Assembly: GCA_017561885.1 (NCBI GenBank)
Contig: JAFZBF010000006.1
Coordinates: 1-64,000, forward strand
Length of the DNA stretch: 64,000 nt
Direction of reading: 5' to 3'
Source of the DNA: Bacteroidales bacterium
GTDB taxonomy: Bacteria > Bacteroidota > Bacteroidia > Bacteroidales > UBA932
Made by a program: the position numbers and the translations under genes. The notes below the pieces were generated by a model that was not told the DNA's origin, ran no database searches, and was given only the letters and a program-made list of their open reading frames with translations. Below, piece by piece: positions 1-64,000 of this stretch; the first letter of the stretch is position 1; each line of letters opens with the position of its first letter.

Positions 1-2166
1 GGACGCGGACAGGAGACGCCCGGCGAGGACCCCTACCTGAACGGTGTCATGGGAGTCCAGACCGTCAAGGGAATGCAGGGCAACGACAAGAAATACTTCA
101 AGCTGCACGCCTGCGCCAAGCACTATGCTGTGCACAGCGGTCCCGAGGCCGACCGTCACCGCTTCAACGCCAGCGTTTCGATGCGCGACCTCTGGGAGAC
201 CTACCTTCCCGCTTTCCGCTCTATAGTCGAGGAAGCAAACGTTCAGGAAGTGATGTGCGCTTACCAGCGCTACGAAGGTGAACCCTGCTGCGGCAGTGAC
301 CGTCTGCTTCAGGAAATCCTCCGCGAGAAATGGGGCTTCAGCGGCATCGTGGTTTCTGACTGCGGCGCCATCGGAGACTTCTACAATCCCCGCAACCACG
401 GCACACATCCCGATGCTGCCACAGCTTCTGCAGATGCAGTCCTTTCCGGCACCGACGTGGAATGCGGTACGAGCTACAGGTCGCTCGTCGACGCAATGGA
501 CAGAGGTCTTATCACCGAAGCTGACATCGACGTAAACCTGCGCCGCATCCTCGAGGCACGCATCAAGCTGGGAATGTTCGACCCGGCCGAAAAACTTCCC
601 TGGGCCAACCTGGGCGAGGCAGACCTGAGCAGCGCGGCACACACCGCCCTTGCAGCAAAGGCCGCCCACGAAGCCATCGTGCTTCTCAAGAATGAGAACA
701 ACATACTCCCCCTGAAAAAGAGCGGCACTATAGCAGTCGTAGGCCCGAATGCTGACGACGCCCGCGTAATCCTCGGCAACTACAACGGATATCCCACTGC
801 AGCCAACACCCAGACCATCCTGGATGCCATACGCGCTGCAGCTCCCTCGGCCAATATCATCTATGAGCGCGCCTGCGACCTCGTGGAGCCCGCTATCACC
901 ACACATTTCATCGAGCGTATGAACGGCGGCAAAGGTCTGCACGCTGAGTATTTCAACGGCACCGAGTTCGGCGGCGGAGTTGTCGCAACGGTGGATTATG
1001 ACGAGCCGCTGACTCTCAACACCACCTCTCCCGCCCTCGCACACGAAGACTGTGCATGGACCGAAGGCCTCAACCTGACCGACTTCTCAGCCCGCTACAG
1101 CGGCAGCTTCACTGCCGACTACACCGGCGATATGATTTATTCAGTACGCGGCAGCGGCAGCTATACATTCAAGGTGAACGGCAAGACCATCGCCGAGCAG
1201 GCCGGCTCACCCGCTGGCCGTTTCGGTGGTTTCGGAGGCGGCTTCGGCGGCTTCGGACGCGGCTTTGCCCCCACCACCTTCCCTGTCGTAGCAGGCCAGA
1301 CCTATGATGTCAGCATCGAACTCACACAGCCGCAGGCAAGGTCGGCATCGTTCAACTTCGACCTCTACAGCCGTCGTCCCGTCGACCTTCAGGCTGTGGC
1401 AGAGCGTGTAAGGAATGCAGACGTAATCGTGATGATAGGCGGTATCTCACAGAACCAGGAAGGTGAAGGCCGTGACCGCACCAGCATCGAGTTGCCCGAG
1501 ATCCAGAAAGAGCTGCTTGCGGCCATGGACGCTACCGGCAAACCCGTAGTACTCGTGAACGTATCAGGTTCAGCGATTGCATTCGGCAGCGTTGAGAACC
1601 AGTATGACGCCCTCGTACAGGCGTGGTACGGCGGCCAGGCCTGCGGACAGGCAGTGGCTGACGTAATCTTCGGCGACTACAACCCTGCCGGACGACTGCC
1701 CGTCACCTTCTATGCCTCTGACGACCAGCTGCCCGACTTCACCGACTACTCTATGGAAGGCCGCACTTACCGTTACTTCCGCGGCGAGCCGCTCTACGCC
1801 TTCGGTTACGGTCTGAGCTATACCAGCTTCAGCTACGGCAAGGCCAAGGTCAGCGGCAAGCCCGCAAAGATGACCCTCACCGTGCCCGTCACCAACACCG
1901 GCGCCCGTGACGGCGAAGAAGTGGTTCAGGTATATGTCAAGTCTCTCGACGATCCCGACGCTCCTATAAAGTCCCTCAAGGGCTTCGCACGCGTCAAGAT
2001 CGCTGCCGGCCAGACAGCCGACGTGACAGTCGAGCTCGGCCGCGGAGCTTTCGAGTACTATGACGCCTCAATCGACGAACTCTCGATAAAACCAGGCCGC
2101 TACCAGCTGCTCTACGGCGGTTCTTCACGCGACGCTGACCTTCAGGCAGTGGAGGTAAGCATCTGA
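1..2166 (+). CDS. Glycoside hydrolase family 3 enzyme with PA14 insert (5' end outside window)
   Basis: Secreted or periplasmic beta-glycosidase (beta-glucosidase or beta-xylosidase type); the exact substrate cannot be read. The frame is open from base 1 and begins within the GH3 motif GRGQETPGEDPYLNG, so the signal peptide and first part of the barrel lie outside the window. The nucleophile Asp is in VVSDCGAI (codon 358-360). The general acid/base is probably a Glu in GEGRDR (about 1465-1485). A PA14 domain interrupts the second catalytic domain (about 920-1340), and a fibronectin III-like domain closes the protein (about 1840-2160). A Gly/Phe-rich loop in the PA14 part (1219-1269) is unusual. 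dsbD follows 54 bases later with its own promoter-like sequence. Confidence 0.93.
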   Translation, partial: GRGQETPGEDPYLNGVMGVQTVKGMQGNDKKYFKLHACAKHYAVHSGPEADRHRFNASVSMRDLWETYLPAFRSIVEEANVQEVMCAYQRYEGEPCCGSDRLLQEILREKWGFSGIVVSDCGAIGDFYNPRNHGTHPDAATASADAVLSGTDVECGTSYRSLVDAMDRGLITEADIDVNLRRILEARIKLGMFDPAEKLPWANLGEADLSSAAHTALAAKAAHEAIVLLKNENNILPLKKSGTIAVVGPNADDARVILGNYNGYPTAANTQTILDAIRAAAPSANIIYERACDLVEPAITTHFIERMNGGKGLHAEYFNGTEFGGGVVATVDYDEPLTLNTTSPALAHEDCAWTEGLNLTDFSARYSGSFTADYTGDMIYSVRGSGSYTFKVNGKTIAEQAGSPAGRFGGFGGGFGGFGRGFAPTTFPVVAGQTYDVSIELTQPQARSASFNFDLYSRRPVDLQAVAERVRNADVIVMIGGISQNQEGEGRDRTSIELPEIQKELLAAMDATGKPVVLVNVSGSAIAFGSVENQYDALVQAWYGGQACGQAVADVIFGDYNPAGRLPVTFYASDDQLPDFTDYSMEGRTYRYFRGEPLYAFGYGLSYTSFSYGKAKVSGKPAKMTLTVPVTNTGARDGEEVVQVYVKSLDDPDAPIKSLKGFARVKIAAGQTADVTVELGRGAFEYYDASIDELSIKPGRYQLLYGGSSRDADLQAVEVSI

Positions 2167-2182
2167 TGACAAGCTGGCAGCG

Positions 2183-2215
2183 TTTTTGATAATTCGAACA
2201 AAACGGCCATCTTTG
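2183..2215 (+). promoter_or_regulatory. Candidate Bacteroidetes-type promoter of dsbD
   Basis: TTTTTG at 2183-2188, then 19 bases, then CATCTTTG at 2208-2215, one mismatch from TAnnTTTG. The -7 box ends only 5 bases before the chosen ATG at 2221, so a nearly leaderless mRNA is predicted. Confidence 0.45.
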
Positions 2216-2220
2216 TGATA

Positions 2221-4158
2221 ATGAAAAAGATAATTCTCCTTTTCTCCTGTCTGCTTCTGGGCTGCATCACACTTGCCGCCCAGAGCGTCACATGGAGTGC
2301 CAGGTCTTCCAAGATTCAGAACGGTCTCTATTCAGTAGAGATTACTGCCGTCATCCCGTCAGGCTGGCACATCTACGACCTTGAAGACTACGACGGAGGT
2401 CCGAACCCCACCGTCCTTACGTTCAATCTTCCCAAAGGCGCCGAAGCTGTCGGCGAACTGAGCGTTTCGAAGGAACCTGTCAAGTATTACGACGACATCT
2501 TCGAGATGGAGATCGGATATTGGGACGGAACAGTAACCTTCACGCAGCAGGTGGCATACAAGGGGAAATCCGCAAAGGCAAGTGTCGACGCCGAGTGGAT
2601 GATGTGCAACGACACGTCGTGTTCTCCCCCTCAGGAAGAACAGATCAAAGTGACCTTAGGCAGCGGCGAGGCTGCCTTATCCTCCCAGGCTGCGCCTCTT
2701 TCCTCGTCGTCGCCCAGGAGTCTCTGGGCGTTGATCATAGAGGCGATCCTCTGGGGATTCGCCGCTCTGCTGACACCTTGCGTGTTCCCGATGGTCCCGA
2801 TGACCGTCTCATTCTTCCTCAAAGGCTCTGAAAACAAGGCCCGCGGCAAGTTCCGCGCACTGATGTACGGGCTGTTCATAGTGGCGCTGTACACCGTGCC
2901 CATCGCTGCGATCATAATTATCACACGTCTGGTCGGCGGAGATGCCGTTACTGCCGACATATTCAACTGGCTGGCTACGCACTGGATTCCGAACATCCTG
3001 TTCTTCATAGTGTTCATGGTGTTCGCCGCATCTTTCTTCGGTGCTTTCGAGATTGTCCTGCCAAGCAAGCTGGTAAACAGTTCAGACGCACAGTCGGACA
3101 AGAGAAAGGGACTTGGCGGAGTGTTCTTCCTCGCCCTGACTCTGGTGCTCGTTTCGTTCTCCTGCACCGGTCCCATCGTGGGTTCCGTCCTGATAAAGTC
3201 CACATCCGGCGAGTTCTGGACTCCGATCATCACGATGTTCGCATTCTCGCTGGCCTTTGCCCTGCCGTTCGCCCTGCTGGCTCTCTTCCCGAGCCTGATG
3301 CAGAAGCTTCCCAAGAGCGGCGGCTGGCTGAACTCCGTGAAGGTAGTACTGGGATTCATCGAGGTCGCCCTAGGCTTCAAGTTCCTGTCGGTTGCCGACC
3401 AGGTATACCACTGGGGCATCCTCGACCGGGAAGTTTATCTTGCAATATGGATTGTTTGCTTCACCCTGCTCGGTTTCTACCTGCTCGGCAAGCTGAAGTT
3501 CAAATATGACTCCGAGCTGAAGTACATATCGGTGGGCAGGCTGGCCCTCGCTATCGCCGACTTCGCTTTCGTAGTGTATATGATTCCCGGAATGTGGGGA
3601 GCTCCGCTCAAGGCCCTGTCTGGTTATCTGCCTCCTATGCAGACACAGGACTTCGTGCTCGGCCGCTATGCCCCTGAAGGCAATGACACTGCAGAACGTA
3701 CTTATCAGGCCGGAGAGAGGAAATACAGCGACTTCCTCACCCTGCCGCTCGAGCTCGACGGCTATTTTGATCTGGAGGAGGCCAAGGCTGCCGCAGAAGA
3801 AAGCGGCAAGCCCATCTTCCTGGACTTCACCGGCCACGGCTGCGTGAACTGCCGAGAGATGGAAGCCCGTGTATGGAGTGATGAACGTGTGCTCAACCTG
3901 CTCAGGAACGAATTCGTAATCTGCGCCCTCTATACTGACGACAAGAAGGTGGTGGACGAGGCCGACTGGGTGATCACTCCCGCCGGCAAGGTTCTCAAGA
4001 CCCTCGGCAAAATCAATTCCCACTACGCCCTGACAGAATTCGGCGTCAACGCCCAGCCTTACTATGTCCTCATGACTCCGGACGGACAGCCCATTTCAGA
4101 ACGCGGCTACGACCTCTCCGCCGAGCGCTTCGCCGCCTGGCTGGAAAGTGCGCTATAA
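2221..4158 (+). CDS. dsbD: Thiol:disulfide interchange protein DsbD
   Basis: Inner-membrane reductant conduit that passes electrons from cytoplasmic thioredoxin to periplasmic thiol proteins. An N-terminal signal peptide is followed by a DsbD-alpha-like domain (about residues 20-145, with a Cys pair in CNDTSC), eight or so membrane segments (about 175-480) carrying the conserved Cys of LTPCVFPMVP and SCTGPIVG, and a C-terminal thioredoxin-like domain with CVNC in FTGHGCVNCREME. About 645 residues, normal for the Bacteroidetes form. I chose ATG 2221 over the in-frame GTG at 2215 because MKKIILLFSCLLL is a standard signal start. It converges with the murU-like gene across a structured repeat. 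Confidence 0.93.
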   Translation: MKKIILLFSCLLLGCITLAAQSVTWSARSSKIQNGLYSVEITAVIPSGWHIYDLEDYDGGPNPTVLTFNLPKGAEAVGELSVSKEPVKYYDDIFEMEIGYWDGTVTFTQQVAYKGKSAKASVDAEWMMCNDTSCSPPQEEQIKVTLGSGEAALSSQAAPLSSSSPRSLWALIIEAILWGFAALLTPCVFPMVPMTVSFFLKGSENKARGKFRALMYGLFIVALYTVPIAAIIIITRLVGGDAVTADIFNWLATHWIPNILFFIVFMVFAASFFGAFEIVLPSKLVNSSDAQSDKRKGLGGVFFLALTLVLVSFSCTGPIVGSVLIKSTSGEFWTPIITMFAFSLAFALPFALLALFPSLMQKLPKSGGWLNSVKVVLGFIEVALGFKFLSVADQVYHWGILDREVYLAIWIVCFTLLGFYLLGKLKFKYDSELKYISVGRLALAIADFAFVVYMIPGMWGAPLKALSGYLPPMQTQDFVLGRYAPEGNDTAERTYQAGERKYSDFLTLPLELDGYFDLEEAKAAAEESGKPIFLDFTGHGCVNCREMEARVWSDERVLNLLRNEFVICALYTDDKKVVDEADWVITPAGKVLKTLGKINSHYALTEFGVNAQPYYVLMTPDGQPISERGYDLSAERFAAWLESAL

Positions 4159-4171
4159 ATTTGGACACATT

Positions 4172-4300
4172 CTGCGACTGAATGCCGCAAGGCAACATTG
4201 TGCCCCACTTTGCCGGGCCGGCCTTTTTGCCCGGCAAAGAAGGGGGTCTGGAGGGGCGCGGGCGTAAGCCCGTCGGTTGCCCTAGGCATTGCAGTCGCAG
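4172..4300 (+). repeat. Structured palindromic repeat, family A copy 1 (129 bp)
   Basis: Outer arms CTGCGACTG (4172-4180) and CAGTCGCAG (4292-4300) are complementary, followed inward by AATGCC/GGCATT and GGCAAC/GTTGCC. Inside are two hairpins: CTTTGCCGGGC/GCCCGGCAAAG (4208-4239) and CGGGC-GTAA-GCCCG (4259-4272). It fills the gap between convergent dsbD and the murU-like gene. Copy 2 at 23048-23176 is inverted and has the same length. Confidence 0.85.
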
Positions 4301-4312
4301 TACGTGTGCGAT

Positions 4313-5038
4313 TTATATATCAGCATAATCTTCGAATGCCGCGACAGCCTGCGGCGTACCCATATCTTTCAGTTTGAAACCTTCGGGAACTGCGGAACGG
4401 ATGCAATGGTCGAAACTCATTGCAAGATAGAAGTCGATGACGGAGAATCTGGCGGGCCATTTTTCCATAAGGTCGAAAACCTCCGGACTTATCAGATGAA
4501 TGCCGGAAAAGGCCAGCTCACGGGCCACAAGTTCAGGTCTGGCAGCAGCAGGGCCCTTCACTTCGGAAGTCTTAAGATTTATCCAGCCGCAGAGGCAGTC
4601 CTCAGCATCGAACAGCAGCTTGCGGCTCGACGGCCGGTCGCTGACAACCAGCCTTGCAAGAGCGCCGGCCAGTCCTTCCTCCACGAAACTGCGGATATCC
4701 AGATTGGACACTATGTCCACATTGTGCACCAGGAAGGGCTCGTCGCCCAGCAGGTCGCGGGCCGCGGCAATGGCTCCGCCCGTATCCAGCAGCAGCGAAC
4801 GCTCGTCGCTTATGGACACATTGCAGCCGAAGTTGTCATGCTCAGCCAGAAAATCCACGATCTGATCGGCAAAATGGTGGACGTTCACAACGAAGTCCGT
4901 AAATCCCGCAGCCTTGAGCGTATCGAAAGTACGCTCCAGCATAGTCTTTCCCGCCACCTCGACCAGCGCCTTCGGCCTGTCGAACGTCAGCGGTCTCAGT
5001 CTGGTGCCGAGTCCCGCGGCGAAAATGAAAGCTTTCAT
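4313..5038 (-). CDS. MurU-like sugar-1-phosphate nucleotidyltransferase
   Basis: Predicted to join a nucleoside triphosphate to a sugar 1-phosphate. The N-terminal signature GLGTRLRPLTFDRPKALVEV and the length of 241 residues match MurU (MurNAc-1-P uridylyltransferase) and related mannose-1-P guanylyltransferases. Its start overlaps the stop of the AmgK-like kinase fusion by 4 bases (ATGA), so the two are probably translationally coupled. AmgK plus MurU is the known two-step route from MurNAc to UDP-MurNAc in cell-wall recycling, which favours that role here. The class is clear; the substrate is inferred from the neighbour. It is the last gene of the operon. Confidence 0.85.
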   Translation of the reverse strand: MKAFIFAAGLGTRLRPLTFDRPKALVEVAGKTMLERTFDTLKAAGFTDFVVNVHHFADQIVDFLAEHDNFGCNVSISDERSLLLDTGGAIAAARDLLGDEPFLVHNVDIVSNLDIRSFVEEGLAGALARLVVSDRPSSRKLLFDAEDCLCGWINLKTSEVKGPAAARPELVARELAFSGIHLISPEVFDLMEKWPARFSVIDFYLAMSFDHCIRSAVPEGFKLKDMGTPQAVAAFEDYADI

Positions 5039-6495
5039 CGCACTGTTCCCTCCATATGACCCGGAAGCCTGAGGTGCCTTTCGACAACCTTTATCTCAGG
5101 AAACATCCCGGCAAGATGCCCGGCCAGGGCGTGGGCACAGTAGACAGAACGGTGCTGGCCCCCGGTGCATCCGAACGAGAACATCAGATGGCTGAAGCCG
5201 CGCTCGATGTATCTGGCCACGTGTTTCTCTGCCACCGGGTAGATGTGCGACAGATACTCGGCCGCGCCCCCGTCATTCTCGATAAACTCGATGACATCAG
5301 CGTCAAGGCCTGTAGAATGGTCATATCTCGCATATCTGCCCGGATTGTTCAGTCCACGGACATCGAAGACATAGCCACCTCCGTTGCCGCTGTAATCTTT
5401 GGGCAAGCCTTTCTTGAATGAGAAACTGCATACCTCGACGGTCAGAACGTTTTCTTCCAGCTGAGGAACATTCATCAGCTCAGGATCAGCAGCAAGAGCG
5501 CGGGCCATCCTGTATATATATGGATAATCTTCTTTCAGGCCGGCGGCAAGTTCCTTAAGATTCCTGATTGCCGCAGGGATGCTCTGCAGGAAATGCCCCT
5601 TGCCCTCGTGCAGCCCGCGGAAACCGTAAGCCCCGAGAACCTGCAGGGTGCGGAAAAGGGCGAAGTGCCGCAATTCCTGTCGGAATGCCTCCCTGTCAAC
5701 ATCCTTGTATGCCTGAAGGGCGTCGATATAGACATCAGTCAGCGCCTCCTTGAGCGAAGCGGGATAGTTCATCCTGGCCTGCCACAGAAAAGACACCAGG
5801 TCATAATGGGCAGGTCCCCTCCGGGCTCCCTGGAAGTCTATGAAATACGGCGTGCCGTCCTTTATCATCACGTTGCGGCTCTGGAAGTCGCGGTACATGA
5901 AGCAGTCGCAAGGAACTTCCAGCAACTTTTCCGCAAGAGCGTCGAAATCGTCCTGCAATGCCGGCTCGTCAATCTCGAACTTGGTCAGCTTGAGGAAGCA
6001 ATATTTGAAATACGAAAGGTCCCATCCTACCATCCTGCGGTCAAAACACTCGGAAGGATAGCATACACTCCAGTCCATACCGCGAGCGCCCTTGTACTGG
6101 ATGTCGGCAAGAGTGCTTATGACATCCGCCAGCAAAGCCCTGGCAGCCGCAGTATATCTTCCGGAACGGCATTCCGCAGTCAGTATCTTTGCCAGCGAAA
6201 TGTCCCCGAGATCCTGCTGCAGATAGCACATCCCGTTACTGGAAGCATACAGGATTGCAGGCACGTTCAGGCCCAAGGCTGCAAGATGTCGGGACATATA
6301 CAGGAAAGCCTTGTTTTCGGCCTTTACCGTGCCGACCGTGGCCACGGCGCTCCCGGCCGGGGAGCTGAGGCGGACATATCTGCGGTTGCTGCCGCTTCCG
6401 GCATTGACTCTGGAAACAGTATCAGGAGAGCAGCCGAAAATACCCTTGTAGGCCTCTGCCAGTTCAGACATATAATGTTGTTTGTCCATTGTCAT
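5035..6495 (-). CDS. AmgK-like amino-sugar kinase fused to RapZ C-terminal domain
   Basis: Residues about 20-330 form an aminoglycoside-phosphotransferase fold kinase: the catalytic loop YRDFQSRN (D203, N208) and metal motif DFQG (D220) resemble AmgK, the anomeric MurNAc/GlcNAc kinase. Residues about 350-486 match the C-terminal domain of RapZ, including FDVRGLNNPGRY and FSFGCTGGQHRSV (439-451). The usual RapZ N-terminal P-loop ATPase is absent. In Escherichia coli the RapZ C-terminal domain senses glucosamine-6-phosphate and controls GlmS synthesis, so the fusion may link amino-sugar recycling to sensing of its product; that is inference. Starts and ends overlap both neighbours by 4 bases (ATGA). 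Confidence 0.88.
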   Translation of the reverse strand: MTMDKQHYMSELAEAYKGIFGCSPDTVSRVNAGSGSNRRYVRLSSPAGSAVATVGTVKAENKAFLYMSRHLAALGLNVPAILYASSNGMCYLQQDLGDISLAKILTAECRSGRYTAAARALLADVISTLADIQYKGARGMDWSVCYPSECFDRRMVGWDLSYFKYCFLKLTKFEIDEPALQDDFDALAEKLLEVPCDCFMYRDFQSRNVMIKDGTPYFIDFQGARRGPAHYDLVSFLWQARMNYPASLKEALTDVYIDALQAYKDVDREAFRQELRHFALFRTLQVLGAYGFRGLHEGKGHFLQSIPAAIRNLKELAAGLKEDYPYIYRMARALAADPELMNVPQLEENVLTVEVCSFSFKKGLPKDYSGNGGGYVFDVRGLNNPGRYARYDHSTGLDADVIEFIENDGGAAEYLSHIYPVAEKHVARYIERGFSHLMFSFGCTGGQHRSVYCAHALAGHLAGMFPEIKVVERHLRLPGHMEGTVR

Positions 6496-7736
6496 TCCAT
6501 CCTCAATGTTTTAGCCGGATCGACTTTCGCGATGAAAGTCGAGGTAAGTTTCAGAATCAGCATAATCACTGCGACAGATATTGCATCGATCAGCAATATG
6601 AGCCAGATATCTATCTCGATAGGCACGTAAGACACGAAATAGCTCACCGGATCCAGCTTTACTATATGCAGCCACTTCTGGAGCAGACAGACTGCCAGAG
6701 CGGCGATATTGCCCCACAGCAGCCCCTTCCCCACTATGTTCAAGGCCACGTTGCGGAAGACTCTCGATACTGAAGCCGATGTCATCCCGAGCGCCTTCAG
6801 CAGACCTATCGAGGATATGTTCTCGAACAGGATGATGAGAAGAGTGGATATCATATTGAATCCGGCCACCGCCATCATCAGTATAAGAATCGTCACCACG
6901 TTGTAGTCCAGCAGGTTCAGCCAGTCGAACAAGTTGGAGAAAATCCGTTTCACGCTGAGCAGGAACACCGAAGGATCGTCGTCAGCCAGATTGGAGAACA
7001 CATATTCTTCGAGTTCCGAATAGCACAGGTCGATATTGGCCCGCTTGTCAAGGACAACTTCCATCGCAGACACTTCATCCTTTTCCCAGCCGTTGACAGT
7101 CTGGCAGTGGCGTATGTCAGCCACTATCATGGCATTGTCGATCTCTTCGAGTTGTGCGTCGTAGATTCCGCATATCTTGAAATTGCGGAAATTCACTTTA
7201 TCCTTGATGAAAAAAGCCGGCACTGTGCTTCCGACCTCATAGCCCATCTTGTCAGCAATGCGTCTGGACACCATTATCTCGCTGGATGGCCTGTCTCCGC
7301 TGTAATCCGGCAGTTCACCCGCATCAAGGCAGGACCTGAAGAAACTGAAATCATAAAGGCTGTCCACGCCCTTGAAATAACTGCCCAGCAGTTCATCCCC
7401 TTCCCGGACCAGGCCTGAGGCATAAGCCACCCGCTGGATATTCTTGACATAGGCTTTCGAGAGCATACCGTCCAGAATCGAAATGCTGTCCTTGAACGGG
7501 TACTGGTCGTTCAGAGGAGACTGTCCGGGAGCCACGAGGGCAAGATCGCCCATATATCCTGAAGTCTTGAAACGGATCTCGCTCCTGAATCCCCTGACGA
7601 CACAGAGTGCCACTATTATGACAAAAATGCTCACAGCTACGGATACCAGTCCGATACGGGTGCTCATCGAGCTGATTCTCTCCCCGCCGTCAGACTTGTT
7701 CCTGATCCCGGATGCTATGAACTTATATACACTCAT
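6492..7736 (-). CDS. LolE/FtsX-type ABC transporter permease
   Basis: Integral membrane protein of 414 residues with the MacB/LolCE architecture: one membrane helix near residues 28-50 (VSVAVSIFVIIVALCVV), a large periplasmic domain, then three C-terminal helices (about 275-405). Family members move lipoproteins or work as mechanotransmitters for envelope enzymes. No ATPase partner lies next to it, so the partner must be encoded elsewhere. It sits between the MltF-like transglycosylase and the kinase fusion, overlapping both by 4 bases, which hints at an envelope role, either lipoprotein sorting or control of wall hydrolysis. The exact function is not settled by sequence. Confidence 0.85.
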   Translation of the reverse strand: MSVYKFIASGIRNKSDGGERISSMSTRIGLVSVAVSIFVIIVALCVVRGFRSEIRFKTSGYMGDLALVAPGQSPLNDQYPFKDSISILDGMLSKAYVKNIQRVAYASGLVREGDELLGSYFKGVDSLYDFSFFRSCLDAGELPDYSGDRPSSEIMVSRRIADKMGYEVGSTVPAFFIKDKVNFRNFKICGIYDAQLEEIDNAMIVADIRHCQTVNGWEKDEVSAMEVVLDKRANIDLCYSELEEYVFSNLADDDPSVFLLSVKRIFSNLFDWLNLLDYNVVTILILMMAVAGFNMISTLLIILFENISSIGLLKALGMTSASVSRVFRNVALNIVGKGLLWGNIAALAVCLLQKWLHIVKLDPVSYFVSYVPIEIDIWLILLIDAISVAVIMLILKLTSTFIAKVDPAKTLRME

Positions 7737-8755
7737 TTCTGCAATTCGCTGTACTGACGGTATCTGTACAATATTTCATCAACATAGCTGATAGTCTGCC
7801 CGCCGACAAAAGTCTGGTGGCTTGACAGGGACAAGGCGACCTGGTCCCAGTCGTTCGGGTTGTATCCGGCTTCCGCGGCATGTTCGCGGCACTGTTCTAT
7901 CCTGCCTTCGCCTGCATTGTAAGCCGCAAGTGCAAATTTAATGACATTGAGGGAGTCCATACCTTCTTCCCTGTACATTCTCATCAGATACTGCAGATGC
8001 AGCGTTCCGGCCTTGATGTTCAGTTCCGGATCATAGACATCGTCCACACCATAGTGGGCGGCAGTCGTCGGTTTGATCTGCATCAATCCGTGAGCCGAAC
8101 CCGACTGAGTACCCATATAGTATCTGGACTCCTGATAGGCCAGCGCAGACACGAGAATCCAGTCAAGTCCCGAGAAAGAACTGTACTTCTTGATGATATC
8201 ATCATATGGCGACAGCGAACGGGAACCCGTGCCCGCAATATTCTCGATCTGATATGAACGGAAGAAACGGTTGGTCATACGGGAATAAGTCCTGGAATCC
8301 TTGAATGAGTTAAGCCAGAAATTGAATGAATTCAGAAGAGGCGCATCATCCAGCCCGACCGCCGCACAGATATTCCCCCTGAGCGGCACAGTCAGAAGCA
8401 CCCGGTCCTCATACTGCCTGACAGAAACGGAATCATCGTCATAGTCAAAGACTATCAGGTCGATATCCCCACGTGACAGACTGTCCCATACGGATTTGTC
8501 AGCATATCTTGCAAAAGAGATATCCTTGCCGGTATCATCGGCGAAATAGTTCAGCAATTCATAGCTGAATCCTACGTCACGGCTGCTGAGGGAAGCTATG
8601 CTGCTCCTGATAGCAATACAGCACCTCAGATTATCGTCCCGTTCTATGACCGACGGCTCCTGTTCCTTGAAATGAGACTGCACTGCGACATATATCACAC
8701 ATAGCAATATAAGCGCGGTGATGAACCTGAACGCCGATGACTTTAGCAGACTCAT
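7733..8755 (-). CDS. MltF-like membrane-bound lytic transglycosylase
   Basis: Cleaves the glycan strands of peptidoglycan to 1,6-anhydroMurNAc ends. An N-terminal membrane anchor (FRFITALILLCVIYVAV) is followed by a short substrate-binding-protein-like domain (about 38-165) and a C-terminal SLT domain (about 190-325) with the catalytic Glu in ALAYQESRYY and the motif GSAHGLMQIKPTTA. At 340 residues it is shorter than Escherichia coli MltF, mostly in the first domain. It is directly abutted by the porin stop codon and overlaps the permease by 4 bases. Its products would feed the recycling enzymes encoded downstream. Confidence 0.88.
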   Translation of the reverse strand: MSLLKSSAFRFITALILLCVIYVAVQSHFKEQEPSVIERDDNLRCCIAIRSSIASLSSRDVGFSYELLNYFADDTGKDISFARYADKSVWDSLSRGDIDLIVFDYDDDSVSVRQYEDRVLLTVPLRGNICAAVGLDDAPLLNSFNFWLNSFKDSRTYSRMTNRFFRSYQIENIAGTGSRSLSPYDDIIKKYSSFSGLDWILVSALAYQESRYYMGTQSGSAHGLMQIKPTTAAHYGVDDVYDPELNIKAGTLHLQYLMRMYREEGMDSLNVIKFALAAYNAGEGRIEQCREHAAEAGYNPNDWDQVALSLSSHQTFVGGQTISYVDEILYRYRQYSELQK

Positions 8756-11341
8756 CTATTTTACGTAAAACGGCCAGGAGATGCCGAATTTGAAAGCCGT
8801 CGCCGGACGGATATAGTTGGCAGCGCTGAAGTGTCCCCTTTCGGGCCAGGCACTGAAAGCATCAGTATATTTCACGAAAATGCTCGCAGTCTTCCACTGC
8901 GCGTTCACGAACAGGTCGATATAGGGATTGTTTCCCCATTCGTAAGTGCGCTGATTATAGAACACACCGAGATCCGGACTGTAGCTCTGGATGAAGTATT
9001 TGGTATAGAATATGGCGTTTGCTCCGATCTGTACATCCAGCACGTTCTTCACTATAGGGAACTGGACATAATATCTCAGGTTGGCGGTCAGTTTGGGAAG
9101 AGGAAGGACCTTGTCGTCGGAAGTCATCTGATAGACGACCTTATGGTCGAAATGCAATGCCCACAGACGCAGATTCTGCTCGAGGGAAGCTGCCATGGTA
9201 TGGACTGGCTCACCGTTCTGCCTGATCATGGAAGTCTCGTCATAATATATCATATTGTCAAGCAGGGCGTATCCTACAGAAGCCTTTGTCTGGGTCAGCG
9301 GTATCTCGACGGAAGCCTCCAGTTTTGTGGCAGTCAGCTTGGAGAAATCGTTTTCCCACTGATGGTGATTCGAGAACAGATATTGATGATAATAATTCGG
9401 CGTCTGCCGGTTCATCTCTCCGTGAAACTTAAGATGGATTCCGTCCCGGAAAGGATAGACTGACAGAGCCAGATTTGCCGCCAGGTCCATATCTCCGAGG
9501 TAATAGCCGGAGGTATATATCCTTCCGAAGGCATCCCACTTGATATACTTCTTGAGCATACCCTGGGCCGTGCCATAGAAATAAGTGTTGTGATAATTGA
9601 AGTTCCTGTTGCCGGTGACATAGAACTCCGGCCTGAAACCATAGTAGCTCAGGAACTGGTATCCGGCTCCTGCAGTGACCTTGGACAGCAGCGCGTCGTT
9701 AGAGAACGGCTGCAATGTCAGGAACACCTTGTTATCGAAATTCCTTACGCTGATGGAATCGTAGCTTGCGACATTGTTCAGGTAGAAGCGGTCGAAATAG
9801 AAACCGCGTCCGTCCTGGTCGGTAAGGCCTATCTCGTCGGTATAGACTTTCGAGTACCTGGAGAGTTCCAGACTGTGACCGATATATGCTGCAGTTCCTT
9901 CTCCAAGTGACAGTTCATCTGCATCCTTCCTGAAAAAGTTCAAAGGAATCGAAAGGCTCTGGGTGATGAAGACAGTCCTTCTCTTTAAAAGGTTGTTCGC
10001 TTTCTGGAGATATACAGGCACCGCTTTGTTGTCGATCAGCGTATCCGTAACCCAGTAAGTGTCTGAAACTCCACCATTCTCGCCGTTCTTGACAGTCTGG
10101 CTCAGATATGCGGCGTTCATCTCGTATTTCTTGCCGATGTAGTCCAGACCGATCTCGGAAGTGCGGACATTGGTCTTGCCGCCGGTAAGGTCGCCCGTTC
10201 CTCCGAATTGCCGGAACTGCAGCGTAAGATTGAGCTCCGGCGTAATGTTCTGGGTGGACAGAATCTTGACGCTCGATTCTTCTTTCTGCTTGCTGCTGAA
10301 AGGATTGCCCCAGTATGCCAGTTCCGTGTAAGGGCTCTTGGTATTGTACATCGGAAGTGTCTCGGGGGTATATGAATAGATCAGATAGGGATCGAAGAAA
10401 GGAGCTTCCTTAAGCGTTTCGCGCTTGAAGAAATTTGTCCTCAGCAGCGCAGATCCCATCACTCCCAGATAAATCGCATCGGCATCGTCCTTCAAAGCCG
10501 GGTTGTCAAAGAAATTGTAGTTGGCAGAAGTGTCCCGTTCCTGCAGTTCGATATCGTTGTTGAACTGGCTATGGGTCCACATCAGCATATACTCGTAGTA
10601 AAGGGAATCCGGGACGACGAATGTCTCGAGGATACGGGGAGTATTCTTTACGACACTGTCTCGGTAATCTTGCTTGTTCTTCTTTATGGCTCGTTTGATA
10701 TCCTTGGCATCATGGAAGTTCGAGCTCATTGCCTCATAGTAAGCCGCCATCAACGAATCCATGAGCGGCATGGTGACGGTGTCGACCTTCCAGAACGAAT
10801 TGTACAGCACGTCAAGTGAATCTCTCAGAAGTTTCGTAGCCACCGGGTCCACTACCATGGCGTTTCGGATTTCGGCTTCGGTATATACTGCAGGTTCCTC
10901 TTCGTTATATTCTTCAGGTCCGGTGACTTCCGGCACGGTCTGGATTGCAGAAGAATCCTGAACCGCAGACGTGTCCCTTCCGGCGACACTCACATCCGAT
11001 ATCGTGGTATCCTCGTCGGGAACCGCCAAATGGACAAGTAGTGAAGAATCCAGCTTATAAACGACAGTGTCGCGCCACGGAACGTAAATCGAAGTGTCGG
11101 TAGCCGACATCAGATAATTCTGCTCGGCATAGATGCTTTCGAGGATTGCGTCAATCTTTGCCTGAAATACGCTGTCGACGACATATGCCGCATCGGGGGC
11201 TGTGCTGTCCTGAGCTGCAACCCCTGTATCCAGGCTGTTTCCGAGTTGTAAACGGTTAAATGAGAGATGCCGCGCCTGCGCAGCTGCGGCACAAAACACT
11301 ATCGCCAGTATCGCAAATATGAGCCGGCAACGCCTCATCAA
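8756..11341 (-). CDS. Putative outer-membrane porin (Bacteroidetes type)
   Basis: A protein of 861 residues with a signal peptide (MMRRCRLIFAILAIVFCAAAAQA), an acidic, Ser/Thr-rich N-terminal third (about 30-300), and a C-terminal half rich in alternating hydrophobic and aromatic strands, ending in ATAFKFGISWPFYVK as expected of a beta-barrel. It matches the Bacteroidetes family annotated as putative porin, whose substrate is unknown. Its start overlaps the nicotinamidase-like gene by 4 bases and its stop abuts the mltF-like start, so it is in the middle of the operon. Confidence 0.8.
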   Translation of the reverse strand: MMRRCRLIFAILAIVFCAAAAQARHLSFNRLQLGNSLDTGVAAQDSTAPDAAYVVDSVFQAKIDAILESIYAEQNYLMSATDTSIYVPWRDTVVYKLDSSLLVHLAVPDEDTTISDVSVAGRDTSAVQDSSAIQTVPEVTGPEEYNEEEPAVYTEAEIRNAMVVDPVATKLLRDSLDVLYNSFWKVDTVTMPLMDSLMAAYYEAMSSNFHDAKDIKRAIKKNKQDYRDSVVKNTPRILETFVVPDSLYYEYMLMWTHSQFNNDIELQERDTSANYNFFDNPALKDDADAIYLGVMGSALLRTNFFKRETLKEAPFFDPYLIYSYTPETLPMYNTKSPYTELAYWGNPFSSKQKEESSVKILSTQNITPELNLTLQFRQFGGTGDLTGGKTNVRTSEIGLDYIGKKYEMNAAYLSQTVKNGENGGVSDTYWVTDTLIDNKAVPVYLQKANNLLKRRTVFITQSLSIPLNFFRKDADELSLGEGTAAYIGHSLELSRYSKVYTDEIGLTDQDGRGFYFDRFYLNNVASYDSISVRNFDNKVFLTLQPFSNDALLSKVTAGAGYQFLSYYGFRPEFYVTGNRNFNYHNTYFYGTAQGMLKKYIKWDAFGRIYTSGYYLGDMDLAANLALSVYPFRDGIHLKFHGEMNRQTPNYYHQYLFSNHHQWENDFSKLTATKLEASVEIPLTQTKASVGYALLDNMIYYDETSMIRQNGEPVHTMAASLEQNLRLWALHFDHKVVYQMTSDDKVLPLPKLTANLRYYVQFPIVKNVLDVQIGANAIFYTKYFIQSYSPDLGVFYNQRTYEWGNNPYIDLFVNAQWKTASIFVKYTDAFSAWPERGHFSAANYIRPATAFKFGISWPFYVK

Positions 11342-11934
11342 TCATATTTGACGGCAATCATAAACTTGACGCCTCTTTCCTTCATCGCGGCTATTGCCTC
11401 ATCGTGTCCTTCCTTGGAGAAGTAGCCCAGGGCATCTTCAACCACGGTCACGTCGTGACCGGTTTCAAGGAGATCCTCGCAAGTGGCCTTGAGGCCGTAT
11501 TCGGTGGCGTTGCCGCACACAAGCACTTTTCTGGGAAGTGCCTTTGCCAATTCGCTTCCGAACGCAGTCTCGCCGGACATTCCGGAGTAGCTGTCATCAT
11601 CCGGAGCCATACCCTTCCTGTAGATGTTCTCCATCTGCGGACGGTTGTCTGTGTTGGAAAGAGAATAGAACGCAGCGTGGATGCTGTCGCCACGGGTTCC
11701 GTCAACGCAGTTGACAGGCCATATGCCGCCGTACTCTTTGAAAGAGCAGTGGTTAGATGGATGAGTATCCACCACGTAATAGGCTTTCAGCTTGGGATTG
11801 TTCTCAAGGAAGGCCGCAGCCCTGCGTGCAGCCAGCTCGGCACCTTCGCAAGCGAGCGTACCGTCTATGAAATCATAGAGCATATCAATGATGACTATGG
11901 CAGTCAGATCAGTCTTGGCTATGGCAGAAATCAT
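11338..11934 (-). CDS. Nicotinamidase-like isochorismatase-family hydrolase lacking the catalytic Cys
   Basis: Nicotinamidase (PncA) converts nicotinamide to nicotinate, and the adjacent nicotinate phosphoribosyltransferase gene fits that pathway. The protein has 198 residues with Asp17 (IIDMLYDF), metal ligands in DTHPSNHCSF (D56, H58) and Lys107 (YRKGMAPDDDSYSG). The position of the catalytic Cys, normally in ATEYCVxAT, reads ATEYGLKATC: Gly147 replaces Cys, and the DNA (GGC codon) agrees. A Cys occurs five residues later (C152). Activity is therefore uncertain. It overlaps the end of pncB by 26 bases. Confidence 0.82.
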   Translation of the reverse strand: MISAIAKTDLTAIVIIDMLYDFIDGTLACEGAELAARRAAAFLENNPKLKAYYVVDTHPSNHCSFKEYGGIWPVNCVDGTRGDSIHAAFYSLSNTDNRPQMENIYRKGMAPDDDSYSGMSGETAFGSELAKALPRKVLVCGNATEYGLKATCEDLLETGHDVTVVEDALGYFSKEGHDEAIAAMKERGVKFMIAVKYD

Positions 11935-13387
11935 CTATCTCTTTTATTATGGTGTTGATAATATTCATTTTCAAATCATAGAGGTCATCGGAAATATCCA
12001 CCTTGTAATAGTGGGGGTTGATGAGCCTCTTCTGTGTAGGGTTGAGGGCAGACAGGTTGTCGAGATAATACTGCCTGCGTTCCATTATGCTTCTGGTGTC
12101 GGCTGATACCACACCGTTATTGATAACCTGGACCTGGAGGGGCTTTGCCTGATAGCTGCCCGCCTTGTAGGTCGTGTGCCTTGTATCGTCGAACTCGGCA
12201 CGGATGGTGATTTCTTCTCCTGCGAGAAGTTTCTTTTCGAACGGGCCTCCGCGCAGGCAGGTCACGTCTGCCTTGAAGGCTCCGTTCTGGATGATACGGT
12301 AAGTGATCTGGAAGCCCGGATTGATCAGCTTGACTATGTCTTCCGAGCGTTTCAGGACAGGCTGGCCGTCAATCTGGACCAGCTTGTAAACATTGCCGAA
12401 GCAGGGGTTATGCTTGCTGGTGGCTATGGCATCTCCCACTCCGTAAGAATCTATGGCCGCGCCCTGGCGTTCCAGTTCGGGAATCAGATATTCGTCCAGG
12501 GAATTGGTCGCAAAGACTTTGCATTTAGAAAGGCCCGCCTTGTCAAGCTCGGCACGGCATTCCTGAGAAAGATATGCGAGGTCGCCGCTGTCCAGACGGA
12601 TTCCGTAGCCCTGGGCGTATGAATCGTCGATCCCGTTGGCCTTGAATGCACGGACTGCATTCTTCAGACCGCACTTGAGTGTGTCGAAAGTATCGATGAG
12701 GAGAATCAGTCCCTCACCGCGATGTGTCTTGATGTATGTGTCAAATGCCTTGTACTCGCTGTCTACAGAGACTCCGAAGGAAGTTACGTAGCTGTGAGCC
12801 ATCGTTCCGCTTGACTGGAAACCGAAAATGTCAGCAGAAAGTATGTTTGAGCTGTTGGCGCAGCCGCCGATGATCGCCGCCTTTCCGCCGTAAACTGCAG
12901 CCCATGGTCCGTGGGCCCTGCGGGAGCCGAATTCGCTCACGGGTCTGCTCGTGCTTCTTGAAACACGGGAAGCCTTGGTTGCGACTGCCATCTGGTGGTT
13001 CATTATACACAGCATAGGAGTCTCGAGCACCTGGGCTTCGATGAGCGGAGCTTCGACAATGATCACAGGCTCGCGAGGGAAGGCGATCTCGCCCTCCCTC
13101 ATTGCGTATACATTGCCCGTGAATTTCATAGAGGCGAGCATCTTGCGATATTCTGCGCAATCGTCGCCGGGAAGAAGATACTCGAAGAAACGTTCATCCA
13201 TATTGCCGAGACCGGATATCATCTGGAGCACTTCCTCGACACCGGAAACCACAGCCCAGTTGTTATTGTCCGGGGCAGTACGGTAAAAAAGGTTGAAGAC
13301 GGCGATCTTGTCCTTCATCCCGCTGTCGAAATAGGACTTTCCCATCGTATACTGGTACTTGTCCGAGCAATATGCTGTATTGAACAT
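11909..13387 (-). CDS. pncB: Nicotinate phosphoribosyltransferase
   Basis: Makes nicotinate mononucleotide from nicotinate and PRPP, the entry step of the Preiss-Handler NAD route. Family motifs include the N-terminal YKYTMG-like segment DKYQYTMGKSYFDSG, the central GFQSSGTMAHSYV and GIRLDSGDLAYLS. The length of 492 residues is typical. Gene order pncB then pncA-like, overlapping by 26 bases, points to joint expression. It heads the long minus-strand run that continues to 4313, with 27 bases to the OmpA gene upstream. Confidence 0.93.
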   Translation of the reverse strand: MFNTAYCSDKYQYTMGKSYFDSGMKDKIAVFNLFYRTAPDNNNWAVVSGVEEVLQMISGLGNMDERFFEYLLPGDDCAEYRKMLASMKFTGNVYAMREGEIAFPREPVIIVEAPLIEAQVLETPMLCIMNHQMAVATKASRVSRSTSRPVSEFGSRRAHGPWAAVYGGKAAIIGGCANSSNILSADIFGFQSSGTMAHSYVTSFGVSVDSEYKAFDTYIKTHRGEGLILLIDTFDTLKCGLKNAVRAFKANGIDDSYAQGYGIRLDSGDLAYLSQECRAELDKAGLSKCKVFATNSLDEYLIPELERQGAAIDSYGVGDAIATSKHNPCFGNVYKLVQIDGQPVLKRSEDIVKLINPGFQITYRIIQNGAFKADVTCLRGGPFEKKLLAGEEITIRAEFDDTRHTTYKAGSYQAKPLQVQVINNGVVSADTRSIMERRQYYLDNLSALNPTQKRLINPHYYKVDISDDLYDLKMNIINTIIKEIDDFCHSQD

Positions 13388-13414
13388 TTCTAAGAGATAT
13401 TATCGTTTCACTTA

Positions 13415-14095
13415 TCAGTTGGCAGCCTTCTCTGCGTCTGCTATCATCTGCTCGTTTGCAGTGATGTAGATCTCTACGCGGCGGTTCTGGGCACGGCCTT
13501 CCTTAGTGTCGTTGCTTGCTACCGGTACGTCATATGCAAGACCTTCAACAGTAAAGCGGTCTGCATTCATTCCGCAAGACTTGAGATAGTCGCTGACAGA
13601 CTCAGCCCTCTGGCGAGAGATCCTGTCGTTCACTTCCCTTGTACCGGTATTGTCGGTATGGCCCTGGATAGTGAGGTCAGTGTCCGGCATGTCGGCCATG
13701 GTAGTGGCGAATTTCTTGAGGGCATCCCTTGATGCATCGCTGAGAGTAGTACCGTTGGTAGGGAAAAGGATTCCGCTGTCAAAGGTCACCCTGATAGACT
13801 TGAGGTGGTTGACATCAGTGAGGGTATCTATGCTGGCACCTTCGATTGCAGCGAGCTCTTCAGCCTTCTTGTCCATCTTGTTGCCAATGATTGCACCTGC
13901 ACCTGCTCCTACTACGGAACCGATAGCAGCACCGATAGCAGCACCTTTACCGTCACCGATAAGAGCACCTACACCTGCTCCTACAGCAGCTCCACCGGCA
14001 CCGCCGAGCAGAGAGCCTTTAGAGAGATTTGACATGTTGCCACAACCAGAGAGCACAGTGATTGCGCACATAAGTGAGATAATGACTTTTTTCAT
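13415..14095 (-). CDS. OmpA-family lipoprotein with glycine-zipper segment
   Basis: An outer-membrane lipoprotein that anchors to peptidoglycan. The signal peptide ends in a lipobox (VLSGC), then a glycine-zipper stretch rich in GAxxGAGxGA repeats (about residues 30-75), then an OmpA-like domain (about 105-215) with TIQGHTDNTGTREVN and NDRISRQRAESVSDYL, the usual diaminopimelate-binding region. 226 residues, complete. It is divergent from the S37 peptidase gene and lies upstream of pncB on the same strand. Confidence 0.93.
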   Translation of the reverse strand: MKKVIISLMCAITVLSGCGNMSNLSKGSLLGGAGGAAVGAGVGALIGDGKGAAIGAAIGSVVGAGAGAIIGNKMDKKAEELAAIEGASIDTLTDVNHLKSIRVTFDSGILFPTNGTTLSDASRDALKKFATTMADMPDTDLTIQGHTDNTGTREVNDRISRQRAESVSDYLKSCGMNADRFTVEGLAYDVPVASNDTKEGRAQNRRVEIYITANEQMIADAEKAAN

Positions 14096-14169
14096 TTCAA
14101 TTGAAATTTAATTAGTGTTAACAACTGGTAAAGTTAAGAATTTTTAATGATTGTTCCGATTAAAAACAG

Positions 14170-14177
14170 TAGTTTTG
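14170..14177 (+). promoter_or_regulatory. Candidate -7 box (TAGTTTTG) for the S37 peptidase gene
   Basis: TAGTTTTG agrees with TAnnTTTG and lies 26 bases before ATG 14204. The only nearby TTG (14151-14153) is 16 bases upstream of the box, shorter than ideal. Confidence 0.45.
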
Positions 14178-14203
14178 CTCATCGAGACAAATAACATACC
14201 ACA

Positions 14204-15493
14204 ATGACGATCAAAAAATACTTGGCAGTTATTGCAGCATTCGCGCTGTTCTGCCCGCAGACTGTCCTTGCACAGAACTATCAGTCCATTTTCGAATCAC
14301 TCCCTTCAGTAAGAAAAGTCGAGAAGATCGACGGCGGCCAGGCCTTTCCCGAGAAATATCTGCTGTGGTTCGAACAGCCTGTCAGTCACAAGGATCCGTC
14401 AAAGGGAACCTTTCTGCAGAGAGTCTTCGTAGGCATCACTGACAGGGACTCGTCCAGCGTATTCGTAGCCGAAGGATACGGCGCAGCATACGCCGCCCGC
14501 CCCACATACAAGGACGAGCTGGCAGTTCTCTTCAACCTCAACAACGTCGTTGTGGAACACAGGTATTTCCTGGAATCGAAGCCTGATGCCGGATGGGAAT
14601 TCCTCACAGCCGAAAACGCAGCCAATGATTATCACCGCGTGATAACCGAGCTCAAGACTGTCTTCCCAAAGAAATGGATCGGCACCGGCATAAGCAAGGG
14701 AGGCCAGAATTCCGCCATTTTCCGCGCCTTCTTCCCCGATGACGTGGACATCACCGTACCATATGTAGGGCCTTTCTGCCGCAGCCGCGAAGACGGCCGC
14801 CACGAGCCTTTCATTGCGGATTTCGCCGGAAGCATCTCGGACCGCAAGGCAATCCGCGAGTTCCAGACAGAATTCCTGGAAAGACGGGAGGCTCTCACTC
14901 CTATGCTCGATTCTCTGGTCAAGGCCAAGGGATACGAATACCGCATCCCGCTCGATGAAGTCTATGATATGATGGCTCTCGAGTTCTCGTTCGCCTTCTG
15001 GCAGTGGGGAACTCCGGTGGAGAATATTCCGGCAAGCAGCGCATCGGACAAGGAGATATTCGACTTCATGGTGCAGGTCAGCGGTCCTGACTACTGGGAG
15101 AAAGAGTCCGACACCACTCCGTTCTTCGTGATGGCAGCCCACGAACTGGGCTACTACGGATACGACGTGAAGCCTTTCAAGAAACTTCTCACGATAAAGT
15201 CTGCAAAGGGGTATCTGGAGCGCATCTTCGTGCCGGAAGACGCCCGCAACCTCCGCTTCGACAAGACCCTCAGCAAGAAGATGAAGAAATTCCTGAAGAA
15301 TACTGACGCCCGCATGCTGTTCATCTACGGAGAATTCGACCCTTGGGCTGCAGTCAGGGTGTTCGAGCCTTACGGAGAGAACATCCACGTCTACATCGAC
15401 CCGGCAGGCAGCCACAGGGCGCGCATACGCACTTTCCCCGAGGACACTCAGGAGGAAATCAAGGGCATCATAGCCGGCTGGCTCTACGAATAG
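14204..15493 (+). CDS. S37-family (PS-10) secreted serine peptidase
   Basis: Predicted exported aminopeptidase of the alpha/beta-hydrolase fold. It has a signal peptide (residues 1-23, ending VLAQ), the nucleophile Ser164 in GTGISKGGQ, a late Asp in YGEFDPWA and a His in AGSHRARI, giving a complete triad. Length 429 residues, as in Bacteroidetes members of Peptidase_S37. It stands alone between the divergent OmpA gene and the convergent rhamnose operon. Confidence 0.88.
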   Translation: MTIKKYLAVIAAFALFCPQTVLAQNYQSIFESLPSVRKVEKIDGGQAFPEKYLLWFEQPVSHKDPSKGTFLQRVFVGITDRDSSSVFVAEGYGAAYAARPTYKDELAVLFNLNNVVVEHRYFLESKPDAGWEFLTAENAANDYHRVITELKTVFPKKWIGTGISKGGQNSAIFRAFFPDDVDITVPYVGPFCRSREDGRHEPFIADFAGSISDRKAIREFQTEFLERREALTPMLDSLVKAKGYEYRIPLDEVYDMMALEFSFAFWQWGTPVENIPASSASDKEIFDFMVQVSGPDYWEKESDTTPFFVMAAHELGYYGYDVKPFKKLLTIKSAKGYLERIFVPEDARNLRFDKTLSKKMKKFLKNTDARMLFIYGEFDPWAAVRVFEPYGENIHVYIDPAGSHRARIRTFPEDTQEEIKGIIAGWLYE

Positions 15494-15523
15494 CTTTACG
15501 GCATTTAATCCTACTTTGATAAA

Positions 15524-15701
15524 GCAGATGCTTTGCGGAAAGCAAGTGTCTTCCGAGGGCTCGTTCGCTACGCTCACTCGGACCCTTCCATTGTCTGCTT
15601 CGTCATCGCTACGCGATAACTCGCATCCAACGGACACCTCCCCGCTCTACTAGGCCGCGGGGGGCCAGCCTCTCCAGCCATCTTGCTTTCCTTGCATCTG
15701 C
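15524..15701. repeat. Palindromic repeat with terminal inverted arms, family B copy 1 (178 bp)
   Basis: Left arm 15524-15546 (GCAGATGCTTTGCGGAAAGC then AAG) and right arm 15682-15701 (CTTGCTTTCCTTGCATCTGC) are complementary apart from a small insertion. The interior contains GTTCGCTACGCTCACT (15563-15578) and a small hairpin ATCGC-TAC-GCGAT. A related element with different but again self-complementary arms is at 33180-33344. No coding frame is visible. Confidence 0.75.
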
Positions 15702-15745
15702 TCACTTCAATTACTAATACTAAGGTTTTGACAGTCGTGGCTGTC

Positions 15746-15776
15746 AGCAGCAATGCCGCAAGGCAACATTGTGCCC
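15746..15776 (+). repeat. Truncated copy 3 of repeat family A
   Basis: The segment shares the family A left part (AGCAGCAATGCCGCAAGGCA then ACATTGTGCCC) with 4172-4300 and 23048-23176 and then diverges. A TGCTGCT at 15810-15816 could pair with its first bases. Together with 15524-15701 it makes up most of the 330-base gap between the S37 gene and rhaD; no gene is seen in the gap. Confidence 0.75.
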
Positions 15777-15823
15777 GACGAAAGCAGCTTTGCCAAAGAG
15801 CAGAAAGAAGTGCTGCTTGGCGT

Positions 15824-16639
15824 TTACTTCGGTAAATTGAAGACGCGGGAGATTTCGGCCATCTGGGCCTCGGTCATGCCGTCGGGTACGAAACCCATGG
15901 CGCGGGCGTCACGATAGATGAGGGCGCTCTTGTTGAGGGTGTCAATCATATCGAAAGCCTCGATGACATCCTCGCCGATAGCTAAGACTCCGTGCTTTTC
16001 CCAGAGAACCACGTCATAATCCTCGGCCAGGGTCGCGATGGTCGCGGCCGCAAGTTCGCGCGAACCCGGCAGCATATACGGCACTATCCCAAGTCCTCTG
16101 GGACAGAACGCCCTGGTCTCCGGAATCATGCTCCACAGAAGCTTAGTCAGCACATCCTTTTTCAGGAAAGCCTCAGTGTGGCTCATCGCCACAAGCTCGG
16201 TCGGATGGGTGTGTACGCAAGCCTTGTAAGACGAGTCCTTCCCTATCAGATAGTTGTGAACGGCCAGATGCGACGGCAGTTCTGAAGTCGGAGGTATCAC
16301 AGCATCGGCCACGATGTAGTAATGGGCGCAATCGTCAGTAATCTTGATCACCGAGCCGTTCGCCATAGGATCGTGGGCAAGGTCGCGCATGCGGCGGTTG
16401 GTGCCCTTGCAGTAGAACCAGCATCCCTTCAGGTTCGGCAGTGTCTCCCCTATCTCGAAGGGACCTGCCAGCGCCTTGTCGGGGAGACTGCAGCCGCAGC
16501 CCACCTCGTTTGTCACGTTTATGGTGATGTTGCCGCCGTTGCGTTCCGCCCAGCCTTTTTCCCAAAGGTATCCGGCAACTTCAGCCACTTTATAGATTTC
16601 AGCCGCCAGAGTCGGGCGCGTGTCGAGTATAGATTTCAT
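15824..16639 (-). CDS. rhaD: Rhamnulose-1-phosphate aldolase
   Basis: Splits L-rhamnulose 1-phosphate into dihydroxyacetone phosphate and L-lactaldehyde. Class II aldolase fold with Zn-binding His in VHTHPTELVAMSH and LWEKHGVLAIGED, and the N-terminal substrate loop ERNGGNITINVT. 271 residues, typical. Last gene of rhaB-rhaA-rhaT-rhaD, with 6 bases to rhaT. Confidence 0.95.
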   Translation of the reverse strand: MKSILDTRPTLAAEIYKVAEVAGYLWEKGWAERNGGNITINVTNEVGCGCSLPDKALAGPFEIGETLPNLKGCWFYCKGTNRRMRDLAHDPMANGSVIKITDDCAHYYIVADAVIPPTSELPSHLAVHNYLIGKDSSYKACVHTHPTELVAMSHTEAFLKKDVLTKLLWSMIPETRAFCPRGLGIVPYMLPGSRELAAATIATLAEDYDVVLWEKHGVLAIGEDVIEAFDMIDTLNKSALIYRDARAMGFVPDGMTEAQMAEISRVFNLPK

Positions 16640-16645
16640 AGCGTA

Positions 16646-17656
16646 TTATCCTATCAATTGCGGAAGGAAAGATGAGAATACGAGTATAATGAGGCCTGCC
16701 ACCAGTACGGCTATAGTCCGGCGGCTGCAGCCCTTCCATTCTTTGAGTACGATACCCCAGACATTGCTGAAGGTGACGTTGAGAGCCATAAGTATGCACC
16801 ACGAGAAGGTGAGCAGCACGGGAGCTCCCGCAAGGAAGCCTTTGCCGAGGCTGAGGCCGAAGAACTGGGTGTACCAGAGAAGTCCGGCCAGGGCGCAGAA
16901 CAGCAGGTTGTTGCCCCACAGCGACTTCTGCCTGTAGTCGCTCCACGTCTTGTTCTTCGTGTTCTGACGGAAGCAGTACGCAAGGTTTGTGACAGCTCCG
17001 CCCAAGGTTACCATAAAGGTTGCAGGCAGAGTGGCAAATATGTCCTTTGTCTCCGGCCACGTAAGGCTCTCGCCGAAACCGAGGCCTATCGAGAAGCAGG
17101 CGCTCATGAAGCCCGCCAGGAGCGCCACAGCGATTCCTTTCTTGAAGTTGAAATCCTTGACGGTGCTTTGTTCACCCTTGGAAGCAAGTTCCCTGGTCTT
17201 CATCGAGCCGGCAATACCTATCACAGCGATGCCGAGGATAGTCACGACCACTCCGGTTATCACTGCTCCGGTCAGGTCGCCCGGGTGGCCCGTGAACAGA
17301 GGAGTGAGTATGGTGCCCAGGCCGGCACAGGTGCCGAGGGCAATGCTCTGGCCAAGCGCGATGCCCAGATAGCGCATCGAAAGGCCGAAGGTCAGGCCGC
17401 CGATGCCCCACAGCACTCCGAAGAAGGCTGCCAAGAGGGCGTCACCAGGATGCGCTGCATAAACCTCGAAGAGAGAATGTCCGGCAGGCACGGCGAGCAA
17501 TGCGCCGAGCAGCGGGAAAATCAGCCAGGCGAAAACGCCCTGCAGCGCCCAGAACGATTCCCAGCTCCAGGATTTGATCTTGTTGATGGGCACATAGCTG
17601 CTCGACTGGCAGAACGCGCCGACGGCTATTATCAGAAGTCCTATTAGAATAGCCAT
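16646..17656 (-). CDS. rhaT: L-rhamnose/H+ symporter
   Basis: Inner-membrane protein of 336 residues with about ten hydrophobic segments and the RhaT-type features SWESFWALQGVFAWL and FGLSMRYLGIALGQSIALG. It brings L-rhamnose into the cytoplasm. It begins one base after rhaA ends and is followed 6 bases later by rhaD, so it is an internal operon gene. Confidence 0.95.
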   Translation of the reverse strand: MAILIGLLIIAVGAFCQSSSYVPINKIKSWSWESFWALQGVFAWLIFPLLGALLAVPAGHSLFEVYAAHPGDALLAAFFGVLWGIGGLTFGLSMRYLGIALGQSIALGTCAGLGTILTPLFTGHPGDLTGAVITGVVVTILGIAVIGIAGSMKTRELASKGEQSTVKDFNFKKGIAVALLAGFMSACFSIGLGFGESLTWPETKDIFATLPATFMVTLGGAVTNLAYCFRQNTKNKTWSDYRQKSLWGNNLLFCALAGLLWYTQFFGLSLGKGFLAGAPVLLTFSWCILMALNVTFSNVWGIVLKEWKGCSRRTIAVLVAGLIILVFSSFLPQLIG

Positions 17657-17657
17657 T

Positions 17658-18911
17658 TTACCTCCTGCTTGTCACTTCTTTTTCGTAACTCAATATCTCA
17701 GGAATGAAAGCGTCTCCCACGGGAACGCCGTTGCGGAGGCAGAAAAGGTCATAGACTGCATTCCAGGGCAGAGCCTTGCCTTCTTCGATGAGAGCCAGCG
17801 TCTCGAAAGTGCGGCCTTCAATCTCATATCTGCTGATGAGTTCCCTGGGCTCGAGAAGCGCCTTCAACATACACTTCTGGGCGGCGCGGCTTCCAATCAC
17901 ATAGGCGCCGATGCGGTTGATCGAGCCGTCGAAATAGTCCAGGCCGTAATGTACACGGTCCATCGCCCCGGCACGGACAATCTCGAAGAAAAGATCCTGC
18001 GTCATATCGTCCATTATTGTCACGTGGTCGGAATCCCAGCGGATAGGACGGCTCACGTGCAACATCAGCTCAGGGACGAACTGCAGCACGGCAGAGACTT
18101 TGTCGCCCGGAACCTCCGAAGGATGATAATGGCCGGTGTCGATTGTGAGAATCTTGCCTCTCTGTGCAGCGTAGGCCGTATAGAAATCGTGGGAACCGAC
18201 AGTGAAGCTTTCCAGGCCGATGCCGAAGACCTTACCCTCGATGCAGTCCTTCATGTATTTCTTGTCTTCGGCAAAAATCTTGTCCAGGGAGTCTTTCAGA
18301 AGGCTGCGGTACAGCATATGGTTCACGGATACATCCTTGCATCCGTCGTGTACCCAGACATTCATTATACAGGGATCGCCCTGCGCCTTGCCCATTTCGT
18401 CGGCGATATCGCGGCAGCGCCTGGTATGCTCGATCCAGAAGTCCCGTATGCCCTTGTCGGGATTGGACAGCGACAGGTTTCCGCTTTTGGGATGGGAGAA
18501 GGATGTGGAGTTGAAATCCAGCAAAGTATTGTTTTCCCTGCCCCACTCGATCCAGCTCTTGAAGTAATCTACCGTCACTTCGTCGCGGTCAACCACCTTG
18601 CCCTGGAAATCGCCGTATATTTCGTGGAGGTTGAGACGGTGGGTGCCGGGGATGAGGCTTTTCGCCTTCAGGATATCAGCACGCAGTTCGTCAATGTTGC
18701 GTGCTGCTCCGGGGTAATTGCCGGTGCTCTGGATGCCGCCGGACAGGGCGCCGGCCTGCACTTCGAAGCCCTTTACGTCGTCGGCCTGCCAGCAGTGCAT
18801 GGACAGGTGGAAATCCTGCATCTGCTCCAGCACCTTGTCGGTGTCGACACCCAGGGCGGCGTAGCGCTCCCTGGCAATCTCATAAGCCTGTAGAATAGCT
18901 GTTTCTTTCAT
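17658..18911 (-). CDS. rhaA: L-rhamnose isomerase
   Basis: Converts L-rhamnose to L-rhamnulose in the cytoplasm. Family motifs include HLSMHCWQADDVKGFE near the N-terminus, HRLNLHEIYGDF, NVWVHDGCKD, DTGHYHPSE and the metal-binding region SRPIRWDSDHVTIMDD. 417 residues, normal. It lies 15 bases after rhaB. Confidence 0.96.
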   Translation of the reverse strand: MKETAILQAYEIARERYAALGVDTDKVLEQMQDFHLSMHCWQADDVKGFEVQAGALSGGIQSTGNYPGAARNIDELRADILKAKSLIPGTHRLNLHEIYGDFQGKVVDRDEVTVDYFKSWIEWGRENNTLLDFNSTSFSHPKSGNLSLSNPDKGIRDFWIEHTRRCRDIADEMGKAQGDPCIMNVWVHDGCKDVSVNHMLYRSLLKDSLDKIFAEDKKYMKDCIEGKVFGIGLESFTVGSHDFYTAYAAQRGKILTIDTGHYHPSEVPGDKVSAVLQFVPELMLHVSRPIRWDSDHVTIMDDMTQDLFFEIVRAGAMDRVHYGLDYFDGSINRIGAYVIGSRAAQKCMLKALLEPRELISRYEIEGRTFETLALIEEGKALPWNAVYDLFCLRNGVPVGDAFIPEILSYEKEVTSRR

Positions 18912-18926
18912 AGTATATGTAATTTA

Positions 18927-20318
18927 TTATTTCGGATAGAAAGTTTTCACTTCGAATGACCTGGCGATGAGCCTGCGCATCTCCCAGCGGTCTTTGACCA
19001 GACCGGCGGCGCGGGACTGGACCATCAAATTACCGATGGCGGTTGCCTCGGTCGGTCCTGCAATCACAGGCATGCCGATGGCATCGGCCGTCCACTGGTT
19101 CAGCAGGTCATTGGCGCTGCCTCCGCCGATTATGTGGAGCTTGTCGATCTTGAACGGAGCGAAGCCCTGCAGCATTTCCAGCACCTCCCTGTAGCGGTCG
19201 GTCAGGGAATGGTAGATGCAGGAAACGATCTGCGCGTCGCTGAGAACGGAGTCTTTGTCATCCTGAACGGAGTGAAGAATCTCCTCCACCATATTCGCCG
19301 GATTGGCAAAGCGCGGGTCGTCGGGATTGATGCGGCCCGGGAAAGCGGCCTCGGCCAGGGCCATATCCATCAGCTGCCGGTAGCTGTAGTCCTTGCCGGC
19401 TTCCTTCCATACTTTGCGGCACTGTTCCAGCAGCCACATTCCGGTGATGTTCTTGAGGAATCGTGTGGTGCCGTCTATCCCGCCCTCATTGGTGAAATTC
19501 AGACGGGCGCTTTCTGCGTTTATGATCGGTGCGGGGACCTCGATGCCCATCAGGCTCCAGGTGCCGCTTGAAAGATATGCAAAGTTCTCATCGGCCGCCG
19601 GCACTGCCGCAATGGCCGATGCCGTATCGTGTCCGGCCACGGCTATCACGGGGATATCCTTGTATCTGCCAATCAGCGTGCCCGGCTGTACAATGGGAAG
19701 CAGCACGTCTGTGCGGATACCGAGCTTTTCGAGCAGGCCCTTATTGAACTGGCGGCTGCCCTGGTCCATCATACCGGAGGTGGAAGCGATGGTATATTCA
19801 CAAACCTTGTTGCCTGTCAGCATGTATGACAGCAGATCAGGAATGAAAAGAATGGCGCTGGCATTCCGAAGCGGAGCGAAATCCTCCTTCGTCTGGGCAT
19901 ATAGCTGGAAAATGGAATTGAAGTTCATTATCTGTATGCCGGTAGCGGCATACAGTTCCTCACGAGGCACAGTCCTGAAGACTTCTTCGGGAATCCCTTC
20001 CGTGTAAGGATCACGATAGGCGCGCGGATTGCCCGCAAGCGAGCCGTCTTCAGCCACAAAGCCGAAATCCACGCCCCAGGTGTCAATGCCTATGGAATCG
20101 ATATGCACCCCGTCCGCTTCAAGCTGCGAGAGGCACTTGCAGAAGTGCTCATAGATGGCGACAATATCCCAGTAAAATTTCCCCTCCCCTTCAATCATTC
20201 TGCTCGGAAAACGGTAGACTTCCTTCATTTCGAAGGAGTCGTCCCGGAAAGTCGCCAGCACAGCACGTCCCGAAGTTGCACCGCAGTCAAAAGCCAGAAA
20301 GGTGTGTGAATCAGCCAT
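18927..20318 (-). CDS. rhaB: Rhamnulokinase with an in-frame dispersed-repeat segment
   Basis: Phosphorylates L-rhamnulose to L-rhamnulose 1-phosphate; FGGY/actin-fold sugar kinase. N-terminal FDCGATSGRAV, central GIDTWGVDFGF, and C-terminal HIIGGGSANDLLNQWTADA are all present. Residues about 343-357 read EEILHSVQDDKDSVL, encoded by a sequence matching the widespread intergenic repeat GTCATCCTGAACGGAGTGAA (19257-19276 on the + strand, continuing with GAATCTC), in place of the loop usual for this family. First gene of the rha operon and divergent from rnhB. No RhaR/RhaS regulator is in the window. Confidence 0.94.
   Translation of the reverse strand: MADSHTFLAFDCGATSGRAVLATFRDDSFEMKEVYRFPSRMIEGEGKFYWDIVAIYEHFCKCLSQLEADGVHIDSIGIDTWGVDFGFVAEDGSLAGNPRAYRDPYTEGIPEEVFRTVPREELYAATGIQIMNFNSIFQLYAQTKEDFAPLRNASAILFIPDLLSYMLTGNKVCEYTIASTSGMMDQGSRQFNKGLLEKLGIRTDVLLPIVQPGTLIGRYKDIPVIAVAGHDTASAIAAVPAADENFAYLSSGTWSLMGIEVPAPIINAESARLNFTNEGGIDGTTRFLKNITGMWLLEQCRKVWKEAGKDYSYRQLMDMALAEAAFPGRINPDDPRFANPANMVEEILHSVQDDKDSVLSDAQIVSCIYHSLTDRYREVLEMLQGFAPFKIDKLHIIGGGSANDLLNQWTADAIGMPVIAGPTEATAIGNLMVQSRAAGLVKDRWEMRRLIARSFEVKTFYPK
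19257..19286 (-). repeat. Dispersed-repeat sequence embedded in rhaB
   Basis: On the + strand it begins GTCATCCTGAACGGAGTGAA and goes on GAATCTCCTC, the familiar motif of repeats usually found between genes in many bacteria. Here it is read in frame as part of the kinase. A partial echo, GAACGGAGTC, lies directly beside it at 19244-19253. Confidence 0.6.
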
Positions 20319-20365
20319 GGATCTTTTTAATGTTTTAAAGTTAACAAATTCGCAAATAATATCGG

Positions 20366-20373
20366 TATCTTTG
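20366..20373 (+). promoter_or_regulatory. -7 box (TATCTTTG) of rnhB
   Basis: A perfect TAnnTTTG that ends 7 bases before ATG 20381, so transcription would start at or next to the start codon. No clear TTG is seen about 20 bases upstream. Confidence 0.55.
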
Positions 20374-20380
20374 TAAGGAT

Positions 20381-21046
20381 ATGGCAGCAGGAAGCAACAG
20401 AAAAAGCACTTCTGAGGCCCTCGCCGAGATACTCGGAGCGGAGGGCGGCGGTCTGTTCGGCCAGGTGCGCTACAGCGTCATCGCCGGATGCGACGAGGCG
20501 GGCCGCGGGCCGCTGGCTGGCCCTGTCTTCGCCGGTGCCGTAATCCTGCCCGAGGACTTCCGCCATCCCTGGCTGACCGACAGCAAGCAGCTCACCAAGC
20601 GCCGCAGGGAGCAGATGCGCCCCATAATAGAGCAGAATGCCATAGCCTGGGGCGTAGCCAGCGTCAGCGCTGCGGAAATCGACGAGATAAACATCCTCAA
20701 TGCCTCCATCAAGGCCATGCACCTTGCCATTGCGAAGCTGAGCATAGTGCCGGAGCTCATATTGGCCGACGGCAACCGCTTCAAGCCGTTCTTAGGCCCG
20801 GATGGCGCCGAGGTCCCCTATATGACCATTGTGAAGGGCGACGCGAAGATACCTGCCATATCCGCCGCATCCATTCTTGCCAAAACTTACCGCGACGAAT
20901 ATATGACAGCCATGGCGGAGAGATACCCCGGCTACGGCTGGGAGCGCAACATGGCGTACCCCACAAAAGAGCACTACGAGGCCATAGCCGCCCTCGGCAT
21001 CACTCCGGAGCACCGCAAATCCTTTTTGAAGAATATAAAAAACTGA
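20381..21046 (+). CDS. rnhB: Ribonuclease HII
   Basis: Removes RNA from RNA-DNA hybrids and misincorporated ribonucleotides. The active-site opening CDEAGRGPLAGPV (Asp-Glu pair), a conserved GVASVSAAEIDEINI, DGNRF and a C-terminal GYGWERNMAYPTKEH are present. 221 residues. Residues 1-30 precede the conserved core and are typical of Bacteroidetes forms. The S46 peptidase gene follows after 4 bases, suggesting one transcript. Confidence 0.96.
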   Translation: MAAGSNRKSTSEALAEILGAEGGGLFGQVRYSVIAGCDEAGRGPLAGPVFAGAVILPEDFRHPWLTDSKQLTKRRREQMRPIIEQNAIAWGVASVSAAEIDEINILNASIKAMHLAIAKLSIVPELILADGNRFKPFLGPDGAEVPYMTIVKGDAKIPAISAASILAKTYRDEYMTAMAERYPGYGWERNMAYPTKEHYEAIAALGITPEHRKSFLKNIKN

Positions 21047-21050
21047 CAAT

Positions 21051-23042
21051 ATGAAACGTTTACTATCAATCCTCACAGCACTGACAGTGTCTTTCGCGGC
21101 TATGGCCGACGAAGGAATGTGGCTCCCAAGCATGATTGAATCCGTCATCGGAGACATGCAGGCCAAGGGCTTCAAGCTCAGCGCGGAAGATGTCTACAGC
21201 GTCAACCATTCTTCCCTCAAGGATGCCGTCGTGCTGTTCGGCTCGGGCTGCACCGGCGAGATGATATCCGACAAGGGCCTGCTCATCACAAACCACCACT
21301 GCGGCTACAGCTACATCCAGATGCACAGTTCAGTGGAGCACGACTATCTCACCGACGGTTTCTGGGCTATGGACCGCAGTCAGGAACTCCCCTGCCCCGG
21401 CCTGACCGTAAGCTATCTGGTGAGGATGGACGATGTCACCGACAAAGTGCTTGCCGGATATGACACATCGATGGGCGAATTCGTCAGGGACAGCATCGTG
21501 GCAGCCAACTCGCAGAAGCTGATCGATGCCGCCGTTGCCGACGGCAAGGGCCTCAGGGCACAGGTAGCCGCCCTCTACTACGGCAACCAGTATTTCCTCT
21601 ACATCTTCAAGGTTTACCGCGACGTGAGGTTCGTCGGAGCTCCGCCCAGTTCCATCGGCAAGTTCGGCGGCGAGACCGACAACTGGATGTGGCCCCGTCA
21701 TACCGGAGACTTCTCTATGTTCAGGGTCTATTCAGGTCCTGACGGAGAGCCTGCCGACTATTCCGAGGACAATGTGCCTTATTCTCCCAAGCGTTTCTTC
21801 GAGATATCCACCGCAGGTGTGAAGGAAGGCGACTTCACATTCGTATACGGCTGTCCCGGTTCCACCAAGGAATATGTCACCTCCGGTGCGGTGAACTACA
21901 TTTCTGAAATCTCCAACCCCGCCAAAATTGCGCTGCGCGATATGAGGCTCGACGTGATGAACAAGTATATGGCGCAGAGCCCGGCTATCCGCATCCAGTA
22001 TGCCAGCAAGAAATCTTCAGTCGCCAATGCCTGGAAGAAGTGGCAAGGCGAGGCGAAGGGCATCCGCAAGATGAAGGCCGTGGAGAACAAGAAGGCTTAT
22101 GAGGAGCGCTTCAAGAAGTGGGCTGCCGGCAGCGAATACGAAGGTGTGGTGGAGCAGCTCGACTCTCTGCAGCAGCTGCTGGACAAATATACCTACGCAT
22201 ACGAGAACTACAGCGAAGCCATAGCAGCCATCGAATGGCCGGCTTTCATCAGGCGCGGCAAGATTGACAGCGCAGCCTTCTGGAAAGACTACTACCGTCC
22301 CATCGACGAAGAAATCTTCGACGGAGTGATTGCTGCATACGGCAAGAATATGACCTCTGACCTGCGTCCTGCCTACTATGACCGGAAGATGAAGCAGTTC
22401 GGCAGCGTCGAGGCCTGGCGGAAGGCTGTTTTCGCCGACGAGGCCGAAGCTCTCGATTTCTCTCAGAGTTTCTATGATCATTACCGTGACACCATCGCCC
22501 AGCAGCGCAGCGCCCTGAACCGCCAGATCGACGTGTTGATGCGCACCTATATGCGCGGCCAGATGGCTTTCGAGCCGGAGAAAGTCTTCTACCCCGACGC
22601 CAACCTAACGCTCCGCATCGCCTACGGCAAGGTGGCCGGTTATGAACCTTCCGACGGAGTGGTATACAAATGCGTCTCTACCATAGACGGCATCATGCAG
22701 AAGGACAACCCTGAGATATACGACTACAACGTTCCGCAGCGCCTGCGCGACATCTATGCCGCGAAGGACTATGGCCGCTGGGGTGTGGACGGCACCATTC
22801 CAGTCTGCTTCCTGGCAACGAACCACACTTCGGGCGGCAACTCGGGCAGTCCTGTGATCAATGCGGACGGGCGGCTCATCGGCCTTAACTTCGACCGCGT
22901 GTGGGAAGGCACTATGAGCGACGAGGTCTTCGATCCCGAGATCTGCCGCAACATCTCCATCGACATCCGCTATGCGCTGTTCATAATCGACCGCATAGGC
23001 GGAGCCTCCTACCTCTTCGACGAGATGGTGCTGGTACCGTAA
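21051..23042 (+). CDS. S46-family dipeptidyl-peptidase, DPP11 type
   Basis: Periplasmic exopeptidase releasing N-terminal dipeptides, used by Bacteroidetes to feed on peptides. The signal peptide ends near AAMADE; catalytic His is in LITNHHCGYSYIQ (about 82-83) and Ser598 in GGNSGSPVIN. Eighteen residues after it is Arg616 (NFDRVWEGTMSD), the same spacing as Ser655 to Arg673 in Porphyromonas gingivalis DPP11, where Arg gives preference for Asp/Glu at P1; DPP7 has Gly there. 663 residues, slightly shorter than usual. Followed by a family A repeat. Confidence 0.92.
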   Translation: MKRLLSILTALTVSFAAMADEGMWLPSMIESVIGDMQAKGFKLSAEDVYSVNHSSLKDAVVLFGSGCTGEMISDKGLLITNHHCGYSYIQMHSSVEHDYLTDGFWAMDRSQELPCPGLTVSYLVRMDDVTDKVLAGYDTSMGEFVRDSIVAANSQKLIDAAVADGKGLRAQVAALYYGNQYFLYIFKVYRDVRFVGAPPSSIGKFGGETDNWMWPRHTGDFSMFRVYSGPDGEPADYSEDNVPYSPKRFFEISTAGVKEGDFTFVYGCPGSTKEYVTSGAVNYISEISNPAKIALRDMRLDVMNKYMAQSPAIRIQYASKKSSVANAWKKWQGEAKGIRKMKAVENKKAYEERFKKWAAGSEYEGVVEQLDSLQQLLDKYTYAYENYSEAIAAIEWPAFIRRGKIDSAAFWKDYYRPIDEEIFDGVIAAYGKNMTSDLRPAYYDRKMKQFGSVEAWRKAVFADEAEALDFSQSFYDHYRDTIAQQRSALNRQIDVLMRTYMRGQMAFEPEKVFYPDANLTLRIAYGKVAGYEPSDGVVYKCVSTIDGIMQKDNPEIYDYNVPQRLRDIYAAKDYGRWGVDGTIPVCFLATNHTSGGNSGSPVINADGRLIGLNFDRVWEGTMSDEVFDPEICRNISIDIRYALFIIDRIGGASYLFDEMVLVP

Positions 23043-23047
23043 TGTTT

Positions 23048-23176
23048 GACACCGACAAGCAGCAGCAATGCTAGGGCAACCGACGGGCTTACGCCCGCGC
23101 CCCTCCAGACCCCCTTCTTCGCTTACGCGAAGTGGGGCACAATGTTGCCTTGCGCATTCTGCTGCTTACCGGTGTC
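23048..23176 (-). repeat. Structured palindromic repeat, family A copy 2 (129 bp, inverted)
   Basis: Outer arms GACACCG...AAGCAGCAG and their complement near 23155-23176 pair with each other but differ from the arms of copy 1. The conserved interior (on the minus strand GCAAGGCAACATTGTGCCCC, and GGGGGTCTGGAGGGGCGCGG) is nearly identical to copy 1. The variable inner hairpin is here CTTCGC-GTAA-GCGAAG on the minus strand (23117-23132). It lies between convergent S46 and fba genes. Confidence 0.85.
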
Positions 23177-23251
23177 TCCAAATAATTACTATAGCATTTG
23201 TATCTAGTCCCCAAGCCGCAGATCCTGAGCCCAAAGGAGGGCGTACAAAGA

Positions 23252-23283
23252 ATAAGCCCTGTATCTTTCGATGCAGGGCTTAT
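23252..23283 (-). terminator. Rho-independent terminator of fba
   Basis: Ten-base arms ATAAGCCCTG (23252-23261) and CAGGGCTTAT (23274-23283) form a hairpin 20 bases after the fba stop. On the minus strand it is followed by TCTTTG. Confidence 0.75.
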
Positions 23284-23303
23284 CAATTATTATTGTATGA
23301 CGA

Positions 23304-24302
23304 TTAGGCTTTGCCGTCGCTGCCAAGAACGTTGATGATCTTGTGGATGTAAAGCTTCTTCATATTGTCGCGGGCCGGGCCGAGATATTTGCGCGGGTCG
23401 AATTCAGCCTTCTTCTCAGCAAGCACCTTGCGGACAGCGGCAGTCATTGCAAGACGTGAGTCAGAGTCGATGTTGATCTTGCAGACAGCGCTCTTTGCAG
23501 CCTTGCGGAGCTGATCCTCGGGAATACCGATAGCAGCCTCGAGCTGACCGCCGTAAGTGTTGATGACGTCAACTTCTTCCTGCGGAACTGATGAAGAACC
23601 GTGGAGAACGATCGGGAAGCCGGGGAGCTCTTTCATTACAGCGTCGAGCACGTCGAATGCCAGCGGCGGGGGAACGAGACGGCCGGTCTCAGGATCCTTG
23701 TGGCACTGCTCGGGTTTGAACTTGTAAGCGCCGTGTGAAGTACCGATAGAGATGGCGAGCGAGTCGCAACCGGTCTTGGTAACGAAATCAACCACTTCCT
23801 CGGGACGGGTATATGTATGGTGGTCTGAGCTAACCTCATCCTCGACACCTGCGAGGACACCGAGTTCACCTTCAACTGTAACATCATACTGATGTGCGTA
23901 GTCGACAACCTTCTTGGTAAGAGCTACGTTCTCGTCGTAAGGCAGATGGCTGCCGTCAATCATCACTGATGAGAATCCGAACTCGATACAGCTCTTGCAA
24001 GTCTCGAAAGAATCGCCGTGGTCGAGATGGAGAACAATCTGGGGTTTCTCCCAACCGAGTTCCTTGGCATATTCTACAGCGCCCTGGGCCATATAGCGGA
24101 GAAGGGTCTGGTTTGCATAGTTGCGGGCTCCTTTGCTGACCTGGAGGATAACCGGGCTCTTGGTCTCTGCAGCGGCCTGAACGATGGCCTGGAGCTGCTC
24201 CATATTGTTGAAGTTGAAAGCGGGGATGGCGTAACCGCCGTTGATGGCCTTCGCAAACATTTCGCGAGTGTTGACAAGGCCTAATTCTTTGTATGAAACC
24301 AT
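23304..24302 (-). CDS. fba: Class II fructose-bisphosphate aldolase
   Basis: Interconverts fructose 1,6-bisphosphate with the two triose phosphates. Zn ligands and active-site residues are in VLHLDHGDSFETC, EGELGVLAGVEDEV, SIGTSHGAYKF and VLHGSSSVPQEEV. 332 residues, matching the long Bacteroidetes form. It is transcribed alone, away from the Gmk-NadD gene, with its own promoter and terminator. Confidence 0.95.
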   Translation of the reverse strand: MVSYKELGLVNTREMFAKAINGGYAIPAFNFNNMEQLQAIVQAAAETKSPVILQVSKGARNYANQTLLRYMAQGAVEYAKELGWEKPQIVLHLDHGDSFETCKSCIEFGFSSVMIDGSHLPYDENVALTKKVVDYAHQYDVTVEGELGVLAGVEDEVSSDHHTYTRPEEVVDFVTKTGCDSLAISIGTSHGAYKFKPEQCHKDPETGRLVPPPLAFDVLDAVMKELPGFPIVLHGSSSVPQEEVDVINTYGGQLEAAIGIPEDQLRKAAKSAVCKINIDSDSRLAMTAAVRKVLAEKKAEFDPRKYLGPARDNMKKLYIHKIINVLGSDGKA

Positions 24303-24350
24303 ATTATTGTATAAAAAATGAATTTAATAACTGTCCTTTTCAAGGCGACG

Positions 24351-24358
24351 CAAAGTTA
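24351..24358 (-). promoter_or_regulatory. -7 box (TAACTTTG, minus strand) of fba
   Basis: The complement reads TAACTTTG, giving a leader of about 45 bases before the fba ATG. It lies only 13 bases from the oppositely directed gmk-nadD box, so the two promoters overlap. Confidence 0.55.
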
Positions 24359-24371
24359 TTAAATAAAATGG

Positions 24372-24379
24372 TAAATTTG
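24372..24379 (+). promoter_or_regulatory. -7 box (TAAATTTG) of the Gmk-NadD gene
   Basis: TAAATTTG ends 5 bases before ATG 24385, predicting a leaderless or nearly leaderless mRNA. Confidence 0.55.
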
Positions 24380-24384
24380 CAGAT

Positions 24385-25458
24385 ATGAAAAAGAAAGTCG
24401 CCATTTTTTCAGCCCCTTCAGGATCAGGCAAGACCACCGTTGTCAAACACCTGATTTCCAAATATCCACGTCTGGAATTCTCAGTATCTGCCACAACTCG
24501 CCAGCCCCGTGGGCAGGAGGTCGACGGGCGAGACTACTACTTCCTCAGCGAGGAGGAGTTCCTCGCCAGAGTCGACGCAGGAGAGTTTGTGGAATACGAA
24601 CAAGTATATCAAGGATCTTACTACGGTACGCTGAAAAGCGAAGTGGAACGGATCTGGAACAATGGCAACATAATCCTTTTCGACGTGGACGTGAAGGGCG
24701 GAGTCAATCTCAAGAAGTATTTCGGAGATGACGCGCTTTCTGTATTCATACAGGCTCCTTCACTCGAAGAGCTGCGCCGCCGTCTGGAGAAGCGCGGCAC
24801 CGACAGCCCCGAGGCCATCGAAAAACGTGTAGCCAAGGCTGCCGAAGAGATGGAATACGCCGACAAGTTCGATGTGGTGCTGATCAACGACGACCTGGAC
24901 ATCTGCCTTCGCAAGGCCGAACACCTGCCCATCTTTACCGACAGGAACGTGGCCCTGTATTTCGGCACCTTCAACCCGCTGCATATAGGACACGTAAATA
25001 TCCTGAAGTATCTCTGCGGCTGCGGGCTCGACGAGGTCCGCATGATAGTTTCTCCGCAGAGCCCCTTCAAGGAGGAAGCCTCTTCAAGTGATGCGGCAAG
25101 GCTGAAGGCTGTACGGTCAAAGATTGCAAAACTCGGACTTGACGTGAAAGTCAGCGACATCGAATACCAGCTGGAGCGGCCATCCTACACCATCAATACC
25201 CTCCGTCATCTTCAGGCCGCCGAGCCCGACACGCACTTCATCCTTGTGATGGGCGCCGACAACCTCGAGGGCTTCAAGCGCTGGAAGGACTGGCAGGAAA
25301 TCGTCACCGATTATGAGATATGGGTATACCCCCGTCCGGGCGTGGAGAACACCGAAGCACTCTGTAAGGATCTCCAGGCAAAACTCCTCGACGCTCCCCT
25401 GACAGATATCAGCTCCACAGATATCCGGAACGGCAAAAAGACAAGCGGTTTGGATTAG
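24385..25458 (+). CDS. gmk-nadD: Guanylate kinase fused to nicotinate-nucleotide adenylyltransferase
   Basis: One open frame of 357 residues holds two enzymes. Residues 1-187 are guanylate kinase (GMP to GDP): P-loop FSAPSGSGKTTVV, GMP-binding SATTRQPRGQEVDGRDYYF and GTLKSEVERI. Residues 188-357 are NadD (nicotinate mononucleotide to deamido-NAD): nucleotide-binding YFGTFNPLHIGH and ISSTDIR near the end. The linker is almost absent. The NadD part stops 12 residues after ISSTDIR, short of the usual C-terminal helix region (normally about 25 more residues), and I found no continuation in the other frames. The two genes are normally neighbours, so a fusion is plausible; a sequencing error joining them cannot be excluded. 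Confidence 0.9.
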   Translation: MKKKVAIFSAPSGSGKTTVVKHLISKYPRLEFSVSATTRQPRGQEVDGRDYYFLSEEEFLARVDAGEFVEYEQVYQGSYYGTLKSEVERIWNNGNIILFDVDVKGGVNLKKYFGDDALSVFIQAPSLEELRRRLEKRGTDSPEAIEKRVAKAAEEMEYADKFDVVLINDDLDICLRKAEHLPIFTDRNVALYFGTFNPLHIGHVNILKYLCGCGLDEVRMIVSPQSPFKEEASSSDAARLKAVRSKIAKLGLDVKVSDIEYQLERPSYTINTLRHLQAAEPDTHFILVMGADNLEGFKRWKDWQEIVTDYEIWVYPRPGVENTEALCKDLQAKLLDAPLTDISSTDIRNGKKTSGLD

Positions 25459-25480
25459 TTACGATAAAAATCCTAATAAA

Positions 25481-25512
25481 TTTGTTTTTTCCGACAATAT
25501 GATTTAGCTTTG
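25481..25512 (+). promoter_or_regulatory. Promoter of the trp leader/trpB2 transcript
   Basis: TTTG at 25481-25484, exactly 20 bases, then TAGCTTTG at 25505-25512: a full match to the Bacteroidetes -33/-7 consensus. The leader peptide start is 24 bases downstream. Confidence 0.75.
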
Positions 25513-25536
25513 CACCCAGAAACACAAACAACCGTT

Positions 25537-25587
25537 ATGATTAGAACTGCAAACTTCTGGTGGTGGCGCGACTCAAGATTCAAATAA
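25537..25587 (+). CDS. trpL: trp leader peptide (16 aa, three consecutive Trp codons)
   Basis: ATG at 25537 encodes MIRTANFWWWRDSRFK and a TAA at 25585. Three adjacent TGG codons (25558-25566) are the hallmark of attenuation leaders that sense charged tRNA-Trp. It lies 24 bases after a consensus promoter and 47 bases before a strong terminator, which stands in front of trpB2. It has no Shine-Dalgarno sequence, as is normal in this phylum. It is too short for routine gene calling. Confidence 0.85.
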   Translation: MIRTANFWWWRDSRFK

Positions 25588-25634
25588 TCGTGAGAAGATA
25601 GCTGCTTACCTGTAAGTTTGTATAAGAAATATCG

Positions 25635-25668
25635 GAAGGCCTGTCGATCACGACAGGCCTTCTTCGTT
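25635..25668 (+). terminator. Attenuator terminator of the trp leader
   Basis: A perfect 12-base-pair stem, GAAGGCCTGTCG (25635-25646) with CGACAGGCCTTC (25651-25662), loop ATCA, followed by TTCGTT. It separates the leader peptide from trpB2 and is expected to stop transcription when tryptophan is plentiful. I could not identify a convincing competing antiterminator by eye; CTTACCTGTAAG at 25605-25616 forms a small hairpin and may take part. Confidence 0.8.
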
Positions 25669-25711
25669 ATAAAACCAGAAATCATTATTAACCTTTAAAA
25701 ATACAACCGCT

Positions 25712-27073
25712 ATGAAACAGAAGAAATTTATCCTTCAGGAGAGCGAAATTCCCAAGCAATGGTATAACATTCAGGCCGACATGCCCAACAAGCCGCTGCC
25801 TCCCATCCATCCCGCAACGCATCAGCCTCTGGGCGTAGACGACCTTGCCCATATCTTCCCGCGCGAATGCTGTATCCAGGAACTGGACACCGAGCATGCT
25901 TTCATCGACATTCCCGAAGAGGTTCTCGAGAAGTACAAGTTCTACCGCAGCACCCCGCTGGTGCGTGCCTACGAACTGGAGAAGGCCCTCGGAACTCCTG
26001 CACATATATATTTCAAGAATGAGAGCACCAACCCCTTAGGTTCACACAAGATCAACTCCGCCCTGCCCCAGTGCTACTATGCAAAGCAGGAAGGCACCAC
26101 AAATGTCACCACCGAGACCGGCGCAGGCCAGTGGGGTGCCGCCCTTGCGTATGCCGCCAAGATATACGGTCTTGAATGCGCCGTCTATCAGGTAAAGATC
26201 ACGATGCAGCAGAAGCCCTACCGTTCCAGCATCATGAGGACCTTCGGCGCCGCAGTTACCGGTTCTCCTTCAATGTCCACCCGTGCCGGCAAGGACATCA
26301 TCACTAAGGACCCGACCCATCCCGGTTCACTCGGCACAGCCATCTCTGAGGCTGTAGAGCTGGCCACCACTACGCCCGGCTGCAAATACACCCTGGGTTC
26401 AGTGCTCAACCACGTCGCCCTGCACCAGAGCATAATCGGTCTTGAGGCCGAGAAGCAGATGGCTATGGCCGGAGAGTACCCTGACATGGTGATTGCCTGC
26501 TTCGGAGGCGGTTCAAACTTCGGCGGCCTGGCCTTCCCCTTCATGCGCCATACCATCAAGGAAGGAAAGAAAACAGAGTTCATCGCTGCCGAGCCGGAGA
26601 GCTGCCCGAAGCTCACCCGCGGAAAGTTCCAGTACGATTTCGGAGACGAAGCCGGTTATACACCGCTGCTGCCCATGTTCACCCTCGGCCACCAGTTCAA
26701 GCCGTCGAACATCCACGCAGGAGGTCTTCGCTACCACGGAGCCGGCATGATCGTCAGCCAGCTCATAAAGGACGGATATATGCACGGTGTAGATATCCCG
26801 CAGCTGGAATCATTCGAGGCCGGAATGCTCTTCGCCCGCACCGAAGGTATCATCCCCGCTCCCGAGAGCAGCCACGCCATCGCTGCCACAATCCGCGAGG
26901 CCCTCAAATGCAAGGAGACCGGTGAGGAAAAAGTAATCCTCTTCAACCTCTCAGGCCACGGTCTGATCGACATGCCCAGCTACGAACAGTTCATCAACGG
27001 CGACTTGGTGAACTATTCTGTCAGCGACGAACAGATTGCCAAAAACGTTGCCGAACTCGACCAGATACTGTAG
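25712..27073 (+). CDS. trpB2: Tryptophan synthase beta-like protein, TrpB2 type
   Basis: PLP enzyme condensing serine with indole to give tryptophan. 453 residues and the N-terminal extension ESEIPKQWYNIQADMPNKP are features of TrpB2, not the 400-residue TrpB1. The PLP lysine is in NPLGSHKINSALPQ, with ETGAGQWGAALAYAA and the phosphate-binding FGGGSNFGG following. No trpA or other trp gene adjoins it, so it may salvage free indole; the Trp leader shows it is regulated as a tryptophan gene. It converges with a LiaF-like gene over a long palindrome. Confidence 0.94.
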   Translation: MKQKKFILQESEIPKQWYNIQADMPNKPLPPIHPATHQPLGVDDLAHIFPRECCIQELDTEHAFIDIPEEVLEKYKFYRSTPLVRAYELEKALGTPAHIYFKNESTNPLGSHKINSALPQCYYAKQEGTTNVTTETGAGQWGAALAYAAKIYGLECAVYQVKITMQQKPYRSSIMRTFGAAVTGSPSMSTRAGKDIITKDPTHPGSLGTAISEAVELATTTPGCKYTLGSVLNHVALHQSIIGLEAEKQMAMAGEYPDMVIACFGGGSNFGGLAFPFMRHTIKEGKKTEFIAAEPESCPKLTRGKFQYDFGDEAGYTPLLPMFTLGHQFKPSNIHAGGLRYHGAGMIVSQLIKDGYMHGVDIPQLESFEAGMLFARTEGIIPAPESSHAIAATIREALKCKETGEEKVILFNLSGHGLIDMPSYEQFINGDLVNYSVSDEQIAKNVAELDQIL

Positions 27074-27096
27074 TTCTTCCCTGTAATGAAGATTTA

Positions 27097-27173
27097 ATGC
27101 TGAATTCCCATTTCTAGGACAGGAAAAGGTCAATTGACCCGAAAAGTTGTCCTGGAAATGGGAATTCCAGCAT
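27097..27173. repeat. 77-base near-perfect palindrome (family C)
   Basis: Arms ATGCTG-AATTCCCATTTC (27097-27114) and GAAATGGGAATT-C-CAGCAT (27155-27173) pair, followed by TAGGACA/TGTCCTG, and the centre GGTCAATTGACC (27128-27139) is itself palindromic. It fills the gap between convergent trpB2 and the LiaF-like gene and could end transcription from both sides. The motif CCATTTCTAGGACA recurs at 33064-33180. Confidence 0.85.
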
Positions 27174-27197
27174 CAATCCTCATATTGAGACACAGTC

Positions 27198-27884
27198 TCA
27201 GTTTTTGATTTCAGCTCCGCCGAAACTGACCGTGCCGATGACAGACAGGCAAGGTGTACCGGATTCGACCTTTGTGCGGCGATTGTCAGTGACGCCGCCG
27301 AAGGCGCTGCTCACAGCCACCTTGACGGCCAGGCCTTCCGAGACGATTAAGGTGACACTGCCGAAGGATGCCTCCAGATTGATGAAAGGATCGCCCTCGA
27401 ATATGGCGTCCCTGAGATCCAGGACGAGCGAACCGAACGACGACTCCACGTCAGCACCTTCGAACTTCTGTCCGGCGAAGGACAGCACCTGCTTCCCGAA
27501 TGATGTCTCGATGTGACGTATGTCCTTGCCGTCACGTGATATGACATTTTCTTTATACACTCCGTTATGATTGCAGTGCTTGAAGAAAAGAAGCTGTATG
27601 CCGAATCCTATTACGACCAGGGCCAGGCCTATCTGCCACATCATATCCCAGGTAATAACCTCCCTGGCGGCAAGCAGAAGCAGCACGCCCATACAGATTC
27701 CTACGCATGGTCCGACCTTGTTCTTGTCTGTAAAGAGCGCGAAAAGGCAGGGTACTATGATGAACAGTGTCCACCAGCCCTTTGTAGAGAACTCACAGTC
27801 AAGGACACCCACTATACTCAGTATCCACAGTATGCCGGCGGCTACCAATGCCAGGCCGAAAATGATTTTGGGAGCTTGCTTCAT
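27198..27884 (-). CDS. LiaF-like membrane protein
   Basis: 228 residues: four hydrophobic segments (about 7-110) resembling the LiaF transmembrane region, with a tail of GKQV..FEGADVESSFGSLVLDLRDA repeats forming a beta-helical cell-wall-active-antibiotic-response-like domain (about 125-228). Similar proteins in Firmicutes tune a stress two-component system; no such system adjoins here. Its start overlaps the stop of thrC by 4 bases (ATGA), yet nothing suggests a role in threonine synthesis. Confidence 0.82.
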   Translation of the reverse strand: MKQAPKIIFGLALVAAGILWILSIVGVLDCEFSTKGWWTLFIIVPCLFALFTDKNKVGPCVGICMGVLLLLAAREVITWDMMWQIGLALVVIGFGIQLLFFKHCNHNGVYKENVISRDGKDIRHIETSFGKQVLSFAGQKFEGADVESSFGSLVLDLRDAIFEGDPFINLEASFGSVTLIVSEGLAVKVAVSSAFGGVTDNRRTKVESGTPCLSVIGTVSFGGAEIKN

Positions 27885-29188
27885 TGCTTGTCTGTTAATG
27901 ATTTTACGATATAATCTTCGAGATCTTCCACGATGACATCCATCGGGTGGAAGTGTTTCTGCTTGCGCATTGCGGTCTGCAGGCCTTCGGGAATGGGGAA
28001 TTCGCGGCCGAGAGTGTCCTTGATGACCTCGCGGAACTTGGCCTGATGGGCGGTGGACAGCCAGAAGCCTTCGATGCCGTATGCTTTGGCAGCGTTGTAT
28101 CCCACTGCGCTGTGCGGATCGGAGACATAGCCGTACAGTTCGTACATCTCGCGGATGCCGTCCCTGATCTCGGCGTCAGTATTGCTGAAACCTGACAGTT
28201 CGCCGGTCAGGCGGGCAAAATCTTCTCCGTAGAGGTACATCATGCGTTCGAAGTTGCTGGGCGCTCCGACATCCATGGCGTTCGCGATGGTGCGCACGCT
28301 CTCCCTGGGCTGATAAATGCCGCTCTTGAGGTATTCCGGCACCACATCGTTGGCGTTGGAACCTGCTATGAAGCCCTTCACTGGCAGACCCGTCGCGTGG
28401 GCCAGCATACCTGCTGTGATGTTGCCGTAGTTGCCGCTGGGCACCACTATGGTGGGCAGTCCTGCGCCCGTCGCCTTCTTCCACTGGCACCAGCCGTAGA
28501 AATAATAGAACGACTGGGGGATCCAGCGCAATATGTTTATGGAGTTGGCAGAAGTGACATTCACATCTTTTCGGAAATCCGAGTCTGCGAAGACTTTCTT
28601 CACCAAAGCTTGACAGTCGTCGAAGTTGCCGTTCACCCTGACGGGACGGATGTTGCCGCCAAGGGTGGTCATCTGGCTCTCCTGAAGGTCGGATACCTTT
28701 CCGTTCGGATAGAGCACCACCACCTTTATTCCGGGCACGTTGTAGAAACCTGCAGCCACTGCGCTTCCGGTATCGCCGGAAGTAGCCGTAAGCACGACCA
28801 GGTCCTCTGCAGACTGGTTCAGCAGTCCGAGCATTCCGCCCATGAAGCGGGCGCCGAAGTCCTTGAAGGCAAAGGTAGGCCCGTGGAACAGTTCGAGGGT
28901 ATATTTTCCTTCGCCGACTTTTACCAGCGGACAGTCGAAGTCGTAGGCTTTGGCCACCATCCTGCGAAGGTCGGCTTCAGGCACGTCCTCTCCGAAGAAC
29001 AGTCCTGCCAGATAGCAGGCCATCTCGGCATAGGACTCTTCTGCCTTGCTTTCAACGACCTTCATATCGACTGCGGGAATGCGCTCGGGCACGAACAGGC
29101 CGCCGTCCGGGGCCAGTCCCATAAACGCAGCCTCCTTAAGGCTGTAAGGATGAAGCCTCGCCTTGTCTCTTGTGCTGTAATACTTCAT
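27881..29188 (-). CDS. thrC: Threonine synthase
   Basis: PLP enzyme converting O-phosphohomoserine to threonine. PLP lysine in TFAFKDFGARFMGG, phosphate-binding TATSGDTGSAVAAGF and VPSGNYGNITAGMLA. 435 residues, the class with an N-terminal YYSTRDK start. Overlaps thrB by one base (TGATG). Confidence 0.95.
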   Translation of the reverse strand: MKYYSTRDKARLHPYSLKEAAFMGLAPDGGLFVPERIPAVDMKVVESKAEESYAEMACYLAGLFFGEDVPEADLRRMVAKAYDFDCPLVKVGEGKYTLELFHGPTFAFKDFGARFMGGMLGLLNQSAEDLVVLTATSGDTGSAVAAGFYNVPGIKVVVLYPNGKVSDLQESQMTTLGGNIRPVRVNGNFDDCQALVKKVFADSDFRKDVNVTSANSINILRWIPQSFYYFYGWCQWKKATGAGLPTIVVPSGNYGNITAGMLAHATGLPVKGFIAGSNANDVVPEYLKSGIYQPRESVRTIANAMDVGAPSNFERMMYLYGEDFARLTGELSGFSNTDAEIRDGIREMYELYGYVSDPHSAVGYNAAKAYGIEGFWLSTAHQAKFREVIKDTLGREFPIPEGLQTAMRKQKHFHPMDVIVEDLEDYIVKSLTDKQ

Positions 29189-30120
29189 CAGATGGAAACT
29201 CTTGTAAGTTTTGCTCCCTTGTTGGAAACTTTCACCACATAAACCTCGTTCTCGATGCCGCGGGCATTGAAATGGTCACCCATGATCTTGCCGGCAGCTT
29301 CGGCTTTGTCCCTGTGGTTGCACAGGGCAAACACTGACGGGCCGGAACCGGAGATATTCATCGCGAGGGCGCCTGCTGCCAGGACTTTCTCCCGGAGTTC
29401 GTCGAAACCGGGGATGAACTGCTTGCGGTAAGGCTCGGCTATCACATCTTTCATTGAACGGCCGACAAGCTCTATGTCCGAGGTGAAAAGACCGGCCACC
29501 AGGCCGCCTACGTTGCCCCATTGGGTGATTGCGGTATGCAGAGGCACCTGCTTGGGCAGGATTTCGCGGGCTTCCTTGGTGGTCACGACGATGCGCGGAT
29601 GGATCACGGCGCAGTAGAAGTTGCCAGGCACGGAAATCTTGACGACGTCCAGCGGCTCATATCCGCGGATGAGGATGATTCCGCCCATAACTGCAGGAGC
29701 CGCGTTGTCGGCGTGGTAGCCGCCGGAAGCGAGGTTCTCGCCTTCCATCGCACACTCGACGACTTCCTCCTCGGTGAGAGGGCAGCCGTAGAGTTCGTTC
29801 ATACCATATGCTGCAGCAGCGCTGGAAGCGGCACTGGAACCGATACCGCTGCCGGGATATATCTTCTCGCAGATAGTGACGTCTATCTGGGCCTTCTTGC
29901 CGATCTTCTTGAGAAATGTCCGTACCACCGGTGTTATCACGTTCTTCTCGATGTCGTCAGGAAGCGGAACGTCTGTCTTGTTGGTAATGGTCAGGCCGTC
30001 TCCCTCGCTTTGAACTATCTCAATGATGTCCCCCACTTCGTCCAGGGCCAGACCGATGATGTCGAAACCGCAGCCCATATTGGCTATGGATGCCGGTGCA
30101 AATACGCGTACTTTTCTCAT
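29188..30120 (-). CDS. thrB: Homoserine kinase
   Basis: GHMP kinase that phosphorylates homoserine. ATP-binding PGSGIGSSAASSAAAAYG, N-terminal VFAPASIANMGCGFD and C-terminal MNISGSGPSVFALC. I chose the ATG at 30118-30120 (MRKVRVFAPAS), giving 310 residues; an upstream in-frame GTG at 30189 would add 23 residues without family support and overlaps a GC-rich hairpin. Coupled to thrC by a one-base overlap. thrA is not in the window. Confidence 0.93.
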   Translation of the reverse strand: MRKVRVFAPASIANMGCGFDIIGLALDEVGDIIEIVQSEGDGLTITNKTDVPLPDDIEKNVITPVVRTFLKKIGKKAQIDVTICEKIYPGSGIGSSAASSAAAAYGMNELYGCPLTEEEVVECAMEGENLASGGYHADNAAPAVMGGIILIRGYEPLDVVKISVPGNFYCAVIHPRIVVTTKEAREILPKQVPLHTAITQWGNVGGLVAGLFTSDIELVGRSMKDVIAEPYRKQFIPGFDELREKVLAAGALAMNISGSGPSVFALCNHRDKAEAAGKIMGDHFNARGIENEVYVVKVSNKGAKLTRVSI

Positions 30121-30156
30121 ATCATATCGATTCGCTATTGAAGTGTATCTCTCCTT

Positions 30157-30187
30157 GAGTTTCGGTGGGTTAGCGAACCATTTCCCC
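30157..30187 (-). other. GC-rich hairpin in the thrB leader
   Basis: On the minus strand CGGTGGG and CCCACCG can pair around a 15-base loop, about 40 bases before the thrB ATG. No Thr- or Ile-rich leader peptide is seen beside it. The role is unknown. Confidence 0.35.
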
Positions 30188-30274
30188 ACCGCACTTTTTT
30201 CTTTTTACAGCCCCTAGGGCCGATTATCTTGCAAAATAACAACATTATTTGCTAATAATTCAATCAAAAGACAT

Positions 30275-30319
30275 AAAAAGCAATCAGGAGTATCTGTTTT
30301 GATAACAATACCCCTGATT
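30275..30319 (-). terminator. Rho-independent terminator of galK-galM
   Basis: Arms AATCAGGAGTAT (30282-30293) and ATACCCCTGATT (30308-30319) pair with one mismatch. On the minus strand they are followed by GCTTTTTATG. It lies 29 bases after the galM stop. Confidence 0.85.
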
Positions 30320-30347
30320 ACTTGCGCAATATGTCAGGAATGACAGT

Positions 30348-31379
30348 CTAGAAAGTGCCGAACTGCCACTTCATAACATTGTGGTAGAGCTCTCCGGCCT
30401 CAAGCGGCTTGTAGCCGAACGAAGGCTGGTTGGGGCCGTCCGGGAAGTCCTGGCACTCCAGTGCGAATCCATCATAATCCTTGTAGACATAGCCGTCCGG
30501 TCCGTCCGGGCAGCCGCTTAGCCAGTTGCCGGTGTAGAGCTGCACTCCGGGCTTGTTGGTGCTCAGGGTCATCTTGCGGCCAGTCTCGGGCTCGCAGGCT
30601 TCTGCGATAGGTTTGACGTCACCGTCGCAGTCGTCCATCACGAAGCAGGCGTCATATCCTTTGCCATGGTGGATTGCGGGGAAGTCTGCGTGCAGGTCGC
30701 GGCCGATTTCCTTAGGAACCCTGAAATCCATCGGAGTCCCTTCTACAGGGTCCATCCTGCCGACTGGAATCAGATCCGGTCCGGTGGGAAGATACTTGCT
30801 GCAGTTCAGCATCAGTATATGCTTGGTAATACCGAATGCCGCCTTGTTATGCGCGCCGCGAAGGTCGAAATAAACGTGGTTAGTGAGGTTCACGACAGTC
30901 CTTGCATCGCTCTCTGCGAAGAGGTCGAGGGTGAGACAGCTGTCGTCGTCCCAGGTATATACGGCTTTCACCTTGACATTGCCGGGATAATTGGCGTCTC
31001 CGTCAGGGCTGAACAGCGAGAAGGTCACCTTGTTACCAACCTGCTCTGCATCCCATATGCGGTTTGCATAGCTGTCAGTTCCTTTTCCACCATGCAGATG
31101 GTCTCCACCGCAGTTGATCGAGAGGTTGTATTCCTTTCCGTCGAGAGTGAAACGGCCTCTTGCGATACGGTTCGAATAGCGGCCGGGAGTCTTGCCCATA
31201 TACGGACCGTCGTCGAAATAGTCCTCGGGCTTGGCATAAGCCAGGGACACGTTGTCAATATTGCCGTCGCGGTCGGCCACGTTGATCTCGATGATACCTG
31301 CACCGAAATTGCTGAGTTTTACGCTCTCGCCTTTGCGGTTTACGAGCACGAAGTATTTGATTTCCTTTGCCATAGTCAT
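30348..31379 (-). CDS. galM: Aldose 1-epimerase (galactose mutarotase)
   Basis: Interconverts alpha- and beta-galactose before phosphorylation. Conserved NRIARGRFTLDGKEY, NCGGDHLHGG (catalytic His), NLTNHVYFDLRG (second His) and a C-terminal ALECQDFPDGPNQPSF with the catalytic Glu. Start ATG 31379 gives MTMAKEIKYF and a 4-base ATGA overlap with the galK stop; MAKE at 31373 is the alternative. Cytoplasmic: no signal peptide. Confidence 0.94.
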   Translation of the reverse strand: MTMAKEIKYFVLVNRKGESVKLSNFGAGIIEINVADRDGNIDNVSLAYAKPEDYFDDGPYMGKTPGRYSNRIARGRFTLDGKEYNLSINCGGDHLHGGKGTDSYANRIWDAEQVGNKVTFSLFSPDGDANYPGNVKVKAVYTWDDDSCLTLDLFAESDARTVVNLTNHVYFDLRGAHNKAAFGITKHILMLNCSKYLPTGPDLIPVGRMDPVEGTPMDFRVPKEIGRDLHADFPAIHHGKGYDACFVMDDCDGDVKPIAEACEPETGRKMTLSTNKPGVQLYTGNWLSGCPDGPDGYVYKDYDGFALECQDFPDGPNQPSFGYKPLEAGELYHNVMKWQFGTF

Positions 31380-32545
31380 TTGATCTTTCTGAGGTTCCAC
31401 TTCTTTGCACCGTCGCTGATCACTACGTTGATCACGCGCGGATCCTTGCCGAATTTCTTGATATAGGCTTTCTTGACATCTTCGATGTAGCCTTTGTATG
31501 CACCGGTCTTCACGATGCTGATGACGCAGCCGCCGAAGCCGCCGCCCATCATACGTGCACCGATGACGCCTTCATTCTTGCGTGCGATGTCCACGATGAA
31601 ATCGAGTTCCTCGCAGCTTACGCCGTAGTCCTTGCTGAGGCCGTCGTGGGTTGCGAACATCTTGGCACCGAATGCCTTGAGATCACCTTTGTTGAGGTCG
31701 CGGCAGCCGTCGAGCAAGCGCTTGTCCTCATATACTACATATGAGCATCTCTTGAATACCAGCGGATCGAGCTTGTCGCGGTAGCTTTCGAGCATCTTGG
31801 GAGTCACGTCGCGGAGCAGTTCCACGCCGGGGTGGTCCTTGGCTATCGCAGCAACGCCCTCTTCGCACTGGGCGCGGCGTACGTTGTATTCAGATGAGGC
31901 GAGGGTGTGTTTTACCATCGTGTCGATGAGCACTACCCTGTAGCCACGGGGGTTGAAGGGAAATCTCTTGTACTTGAGGCTGCGGCAGTCAAGACGGATC
32001 ACGTGACCGTCCTTGCCGAACAGCGATGCGAACTGGTCCATGATACCGCAGCGTACGCCAACGTAGTTATGCTCAGTCATCTGGCCGATCTTGGCAAGGT
32101 CCTCGCGCTTGAAGCCGAGCTTGAACTGGTCGTTGATGGCATAGCCGAACACAGATTCGAGGGCTGCCGACGACGACATTCCGGCACCGAGGGGAACGTC
32201 ACCTCCGAACACGCAGTCGAAGCCGCCGGGCTGGGCGCCGCGTTTCTTCATCTCGGATACCACTCCGTAGATGTAGCATGCCCACTGTTCTTCGGGCTTG
32301 GGACCGTCGATGGGGATTGCAAGCCTCTGCTTGAAGTCCATCGAATAGACGTTGATGGTATCGGTTCCGTTCTTGCAGATTGCTACTGACATGCATTTGT
32401 CGATTGCGGCGGGAAGTACGAATCCGCCATTGTAGTCAGTGTGTTCTCCGATGAGGTTGATGCGGCCGGGAGATGTGTACAGGCTGCATTTTTTATGTCC
32501 GAACTGCTTCTCGAAGCATCTCAGGACTAATTTGTGGTTCAACAT
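31376..32545 (-). CDS. galK: Galactokinase
   Basis: Phosphorylates alpha-D-galactose at C1. GHMP family: sugar-binding GRINLIGEHTDYNGG, ATP-binding PLGAGMSSSAALE and C-terminal GARMMGGGFGGCVISI. 389 residues. First gene of galK-galM; divergent from tRNA-Gly with overlapping promoters. No galT or galE adjoins. Confidence 0.96.
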   Translation of the reverse strand: MLNHKLVLRCFEKQFGHKKCSLYTSPGRINLIGEHTDYNGGFVLPAAIDKCMSVAICKNGTDTINVYSMDFKQRLAIPIDGPKPEEQWACYIYGVVSEMKKRGAQPGGFDCVFGGDVPLGAGMSSSAALESVFGYAINDQFKLGFKREDLAKIGQMTEHNYVGVRCGIMDQFASLFGKDGHVIRLDCRSLKYKRFPFNPRGYRVVLIDTMVKHTLASSEYNVRRAQCEEGVAAIAKDHPGVELLRDVTPKMLESYRDKLDPLVFKRCSYVVYEDKRLLDGCRDLNKGDLKAFGAKMFATHDGLSKDYGVSCEELDFIVDIARKNEGVIGARMMGGGFGGCVISIVKTGAYKGYIEDVKKAYIKKFGKDPRVINVVISDGAKKWNLRKIK

Positions 32546-32586
32546 TGAATGATATGTTTATTAGGTTTGTTCTTTCTGGTCGTATC

Positions 32587-32617
32587 TTGTAAAATTACAT
32601 CAAAAAGAGTACATTTG
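32587..32617 (+). promoter_or_regulatory. Promoter of tRNA-Gly
   Basis: TTG at 32587-32589, 20 bases, TACATTTG at 32610-32617; the tRNA begins 13 bases later. A full consensus match. Confidence 0.75.
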
Positions 32618-32620
32618 CAA
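32590..32620 (-). promoter_or_regulatory. Promoter of galK-galM
   Basis: On the minus strand TTG (complement of 32618-32620), 20 bases, TAATTTTA (complement of 32590-32597), one base off TAnnTTTG. It occupies the same DNA as the tRNA promoter, so the -33 box of each lies beside the -7 box of the other. Confidence 0.6.
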
Positions 32621-32629
32621 CAACTAACC

Positions 32630-32702
32630 GCGGAAGTAGCTCAGTCGGTAGAGCGTCGGCTTCCCAAGCCGAAGGTCGCGGGTTCGAAACCCGTTTTCCG
32701 CT
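32630..32702 (+). tRNA. tRNA-Gly (anticodon CCC)
   Basis: Complete cloverleaf of 73 bases: acceptor GCGGAAG/TTTCCGC, D stem GCTC/GAGC, anticodon stem TCGGC/GCCGA with loop TTCCCAA (anticodon CCC, reads GGG), T stem GCGGG/CCCGT with loop TTCGAAA. CCA is not encoded. Preceded by a consensus promoter and followed by a terminator. Confidence 0.96.
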
Positions 32703-32704
32703 CG
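32682..32704 (+). repeat. Direct repeat of the tRNA-Gly 3' end, copy 1
   Basis: GTTCGAAACCCGTTTTCCGC plus TCG, the T loop through the 3' end of the tRNA and two bases beyond. An exact second copy is at 32853-32875. Confidence 0.85.
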
Positions 32705-32711
32705 CGACGCG

Positions 32712-32738
32712 AACGACAGCCCCAATGGCTGTCGTTTT
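32712..32738 (+). terminator. Rho-independent terminator of tRNA-Gly
   Basis: Ten-base-pair stem AACGACAGCC/GGCTGTCGTT around a 5-base loop, followed by TT, 9 bases after the tRNA. Confidence 0.85.
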
Positions 32739-32852
32739 GCGTTGAGAGAGGGAAAGAGTGGTTTCAACTGCGACCTTCCGCCCCTTCGGGGCAGGCTGCG
32801 GCAGCAGCCGGGGGTATTATCCTGCGCGGGCACACTCGCGGCGCAGCCGCGA

Positions 32853-32875
32853 GTTCGAAACCCGTTTTCCGCTCG
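32853..32875 (+). repeat. Direct repeat of the tRNA-Gly 3' end, copy 2
   Basis: 23 bases identical to 32682-32704, 171 bases downstream, without the rest of a tRNA. It resembles an attachment-site duplication left by a tRNA-targeting integrase, though no integrase is nearby. Confidence 0.8.
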
Positions 32876-33063
32876 TTCTTCGCCACGGCGCTGATGCGCC
32901 CTGTTAATTATGGCGTTTACTCATTTCTTTTCCTCAATATGGATGTTAAAGCCTATGGTTCATATTGCCGCCATTATTCTGCCTACTAATAGCGGTTTGT
33001 GGCAACAGTATGAAGAAATACGCACCAGATCCATATTGTGGTATTTATCATGAAAACTTTAAT

Positions 33064-33180
33064 CCCAGAAATGAGGATTTATGATACAATTGCCATTTCT
33101 AGACAACTTCTAAGGCTATTTGGGCGATTATTAAGCCTAGAAATGAGAATTCGGCAGTTAATCGCCATTTCTAGGACATG
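33064..33180. repeat. Family C motifs in alternating orientation
   Basis: Four related motifs alternate in direction: CCCAGAAATGAGGATT (from 33064), AATTGCCATTTCTAG (33088-33102), CTAGAAATGAGAATT (33137-33151) and ATCGCCATTTCTAGGACA (from 33161). Neighbours can pair into hairpins, for instance 33088-33102 with 33137-33151 (13 of 15 pairs). The same motif forms the palindrome at 27097-27173. Confidence 0.75.
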
Positions 33181-33344
33181 TCCGCAGCGGCAGCTCGCCC
33201 TCGGAAGGTTCCGTTCGCTGCGCTCACTTCTTCCCTCCCAAAGCCTGCATCGTCCTGCTGCGCAGAACTTGCATTCTTCGGGCCCCTCCCTCTGACGGTC
33301 CGAGGGTGGACACGCCTTCCTTAGAGCGACTGCCGACAGCGGAC
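33180..33344. repeat. Palindromic repeat, family B copy 2 (165 bp)
   Basis: Left arm from 33180 (GTCCGCAGCGGCAGCTCGC) and right arm 33324-33344 (complement GTCCGCTGTCGGCAGTCGCT) are imperfectly complementary. The interior GTTCGCTGCGCTCACT (33213-33228) matches copy 1 with one change. Confidence 0.65.
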
Positions 33345-33405
33345 TAAGATCCTCTCACGCAGTATGGCAGTCATGGCAGAAAGCCACATACCAAGGAGCA
33401 ACCTG

Positions 33406-35031
33406 CTATTTCTTCCCTTTCACGAAAGTGATGTAATCCAGTTCGCAGAGCGACTTGTCGGGGGTGTCGGATTCGAAGAGGAAGTAGATGGCGTGCTTGC
33501 CCTTAAGCCGGCGAACATGCGACAGCTTCGCGTCGAGCTCTGTCATCTGCTGCGGCATAGAAGACTTCAGTTCAATCGAGCCCAGACGCCTGCCGCCCCT
33601 CTTCCCGTCCGGATGGTCAGCCATAATGACGATGCGGCCGTCCACACCTTCAGGCACAAGACTGAGACGCAGCCTCCTGCTCTTGAAAAGGCCCTTGCGG
33701 AACTCATCGAAATTGAAGTACTTGTAGCCTACCACGGAACCGGCGGTGTTGTTGATCACAGGATTGTGGTTCACGCTCAAGTCGTATGGATCAGACTTGC
33801 CGTCATACTCAGGATAGCAGGCTTTGACGTACGATCCGGTGAAGAAGTAATCCGGATAGACACTCTTGATCGGAGCGGGTCCGGTATAGTAGCAGGCGAT
33901 GCCGGCCGAGTAAGTCTTCAGAGGATCGAGGCCATCTATCTCGAATCCTTCAGAAGTGTATTCAGCCTCAGATATCTCAACCTTACCGTCAGGGCCTTCA
34001 GTCACATCCACAGTAATCGGAGCGACCATAGCCTGACGGGAATACTCATTCGTGCCGTTCTGGCGGTGATAGAAGACATACCACTGTCCGTTGATCTCGC
34101 AGATGCTGCCGTGGGTGTTGCCGCCTGGATTGGCAGTAGGAATCGCATTTCCGGAAGCATCAGTATCGCGGCCGCGGGCATCGATGATGGTACCGCCATA
34201 TGTATAAGGACCGAGCGGAGAATTGCTGTAGGCATAGGCCAGCGTGTAATTGCTTTCCGGAAGGCCGAACTCGCCGGCTGCAGTAGTGCGGCTGTAGATG
34301 AAAACGTATTTGTCCTTTATCTTTCGGATAGAGGATGCCTCGAAGAACCTGAACTCTCCCGGCTGACGAACGTTGGATACCAAGTCGACAACTATTTCAG
34401 TTCCCTCCTTGACAGTAGCCATTGTCTGGGGATCCAGCTCTGCGGCAAATGATCTCTCAAAGCCCCAGTATCCATAGACACGGCCGTCGTCGTCCACAAG
34501 CACTCCCGGATCGAATCCGAGAATACCGGTGGTTGCCTTGGGATTGGACTGGCTCCAGTTGCATACGATAAACGGTCCGTCCGGTCTGTCGGACTTGCAG
34601 ACCATCGACTGCCTGCCCCACTCCTGGTTGTTCGGATACAAGTAATATGTCTTGTTTCCGGCAGCATCAGCCACCTCGACGACATCAGGAGCATAGAGAA
34701 CATCCCCACGGCCGTCAGCCTTCAGCGGCAGGCCGTCAGCACCGACCTTCTGCTCGAAGATGACACCATCATAACGCCAGTGGTTCAAGTCCTTCACCGA
34801 AGCCGACCAGACAACCTGGTCTCGGCCGCAGTATTCATTTATCAGAATGTCGTGGGAGCCGTAGACATAGACACGATATTCACCGGGACGGTCCGGATCC
34901 TCAAAGACATAGGGCTCACCGTCCGGGATATGCTCCCAAAGAGGCAGATACGGATTTGTGGCGCCGAGAAAGGCCGAAAGAGCGATGCATACGAGGGTCG
35001 ATGCAAGTATGCTGAATTGTTTCCGGGTCAT
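33406..35031 (-). CDS. Secreted GH43-family glycoside hydrolase with C-terminal carbohydrate-binding-like domain
   Basis: Predicted five-bladed beta-propeller arabinosidase or xylosidase acting on plant or host glycans. Signal peptide (MTRKQFSILASTLVCIALSA), then NPYLPLWEHIPDGEPYVF carrying the early Asp, VLYAPDVVEV and the catalytic Glu region FRFFEASSIRKIKDKYVF. From about residue 350 a beta-sandwich, probably CBM6-like, runs to the end (541 residues). Substrate cannot be read. Single-gene unit, divergent from the RpiB operon; a possible -7 box TATCTTTA lies at 35077-35084 on the minus strand. Confidence 0.88.
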   Translation of the reverse strand: MTRKQFSILASTLVCIALSAFLGATNPYLPLWEHIPDGEPYVFEDPDRPGEYRVYVYGSHDILINEYCGRDQVVWSASVKDLNHWRYDGVIFEQKVGADGLPLKADGRGDVLYAPDVVEVADAAGNKTYYLYPNNQEWGRQSMVCKSDRPDGPFIVCNWSQSNPKATTGILGFDPGVLVDDDGRVYGYWGFERSFAAELDPQTMATVKEGTEIVVDLVSNVRQPGEFRFFEASSIRKIKDKYVFIYSRTTAAGEFGLPESNYTLAYAYSNSPLGPYTYGGTIIDARGRDTDASGNAIPTANPGGNTHGSICEINGQWYVFYHRQNGTNEYSRQAMVAPITVDVTEGPDGKVEISEAEYTSEGFEIDGLDPLKTYSAGIACYYTGPAPIKSVYPDYFFTGSYVKACYPEYDGKSDPYDLSVNHNPVINNTAGSVVGYKYFNFDEFRKGLFKSRRLRLSLVPEGVDGRIVIMADHPDGKRGGRRLGSIELKSSMPQQMTELDAKLSHVRRLKGKHAIYFLFESDTPDKSLCELDYITFVKGKK

Positions 35032-35107
35032 TGGATAATATGAATAAACTGTTGTTATTGAAGCAATCTCACTTTGTAAAGATACAACGTTATTCCCAAT
35101 AAAAACT

Positions 35108-35115
35108 TATATTTG
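35108..35115 (+). promoter_or_regulatory. -7 box (TATATTTG) of the RpiB/DhaKL operon
   Basis: A perfect TAnnTTTG 26 bases before ATG 35142. No good TTG box is seen upstream. Confidence 0.5.
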
Positions 35116-35141
35116 TAGGAAACCCTGAAACCTGATCCGCA

Positions 35142-35600
35142 ATGAAAGTTGTTATCGACTGTGACGATGCTGCAATCGACCTCAAGAAGGTGATTGTCGG
35201 TCATCTCGAGAAGAAAGGAGTCGAAGTCACCGACCTCGACTATCTCGGTTCCCATCCCGGAGCATATTATCCCGAAATCGGCTATAACCTCGCCCTGAAA
35301 ATCCAGGACGGCAGCTTCGAGAGAGGCATCCTCATCTGCGGCACCGGCCTCGGAATGGCGATGATTGCCAACAAGGTGCGCGGCGTGTATGCAGGAGTCT
35401 GCCACGATGTCTTCTCGGCAGAAAGGCTCCGCAAAAGCAACGACGCACAAGTATTGACTATGGGAGCCCGCGTCATCGGCCCCGAGCTCGCCAAGACCAT
35501 AGTGTCCGCCTGGCTCGAATCGGAATTCCAGGGCGGAGGCTCTCAGCCCAAGGTAGACCAGATGCGGGCATTGGAAAAGAAATCATTCGAATCTAATTAA
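35142..35600 (+). CDS. RpiB/LacAB-family sugar-phosphate isomerase
   Basis: Aldose-ketose isomerase of the RpiB fold, 152 residues. Catalytic Cys in GILICGTGLGMAMIANK, and the phosphate-binding segment CHDVFSAERLRKSNDAQVLTMGARVIG is intact. True RpiB handles ribose 5-phosphate, but family members beside dihydroxyacetone-kinase-type genes isomerise tetrulose phosphates (erythrulose 4-phosphate to erythrose 4-phosphate). The operon context favours a role of that sort here; the substrate is inference. First gene of a run to 41723, 7 bases before dhaK. Confidence 0.88.
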   Translation: MKVVIDCDDAAIDLKKVIVGHLEKKGVEVTDLDYLGSHPGAYYPEIGYNLALKIQDGSFERGILICGTGLGMAMIANKVRGVYAGVCHDVFSAERLRKSNDAQVLTMGARVIGPELAKTIVSAWLESEFQGGGSQPKVDQMRALEKKSFESN

Positions 35601-35607
35601 TAACACC

Positions 35608-36615
35608 ATGCAGAAGATCATAAACGACCCTTCGTGCGTCGTGGACGAAATGCTCGTCGGCTACGTCAAGGCGCATCAGGATCTCGTATCCACGACCGAA
35701 AACGAACGTGTATTGAAATACAAGTCAGCCCCCGTAGAGGGTAAGGTCGGCATCGTCACCGGCGGAGGCTCCGGCCACAAGCCCGCCTTCATCGGATATA
35801 TAGGAAAGAATATGGTAGACGCGGTAGCCGTCGGAGAACTCTTCTCGTCTCCTCCCGCACAGATGTTCTACGATGCCATCCACGAAGCCGACGCAGGCAA
35901 AGGCGTAGCCATCCTCTACGGCAACTATGCCGGCGACAATATGAACGTCGCGATGGCGATGGAACTGGCCGAGGACGACGGCATAAAGGTGGGCAAGGTA
36001 GTGGCAAACGATGACGTGCCTTCTTCTCCGAAGGACACCCGTGAGAAAAGGCGCGGAGTCGCCGGAGAAATCCTGATGTGGAAAGTCGGCGGAGCCAAGG
36101 CCGCAATGGGTGCCAGCCTCGAGGAAGTGCTTGCAGCCGCCCAGAAAGCCATCGACAACACCCGCAGTATGGGTGTAGGTCTGAGCCCCTGCACCATCCC
36201 TGAAGTCGGCCACCCCAACTTCACCATCGAACCGGGCAATATGGAAGTCGGTATCGGCCACCACGGCGAGCCCGGCATCGAAGTCGCCAAACTTGAAACC
36301 GCAGCGCAGATTGCAAAACGCATGTGCGATGTCATAATCCCCGACCTGCCCTTCGCATCAGGCGACGAAGTCGTAGTGCTCATCTCTGGACTCGGTTCCA
36401 CTCCCCTGCTCGAGCAGTACATCCTCTACGGCGAGGTCGAGAAGATTCTTACCGAAAAAGGCATCAAGGTGCACCAGGCCCTCGTAGGCAACTACTTCAC
36501 TTCCCTCGAGATGGCCGGCGTCACTCTCACTCTCATGAAACTCGACGACGAACTGAAAGAGTGCTTCGATATGGAATGCAACTCCGTAGGCCTCACACAA
36601 TATCCCAAGGACTAG
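35608..36615 (+). CDS. dhaK: DhaK-type dihydroxyacetone/tetrulose kinase subunit
   Basis: Binds the ketose covalently through a histidine: His219 in GIGHHGEPG, matching His218 of Escherichia coli DhaK. Also TGGGSGHKPAFIGYIG and NYAGDNMNVAMAMELAEDDG. 335 residues. It needs the ADP-binding DhaL subunit, encoded 4 bases downstream. No DhaM phosphotransferase gene follows, so phosphate may come directly from ATP or from a distant DhaM. The RpiB-like isomerase beside it makes a ketotetrose a plausible substrate. Confidence 0.92.
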   Translation: MQKIINDPSCVVDEMLVGYVKAHQDLVSTTENERVLKYKSAPVEGKVGIVTGGGSGHKPAFIGYIGKNMVDAVAVGELFSSPPAQMFYDAIHEADAGKGVAILYGNYAGDNMNVAMAMELAEDDGIKVGKVVANDDVPSSPKDTREKRRGVAGEILMWKVGGAKAAMGASLEEVLAAAQKAIDNTRSMGVGLSPCTIPEVGHPNFTIEPGNMEVGIGHHGEPGIEVAKLETAAQIAKRMCDVIIPDLPFASGDEVVVLISGLGSTPLLEQYILYGEVEKILTEKGIKVHQALVGNYFTSLEMAGVTLTLMKLDDELKECFDMECNSVGLTQYPKD

Positions 36616-36619
36616 AGAA

Positions 36620-37264
36620 ATGGATAAGTTCACCCAGGAAGCCGGAAGCCTCATCACAGACAGGCTCATCCTCGCCATTCAGGAAAACAAGCAGTACTTG
36701 AGCGATATCGACGGAGCCATCGGCGACGGCGATCACGGCATCAATATGAACAAAGGCTTCACCCTCTGCCGCGAAGCCCTCGACAAGCAGCCCGGAGACT
36801 TCACCTACGGCCTGAAGACCCTCGGAAAGATTCTTATGATGAAAATCGGAGGATCGATGGGCCCGCTGTACGGCAAGTTCTTCCTGTCGATGGGAAAGGC
36901 ATTCGACGGTCAGCCCGAAATCGGCGCCGAAGAGTTCGGTGCAGGTCTCAAGGCATCGCTTGACGCCATCCGCGCAATCTCTCCCGCCCAGGTCGGCGAC
37001 AAGACATTGATGGATGTGCTGATTCCTGCAGAAGAAGCATACAGCATCGCCGTTTCGGAAGGCAAGAGTTTTCCTGAAGCCCTCGACGCCATGGATGCCG
37101 CCGCTCTCAAGGGACGCGACAGCACCATCGACATGGTTGCAAAACTCGGCCGCTCCAGCAGGCTCGGCGAGCGCTCACGAGGAGTCATGGACGCAGGATC
37201 GGCATCCTGCTACCTCATCCTACATACGATGGCAGACACGATAAAAGAACTCCTTGCGGCATAA
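36620..37264 (+). CDS. dhaL: DhaL-type nucleotide-binding kinase subunit
   Basis: All-helical partner of DhaK that holds ADP/ATP through Mg ions bound by three Asp: DGAIGDGDHGINMNKG. Also MKIGGSMGPLYGKFF and GRSSRLGERSRGVMDAGS. 214 residues, normal. With DhaK it forms one kinase. The stop codon is 4 bases before the permease ATG. Confidence 0.92.
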   Translation: MDKFTQEAGSLITDRLILAIQENKQYLSDIDGAIGDGDHGINMNKGFTLCREALDKQPGDFTYGLKTLGKILMMKIGGSMGPLYGKFFLSMGKAFDGQPEIGAEEFGAGLKASLDAIRAISPAQVGDKTLMDVLIPAEEAYSIAVSEGKSFPEALDAMDAAALKGRDSTIDMVAKLGRSSRLGERSRGVMDAGSASCYLILHTMADTIKELLAA

Positions 37265-37268
37265 TGCC

Positions 37269-38603
37269 ATGCTGATTGTCCTTCTCATCCTCGCCATCGC
37301 CTTCATCGTCATCTCCACGACGAAATTCAAGCTGCATCCATTCCTGGCCCTCATCATCGCGGCCATAGGATACGGCCTGTGTTCCGGCATTCCGCTCAGC
37401 GAGATAGTCCAGTCCGTCAACAACGGCTTCGGCAGCACAGTCAGTTCCATCGGCATAGTCATCGTCATAGGCTGCATCATCGGCACCTTCCTGGAAGAAT
37501 CGGGAGGAGCCTATGTGATGGCCCGCAGCGTGCTGCGTCTCGTCGGTGAGAAACGCGTGCCGCTGGCAATGCTGCTGCTCGGATACTTCATATCAATACC
37601 GGTCTATGCCGATTCGGGGTTCGTAATCCTCACGCCGTTGAACCGGGCCATGTCAAAGAAAGCCGGAATCACGCTTGCAGCCTCCGCCTGCGCGCTCGGC
37701 CTCGGCCTGACAATCAGCCACTGTCTGGTTCCCCCTACCCCCGGCCCCATAGCCGCAGCTGGCATAATGGGCGCCGACCTCGGTCTGGTGATACTCACAG
37801 GCCTGATCGCCAGCATCCTTCCCATCCTGCTCTCCTGGCTGTACGTAACCAAGTGGGCATCCCGGGTATATATAGATCCCGCTCCGGACGAGACCGACGA
37901 GGAGATAGCTGAAAAAGTGAAGCAGGCCCCCTCGGCATTCAAGTCTTTCCTTCCGGTTGTGATCCCGCTCATACTTATTGTGCTCAAGTCAGTCTCATCG
38001 TTCCCCTCACAGCCTTTCGGCAGCGGCACCTTCGCAACAATCATCGGCTTCATCGGAGAGCCCGTCGTGGCACTCCTGATCGGAATGGTTCTGGCCTTCA
38101 CCCTGCCGAAGAAATTCGACAGGCAGATGCTCTCTTCAACGGGATGGGTGGGCAAAGGCCTGAGGGCTGCAGCAGTCATCATCATGATAACGGCCGCCGG
38201 CGGATCCTTTGGGATGATACTCCGCGACTCCGGCATCGCAGATGTGCTGGGCAGTTCCCTCTCTCACCTTAAACTCGGCATATGGCTGCCCTTCCTGATC
38301 GCCGCCGCGCTCAAGACAGCCCAGGGCTCATCTACGGTCGCAATAATCACCACAGCCTCGATCGTCGCCCCGCTGATGGGTGTGATGGGCTTCGACGCCC
38401 CTCTCGAAAAGGCCATTCTCGTCACAGCGCTCTGCTCAGGCGCGATGGTGGTGGCACATGTCAACGACAGCTTCTTCTGGGTAGTCACCCAGATGTCCGG
38501 AATGAGCATTAAGACCGGATACAGGCTCCATACCCTCGGCACGCTGATGTGCGGTCTGTCCGCAATGTTGGCGATGACCGTCATGTACGCAATATTCTGT
38601 TAA
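37269..38603 (+). CDS. GntP-family permease
   Basis: Inner-membrane symporter of 444 residues with about twelve hydrophobic segments; the family carries gluconate and other short sugar acids. Conserved GSTVSSIGIVIVIGCIIGTFLEESGGA, YFISIPVYADSGFVIL and AALKTAQGSSTVAIIT. I chose ATG 37269 (MLIVLLILAIAF) over TTG 37254, which overlaps dhaL. A GntP transporter suggests that an acid, not a neutral sugar, enters this pathway. Confidence 0.92.
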   Translation: MLIVLLILAIAFIVISTTKFKLHPFLALIIAAIGYGLCSGIPLSEIVQSVNNGFGSTVSSIGIVIVIGCIIGTFLEESGGAYVMARSVLRLVGEKRVPLAMLLLGYFISIPVYADSGFVILTPLNRAMSKKAGITLAASACALGLGLTISHCLVPPTPGPIAAAGIMGADLGLVILTGLIASILPILLSWLYVTKWASRVYIDPAPDETDEEIAEKVKQAPSAFKSFLPVVIPLILIVLKSVSSFPSQPFGSGTFATIIGFIGEPVVALLIGMVLAFTLPKKFDRQMLSSTGWVGKGLRAAAVIIMITAAGGSFGMILRDSGIADVLGSSLSHLKLGIWLPFLIAAALKTAQGSSTVAIITTASIVAPLMGVMGFDAPLEKAILVTALCSGAMVVAHVNDSFFWVVTQMSGMSIKTGYRLHTLGTLMCGLSAMLAMTVMYAIFC

Positions 38604-38609
38604 CATCAT

Positions 38610-39608
38610 ATGAAAAAGAAATCGATACTTGAGATTAAGTCCGTCTACACCGCCAACGCTTTCGAGGTGGACGGGACGCCATATGTCGGAGCCGGTTCGG
38701 AGACCACTCCGGCAGTCTATCTGATGGATTTGAAAACCGGCGACGCAAGTCTTGTCGCCGACTGCCCGGGAGGAGTGATGAGCTTCGTCCCCGCTCCCGG
38801 TCATCCCGACCTGTTCTACTCGGTGATGGGCCTTTTCCCTCCTTTCGTAGGAGCTGACGCAGGCATCTACATGCACCGCCGCACGGCAGACGGCTGGGAG
38901 ACGAAAAAAGCGATGCACCTGCCTTTCGCACACCGCTGCGACATTCTCGAAAAGGACGGGAAGAGCTATATCTTCGCCGCATCATGCAGCAAATTCAAGA
39001 AAGACCCGCTGGACTGGGAGCTCAGCGGAGAACTATACGTCATTCCGCTCAATGTGGTCACGGGCCTTCCAGAGCAGCCCGAGCTGGTATATGACCGCAT
39101 CTGGCGCCACCACGGAATGCTGAAAGCCAAGGTCGACGGGGTCGACACTCTCCTCTTCTCCGGAGCTGAAGGTGTGTTCTATATGGTGATGAACAACGGA
39201 CAATGGGGCGTAAGGCAGCTTTTCGACCACGAAGTCAGCGAATTCGGACTCGTCGACATGGACGGTGACGGAAAAGACGAACTTGTGACCATCGAACCGT
39301 TCCACGGCAACACCCTGAATGTTTATAAATGCATAGACGGAGTCTGGACAAAGCTTTACACCGACGAGCTCTGGTTCGGCCACGGCCTCAGTTGCGGAAT
39401 GTTCAAGGGCGAGCCCGTGATCGTAGTCGGAAACCGCCGCGGACCGCTGACACTGTGCCTTTACAGGCGCAAGGAAGACGGCAGCTTCGAGCGTGAAATC
39501 CTCGAGGAAGAGGCAGGTCCCACTCAGACGCTGGTTTTCAACGCAAACGGGACCGACTTCATCCTCAGCGCCAACCAACTTAAAAACGAAGTAGCATTAT
39601 ATTATTAA
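38610..39608 (+). CDS. Cytoplasmic beta-propeller protein of unknown function
   Basis: 332 residues without signal peptide or membrane segment. Repeated short beta units and one FG-GAP/VCBS-like calcium motif (GLVDMDGDGKDELVTIEP, about residues 211-228) indicate a propeller. His-rich spots PFAHRCDIL, WRHHGML and FGHGLSCGMF recur at blade-like intervals and could hold a metal or active site. I do not recognise the family. Its place between a sugar-acid permease and a GarR-like reductase suggests an enzyme of the same pathway, perhaps a lactonase or epimerase, but nothing proves this. Confidence 0.75.
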   Translation: MKKKSILEIKSVYTANAFEVDGTPYVGAGSETTPAVYLMDLKTGDASLVADCPGGVMSFVPAPGHPDLFYSVMGLFPPFVGADAGIYMHRRTADGWETKKAMHLPFAHRCDILEKDGKSYIFAASCSKFKKDPLDWELSGELYVIPLNVVTGLPEQPELVYDRIWRHHGMLKAKVDGVDTLLFSGAEGVFYMVMNNGQWGVRQLFDHEVSEFGLVDMDGDGKDELVTIEPFHGNTLNVYKCIDGVWTKLYTDELWFGHGLSCGMFKGEPVIVVGNRRGPLTLCLYRRKEDGSFEREILEEEAGPTQTLVFNANGTDFILSANQLKNEVALYY

Positions 39609-39619
39609 ACACGATAACG

Positions 39620-40525
39620 ATGGACAACAAATCAAAACAGATAGGTCTCGTCGGTCTTGGCGTCATGGGCAAGCCGATGGCCAAGAACCTGCTCAAGGGA
39701 GGATTCAACCTCACAGTATTTGACATCAAGCCAGAACCCGTGCAGGAACTCGTAGGGTTGGGAGCCACTGCTGCAGCAAGCCCCGCCGATCTGGCCGCGA
39801 AATGCGACATAATCATCACGATGCTCCCGAACTCGCCTCATGTAGAGGCCGTAGTCTGCGGACCGAAAGGCATCCTTGAAGGAGTCCGTCCGGGCACCAT
39901 CTACATCGACATGAGTTCCATCTCACCGGTGGTTGCACAGAAACTCTGCGCCATCGTAGCTAAAAAGGGCGTAGAGATGCTCGACGCTCCTGTCAGCGGC
40001 GGCGAGCCGAAAGCCATCGACGGTACGATGTCGATTATGGTAGGAGGCAAACAGGAAGTCTTCGACTCAGTGCAGGATGTGCTCCACGCCATGGGCGGCA
40101 CTGTCACCCTTCTGGGCGCCATCGGCAGCGGCAACACCTGCAAGCTCGCCAACCAGATTATGGTGGCCCTGCACCTGGCAGCCGTGTCCGAAGCTATGGT
40201 ATTCGCGGAGAAGGCCGGAGTCGACCCGGAGAAGGTATATCAGGCCATCCGCGGCGGTCTTGCCGGCAGCACTGTCCTGGATGCCAAGATGAATATGATC
40301 CTCGACCGCAACTTCAAGCCCGGCGGCCCGATCTGGATGCATACCAAGGATATGCTGAACGTCCGCGACGCAGCGCTGGCCATCGACGCTCCCATTCCGC
40401 TCTCGACAATGGTTCTGGAAGCTTTCAAGGCGTGCAAGTGCGACGGTCACGTGAACGACGACCACTGCGGCGTAATCCAGTATTGGGAGAAACTCGCCAA
40501 CGTAACCGTCAAGCGCAGGAAATAG
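39620..40525 (+). CDS. Beta-hydroxyacid dehydrogenase, GarR-like
   Basis: NAD(P)-dependent oxidoreductase of the 3-hydroxyisobutyrate dehydrogenase family. Dinucleotide site GLVGLGVMGKPMAKNLL, substrate motif DAPVSGGEPKAIDGTMSIMVGG and catalytic Lys in GSGNTCKLANQ. Closest in motifs to tartronate semialdehyde reductase (GarR), but L-threonate or related tetronate dehydrogenases (LtnD type) belong to the same family and would fit the DhaKL/RpiB genes. 301 residues, complete. Confidence 0.9.
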   Translation: MDNKSKQIGLVGLGVMGKPMAKNLLKGGFNLTVFDIKPEPVQELVGLGATAAASPADLAAKCDIIITMLPNSPHVEAVVCGPKGILEGVRPGTIYIDMSSISPVVAQKLCAIVAKKGVEMLDAPVSGGEPKAIDGTMSIMVGGKQEVFDSVQDVLHAMGGTVTLLGAIGSGNTCKLANQIMVALHLAAVSEAMVFAEKAGVDPEKVYQAIRGGLAGSTVLDAKMNMILDRNFKPGGPIWMHTKDMLNVRDAALAIDAPIPLSTMVLEAFKACKCDGHVNDDHCGVIQYWEKLANVTVKRRK

Positions 40526-40529
40526 CAAG

Positions 40530-41723
40530 ATGCACAACAGGATAAACTGGAAACAGTTCTTCGTCAGCGTACTCGGCACGGCGATCGGCGTGGCCCTGAC
40601 CTTCAGCCTCAACGGTATGAGGGAGAGCCGCAAGAAAGACCGCGCCCAGCGGCTGACTGCGATAATGATCATCCACGACATTGACAATTCAATCGATATC
40701 GTCAAGTCGAAGAAGGAGACGGAAGCAGCCCGTAACGGCAGGATGCAGTCGCTTCTCGGCGACATGGACCAGCTGAAAACCATGCCGTACGACACGCTTG
40801 TCGATGTGGTGGGGCTGCTTATGAAAGAGAACGGACTGGACTTCCGTTTCGACACATCCAAGGAGAAGATTTTCCACAGCGGCTCGGACACCTGGCACAA
40901 CCTGGGAAGCATGAAGTTCATAGACAACGTGGAATTTTTCTTCTTCGACAGGCAGACTCTCGAGAATCTGCTGACCCAGGCCGAAGGATGGGTCGAGCCC
41001 GTTGATTATTATGACGATTACCAGAATATCTTCGTGGAGAACGGCCAGGCCACCCCGGAACGGTATGCCGAACTGCTCAGACGGTTTCTGAAAGAAAAAC
41101 TTTCCGACAAACGGGTGCTGTTCTACATCAACAACTCGGACGACCGCATAAAGGTCCTGGATGGATACATCGACACCTGGAAGAACCTGAACAACGAGAA
41201 CAAGTTCCTGATGGGAATCACCGACGAAGAGATGGATGCCTACATCACCAGCATGCGCCAGAACGGTGTCGCTGTCAAGAGACACAGTCTGCTGGGAACT
41301 TGGGAATATACGATGGAAGACGACAACTCCAAAGCGTACACGTTCCGGAAAGACAACAGCTTCTCGCTGATAACCAAGCGTTCCAGCCCGGTCAGCAGGC
41401 TTGACTGGACAGGATGGTACAAGGACAGCGTTACCGTAAGCGGCACGTGGACTCTGCAGAGGGATTCACTGATCCTTATGTGGGACCCGGGCACCATCGA
41501 CCTCGGAGTGGATGCGAGCCGGCTCGAGCCGCCGGGAGGAAGAAAGGACAGCCTGGATGCTTGGGTGAACAGCTACAGGTCAGAACAGTTGCCGGCAATC
41601 GCAAGCGAGTTCGAGGGTGAAGGCGCAAGGAATGCCTACAAAGTCAGGATGGATCCTTCAAATGACAGACTGGAACGGACGTCGCCCGACAATGAAGTAA
41701 TCTACTTCAAACGCAGAAAATAG
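40530..41723 (+). CDS. Membrane-anchored protein of unknown function
   Basis: 397 residues with one N-terminal membrane helix (FFVSVLGTAIGVALTFSL), a charged helical middle (about 30-250) and a C-terminal beta-rich part (about 255-397) starting LLGTWEYTMEDDNSKAYTF, which resembles a lipocalin-like ligand-binding unit. The N-terminal layout recalls DUF6090-like proteins of Bacteroidetes. It begins 5 bases after the GarR-like gene, so it is probably cotranscribed. No function can be given. Confidence 0.75.
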   Translation: MHNRINWKQFFVSVLGTAIGVALTFSLNGMRESRKKDRAQRLTAIMIIHDIDNSIDIVKSKKETEAARNGRMQSLLGDMDQLKTMPYDTLVDVVGLLMKENGLDFRFDTSKEKIFHSGSDTWHNLGSMKFIDNVEFFFFDRQTLENLLTQAEGWVEPVDYYDDYQNIFVENGQATPERYAELLRRFLKEKLSDKRVLFYINNSDDRIKVLDGYIDTWKNLNNENKFLMGITDEEMDAYITSMRQNGVAVKRHSLLGTWEYTMEDDNSKAYTFRKDNSFSLITKRSSPVSRLDWTGWYKDSVTVSGTWTLQRDSLILMWDPGTIDLGVDASRLEPPGGRKDSLDAWVNSYRSEQLPAIASEFEGEGARNAYKVRMDPSNDRLERTSPDNEVIYFKRRK

Positions 41724-41734
41724 ACCCGTCTATT
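41719..41734. other. Inverted repeat spanning two convergent stop codons
   Basis: AATAGACCCGTCTATT is a perfect inverted repeat containing the stop codons of both converging genes. The stem is short, so its value as a terminator is doubtful. Confidence 0.45.
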
Positions 41735-42344
41735 CGATGACGGTCATATGCTTCCGCCAGTGGAAGTAGCCATAGATGCTGGCTGACAGGTAGACTACGA
41801 ACATAATTGCCGGAGCAATCATTCCCAGCGATGCGAACATCACGACTTGCATCGTGTCCGATACCACCCACAACAGCCACTGTTCGATATGCGAGTTCGT
41901 CAGCCAGTATGTGCCGATGAAGCTCAGCGTCATGGTCACCGCGTCGAGATTCGGCTGAGGATCGTCAAGTTTCCTGAGGATAAAGAACAAGGCTGAAGCA
42001 GAGACCAGGAAAACAAGCCCGGAGACCAGAGCGGTGCGCCGCGACATCCGCCGTACGACGATGTCATGGTCTTTCTCCGCTTCAGGGTCCGCCGCCAGTC
42101 GGGCCTTGTCCCTGGTCAGACGGTATATGCCCAGAAAAGAGATGACCACATAATAGACATTGAGGACCATCGAGCCCCACAGGTGCTGGTGGATACCTAT
42201 TGCAACATATAATGCCGCACAGAAAATGTCAAGATACCACATCGCGACCTTCTGGCGGATCTGATATATGACATAAAGGATTCCCAGGATGGCAGCAATA
42301 AGTTCCACCCAGTCCCAGAAATCAGAAAACTGCAGGAACTCCAT
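41730..42344 (-). CDS. pnuC: PnuC-family nicotinamide riboside-type transporter
   Basis: 204 residues with about seven hydrophobic segments and the family region SFIGTYWLTNSHIEQWLLWVVSD. PnuC admits nicotinamide riboside by facilitated diffusion; relatives (PnuT, PnuX) carry thiamine or riboflavin. No thiamine or flavin riboswitch is seen upstream, and other NAD salvage genes are in the window, so nicotinamide riboside is the better guess. It follows the M23 gene after 3 bases. Confidence 0.85.
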   Translation of the reverse strand: MEFLQFSDFWDWVELIAAILGILYVIYQIRQKVAMWYLDIFCAALYVAIGIHQHLWGSMVLNVYYVVISFLGIYRLTRDKARLAADPEAEKDHDIVVRRMSRRTALVSGLVFLVSASALFFILRKLDDPQPNLDAVTMTLSFIGTYWLTNSHIEQWLLWVVSDTMQVVMFASLGMIAPAIMFVVYLSASIYGYFHWRKHMTVIE

Positions 42345-42347
42345 CTG

Positions 42348-43283
42348 TTATCGGACGATGATGCGCTCTCCGATCCTGAGAGTCTTGCTGGCTGAAATAT
42401 TGTTCAGTTTGCAGATGGCCGATACTGTCGTACCGTATCTCTTTGCCAGGCCGCTGAGCGTATCGCCGGAACGTATGGTATGCACGATACGGTCGGAAGC
42501 GGCAGCAGACTCGTTGTCAGACTGCCCGTAATGAGAATAGATGCTGAAATAGTGCTTCTTGAGCGTCAGCACAGAATCGCGGAGCGCTCCTGTCTCGAAA
42601 TCGATCACCCTCTCGGCATCGAAAGTCTGGCCCTTGTAGCGGGTCTCGAAGTGGAGATGAGGACCCGTGCTGCGTCCAGTGCTGCCTCCCAGACCGATTA
42701 CGTCACCGGCCTTCACCGGGTCGTTGGGCTCGCAGAGCGTCTTTGAAAGATGGCCGTAATAAGTCTCCAGGCCGTTGGAGTGCCTGATGACAACGAGGTT
42801 GCCATAGCCTCCGGTCTGTTTTGTAGTTCCGACATAGCGGACAATGCCGTCAAACGCCGCACGCACAGTATCGCCCACATTCAACGGGACATCTGTTCCC
42901 TGATGGGAACTTCCGCGGCGCACCTTGTAGCCGCTGAACACCTTGCCCTGGATCGGCGGGCAGTAGCTGTTCAGGGAATCTGCCAGAAGAAGGTCGATCT
43001 CGTCAGGAATCAGGCTGGCAGGATATGCGTGATACGCGTGCATCTCGGTGTTCGTCCAATACTCGTCAAACAGGCTGGCCGTGTCGATCTTCGGATGTCC
43101 CAGGTCGAGATAAGCCCAGGTGTTGTCGTCGAAAAGGATGACACGGGTATATTTGTCCTGAGTGTCCAGAGTGTCCATCGGAGACCTGGGGCGGGCCAGA
43201 CTGTCAGGGGCAGCCGGAAGGTCCTGGGCCATGCAAGCCAGGCTGGACAGAAGGGTGAACAATACTATATATGTCTTTTTCAT
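42348..43283 (-). CDS. M23 metallopeptidase with C-terminal LysM domain
   Basis: Secreted peptidoglycan endopeptidase. Signal peptide (MKKTYIVLFTLLSSLACMAQ), M23/LytM domain (about 120-225) with Zn ligands in HQGTDVP and PHLHFE and the second His in TYYGHLSK, then one LysM (about 265-310: IRSGDTLSGLAKRYGTTV). All ligands are present, so activity is expected. 311 residues; likely cotranscribed with pnuC. Confidence 0.93.
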   Translation of the reverse strand: MKKTYIVLFTLLSSLACMAQDLPAAPDSLARPRSPMDTLDTQDKYTRVILFDDNTWAYLDLGHPKIDTASLFDEYWTNTEMHAYHAYPASLIPDEIDLLLADSLNSYCPPIQGKVFSGYKVRRGSSHQGTDVPLNVGDTVRAAFDGIVRYVGTTKQTGGYGNLVVIRHSNGLETYYGHLSKTLCEPNDPVKAGDVIGLGGSTGRSTGPHLHFETRYKGQTFDAERVIDFETGALRDSVLTLKKHYFSIYSHYGQSDNESAAASDRIVHTIRSGDTLSGLAKRYGTTVSAICKLNNISASKTLRIGERIIVR

Positions 43284-43361
43284 AACAAATTCTAAATTCA
43301 GGTGGCTAATTTAGGCATAAAAATGACGAATTTCTTATTTTTACACGATTGAATTGTTTTT

Positions 43362-44306
43362 ATGCGAAAAATCTTCCTTTCCCTCACATTCATCCTGCAG
43401 GTGCTGCTTGCTTCAGCCCAGGCCCAGATCGCCTACGAGGATATGGTCGGAACTGAAGAACTTTATGAGACCCTTCAATACCTGGCCGACGATATGGCTG
43501 AAGGAAGGGCCACCGGCAGCAAGGGAAAACTCAGCGCAGAGCAGTTCATCAGGGAGCGTTTCCGCAAATACGGGCTAAAACCTTTCGAATGGAATTACAC
43601 CCAGTCCTTCCGTGTGCAGGACACCTTGACCGGACGGAACGTCATCGGAGTAGTACCCGCCAACATAATGACTGACGAATACTTAGTCATCGGCGCCCAC
43701 TATGACCACCTCGGCATCCTTGGAGGCAACACCTACAACGGAGCCGACGACAACGCATCTGGAGTGACCGCGATGCTCGACCTGGCACGTATCTTCGCCA
43801 GGATGCGCTCAGACGGCAAGGGCCCTGCCAAGAACCTGATATTCGTAGCTTACGACTGCAAGGAACTGGATCTGAAGGGCAGCGATTATTTTGTCAGGCA
43901 TCTCCCCTTCCCTTCAAGCAAGGTAATCTGCGCCATAAACCTGGACATGCTCGGAACCACACTGGTCCCCGTACACAGGAACCGGCCCGACTATCTGATA
44001 GTCCTTGGAGAAGACACCCTGCCGAGCCAGATGCAGGGAGTAATCCGCCGCAGCAACGCCGGTACGCGTTTCGGCATGGATATTGACTACACGTTCTACG
44101 GCAGCAAAGCATTCACGGATATGATTTATCGCACAGGAGACCATTATTCATTCAGATCAAAGAGAATTCCCTCCCTGCTGTTCACTTCCGCTTTCCACGA
44201 CCACACCTACAAGCCCACCGACACCGTCGATATCATAGATTTCGAAATGCTGCAGAAACGCACTGCCCTTATTTTTGACATAATATACAGATACACATTA
44301 CTTTAA
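43362..44306 (+). CDS. M28-family metallopeptidase-like protein with Lys at the base position
   Basis: Exported protein (signal MRKIFLSLTFILQVLLASAQ) of the Zn aminopeptidase fold. Metal ligands in GAHYDHLG (H113, D115), GADDNASG and a late HDHTYKPTD are present. In active enzymes the pair Glu-Glu supplies the general base and a metal ligand (FDGEExGLxGS); here the segment reads YDCKELDLKGS, so Lys167 replaces the base and Glu168 remains. The peptidase activity is thus doubtful or changed. 314 residues; its stop overlaps the TPR gene start by one base. Confidence 0.87.
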   Translation: MRKIFLSLTFILQVLLASAQAQIAYEDMVGTEELYETLQYLADDMAEGRATGSKGKLSAEQFIRERFRKYGLKPFEWNYTQSFRVQDTLTGRNVIGVVPANIMTDEYLVIGAHYDHLGILGGNTYNGADDNASGVTAMLDLARIFARMRSDGKGPAKNLIFVAYDCKELDLKGSDYFVRHLPFPSSKVICAINLDMLGTTLVPVHRNRPDYLIVLGEDTLPSQMQGVIRRSNAGTRFGMDIDYTFYGSKAFTDMIYRTGDHYSFRSKRIPSLLFTSAFHDHTYKPTDTVDIIDFEMLQKRTALIFDIIYRYTLL

Positions 44307-46306
44307 TGCCTTTCAAACGACACATAGCGCTCACATTGCTCGGCATCCTGGCCTGCCTTCAGGCCAGTGCTCAGTACAATCCCGAGCACTTCTATATGCG
44401 AGGACGCAGGGCTCTTGCTGACGGCAAGTATGCCGATGCGATAGCGAGCTTCAATGTGCTTTCAAGGCTTGATACGACAGACTACGAGGCATTCTTCTTC
44501 CGCGGCATCGCGAAATACGATCTCGGCGACTATGCAGGCGCCGAGAAGGATTTCGACCTGACATTGCAGAAAAACCCGATCTACACCCTCGGTTATCACT
44601 ACCGCGCCATCACCCGCAGCCAAAGCGGCAAATATGACGAGGCCCTCGAGGACCTGGCCACCGCGGTAGGTCTCCGTCCGGGCTATACCGGCCTCTATTT
44701 CAGCCGCGGCGTGGTATATTTCATGTCTCAGCAGTTCGACAAGGCAGTAGCCGACTTTGACAGATATATCCGCAACGAACCCGACGACGGCGCCGCATAC
44801 CTCAACCGCGGAGCAAGCCACCTGTTCCTGGGCGACACGATCAAAGCCCTCGAAGACTACAACCAGGCCATCAAACTCGACCGCCACGATGCCGAAGCAT
44901 ATGTCCGCCGCGCCCGTATCTATGCCCTCCGCGACCAGTTCGAGGAAGCCATCGAAGACCTCGATACAGCCATCCAGCTGGACAGCACCAATACCCTGGC
45001 ATACTTCAACCGAGGTCTTATGAAGTACGACAGCAAGGACATCGGAGGAGCCCTGGAAGACTTGGGCAAAGTGCTGCGAGATGATCCCGGCAACGCCCTG
45101 ACGCTTTACAACAGGGCCCTGATCTATTCCCAGATCGGCGATTTCGAGAAGGCTCTGGATGATTACGACCGCGTCATCAACATCAACTCAGAGAACGTGC
45201 TGGCATATTTCAACAGGGCTTCAGTATTCCTCGAAATGCGCCGATATGAAAACGCGATTTCCGACTACACAAAAGCCATAGAACTTTACCCCGACTTCGC
45301 TAAGGCATATATGAACAGAGCCTATGCCCGCAATATGCTCGGGCAGTGGGCTGCGTCCCAGAGAGACTACGAAACCGCCCAGGTAAAGATCCGGGAGTAC
45401 CAGCAGAGCACCTCCACGAAGGAAGGCTATGACGCTTTCGCCGACACTACTCAGGGCTACAGCCACCTGATCGACTTCGACGCCGACTTTGCGAAAAAGA
45501 ATTTCGACAACGAACTCCTGCAGTACCGTGACGTCGACATAGGCCTCAAACCGCTCTACAGGTTCGCAGTCGCCGGCAAGACCGAGATATCCGACCTGAC
45601 CGCGCTTTCCCGCAGGCTCCAGTACGAAAAGCTCGACGAGTTCTACAAGGCAGTTCCTCTCGACATCGTGCTTACTACCGACAAGGACAATGCGGCTGAG
45701 AACACGTCCGCGAAACTGGCGATCGTCAACCACGAAGTCCTTACCGACAGGAATGCGGAGAATCTGTTCGCAAAGGGGATACTCGAGAACGGACAGAACC
45801 AGTTCAACACGGCTATGGCCTGCTACAACGAAGCCATTACCATGGAGCCGGGGAACGAATTCCTGTACATAAACCGAGGCACCCTGCAGGCAGATATGAC
45901 CGATTTCATATCTTCCATGGACAACAATATCCGGGTCCTCTCGCTTGACAACACGGCATCCACAAGGGTGACTGTATCGGACAACAGCACAGTCAGGACC
46001 TATGACTATTCTGCGGCGATCAGCGACTTCATGCAGGCCGCCGAAGTCGCTCCGGACTTCCCCTACACCTACTACAACCTCGGCAACCTGTTCTGCCTGA
46101 GCGAAGATATGCTTACTGCCATCACCCAGTACACCAAGGCCATCGACCTCTATCCGTATCTTCCGGAAGCTTACTACAACCGCGGACTGGTGCTGATCTA
46201 CCTCAAGGACAAGGAAAAGGGCTGCCTGGATATGAGCAAGGCCGGAGAACTGGGTATCGCCGACGCATACAGCGTCATCAAGAAATACTGCACCGAGCAG
46301 CAGTAA
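44306..46306 (+). CDS. Secreted tetratricopeptide-repeat protein
   Basis: 666 residues with a signal peptide (to ASAQ) and at least ten TPR units (about 30-380 and again 485-660), recognisable by repeated AxxDxxxAIxLDPxxAxAYxNRG patterns. TPR arrays are scaffolds for protein partners; none can be named. The 380-480 stretch is not repeat-like. Coupled to the M28-like gene by TAATG, so the two may work together. Confidence 0.88.
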   Translation: MPFKRHIALTLLGILACLQASAQYNPEHFYMRGRRALADGKYADAIASFNVLSRLDTTDYEAFFFRGIAKYDLGDYAGAEKDFDLTLQKNPIYTLGYHYRAITRSQSGKYDEALEDLATAVGLRPGYTGLYFSRGVVYFMSQQFDKAVADFDRYIRNEPDDGAAYLNRGASHLFLGDTIKALEDYNQAIKLDRHDAEAYVRRARIYALRDQFEEAIEDLDTAIQLDSTNTLAYFNRGLMKYDSKDIGGALEDLGKVLRDDPGNALTLYNRALIYSQIGDFEKALDDYDRVININSENVLAYFNRASVFLEMRRYENAISDYTKAIELYPDFAKAYMNRAYARNMLGQWAASQRDYETAQVKIREYQQSTSTKEGYDAFADTTQGYSHLIDFDADFAKKNFDNELLQYRDVDIGLKPLYRFAVAGKTEISDLTALSRRLQYEKLDEFYKAVPLDIVLTTDKDNAAENTSAKLAIVNHEVLTDRNAENLFAKGILENGQNQFNTAMACYNEAITMEPGNEFLYINRGTLQADMTDFISSMDNNIRVLSLDNTASTRVTVSDNSTVRTYDYSAAISDFMQAAEVAPDFPYTYYNLGNLFCLSEDMLTAITQYTKAIDLYPYLPEAYYNRGLVLIYLKDKEKGCLDMSKAGELGIADAYSVIKKYCTEQQ

Positions 46307-46327
46307 CACCATTCGTGGTTTTTTTAT

Positions 46328-46335
46328 TAAATTTG
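46328..46335 (+). promoter_or_regulatory. -7 box (TAAATTTG) of the DUF4293 gene group
   Basis: A perfect TAnnTTTG 22 bases before ATG 46358; no clear TTG box upstream. Confidence 0.5.
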
Positions 46336-46357
46336 TACGAATCAGCCTCTTTATTGT

Positions 46358-46840
46358 ATGTGGCAGCGTTTCCAGACTTTACTATTGCTCATCTGCGCGG
46401 GACTTCTGATATCGATGTTCAGCGCTGACATGTGCTTTGTGATGGTGCCCGATGACGCTACTGGCGAGCTGAGCCGCTTCGCCATCAAGTTCGTGAACCG
46501 TTCACAGTTCATCATCTTCACCTTCGTGACCCTGGTTCTCTGCGTAACTGCCATTTTCTACTATAAGGCACGGCTGCTTCAGATACGCATCTGCATAATC
46601 GACATCCTGCTGCTTCTGGCTTACCAGATATGGATACTGGTATACTATTTCCAGTTCAAAAGCGTATATACCTTCACTGTCCCCACCCTCTTTCCCCTGG
46701 TTTGCATAATCCTCCTGCTGCTTGCGATCAGATACATCTGGCGCGACGAATCGGAAGTCATAGCATACCACATCCTCCGCAAGAACAAGAAAAACGGCAA
46801 GATTAAAAAATATCAACAAGAAAATGAGAAGAATAGCTGA
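46358..46840 (+). CDS. DUF4293-type membrane protein
   Basis: 160 residues with four membrane helices (about 6-30, 49-70, 77-100, 106-127) and a basic C-terminal tail. The start MWQRFQTLLLLIC matches the MIQRIQTxxLL opening of DUF4293, a family restricted to Bacteroidetes and without known function. It overlaps the nucleoside phosphorylase gene by 17 bases. Confidence 0.82.
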   Translation: MWQRFQTLLLLICAGLLISMFSADMCFVMVPDDATGELSRFAIKFVNRSQFIIFTFVTLVLCVTAIFYYKARLLQIRICIIDILLLLAYQIWILVYYFQFKSVYTFTVPTLFPLVCIILLLLAIRYIWRDESEVIAYHILRKNKKNGKIKKYQQENEKNS

Positions 46841-47699
46841 ATCAGAATTGATAATAAACAGTGACGGCTCCGTATTCCATCTTCACATCCTGCCGGAAGA
46901 CCTGGCCGACACGATCATACTCGTCGGCGACCAGAACCGCGTCCCGGCCGTTGCCAAATACTTCGACGAAGGCAGCATAGTCTGCGACAAGGCATCGAGG
47001 GAATTCCACACCATCACCGGCAGATACCACGGCAAGGCCATAACAGTGATGTCCACCGGCATCGGCACGGACAACATTGACATAGTGATGAACGAGCTCG
47101 ACGCCCTGGCCAACATAGATTTCAGCACAAGGCAGCAGAAAGACGCCCACAAGGCACTTCATATACTCCGTATCGGCACCTGCGGATGCGTCCGCCCCGA
47201 CATACCGCTCGGAGGTTTCGTTCTCTCGGAGGTCGGGATCGGCACAGACGGCCTTCTCAACTGGTATGACGGAGGTCCCGGGATAAGCGACAGCGGAATG
47301 GAGAAGGCCTTTATGGAACATATGTGCTGGACTCCCCGTCTTGCCACCCCCTACTGCGTCTGGTCAAGCAAGGACATACTCGACAAGTTCCCGGGCTGCG
47401 CAAGAGGTATAACCATGTCAGCTCCCGGATTCTACGGACCCCAGGGCCGTTCCATCCGGATGGACCTCACCATTCCCGACTTCATTCCCAGGCTCGAGCA
47501 GTTCGAATACAAAGATGTCAGGATGACCAACATCGAAATGGAGAATTCCGCCATCGTGGGAATTGCCACCCTGCTCGGCCACCACGCTGCAACGATTTGC
47601 TGCGCAATAGCCAACCGTTTCCGTCTCGAAAGCATTCCGGACTACAAGCCCTACATAGAGAAACTCATTGTTTACGCACTCGACTCCCTCACTGCATAA
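46824..47699 (+). CDS. Nucleoside phosphorylase, uridine phosphorylase-like
   Basis: Splits nucleosides with phosphate to ribose 1-phosphate and free base. PNP/UDP-family features: VGDQNRVPAVAKYFDE, VMSTGIGTDNIDIVMNEL, LRIGTCGCVRPDIPLGG and the ribose-binding NIEMENSAIVGIATLLGH. 291 residues. Uridine is the likely substrate but a purine nucleoside cannot be excluded. Coupled to both neighbours by overlaps (17 bases and 1 base). Confidence 0.9.
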   Translation: MRRIAESELIINSDGSVFHLHILPEDLADTIILVGDQNRVPAVAKYFDEGSIVCDKASREFHTITGRYHGKAITVMSTGIGTDNIDIVMNELDALANIDFSTRQQKDAHKALHILRIGTCGCVRPDIPLGGFVLSEVGIGTDGLLNWYDGGPGISDSGMEKAFMEHMCWTPRLATPYCVWSSKDILDKFPGCARGITMSAPGFYGPQGRSIRMDLTIPDFIPRLEQFEYKDVRMTNIEMENSAIVGIATLLGHHAATICCAIANRFRLESIPDYKPYIEKLIVYALDSLTA

Positions 47700-48580
47700 T
47701 GACAGATACTAAAGACCTCGAATACCTGGTAGACCTGTTCGACGATCCGGACCTGCAGGTCGCTTCCGCGCTGGACAAGAAGATCCGGCAGGGCGGCCCC
47801 GAACTGCTGGATGCGCTCCGCAATATGGCTGTCGACACCAAGGACGAGACCCGCAGGGAGATCATAAACCGCAAGTTCATCTATTACAGCGCCGCATCGG
47901 TCCTGGACCAGCTCGAGCAGTATGCCGCACTTGCCAGACGGGAGGAGGCCACCCTGCTGGAAGGAGCATATCTGATCAGCGCCCTGCTGACCCCCGGCTA
48001 CAAGAGGGCAGCTTTCTATGACGGCCTGATTCCGCTGATCGGCGAAATAATGAGCGAGACTTCCGAAGACAAGACGGCCGTCGAGAACGCCAAGATACTG
48101 AACCATATATTCTACAACAGATACCGTTTCACCACGACAGACCCTTTCTCGTTTTCCGAGGACAATTCTCTTTTCATCAATGTGCTTGAGAAGCGGCGCG
48201 GCAATCCTGTCGCCATATCCGTGCTGTATTTCGCCGTAGCCCACGCAGCAGGACTGCCCATTTTCCCGCTATGCTTCAAGGGCGGGTTCGTACCGGTCTA
48301 TGAGGAGAACGGCAAGGTTCTGTTCTACCTCAACGTGTTCCATAAGGGAGAGATTTTCCTTCAGGACAGCCTTTCGACAATGATGTCGACCCAGGGGCTG
48401 GATCTGGACACATCTTCGATGGTAGTGAAGAAAGATGCCACCATCCTTACGATGTATATGGAACTGATTGCGTTCTATTACGACCAGAAAGGGAACAAGG
48501 CGATGGTTGAACTGCTGGCCAAGGCGATGAGCTATTTCGGCAACCAGCGGTATATGGTGATCGACGAAGAAGATGAATGA
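47699..48580 (+). CDS. SirB1-like transglutaminase-fold protein
   Basis: 293 residues, start ATG 47699 (MTDTKDLEYLVDLFDD) overlapping the phosphorylase stop as TAATG; the longer upstream frame is a shadow of that gene. An N-terminal helical part is followed by RGNPVAISVLYFAVAHAAGLPIFPLCFKGGFVPVY, which aligns with the RGxPxxLxxxYxxxAxxLGLxxxGxxFPGHFL segment of SirB1. The family's function is unknown, and the catalytic triad of transglutaminases is not evident. Converges with uvrA, 2 bases apart. Confidence 0.83.
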   Translation: MTDTKDLEYLVDLFDDPDLQVASALDKKIRQGGPELLDALRNMAVDTKDETRREIINRKFIYYSAASVLDQLEQYAALARREEATLLEGAYLISALLTPGYKRAAFYDGLIPLIGEIMSETSEDKTAVENAKILNHIFYNRYRFTTTDPFSFSEDNSLFINVLEKRRGNPVAISVLYFAVAHAAGLPIFPLCFKGGFVPVYEENGKVLFYLNVFHKGEIFLQDSLSTMMSTQGLDLDTSSMVVKKDATILTMYMELIAFYYDQKGNKAMVELLAKAMSYFGNQRYMVIDEEDE

Positions 48581-48582
48581 CG

Positions 48583-51369
48583 TCACTCCTGAAGGGCCTT
48601 GCCCGTAGGGAATTCGGGATGTTTCATCAGTTCTTCGGGCGTTCCTTCGAAAATAAGTTCTCCGCCCTCGTCTCCTGCATCCGGCCCCAGTTCTATCAGC
48701 CAGTCGGCAGCCTTGATAACATCCATATTGTGTTCCACGACTATGATGGAGTGACCTTTCGCAATCAGGGCGTCGAACGACTTGAGCAGTTTTTCTATGT
48801 CATAGAAATGCAGGCCAGTCGTCGGCTCGTCGAAGATGAAGAGTATATGTTCCTTGGCCGATGTCTCCTTTGTGAGGAACGAAGCCAGCTTGATACGCTG
48901 GCTCTCTCCACCGCTGAGAGTGCTGCTGCTCTGTCCCAGTTTGAGATACGCCAGGCCCACATCGACCAGCGGCTGCAGCTTTTCGGCTATCCTGCGGGCA
49001 GAGGGATCCTCCTGAGCCGAGAAGAACTCCACAGCTTCGCGGACGCTCATGTTCAGGACATCGTCGATGTTCTTGTCCTGGTACTTCACTTCCAGTATCT
49101 CCGGCATAAACCTGTGTCCGCCGCAGCTCTCGCAGACCATCGTCACGTCAGCCATAAACTGCATCTGGATGCGGATCACACCTTCTCCCTGGCAGTCCGG
49201 ACAGCGGCCTCCGTCGATATTGAAGGAGAAATGCGAGTGTCCGAAACCATTCATCTTGGCATAAGGCTGCTCCGAGAACAGCTTGCGTATGTCATCATAC
49301 ACCTTCAGGTAGGTGACAGGATTAGACCTGCTGCTCTTTCCTATGGGATTCTGGTCGACATACTCTATAGATGTGATCCGGCCCAGGTCGCCCCTGAGTT
49401 CCCTGTACGCCCCGGGTCTCTCGCCGATCTGGTTGATATGGCGGTATACGGCCGGATAGAGGATGTCGCCGACAAGCGATGACTTTCCGCTGCCGCTCAC
49501 TCCGGTGACTACGGTGAGACAGTTGAGGGGAAATCTTACAGTTATGTTCTTCAGATTGTTCTCCGCTGCTCCGCAGACTTCTATCGAATATTTCCAAGGC
49601 CTCTTCGAGGCTGGCAGATAACGTGACCTGCGGCCCTGGAGATAGTCTATGGTTATCGATTCGCCGTTGTAAACGCCGCTGCCGTCCGGAAGACCTTGAT
49701 ATACTATCTCTCCTCCATACGCCCCTGCATAAGGGCCCACGTCGATCAGCATGTCGGCAGCCTTGATGATCTGCTCGTCGTGTTCCACGACTATCACGGT
49801 GTTGCCAAGGTCGCGCAGGCGCTTGAGCACGCCTATGAGCTTGGCTGTGTCGCGGGAGTGAAGGCCTATGCTGGGCTCGTCGAGTATGTAGAGAGAACCC
49901 ACCAGGTTGTTTCCGAGCGAGCTGACGAGGTTGATGCGCTGGCTTTCTCCGCCGCTCAGGGTGTTGGAAGGCCTGGACATTGTAAGATATCCCAGTCCCA
50001 CCTCCATCATATAGCCGACTCGCATCTTGAGTTCCTTCAGAGGTACTGCCACTTTTGCTTTCTCATAGTCCGTCAGCAAGCTGTCCAGAGAATCGAGGTA
50101 TTTCTGCAGGTCCTTGATCTGCATATCCATAACCTCGGAGATGTTCTTGCCGCCGACACGCACGTACAGGGCTTCCTTGCGCAGACGCGAACCGCCGCAG
50201 GCACGGCAGACAGTCTTGCCGGTGTAGCGGCTCAGCATATACTTGAACTGTATCTTGTAGCGATTCTTGCGGACCCAGTCGAAGAAGGTGTTTATGCCGT
50301 CGAAATACTCGTTGCCGTTCCACAGCAGGTCCTTCTGCTCGCGGGTGAGGTCCTTGTATGGTTTATGTATCGGAAAATCGAAGAGGTATGCGTTCTCTAC
50401 AAGACGGTCGCGGCAGTATCCCATCACGTCTCCCCTCCAGCAGGCCACAGCGCCTTCATAGACGCTCAGCGTGGGATTGGGAATGACCAGCGACTCGTCG
50501 ATGCCGAGTATCTTTCCGTAGCCTCCGCATACAGGGCAGGCGCCAAGAGGGCTGTTGTAACTGAAGAAGTTCTCGGTAGGCTCCTCAAAGACGATACCGT
50601 CCGCCTCGAAGATGTTGGAGAAACTGCGCAGCTTCCCGGCGTGACCGGCGAATATGTAGCCCTTGCCTTTTGAAAAAGCAGTCTGGGCGGAATCGAGCAC
50701 CCGGGAGCGGAAATCATCGTCGTCAGCTACCGTAACCCTGTCGACCAGGAGAGCCTTGTCGGTCAGATCCATTTTCTGTCCGGAAGCAAGCAGTTCGTCT
50801 ATCTTGAAAAATGAGCCGCTACGCAGGTCGACCAGTCTCGAGAAACCTTCTTCCTTGAGTGAAAGCAGATACTCTACGGTCCTGGAAGGCTCGCAGTCTA
50901 TCATCGAGGCGATCAGGGCGACTGAGCCGGACTCCAGGGTCAGAAGGTATTCAAGGACGCTCTTCGCCGTATCGCATACCACCTCCCTGCCGCTGACAGG
51001 CGAATAGGTGCGCCCGGCATTCACGAACAGCAGCCTCAGATAGTCATATACCTCTGTAGTGGTTGCAATGGTGCTGCGGGGGTTGGTGGTATTCACCTTC
51101 TGTTCGACGGCGATTGCCGGAGGGATGCCGGTGATGTAGTCCACTGCAGGCTTGGTCATCCTGCCGAGGAACTGGCGGGCGAACGAAGATAGACTCTCCG
51201 CGAAACGCCTGTGTCCTTCGGCATAGATCGTATCGAAGGCTATCGACGATTTTCCGGAGCCGGAGATACCGGTAACCACTATGAACTTGCCCCTCGGAAC
51301 TGAAAGGTCGAAGTTCTTGAGGTTGTTGGCCCTCGCGCCTTTGATGAATATGTTCTCCTGCTGATCCAT
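48583..51369 (-). CDS. uvrA: Excinuclease ABC subunit A
   Basis: DNA-damage-recognition ATPase of nucleotide excision repair. Two ABC modules: P-loops GISGSGKSSIAFD (about 35) and GVSGSGKSSLVGD (about 615), signatures NTLSGGESQRINL and STLSGGESQRIKL, and Zn fingers CPVCGGYG/CRACGG and CPDCQGEG/CESCGG. 928 residues, complete. Last gene of uvrB-rel-uvrA; starts directly at the rel stop. Confidence 0.97.
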   Translation of the reverse strand: MDQQENIFIKGARANNLKNFDLSVPRGKFIVVTGISGSGKSSIAFDTIYAEGHRRFAESLSSFARQFLGRMTKPAVDYITGIPPAIAVEQKVNTTNPRSTIATTTEVYDYLRLLFVNAGRTYSPVSGREVVCDTAKSVLEYLLTLESGSVALIASMIDCEPSRTVEYLLSLKEEGFSRLVDLRSGSFFKIDELLASGQKMDLTDKALLVDRVTVADDDDFRSRVLDSAQTAFSKGKGYIFAGHAGKLRSFSNIFEADGIVFEEPTENFFSYNSPLGACPVCGGYGKILGIDESLVIPNPTLSVYEGAVACWRGDVMGYCRDRLVENAYLFDFPIHKPYKDLTREQKDLLWNGNEYFDGINTFFDWVRKNRYKIQFKYMLSRYTGKTVCRACGGSRLRKEALYVRVGGKNISEVMDMQIKDLQKYLDSLDSLLTDYEKAKVAVPLKELKMRVGYMMEVGLGYLTMSRPSNTLSGGESQRINLVSSLGNNLVGSLYILDEPSIGLHSRDTAKLIGVLKRLRDLGNTVIVVEHDEQIIKAADMLIDVGPYAGAYGGEIVYQGLPDGSGVYNGESITIDYLQGRRSRYLPASKRPWKYSIEVCGAAENNLKNITVRFPLNCLTVVTGVSGSGKSSLVGDILYPAVYRHINQIGERPGAYRELRGDLGRITSIEYVDQNPIGKSSRSNPVTYLKVYDDIRKLFSEQPYAKMNGFGHSHFSFNIDGGRCPDCQGEGVIRIQMQFMADVTMVCESCGGHRFMPEILEVKYQDKNIDDVLNMSVREAVEFFSAQEDPSARRIAEKLQPLVDVGLAYLKLGQSSSTLSGGESQRIKLASFLTKETSAKEHILFIFDEPTTGLHFYDIEKLLKSFDALIAKGHSIIVVEHNMDVIKAADWLIELGPDAGDEGGELIFEGTPEELMKHPEFPTGKALQE

Positions 51370-53493
51370 CTACTGCCTTGTCACCTGCCTTGTATCTCTC
51401 AATTTCTTGAGGGAAGCCATTATCTTGTCGAGTTCCAGATTGCCTGGAACGAAGATGGTCGCCGTCACTTCCTTCTCGCCGTTGCGGGCATCCTTCACAT
51501 AGAAAGCCCTGATCGACGCCTTGAACTGGCTGATGGTCGAAATGACTTCGTTCACTGCAGCATCCGACTCCACTATGACGCGCAGGGTAGTCTGGAAACT
51601 GTTAGTGCTCGCATCTTCCTTCCAGCGCACTTTCTGTACCCTGTGGGGATACAGAGTCAGCAGACGTGAAGCGTTAGGACAGGACATGCGGTGTATCTTG
51701 ATACCGTCGTTGATGGTCACGAAACCGAACACCTCGTCTCCGTAGACGGGGTTGCAGCAGCGGGCCATCTTGTAGTCGACGTTCTTGAGGGACTTGTTTC
51801 CGCCGATAACGAGATAGTCCGAAGAATCCGTCTTGCGCAGCGTGTGGGTCACGTGGCTCTCCACAGTCTCCTGGGTGCGGGAAGCCTTGTCCTGAAGATA
51901 TGTCTTTATGTCAGCGACGTCCACCGCCCCGGACCCGAGGGCCGAGAACAGCTCGTTGGCGTTGCGGAACTTGTATTTCTTGACCAGATAGGTCAGGTCG
52001 TCGTCGGGCAGCTCGAGTTTCCAGTTCTTGAGCCTGCGTTCCAGCAGCTGCTTGCCCTCGCGGGCCATCTTGTTCTCCTCTTCCTTAAGCCTCTGCTTGA
52101 TCTTTGTGCGGGCCTTGGATGTCACTACGAAGTCCAGCCAGCCTGCCGTCGGCTTCTGGTTCTTGTTGGTGAGGATTTCCACCACGTCGCCGGTCTTGAG
52201 TTTCTCCTTGATGGAAACCATCTTGCTGCCGATCTTGGCTCCGGCGCACTTCAGACCTATGTTGGAATGGATGTCAAAAGCGAAGTCCAGGACCGTTGCC
52301 CCGGCTTTGAGCTGACGCAGTTCGCCGTTGGGAGTGAAGACGAAGACATCCTGATTGATGTATGAATCTATCTGCTCGTAGCTTTCCTGCGCATTGCCGC
52401 TGATAAGGCCGTGCACCATATCCAGCCAGTGCTGGAGGCTCTCTTCCTTCTTGACGCCCTTGTATGCCCAGTGCGCCGCGCTGCCGAGTTCAGCCTCGTA
52501 ATCCATCCTTTCCGTGCGGATCTGCACTTCGAGATACTGGCCGCGGGCATTTTTTACTGTAATCTGCAGCGACTGGTATCCATTGGGCTTGGGCACCGTT
52601 ATCCAGTCACGGAGACGGCTGGTATCAGGCTCGTATTCCTCAGTCACCAGGGAATAAACCTCCCAGCAGAGGTCCTTCTCCTTCTCGAGCGGAGCGTCGA
52701 TAATGAACCTTATCGCGAATACGTCATATACCTTGCTGAACGGGATGTCCTGGACCTGCATCTTGCGCCAGATGGAATACGCGCTTTTTGTACGTGCCTT
52801 GAGGGTATACTTTATCCCCTTCTGGCGGAGTTTGTCCTCAAGCGGCTTCACGAATTCCCGGACAAGGGCCTCGCGCTCCTTCTCCCCTGCTTTCAGCTGG
52901 TTGGATATGGCCCTGTACTGCACCGGATCGGCATATTTAAGCCAGAGGTCCTCCAGTTCGCTCTTGACGTTGTAGACTCCTGTCTGATGAGCCAGAGGCA
53001 CATACAGCAGGATTGTCTCGGCATTCTTGCGGGCCTGGTCCGTCTTTGAGAGCATATTCAGGTTGCGCATTATTTCCAGACGGTCGGCAAGCTTTATCAG
53101 GAAAACCTTGGGGTCGCTGGAATACGAAGCGATCAGCTTGCGGTAGCGGTCTGCCTCGAGACGGGTGTCCTTAGGCTTGATTTCGGATATCTTGTTGAGA
53201 CTGACTGCCATCTCTATCACAGCCTTGTCGAAAGAATCCCTTACTGCGTCGAGACGGGCGTTGTCCATACGGCTGGCCTCGTGAAGGAATACCGCAGATA
53301 CGGCATCGGCGCCGAGGCCGAGTTCCTTGGCAACTATCTCGGCCACAGCCATGGGGTGTTCTATGAAAGGATGGTTGTTGCTGCGGAACATACCTTCAAG
53401 AGAAGTGCAGGCAAGGTCGTACGCACGGCGGATTGCCGCTGCGTCAGATTCGGAATAGTATCCGCATATCCTGTCTATGGCTTCCATGGTCAT
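51370..53493 (-). CDS. RelA/SpoT-family (p)ppGpp synthetase with degenerate hydrolase site
   Basis: 707 residues: N-terminal HD-type domain (1-190), synthetase domain (about 225-345), TGS (about 385-450), helical part, and ACT (about 635-707). In the hydrolase domain the HD pair reads HE (H71-E72, FLHEASR), the following Glu-Asp is missing, and the LADRLHN motif is LADRLEI (E140-I141), so (p)ppGpp hydrolysis is unlikely. In the synthetase the usual GYQSLH is GYQSLQ (Gln310), while EVQIRT and AAHWAYK are kept. It is probably the synthetase-only partner of a Rel enzyme elsewhere. Sits between uvrB (4-base overlap) and uvrA. Confidence 0.9.
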
Positions 53494-55493
53494 TTCTCCA
53501 ACAGTATCTTGAGTGCATTCATTTCATCCCTTGCCTTGGCAGCTGCCATAAAATCCAGCTGTGCGGCAGCGTCTTCCATCCTCTTCCTGGCTGCCGCGAC
53601 GGCAGCTTTGAGCTGGGCATCGTCCATCTTGCTGATGACGGGATCTTCCTCCAAATATCTTGCCTGTTTCTGCAGGTCGTCTTCCCTTTTGTAAGTATCT
53701 GTCCTCACCAGCGCATTGTATGCTTTGATACCTACCTGATGAGGAGTTATGCCGTGTTCTTCGTTGTATTTTTTCTGCTTCGCGCGACGGCGCTCAGTCT
53801 CGTCAATCGTACGCTGCATCGACTCGGTGACAGTATCGGCATACATTATCACCTTGCCGTTGATATTCCTTGCCGCACGTCCTGCAGTCTGGGTGAGCGA
53901 ACGTTCGCTGCGCAGAAAGCCTTCCTTGTCCGCATCGAGAATCGCCACGAGCGACACCGTGGGAAGGTCCAGCCCCTCTCTCAGCAGGTTCACGCCGACA
54001 AGCACGTCGAAGCGTCCCTCCTTGAAATCCTCTATGATCTCCACTCTTTCTAGCGTATCCACGTCGGAATGGATATAGCGGCTGCGGACATCCATCTTCG
54101 TCAGATATTTCTCAAGTTCCTCGGCCATGCGTTTCGTAAGGGTGGTCACCAGCACTCTCTCGTCGTTCTCGCTGCGGATTTCTATCTCCTCGAGCAGGTC
54201 GTCGATCTGGTTCTTGGTGGGCCGCACCTCGATCGGAGGGTCCAGAAGACCGGTGGGCCGTACCACCTGTTCTACTACCAGACCTCCGCATTTCTGAAGT
54301 TCATAATCACCGGGAGTGGCGCTTACATAGAGTTTCTGACCGAGAATGTTCTCGAACTCGTCAAACTTCAGCGGACGGTTGTCCGCAGCAGCCGGAAGTC
54401 TGAAGCCATACTCGATCAGCGTTTCCTTGCGGGCACGGTCGCCGCCGTACATGGCGCGCACCTGCGGAACTGTCACGTGACTTTCGTCGATGAAGGTAAT
54501 GAAATCCTCGGGAAAATAATCTATGAGGCAGAACGGTCTCTGCCCGGGCTTGCGGCGGTCGAAATAACGGGAATAGTTCTCGATGCCGGGACAATAGCCT
54601 ATCTCCCTGATCATCTCGATGTCGTACTCGACTCTCTGCTTGAGCCTCTTGGCCTCGAGGTGACGGCCTATCTCATTGAAATAAGACACGCGCGCCATCA
54701 TGTCGTCCTGAATCTCGTTTATCGCTTCCCTGGTCCGTTCCTTCGTCGTGACGAAATTGTTGGCCGGATATATGGTCAGTTCATTCAGATACTCTACGGT
54801 AGCCCCGTTTATCGGATCGATAAGTTCGAGGGATTCAATCTCGTCGCCGAAGAACACAACCCTGCATGCCAGGTCGCCGTAGGCAAGATAGATGTCCACG
54901 CTGTCGCCCTTTACACGGAAGGTGCCTCTCTTGAACTCTGTCTCGTTACGGTTGTAAAGTGCATCGACAAGGCTGTAGAGAAACTTGTTGCGGCTTATCT
55001 TCTGACCTCGGGTCACGATTATGGTACTGTCGTGGAAATCGTCAGGGTTGCCTATGCCGTAAAGGCACGACACAGAAGAGATCACTACTACGTCCCTGCG
55101 GCCCGACAGCAGCGCCGAAGTAGCCCTGAGACGAAGTTTGTCGATCTCGTCGTTTATGCTGAGGTCCTTCTCTATGTATGTGTCCGTTGTCGGCAGATAA
55201 GCCTCCGGCTGATAATAGTCGTAATAGCTCACGAAATATTCCACCGCATTCTCCGGAAAGAAAGACTTGAACTCGCCGTAAAGCTGTGCCGCCAGGGTCT
55301 TGTTATGGCTCAGGATCAGGGCAGGCCGCTGAAGCTGCTCGATGACGTTGGCCATGGTGAACGTCTTGCCGCTGCCGGTGACTCCGAGCAACGTGGCACA
55401 GTCCACCCCGGAGCGGAATGCACTGCATATCTGCTCTATAGCCTCCGGCTGGTCGCCAGTGGGCCTGTATGGCGAATGTATCTTGAATTGCAT
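53490..55493 (-). CDS. uvrB: Excinuclease ABC subunit B
   Basis: Helicase-like damage verifier that receives DNA from UvrA. Walker [15 protein letters not shown], beta-hairpin [18 protein letters not shown], helicase motif [11 protein letters not shown] and a C-terminal UVR domain that contacts UvrC. 667 residues. It follows prfA by 13 bases and overlaps rel by 4 bases. uvrC is not in the window. Confidence 0.97.
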
Positions 55494-55506
55494 TTCGGGC
55501 GTAGGC

Positions 55507-56592
55507 TTACTCGCCTGCAGCCTTCAGTCTTTCTGCATTCTCGGCAATCTGCAGCTGGTCTATCAGCTCCTGGATATCTCCATCCATGAATACAGGAAGA
55601 TTGTACATAGTGTAACCTATGCGATGGTCTGTCACGCGGGACTGGGGATAGTTGTATGTTCTGATCTTGGCGGAGCGGTCTCCTGTAGAGACCATAGTCT
55701 TACGGGTAGAGGATATCTCGTTGAGATATTTCTCGTATTCGAGGTTGTAGAGCCTGGTACGCAGTTCGGCCATGGCCTTGTCGAGGTTCTTGAGCTGGGA
55801 ACGCTCGTCCTGGCACTGGACTACGATACCTGTGGGAATATGTGTCAGGCGGATTGCGGAATAGGTGGTGTTCACGCCCTGTCCGCCCGGACCTGACGAG
55901 CAGAACGTATCCTTGCGGATATCGCTCATATTGAGTTCAATGTCGAATTCGTCGGCCTCCGGCAGTACCACGACTGAAGCGGCCGAAGTATGCACACGGC
56001 CCTGGGTCTCCGTCTGGGGCACCCTCTGCACGCGGTGCACGCCGCTCTCATATTTCATAGTGCCGTACACCTTGTCGCCTGAGATCTTGGCCACAATCTC
56101 CTTGAAGCCGCCCATGGCGCCTTCGGACTGGCTGTTGACCTCCAGTTTCCATCCCTTCTTCTCGCAGAACTTGCTGTACATGCGGAACAGGTCGCCGGCA
56201 AAGATGGCAGCCTCGTCACCGCCGGTACCGCCGCGTATCTCGATGATGGCGTCCTTGGAATCCTGAGGATCGGCGGGAATGAGCAACACCTTGATCTGCT
56301 CTTCCATCTCCGGCAGCCTGGGTTCGATTTCGTTGACTTCCTCGCGTGCGATCTCCTTGAGCTCCTCGTCCTTCTCATTCATAAGGATATCCTTCGCGGC
56401 CTGCAGGTCGTTGATGAGCCTGGAGTATTGCTTTCCGGCGGCAACGATGGGCTCGAGCTCCTTGTATTCCTTGTTGAGCTGAACGAATTTCTTCATGTCA
56501 GCAATCACTTCGGGGCTCGAAATCTGTTCCTCCAGAGATTTGTATTTGGCCTCCAGGTCAGCCAGTTTTGTCAGTAAGGTATTCTCCGCCAT
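55507..56592 (-). CDS. prfA: Peptide chain release factor 1
   Basis: Ends translation at UAA and UAG. GGQ motif in [18 protein letters not shown] and the RF1 stop-codon tripeptide P-x-T as [13 protein letters not shown]. 361 residues. First gene of the prfA-uvrB-rel-uvrA run; the upstream gap carries two identical-arm hairpins. Confidence 0.97.
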
Positions 56593-56673
56593 ATTATCAA
56601 GATTAGTGCGCTAAGATAGCTATTTTTCCGCGGTTTTCCTAATTGACTAATTACTCAGGTCCTGGCCATATAT

Positions 56674-56712
56674 GTGTACAAGGTCGGAAAAAAGGCAAGG
56701 GACCTTGTACAC
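56674..56712. repeat. 39-base hairpin repeat, unit 1
   Basis: Arms GTGTACAAGGTC (56674-56685) and GACCTTGTACAC (56701-56712) around a 15-base loop. Unit 2 with the same arms and loop length begins 84 bases later. Confidence 0.85.
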
Positions 56713-56757
56713 CCCAAAAATACAATATCCTATCAAACAGCCATCTACAAAAAGAAA

Positions 56758-56796
56758 GTGTACAAGGTCCCCTATAATTCAGCAGACCTTGTACAC
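56758..56796 (-). terminator. 39-base hairpin repeat, unit 2; likely terminator of the CoA transferase gene
   Basis: Arms GTGTACAAGGTC (56758-56769) and GACCTTGTACAC (56785-56796), 15-base loop. On the minus strand it is followed by TTTCTTTTTG, a good intrinsic terminator 21 bases after the CoA transferase stop. The loop sequence is unlike that of unit 1. Confidence 0.75.
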
Positions 56797-56817
56797 TATG
56801 ATTGCTAGCAATTATGC

Positions 56818-58125
56818 TTATTCAGCCGGTACGAAGTGGTAGTGGGGACCGAAGCGCTCGAAAGCGGCGCGGTCGAGTTCCTCGCGGTGGTCGGGATGTG
56901 CGATGCTGATGATAGCCTTCGCACGCTCCTGAAGGCTCTTGCCGTAAAGATCCACGGCGCCGAACTCGGTCACGAGCCAGTGCATATGGTTGCGGGTGGT
57001 CACGACACCGGCGCCTTCGGTGAGCACGGGAGCAATCTTGCTGATACCCTTGTTGGTGACAGAAGGCATCGCGATGATGGCCTTTCCGCCCTCGCTGAGG
57101 CTTGCGCCGTAGGTGAAGTCGATCTGGCCGCCCACGCCGCTGTAGAACTTGGTGCCAAGGCTGTCAGCGCAGACCTGACCGGTGATGTCCACCTGAAGTG
57201 CGCTGTTGATGGCGGTGACTTTCGGGTTCTTTGCAATCACATACGGGTCGTTGGTGTATCCCACGTCCATCATTGCGACCATCGGGTTGTCGTCGATGAA
57301 ATTGTAGACATCCTGGCTTCCCATAAGGAAGGTTGATACCATCTTGTACTTGTCGATCTTCTTGGCAGCACCGTTGATCACACCTTTCTCCACGAGAGGA
57401 AGCACGCCGTCGGCGAACATCTCGGTGTGGATACCGAGGTCCTTGTGGTTGCCGAGCTGGGCAAGGACAGCGTTGGGGATGGCGCCGATACCCATCTGCA
57501 GGCAGGCACCGTCCTCGATAAGATTGGCGCAGTTTATACCGATCTTGGTCTCGGTCTCGTTGGGAGCGGTGAAAGTGGCCGGCTCCAGCGGAGTGTTGTC
57601 CTCGACGAAGAGGTCGATCTTGTCGACAGGGATGATTGCCTCGCCCCAGCTGCGCGGAACGTGCTTGTTGATGACCGCGATCACGGTCTTGGCGCACTCG
57701 ATAGCGGCCAGCGTAGCGTCCACTGAAGTTCCGAGCGATACGAAACCGTGTTTGTCAGGAGGACATACCTGGATCATTGCCACGTCGCAAGGCAGGACAC
57801 CGGCCCTGTAGAGTTTCTGGGTCTCGCTCAGGAAAATGGGAATGTAGTCGGCATATCCGGCCTGGACGTTCTTGCGGACGTTGCCACCTACGAAGAAGGC
57901 CTGATGGAAGAAGATTCCTTCATATTTCGCATCCGTATAGGGAGCGGGGCCTTCAGTGTGAAGATGGTGGATGAAGACGTTCTTCAGTTCTCCTGCATCG
58001 CCGCGGCGGCAAAGGGCCTGGATGAGCACCTGGGGGGCGCTGGCTACGCTGCTGAAGTGGATATGGTCGCCGCTCTTGACAACCTTCACAGCTTCATCGG
58101 CGCTTATGAATTTGATATTTTTCAT
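56818..58125 (-). CDS. Acetyl-CoA hydrolase/transferase-family CoA transferase
   Basis: Moves CoA between short acids and acyl-CoAs during fermentation. Two-domain family I fold; QMGIGAIPNAVLAQLGNHKDLGIHTEMFADG contains the catalytic Glu (HTEMF), and GVGGQIDFTYGASLSEGGKAIIAMPS the CoA-binding region. 435 residues, closest in pattern to 4-hydroxybutyrate or butyryl/propionyl CoA:acetate transferases; the acid cannot be decided. Single gene with its own promoter and terminator. Confidence 0.9.
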   Translation of the reverse strand: MKNIKFISADEAVKVVKSGDHIHFSSVASAPQVLIQALCRRGDAGELKNVFIHHLHTEGPAPYTDAKYEGIFFHQAFFVGGNVRKNVQAGYADYIPIFLSETQKLYRAGVLPCDVAMIQVCPPDKHGFVSLGTSVDATLAAIECAKTVIAVINKHVPRSWGEAIIPVDKIDLFVEDNTPLEPATFTAPNETETKIGINCANLIEDGACLQMGIGAIPNAVLAQLGNHKDLGIHTEMFADGVLPLVEKGVINGAAKKIDKYKMVSTFLMGSQDVYNFIDDNPMVAMMDVGYTNDPYVIAKNPKVTAINSALQVDITGQVCADSLGTKFYSGVGGQIDFTYGASLSEGGKAIIAMPSVTNKGISKIAPVLTEGAGVVTTRNHMHWLVTEFGAVDLYGKSLQERAKAIISIAHPDHREELDRAAFERFGPHYHFVPAE

Positions 58126-58164
58126 TATGTTTTGTTATTGATATGATTGCGGAATTGGAACAGA

Positions 58165-58172
58165 CAAAGATA
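58165..58172 (-). promoter_or_regulatory. -7 box (TATCTTTG, minus strand) of the CoA transferase gene
   Basis: The complement of CAAAGATA is a perfect TAnnTTTG, 39 bases before the gene's ATG. It overlaps the region of the mazG promoter. Confidence 0.55.
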
Positions 58173-58184
58173 TGAAATTATTGA

Positions 58185-58192
58185 TAACTTTG
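58185..58192 (+). promoter_or_regulatory. -7 box (TAACTTTG) of mazG-tcdA
   Basis: Perfect TAnnTTTG 21 bases before ATG 58214; only 12 bases from the oppositely directed box of the CoA transferase gene. Confidence 0.55.
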
Positions 58193-58213
58193 CAGCAATA
58201 AAACCATACAGAG

Positions 58214-59017
58214 ATGAACAGCCGCGAAGAACAATTGAAGGCCTTCAACCGCCTGCTGGACGTAATGGACGACCTGAGGGAGAAATGCCCTTGGGACCGC
58301 AAGCAGACCAACGAAAGCCTGCGTCCCAACACCATCGAGGAAGTCTATGAACTGAGCGATACCATCATCCGCGGCGACACGCACAATATGGCCAAGGAAC
58401 TGGGTGACGTGCTTCTGCACGTGGTGTTCTACGCCAAGATCGGTTCTGAGACAGGCGAGTTCGACATCGCCGACGTGTGCAACAAACTTTGCGACAAGCT
58501 CATCTACCGCCATCCCCATGTTTACGGCGATGTGGCTGCCGAGACGGCAGGCCAGGTTGTGAAGAACTGGGAGCAGCTCAAGCAGACCGAGAAAGACGGC
58601 AACAAGACCGTTCTCGGCGGCGTTCCTGAAAGTCTTCCGCCGCTGCTGAAAGCCTACCGTATGCAGGACAAGGCTCGCGCCGTAGGCTTCGACTGGGAAG
58701 ACAAGCAGGATGTATGGGACAAGGTTACCGAAGAGATTGCCGAGTTCCGCGCAGAACTGATGTATATGGAGAACGACGAGAACAACCGCGACAGGGCCCA
58801 GAATGAGCTGGGTGACCTGCTGTTCTCTCTGGTCAATGCGTCACGCCTGTATGACCTCAATCCCGACACTGCCCTCGAAATGACCTGCCGCAAGTTCCGT
58901 GCGCGCTTCAACTATGTCGAAGAAGAGGCAAAGAAGCAGGGCAAGAATCTCAAGGATATGAGCCTCGGCGAGATGGACGAACTCTGGGAAGAGGCCAAAG
59001 CAAAAGGAATAAAATGA
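58214..59017 (+). CDS. mazG: Nucleoside triphosphate pyrophosphohydrolase
   Basis: Cleaves non-canonical nucleoside triphosphates to monophosphates, cleaning the nucleotide pool. Full-length tandem-domain MazG, 267 residues: first domain CPWDRKQTNESLRPNTIEEVYEL with ELGDVLLHVVFYAKI, second domain EIAEFRAELMYMEND with NELGDLLFSLVNASR. The C-terminus overlaps tcdA by 4 bases (ATGA). Confidence 0.95.
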   Translation: MNSREEQLKAFNRLLDVMDDLREKCPWDRKQTNESLRPNTIEEVYELSDTIIRGDTHNMAKELGDVLLHVVFYAKIGSETGEFDIADVCNKLCDKLIYRHPHVYGDVAAETAGQVVKNWEQLKQTEKDGNKTVLGGVPESLPPLLKAYRMQDKARAVGFDWEDKQDVWDKVTEEIAEFRAELMYMENDENNRDRAQNELGDLLFSLVNASRLYDLNPDTALEMTCRKFRARFNYVEEEAKKQGKNLKDMSLGEMDELWEEAKAKGIK

Positions 59018-59736
59018 GTTATCCCTGGCAGGAGCGCACCCTTCTGCTGATGGGTGAGGAGAATCTGCAGAAACTTGCGGACTCAGTCGTTGCCGTCATC
59101 GGCCTCGGCGGGGTCGGCGCCTATGCTGCCGAGATGCTTGCCCGTGCCGGAGTCGGCCATATGATTCTTCTGGACAGCGACTGCGTGGCCGAAAGCAACA
59201 AGAACCGTCAGCTGCTCGCCCTTGACTCCAACATAGGCCGCAAGAAGGTAGAGGTGATGGCCGAAAGGCTCCGCGACATCAACCCTTCTCTTGAACTGAC
59301 GCTGATCGACGAATATCTGACACAGGAAAATGTGGCTGCGCTTCTCGGACCGTTCAAACCGGATTATCTGGTTGATGCCATCGACACCCTTACCCCCAAG
59401 CTCTCGCTGATCCACTACTGCGTGAACGCCGGGATTCCGCTGGTGAGCTCGATGGGCTCCGGTGCCAAATACGATGCCACCAAGGTCCGCCTGACCGACC
59501 TCAGCAAGTCGCGCAACTGCCCGCTGGCATACATCGTACGCAAGAAACTCCGCAAGATGGGTATCGAGAAAGGCTTCCTCGTGGTCTATTCAGAGGAACT
59601 CCCCGACGAAAACGCCATAGTTGAGATACGAGGCGAGACCAACAAGAAGTCGCAGGTCGGAACAATTTCATACCTGCCCGCAGTGTTCGGCTGCGTCTGC
59701 GCCCAGGCCGCCGTCCGCCACATCACGGGACGCTAA
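59014..59736 (+). CDS. tcdA: tRNA threonylcarbamoyladenosine dehydratase
   Basis: E1-like enzyme that cyclises the t6A modification at tRNA position 37. N-terminal ERTLLLMGEENLQKL, adenylate-binding VIGLGGVGAYAAEMLARAGVG, and family residues DSDCVAESNKNRQLLAL and DAIDTLTPKLSLI. 240 residues, normal. Coupled to mazG; converges with yccF, 4 bases apart. Confidence 0.93.
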   Translation: MSYPWQERTLLLMGEENLQKLADSVVAVIGLGGVGAYAAEMLARAGVGHMILLDSDCVAESNKNRQLLALDSNIGRKKVEVMAERLRDINPSLELTLIDEYLTQENVAALLGPFKPDYLVDAIDTLTPKLSLIHYCVNAGIPLVSSMGSGAKYDATKVRLTDLSKSRNCPLAYIVRKKLRKMGIEKGFLVVYSEELPDENAIVEIRGETNKKSQVGTISYLPAVFGCVCAQAAVRHITGR

Positions 59737-59740
59737 AAAA

Positions 59741-60109
59741 CTACACAATTGACTTGCCGAAAGGCACAAGTGCGGGAACGATCATCTTGAAATGCTGCAT
59801 TCCGAAGGGAATGCCGACGATGGTGATGCAGAGGATACAGCCGAAAATCAAATGTATCATGGCGATCTCCCACCAGCCGGTCACAATCCATATGATGTTC
59901 ATGACGACAGAGAGGCAGCTCGGTTGGTCCGGACGGTCAACGATCTTATGGCCGAAGGGCCAGATGGCATAGGATCCGAACTTGAAGAGCTGGATGCCGA
60001 AAGGTATGCCGATAATGGTAATGCACAGCAGCAGACCGATAATGTAGTATATCAGCGCTACTATGAAGCCGCCAAGCAAGAACCACAGAATATTGCCGAG
60101 AGTGTTCAT
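59741..60109 (-). CDS. yccF: YccF-family inner-membrane protein
   Basis: 122 residues from the ATG at 60107-60109 (MNTLGNILWFLLGGF); the frame extends 11 residues upstream but the family begins here. Two copies of the YccF unit, each with GIPFGxQxFK (IIGIPFGIQLFKFG and IVGIPFGMQHFKMI), and four membrane helices. Function unknown. Confidence 0.9.
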   Translation of the reverse strand: MNTLGNILWFLLGGFIVALIYYIIGLLLCITIIGIPFGIQLFKFGSYAIWPFGHKIVDRPDQPSCLSVVMNIIWIVTGWWEIAMIHLIFGCILCITIVGIPFGMQHFKMIVPALVPFGKSIV

Positions 60110-60149
60110 CGATGTCAGATCTAATCGATGCGAAAATAGCAAATAATAT

Positions 60150-60157
60150 TAAATTTG
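60150..60157 (+). promoter_or_regulatory. -7 box (TAAATTTG) of the GH109 gene group
   Basis: Perfect TAnnTTTG 23 bases before ATG 60181; no TTG box about 20 bases upstream. Confidence 0.5.
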
Positions 60158-60180
60158 GGATATCATTAACCTGAACTGCT

Positions 60181-61593
60181 ATGAGCAAATCATCTGCTGT
60201 AATACTTGTCGTCCTCGCATTCCTCATCGCAAGATGTTCTGCACACCGCACAGACGACGGGTTCAAGATCAAGGACGGCGTGATAATTACGAAAGTTCCT
60301 GAACGTCCCGTAGGCCAGAAAGACGTCCTGGGCCTGACCGTTCCCGCCATGGACACCGTACGTGTAGGCTTCGTAGGACTAGGAATGAGGGGCAGCGACG
60401 CTGTTGTCCGCTACACTTATGTTCCGGGAGTCAAGATCACAGCCATATGCGACGTCGAGCCTGACCGCGTGAAGGCTTCGCAGAAAGACCTTGCCGGACG
60501 CGGATTCCCTGCAGCGGCCGAATATGCCGGAACAGTGGAATCCTACAGGCAACTCTGCGAAGACCCGAATGTCGATCTCGTCTATATCTGTACCGACTGG
60601 GAACACCACGTACCCGTCGCCCTGTGCGCGATGGAGCACGGCAAGCACGTCGCCATCGAAGTTCCTTCCGCGTATTCTCTGGAAGACTGCTGGGCACTGG
60701 TGAATATGGCAGAGAAGAACCGTCTTCACTGTATGATCCTCGAGAACTGCTGCTACGATTTCTTCGAGCTGTCAGCACTCCAGATGGCTCGCGAAGGGCT
60801 CTTCGGCGAAGTGATCCACGCCGAGGGCTCATACCTGCACAACCTCGACCCCTACTGGGATGAATATTGGCACAGCTGGCGCCTCACCTTCAACAAGGAG
60901 CACCGCGGAGACGCCTACCCCACCCACGGTTTCGGTCCCGTCTGCCAGGTGCTGAACATCCACCGCGGCGACAGGCTCAAGACTCTGGTCGCACTTGACA
61001 CCAAGGCTTTCAACGGTCCGAAACACGTCTCGGCAAGAGGCGGTGAGAACCCCGAAGACTTCAAGAACGGCGACGTATCCACAACTATGATCCGCACCGA
61101 AAAAGGCAAGACAGTCCTCATAGAGCACGACGTGATGACTCCCCGCCCCTACAGCCGTATGTACCAGTTGGTCGGCACAGAAGGCTATGCCGCCAAGTAT
61201 CCGGTGAACCAGCTCTGCTTCCGCAACGAAGCCCTGGACGGCCGCACCCCCGACTACAGCAAGCTTGAAGGCGAGAAGACACTTTCAGGAGAGGCCCTCA
61301 GCGAATTTATGGAGAATCACCGCAGTCCGATCCTCACTCCCGAACTGGAAGTTCTCGCAAAGGAAGTCGGCGGCCACGGCGGGATGGATTTCATAATGGA
61401 CTACCGCCTGATTTACTGCCTGCGCAACGGACTGCCCCTGGACATCGACGTCTATGACCTCGCCGAATGGTGCTGCGTGAGCGAACTCTCTGCCATTTCG
61501 ATGGAGCACGGCGGAGCGCCCGTGGAAGTACCCGACTTCACCCGCGGAGCCTGGAACAGGATTGACGGTTTCTCATACGCTTTCGCTGAATGA
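60181..61593 (+). CDS. GH109-type Gfo/Idh/MocA enzyme (alpha-N-acetylgalactosaminidase family)
   Basis: NAD-dependent glycosidase family that removes terminal alpha-GalNAc, for example from blood-group A or mucin glycans. A hydrophobic N-terminal signal (AVILVVLAFLIARCSA, an atypical lipobox with Arg before Cys), a Rossmann site VRVGFVGLGMRGSDAVV (about 60-76), YICTDWEHHVPVALCAMEHGKH and the GH109 segment CMILENCCYDFFEL, plus DEYWHSWRL. 470 residues. A hexosamine kinase-like gene begins 1 base after its stop, which supports use of GalNAc. Family membership is good; the sugar is inferred. Confidence 0.88.
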   Translation: MSKSSAVILVVLAFLIARCSAHRTDDGFKIKDGVIITKVPERPVGQKDVLGLTVPAMDTVRVGFVGLGMRGSDAVVRYTYVPGVKITAICDVEPDRVKASQKDLAGRGFPAAAEYAGTVESYRQLCEDPNVDLVYICTDWEHHVPVALCAMEHGKHVAIEVPSAYSLEDCWALVNMAEKNRLHCMILENCCYDFFELSALQMAREGLFGEVIHAEGSYLHNLDPYWDEYWHSWRLTFNKEHRGDAYPTHGFGPVCQVLNIHRGDRLKTLVALDTKAFNGPKHVSARGGENPEDFKNGDVSTTMIRTEKGKTVLIEHDVMTPRPYSRMYQLVGTEGYAAKYPVNQLCFRNEALDGRTPDYSKLEGEKTLSGEALSEFMENHRSPILTPELEVLAKEVGGHGGMDFIMDYRLIYCLRNGLPLDIDVYDLAEWCCVSELSAISMEHGGAPVEVPDFTRGAWNRIDGFSYAFAE

Positions 61594-61594
61594 T

Positions 61595-62668
61595 ATGGCT
61601 GACCTGCTTGACATAATAGGCCGCTTCGCCATAGAAGGGCACGCAACGGAGGTCAGGCCGCTCGGCGAAGGCTTCATCAACGACACTTTCATTGCTACCA
61701 CCGACGGCCCGCATCGCTACATACTCCAGCGCAAGAACAAGAACGTCTTTCCTGACGTTCCGGCGATGATGGACAACATCGCTGCCGTTACAGAGCATAT
61801 TAAGCGCAAGGTGAAGGACCCGCTGCGCGAGACGCTCACCGTAATCCCCGCGAAGGACGGCAAGCTGTATTATCAAGATGAAGACGGAGAATACTGGGCC
61901 GTCTGCCTCTTCATCGAAGACACCATAACCTACGACATTGCATCCTCCCCTGAGATGGCGCGTCAGGGCGGAATCGGCATCGGCCGTTTCCAGGCTCTGC
62001 TGGCCGACTTCGACAAGCCGCTCGCCGAAGTCATCAAGGGCTTCCACAACATCCGCTGGCGCTTCACCCAGTGGGATGCGAGCCTAGCCGCAGACCAGGC
62101 CGGCAGGAAGGACGCCGTGGCTGCTGAGATCTCATTCGTAGAGGCGCGCCGCGAAAGGATGCTCTCGTTCTGGAGAATGGTGGAGGACGGCACCCTGCCG
62201 ATGCGCGTCACCCACAACGACACCAAGCTGAGCAACATCCTCTTCGACAGGAGCAGCGGCGATGTGCTCTGCGCGATAGATCTCGACACCGTGATGAGCA
62301 GCACCTCCCTCAACGACGTGGGGGATGCGATCCGCTCCTACGCCAACGCCACTGTCGAGGACGACCCCGATTATGAGAAAGTGGCGCTGAGGCTCGATAT
62401 GTACGAGGCCTATATGGACGGCTACCTGTCGCAGCGAAGGGACACCCTCGCACCTTCCGAGAAAGAATGGATGGCCTTCGCCCCGCTATACATCACCTAT
62501 GAGCAGGTGCTCCGCTTCCTGATGGACTACATCGACGGCGACAGGTACTACAAGATCAAGTACCCTGAGCACAACCTCGTGCGCACCCGCTCCCAGACAG
62601 CTCTTCTGAACAGCATGGAGGCCAGTTACCCGGCAATGCAGAAAATAGTCGGAAAACTGCTGCAATAA
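61595..62668 (+). CDS. N-acetylhexosamine 1-kinase-like phosphotransferase
   Basis: Aminoglycoside-phosphotransferase fold kinase of 357 residues. GEGFINDTFIATTDGPHRYILQRKN resembles the nucleotide-binding start of Bifidobacterium NahK, and the catalytic loop is VTHNDTKLSNILF with AIDLDTVM as metal motif. NahK makes GlcNAc/GalNAc 1-phosphate. Start MADLLDIIGRFAIEGH at 61595 is preferred to the upstream frame, which overlaps GH109. Its pairing with GH109 suggests capture of released GalNAc. It differs from the AmgK-RapZ kinase at 5035-6495 in sequence and context. Confidence 0.85.
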   Translation: MADLLDIIGRFAIEGHATEVRPLGEGFINDTFIATTDGPHRYILQRKNKNVFPDVPAMMDNIAAVTEHIKRKVKDPLRETLTVIPAKDGKLYYQDEDGEYWAVCLFIEDTITYDIASSPEMARQGGIGIGRFQALLADFDKPLAEVIKGFHNIRWRFTQWDASLAADQAGRKDAVAAEISFVEARRERMLSFWRMVEDGTLPMRVTHNDTKLSNILFDRSSGDVLCAIDLDTVMSSTSLNDVGDAIRSYANATVEDDPDYEKVALRLDMYEAYMDGYLSQRRDTLAPSEKEWMAFAPLYITYEQVLRFLMDYIDGDRYYKIKYPEHNLVRTRSQTALLNSMEASYPAMQKIVGKLLQ

Positions 62669-62672
62669 TGTT

Positions 62673-62680
62673 TATATTTG
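62673..62680 (+). promoter_or_regulatory. -7 box (TATATTTG) of the terminal GH43-like gene
   Basis: Perfect TAnnTTTG, 26 bases before ATG 62707 and just after the kinase stop, so this gene can be transcribed on its own. Confidence 0.5.
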
Positions 62681-62706
62681 TAGAAAAATCACCAAAACCA
62701 TACACT

Positions 62707-63885
62707 ATGAAACTCTTCAAGATTGCCGTTGCAACATTTCTGTTCGCGGCTGTTGTCATCTCCTGCAAGGAGAAAACCAACGAATGCATCCCTGTAAAGA
62801 AAGAAATACAGCCAGTGGAGCAGGCACCCCGTGCAGATCCGGGCCAGCGCAACTTCGGCGGCAACATCTCAGCCACCCCGAACGCGCCGCGCGACACCGC
62901 CGGCATGGCAGAGCGTATGCGCCGTATGCGCGAGGAGCAGAACCGCATCCGCACCGTCCACTTCAACGACCTGTCGATGAGCGACCCGTACATCCTTGCT
63001 GACGAAGCTACCAAGACCTACTACCTGACCAGTTCCGGCGGACGCCAGTACCGCAGCAAGGACCTCGTGATGTGGGAAGGCCCCTACAATGTGATCGACC
63101 TCAGCGGCACCTGGTGCGAGAAAGCCGGTTTCGCTGCCGCAGCCGAGATCCACAAGATCGGCGACTACTACTATTACGCCGGCACCTGGAGCGACCACAG
63201 CGAAATCATCCAGGCAATTCCTAGACGCTACAACGTGCCTCACAACCAGACTTATCTTCTCCGTTCCGAGAGCCCCGAGGGACCTTTCGTTCCCTTCTCT
63301 GTCACTCCCGGCTACGACTACCAGCCTTATGAGTGGGACTGCATCGACGGTACTCTTTATGAAGAGAACGGACACATCTATATGGTCTTCGTACACGAGT
63401 GGACCCAGCTCATCGACGGTACCATGGACTACATCGAACTCGCACCGGACCTCACCAAGACTATTTCAGAATGGCCTGTAACATTGTTCCGCGCCTCTGA
63501 GTGCCCTCCTTGCGGCGAGATGAACGGCCTCGGCGAAGCCACCTTCGGCCTCAAGATGCCCGGCTGGGTAACCGACGGACCGCAGATGTTCCGTACACAG
63601 ACCGGCAAGCTCGGAATGCTCTGGTCAACCTGGGGCAAGGAACGCTACCTGCAGGTTATCTGCTACTCTGAGTCAGGCACTATCGATGGACCTTGGGTAC
63701 AGGAGCCGGAACCTTTCCTGGCCAACAACTCCGGCCACGGAATGCTCTTCCGCACCTTCGACGGCGAACTCCGCTATGTGGTTCACCACTCGGAAGGCAA
63801 CGGAGGGCGCAAACCTCAGTACTGGACTGTCGACGATTCAGGCGACAAACTCGTACTCGGCCATCAGATCATCCTTCAGAAGTAA
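62707..63885 (+). CDS. GH43-like glycosidase lipoprotein
   Basis: 392 residues from ATG 62707 (MKLFKIAVATFLFAAVVISC, lipobox VISC at residue 20), so it is anchored to the outer membrane. A low-complexity linker (about 21-80, with an Arg/Met/Glu-rich piece) leads to a five-bladed propeller: MSDPYILADEATKTYYL (early Asp), EKAGFAAAAEIHKIGDYYYY, WDCIDGTLYEENGHIYMVF and SGHGMLFRTFDGELRYVVHH. The acid Glu is probably in AAAAEIHKI. Substrate unknown; the GH109 and kinase genes upstream suggest glycan harvesting. Confidence 0.87.
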   Translation: MKLFKIAVATFLFAAVVISCKEKTNECIPVKKEIQPVEQAPRADPGQRNFGGNISATPNAPRDTAGMAERMRRMREEQNRIRTVHFNDLSMSDPYILADEATKTYYLTSSGGRQYRSKDLVMWEGPYNVIDLSGTWCEKAGFAAAAEIHKIGDYYYYAGTWSDHSEIIQAIPRRYNVPHNQTYLLRSESPEGPFVPFSVTPGYDYQPYEWDCIDGTLYEENGHIYMVFVHEWTQLIDGTMDYIELAPDLTKTISEWPVTLFRASECPPCGEMNGLGEATFGLKMPGWVTDGPQMFRTQTGKLGMLWSTWGKERYLQVICYSESGTIDGPWVQEPEPFLANNSGHGMLFRTFDGELRYVVHHSEGNGGRKPQYWTVDDSGDKLVLGHQIILQK

Positions 63886-63887
63886 TA

Positions 63888-64000
63888 TCAGACCAGTCTT
63901 ACAGAGTTGATGTTGCGGCCGCATGCAGGACCTTCGCGGCGCGCTGAAAAGAATGATTCATCAGTATAGGTATCCAGTCCGCAGACAGAGATGTTCCCGG
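63888..64000 (-). CDS. C-terminal end of an unidentified protein (runs off the window)
   Basis: The minus-strand frame is open from the window edge to TGA at 63888-63890 and reads GNISVCGLDTYTDESFFSAR then REGPACGRNINSVRLV. The residue mix looks like a real protein end, and the gene would converge with the GH43-like gene 2 bases away. Thirty-six residues are too few to name a family. Confidence 0.45.
   Translation of the reverse strand, partial: GNISVCGLDTYTDESFFSARREGPACGRNINSVRLV

Follow-up and report, generated by a model that had tools for sequence, protein, structure and literature searches.

The window, which is the whole 64,000-nucleotide stretch of Bacteroidales DNA that we analyzed, contains four genes on the minus strand, from 8755 down to 4313. 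Each overlaps its neighbor by 4 bases, as an earlier note on this DNA had described and as the open reading frames confirm. The first gene (7733–8755) encodes an MltF-like lytic transglycosylase of 340 amino acids (SLT in Pfam, 1.1e-19; MltF in NCBIfam, 1.5e-33, which is under the cut-off). The second (6492–7736) encodes a LolC/E-like permease of the FtsX family, with 414 amino acids (TIGR02212 lolCE, 7.5e-34, under the cut-off; FtsX, 3.6e-9, and MacB_PCD, 4.4e-9, in Pfam). The third (5035–6495, 486 amino acids) joins an AmgK-like kinase to the C-terminal domain of RapZ (RapZ_C), based on matches in Pfam, NCBIfam, and the PDB sequences. The fourth (4313–5038, 241 amino acids) encodes a MurU-like nucleotidyltransferase (NTP_transferase in Pfam, 8.1e-17; MurU in NCBIfam, 3.9e-37, under the cut-off). 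The best NCBIfam matches of the four genes (MltF, LolCE, AmgK plus RapZ, and MurU) all score far under the equivalog cut-offs, so we describe the salvage proteins as AmgK-like and MurU-like, not as certified orthologs.

Within the third protein, the kinase part has the APH fold and covers about amino acids 1–335 (5491–6495; APH in Pfam, 2.6e-17, amino acids 32–262). RapZ_C covers amino acids 352–475 (5071–5442; PF22740, 1.9e-29, with 102.8 bits against a cut-off of 27; PDB entry 5o5s, 8e-12), and amino acids 347–466 match the sequence of E. coli RapZ in the PDB. The fusion that the earlier note had proposed is real. It is a single open frame in the window and also in six rumen-type MAG relatives (80–84% identity), which rules out a sequencing artefact. 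The ATPase half of RapZ is missing, also as proposed: the N-terminal part is the APH kinase instead, and the match to the RapZ model (NF003828) spans model positions 156–268 only, which leaves out the N-terminal domain with Walker A and B motifs. This fusion is the only copy of RapZ_C that we found in the window's genome. (We set aside an AlphaFold model of the whole fusion, whose pLDDT was 49; its alignment held seven close sequences.)

AmgK and MurU were the best-matching NCBIfam families in each case tested, although under the cut-offs, which supports the original assignments. The window's kinase matches AmgK at 1.2e-19, with 70.6 bits against a cut-off of 550, and the Bacteroidota kinases that we tested score 28–71 bits against AmgK models with cut-offs of 500–550. 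The kinase half also matches PDB entry 3csv (2.4e-16), which its depositors named an aminoglycoside phosphotransferase. The catalytic loop is YRDFQSRN (amino acids 201–208; 5872–5895), and its R, D, F, Q, and N are invariant in 61/61 aligned kinases, as are the catalytic-loop and metal residues D203, N208, and D220. Like the AmgK proteins of Pseudomonas, Caulobacter, and others (NF045759 and NF045698), then, the window's kinase has the APH fold with the catalytic aspartate and the metal ligands, SxRRY-type and xRDFxxxN motifs, and a linked MurU, which overlaps it in the window and is adjacent in most loci. Unlike the fusion, the AmgK models lack RapZ_C. The MurU-like protein shares the NTP-transferase fold and the pairing with AmgK with known MurU (NF045697 and NF045761), but it scores 127.9 bits against a cut-off of 370 and 120.7 bits against 250. 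Its PDB matches include 4y7t (2.2e-22) and 8hhd (5.6e-21), the latter named N-acetylmuramate alpha-1-phosphate uridylyltransferase.

The other half of the locus is not widely conserved. We rejected the idea that MltF, the permease, the kinase, and MurU form a conserved unit: only the window and six close rumen relatives (L032–L037) have MltF and the permease ahead of the fusion. At another locus from the window's family (L087), the permease lies on the opposite flank and is oriented convergently. Upstream of the four genes, and on the same strand, are genes for a Porin_10 protein, an isochorismatase-family protein, and a probable nicotinate phosphoribosyltransferase; in L086, which is also from the window's family, these three genes are on the opposite strand from the fusion and MurU.

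RapZ_C is present in 124/149 sampled genomes of the window's order and in 49/395 genomes across Bacteroidota. In the survey of 395 genomes, most of the RapZ_C frames have 476–524 amino acids and correspond to the fusion, while the others are free-standing (134–169 amino acids); no RapZ_C frame had the length of a canonical RapZ (about 285 amino acids). Of the 65 loci that we examined, 46 have the kinase and RapZ_C fused, 15 have them adjacent, and 4 have them unlinked. These states switch several times on a tree of the kinases (whose bootstrap had not converged and many of whose forks are open), so the association seems to outlive any single gene arrangement. MurU adjoins the kinase in most loci, including in Bacteroides finegoldii and Parabacteroides distasonis. 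A plasmid collection contains the fusion as well, from B. finegoldii, P. distasonis, Phocaeicola massiliensis, and Prevotella F0039; these records are large and non-mobilizable, and they may be chromosomal pieces. In the open-access papers that we searched, we found none that joins RapZ with AmgK, nor any on the fusion.

RapZ_C and the kinase occur together. Using a profile of the kinase half, we found strong matches (over 249 bits) in 50 genomes of the phylum: all 49 genomes with RapZ_C, including four in which the two genes are unlinked, and just one of the 346 genomes without it (G009). By Fisher's test, p is about 4e-62, uncorrected for shared ancestry. RapZ_C is thus a near-constant partner of the kinase across the phylum, whether fused, adjacent, or in trans. 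Co-occurrence in all three arrangements makes the coupling look functional, and it suggests that, in the genomes searched, RapZ_C serves the kinase. A much weaker kinase match (83–146 bits) was found in 84 genomes of a single family (f19), which lack RapZ_C. In the four f19 loci that we read, MurU follows the kinase. In one of these (L127), next come NamZ (exo-beta-N-acetylmuramidase) and a sodium:solute symporter, which ties the kinase-MurU pair to MurNAc; the other three loci have similar-looking genes at this position. A related kinase therefore manages without RapZ_C.

Purifying selection acts more strongly on RapZ_C than on the kinase part: comparisons among the closest relatives give dN/dS values of 0.03–0.05 and 0.09–0.14, respectively, with synonymous sites near saturation. 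The phosphate-binding loop, CTGGxHRS, ranks with the best-conserved stretches of the domain; it is almost invariant in Bacteroidota and is also present in E. coli RapZ. In the window's protein, this anion loop runs from C443 through TGGQH to R449 (5149–5169). In an alignment of 65 Bacteroidota sequences, C443 and S450 are invariant (65/65), and T444, H448, and R449 are each conserved in 64/65. C443, T444, H448, and R449 correspond to C247, T248, H252, and R253 of the anion pocket of E. coli RapZ (PMC5737377, PMC9841335). In one fusion (L119), the loop has degenerated and lost its arginine, but the two domains remain joined.

The rest of the pocket is different. From the E. coli set of H190, T248, G249, H252, and R253, the window's protein retains T444, G445, H448, and R449, but G386 takes the place of H190, which is a pocket residue whose alanine mutant is inactive in E. 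coli RapZ (PMC9841335). This position is glycine in 63/65 Bacteroidota sequences; in canonical or plasmid-borne RapZ_C from other phyla (including E. coli), it is histidine in 7/10 and tyrosine or phenylalanine in 3/10. Near it, directly before the FDCR strand, RapZ_C from Bacteroidota have a common insertion, SGNGGG. We conclude that the phosphate-binding part has been retained while the surrounding shell has been altered, and the change of H190 to glycine means that the specificity of E. coli RapZ for GlcN6P cannot be transferred to the Bacteroidota domain. In sum, the fusion shares with RapZ (YhbJ/YvcJ, from E. coli and others) the C-terminal domain, the CTGGxHRS loop, and an equivalent of R184, but its partner is a sugar kinase and not the ATPase half. 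In a structure model of RapZ_C only (mean pLDDT 66), a strand (92–100) and a helix (103–120) flank the loop, and the best match to the model is the C-terminal domain of E. coli RapZ (Z 9.7, rmsd 3.0, 102 aligned).

We propose that the fusion is the Bacteroidota form of AmgK/MurU salvage, in which RapZ_C binds an amino-sugar phosphate and sets the activity of the kinase. We give this proposal a probability of about one half. Given its family, the kinase half would phosphorylate C1 of MurNAc, and probably of GlcNAc as well, and MurU would convert the 1-phosphate to UDP-MurNAc, which would bypass MurA and MurB. The CTGGxHRS loop of RapZ_C would bind the phosphate group of an amino-sugar phosphate from the cytosol, and RapZ_C, being fused to the kinase or in complex with it, would set the kinase's activity, so that salvage might follow the precursor pool. 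RapZ_C from E. coli binds GlcN6P on its own (PMC7073468). The fusion may sense GlcN6P too, although the pocket is altered here. Several points count against the proposal. The H190 position is glycine and lies near the insertion, the invariant cysteine suggests chemistry more than simple binding, and the strict tie to the kinase, even in trans, is not needed for a pure sensor. All of the kinase and MurU scores are also under the equivalog cut-offs, and the co-occurrence counts carry no correction for ancestry.

We also considered that the fusion might be a bifunctional phosphatase-kinase, in which RapZ_C would use its cysteine to dephosphorylate MurNAc-6-phosphate, or a related sugar, at C6 and would hand the sugar to the kinase. 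RapZ_C would then replace MupP, which is a separate phosphatase that feeds AmgK in Pseudomonas, where the route from MurNAc via MurNAc-1-phosphate to UDP-MurNAc is the same (PMC13041923, PMC13046382); in Bacteroidota, the constant partner is RapZ_C instead. The loop has the CX5R(S/T) signature of PTP-like, cysteine-dependent phosphatases (here CX5RS), which makes a sugar-phosphate phosphatase the strongest alternative to our proposal. Khan and Gorke already noted that the loop of RapZ resembles that of tyrosine phosphatases, and they suggested that RapZ might hydrolyze GlcN6P (PMC7199280). Furthermore, C247A and C247S abolish the function of E. coli RapZ, and the crystal's density for GlcN6P looked as if the ligand had been chemically altered (PMC9841335). 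The persistence of RapZ_C as a gene of its own in some genomes also fits an enzyme. On the other hand, a fold search with the RapZ_C model gave good scores to RapZ structures only and listed no tyrosine-phosphatase chain (at pLDDT 66, this is a weak test), and L119 is still fused without the loop's arginine. Overall, we think that a phosphatase-kinase is a possibility to take seriously, but the less likely one. A broader version seems slightly more doubtful: that RapZ_C is a cysteine-dependent phosphatase of amino-sugar phosphates, that together with AmgK it makes a one-protein converter of MurNAc-phosphate to MurNAc-1-phosphate, and that the sensing role of RapZ in E. coli arose afterwards from this enzyme.

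The supply of MurNAc bears on this choice. Lytic transglycosylases of the MltF type produce anhydro-MurNAc. On the known route, this product must pass through AnmK before it reaches AmgK; NamZ frees MurNAc. Neither the window's genome (which is 85% complete) nor two near-complete genomes from the same family gave a match to AnmK, and in the same three genomes, MurQ had no match above the GlmS-like background. (The candidate for MurQ in the window's genome, at 38 bits, was the SIS region of a GlmS-sized frame of 631 amino acids.) So these genomes show no known source of MurNAc-6-phosphate among the enzymes that we searched for, yet the RapZ_C loop is intact in all three. NamZ is present in all three as well, in place of AnmK and MurQ, which makes free MurNAc the probable substrate in these genomes. 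With no match to AnmK in the window's genome or its family, we rejected the entry of MurNAc-6-phosphate via AnmK in the window's organism. Also, the anhydro product of MltF lacks a known route to the kinase, and a direct flow from MltF to the kinase is unsupported. (Even so, Tannerella forsythia, for which no AnmK is predicted, can grow weakly on anhMurNAc; PMC7670621.) The earlier note had suggested a link between wall breakdown and precursor supply; the tie between RapZ_C and the kinase, found in 49/49 genomes with RapZ_C, upholds one end of it more strongly than the note had, and the step from MltF to AmgK is weakened. Across the phylum, AnmK gives slight support to a phosphatase: it is present in 31/49 kinase genomes with RapZ_C and in 0/85 AmgK-like genomes without it, although the latter represent two lineages only, and within the order, it is present in 92/124 genomes with RapZ_C and 6/25 others. 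Given the intact loop without AnmK or MurQ, and with NamZ, we rank a regulatory binding module above a phosphatase, but by a small margin.

It is rather improbable that the main role of RapZ_C is to dimerize or stabilize the kinase and that its ligand site is vestigial. The C-terminal domain of E. coli RapZ does form dimers (PMC5737377), and the degenerate loop of L119 would fit such a role. But the anion loop is otherwise among the best-conserved parts of RapZ_C, and the domain persists as a separate, even unlinked, gene.

It is quite unlikely that the kinase and the nucleotidyltransferase act on another sugar, such as a heptose, instead of MurNAc or GlcNAc. All of the scores are under the equivalog cut-offs, and heptose and mannose nucleotidyltransferases also match the product of the last gene. 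However, AmgK and MurU remain the best families, and the related pair in f19 sits with NamZ. Also, AmgK and MurU from T. forsythia (PMC7670621, PMC13041923), which is from the same phylum as the fusion, work on MurNAc probes and support labelling with them in E. coli (PMC13041923). Parabacteroides, in which the fusion adjoins MurU, is listed in the same family as T. forsythia (Tannerellaceae).

In RefSeq, the fusions from B. finegoldii and P. distasonis are named "RNase adapter RapZ", but a genuine adapter that handles small RNAs is very improbable: the fusion lacks the N-terminal half that is needed for the GlmZ-presenting tetramer (PMC9841335), the essential H190 is glycine, and only Enterobacteriaceae have the RNA-binding tail of RapZ, whose distribution follows that of GlmY/GlmZ (PMC7073468).

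Most work on RapZ_C has concerned its place within the enterobacterial RNA adapter. Its strict tie to a wall-sugar kinase across the phylum offers a testable setting outside of RNA control: does RapZ_C sense an amino-sugar phosphate or hydrolyze it? Our results also indicate that common gut bacteria (Bacteroides and Parabacteroides) have an AmgK/MurU-type salvage route, which would be relevant to fosfomycin tolerance and to labelling with MurNAc probes. The route is hidden under the RefSeq name of the fusion, and the gene after it is named "nucleotidyltransferase family protein" in both B. finegoldii and P. distasonis.

Upstream of the MltF-like gene in the window, three minus-strand genes (8756-13387) encode a Porin_10 protein, a nicotinamidase-like protein of the isochorismatase family, and what is probably, judged only by its sequence, a nicotinate phosphoribosyltransferase. 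These genes lead into the MltF gene without gaps or with overlaps. Together with the four-gene locus, they may form a seven-gene transcript that would combine NAD salvage with wall salvage.

The AmgK-like kinase is also found in gene rows without RapZ_C (the C-terminal domain of RapZ). For instance, at locus L127 from family f19 (6287-10886), consecutive genes encode the kinase, MurU, the exo-beta-N-acetylmuramidase NamZ, and a sodium:solute symporter. Three other loci from this family (L126, L128, and L129) have a similar arrangement; NamZ and the symporter were assigned by Pfam in L127 alone. The sole exception to the coupling of the kinase with RapZ_C is the genome G009, which has overlapping genes for the kinase and MurU (L130, 6090-7801). 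We searched this genome for RapZ_C, AnmK, and NamZ and found no match to any of them.

The fused kinase-RapZ_C copy at L119 (5832-7229) has a degenerate anion loop (GCASGRLSS). The loop's arginine is gone, yet the kinase and RapZ_C are still fused: a test case supplied by nature.

RapZ_C also occurs apart from the kinase. Both genomes from family f48 have an unlinked RapZ_C beside a major facilitator gene (L077, 4773-6493; L073, 4627-6441); the facilitator was identified by Pfam in L077 and by the similarity of its first residues in L073. Among 94 plasmid records with a match to RapZ_C, 39 are from Streptomyces; on a 31-kb Streptomyces plasmid, a stand-alone RapZ_C gene (L146, 610-1095) encodes 161 amino acids with the loop CIGGRHRS.

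In RefSeq, the fusions from Bacteroides finegoldii (L135, 5992-7422) and Parabacteroides distasonis (L136, 5989-7419) are both named "RNase adapter RapZ", which masks their kinase half.
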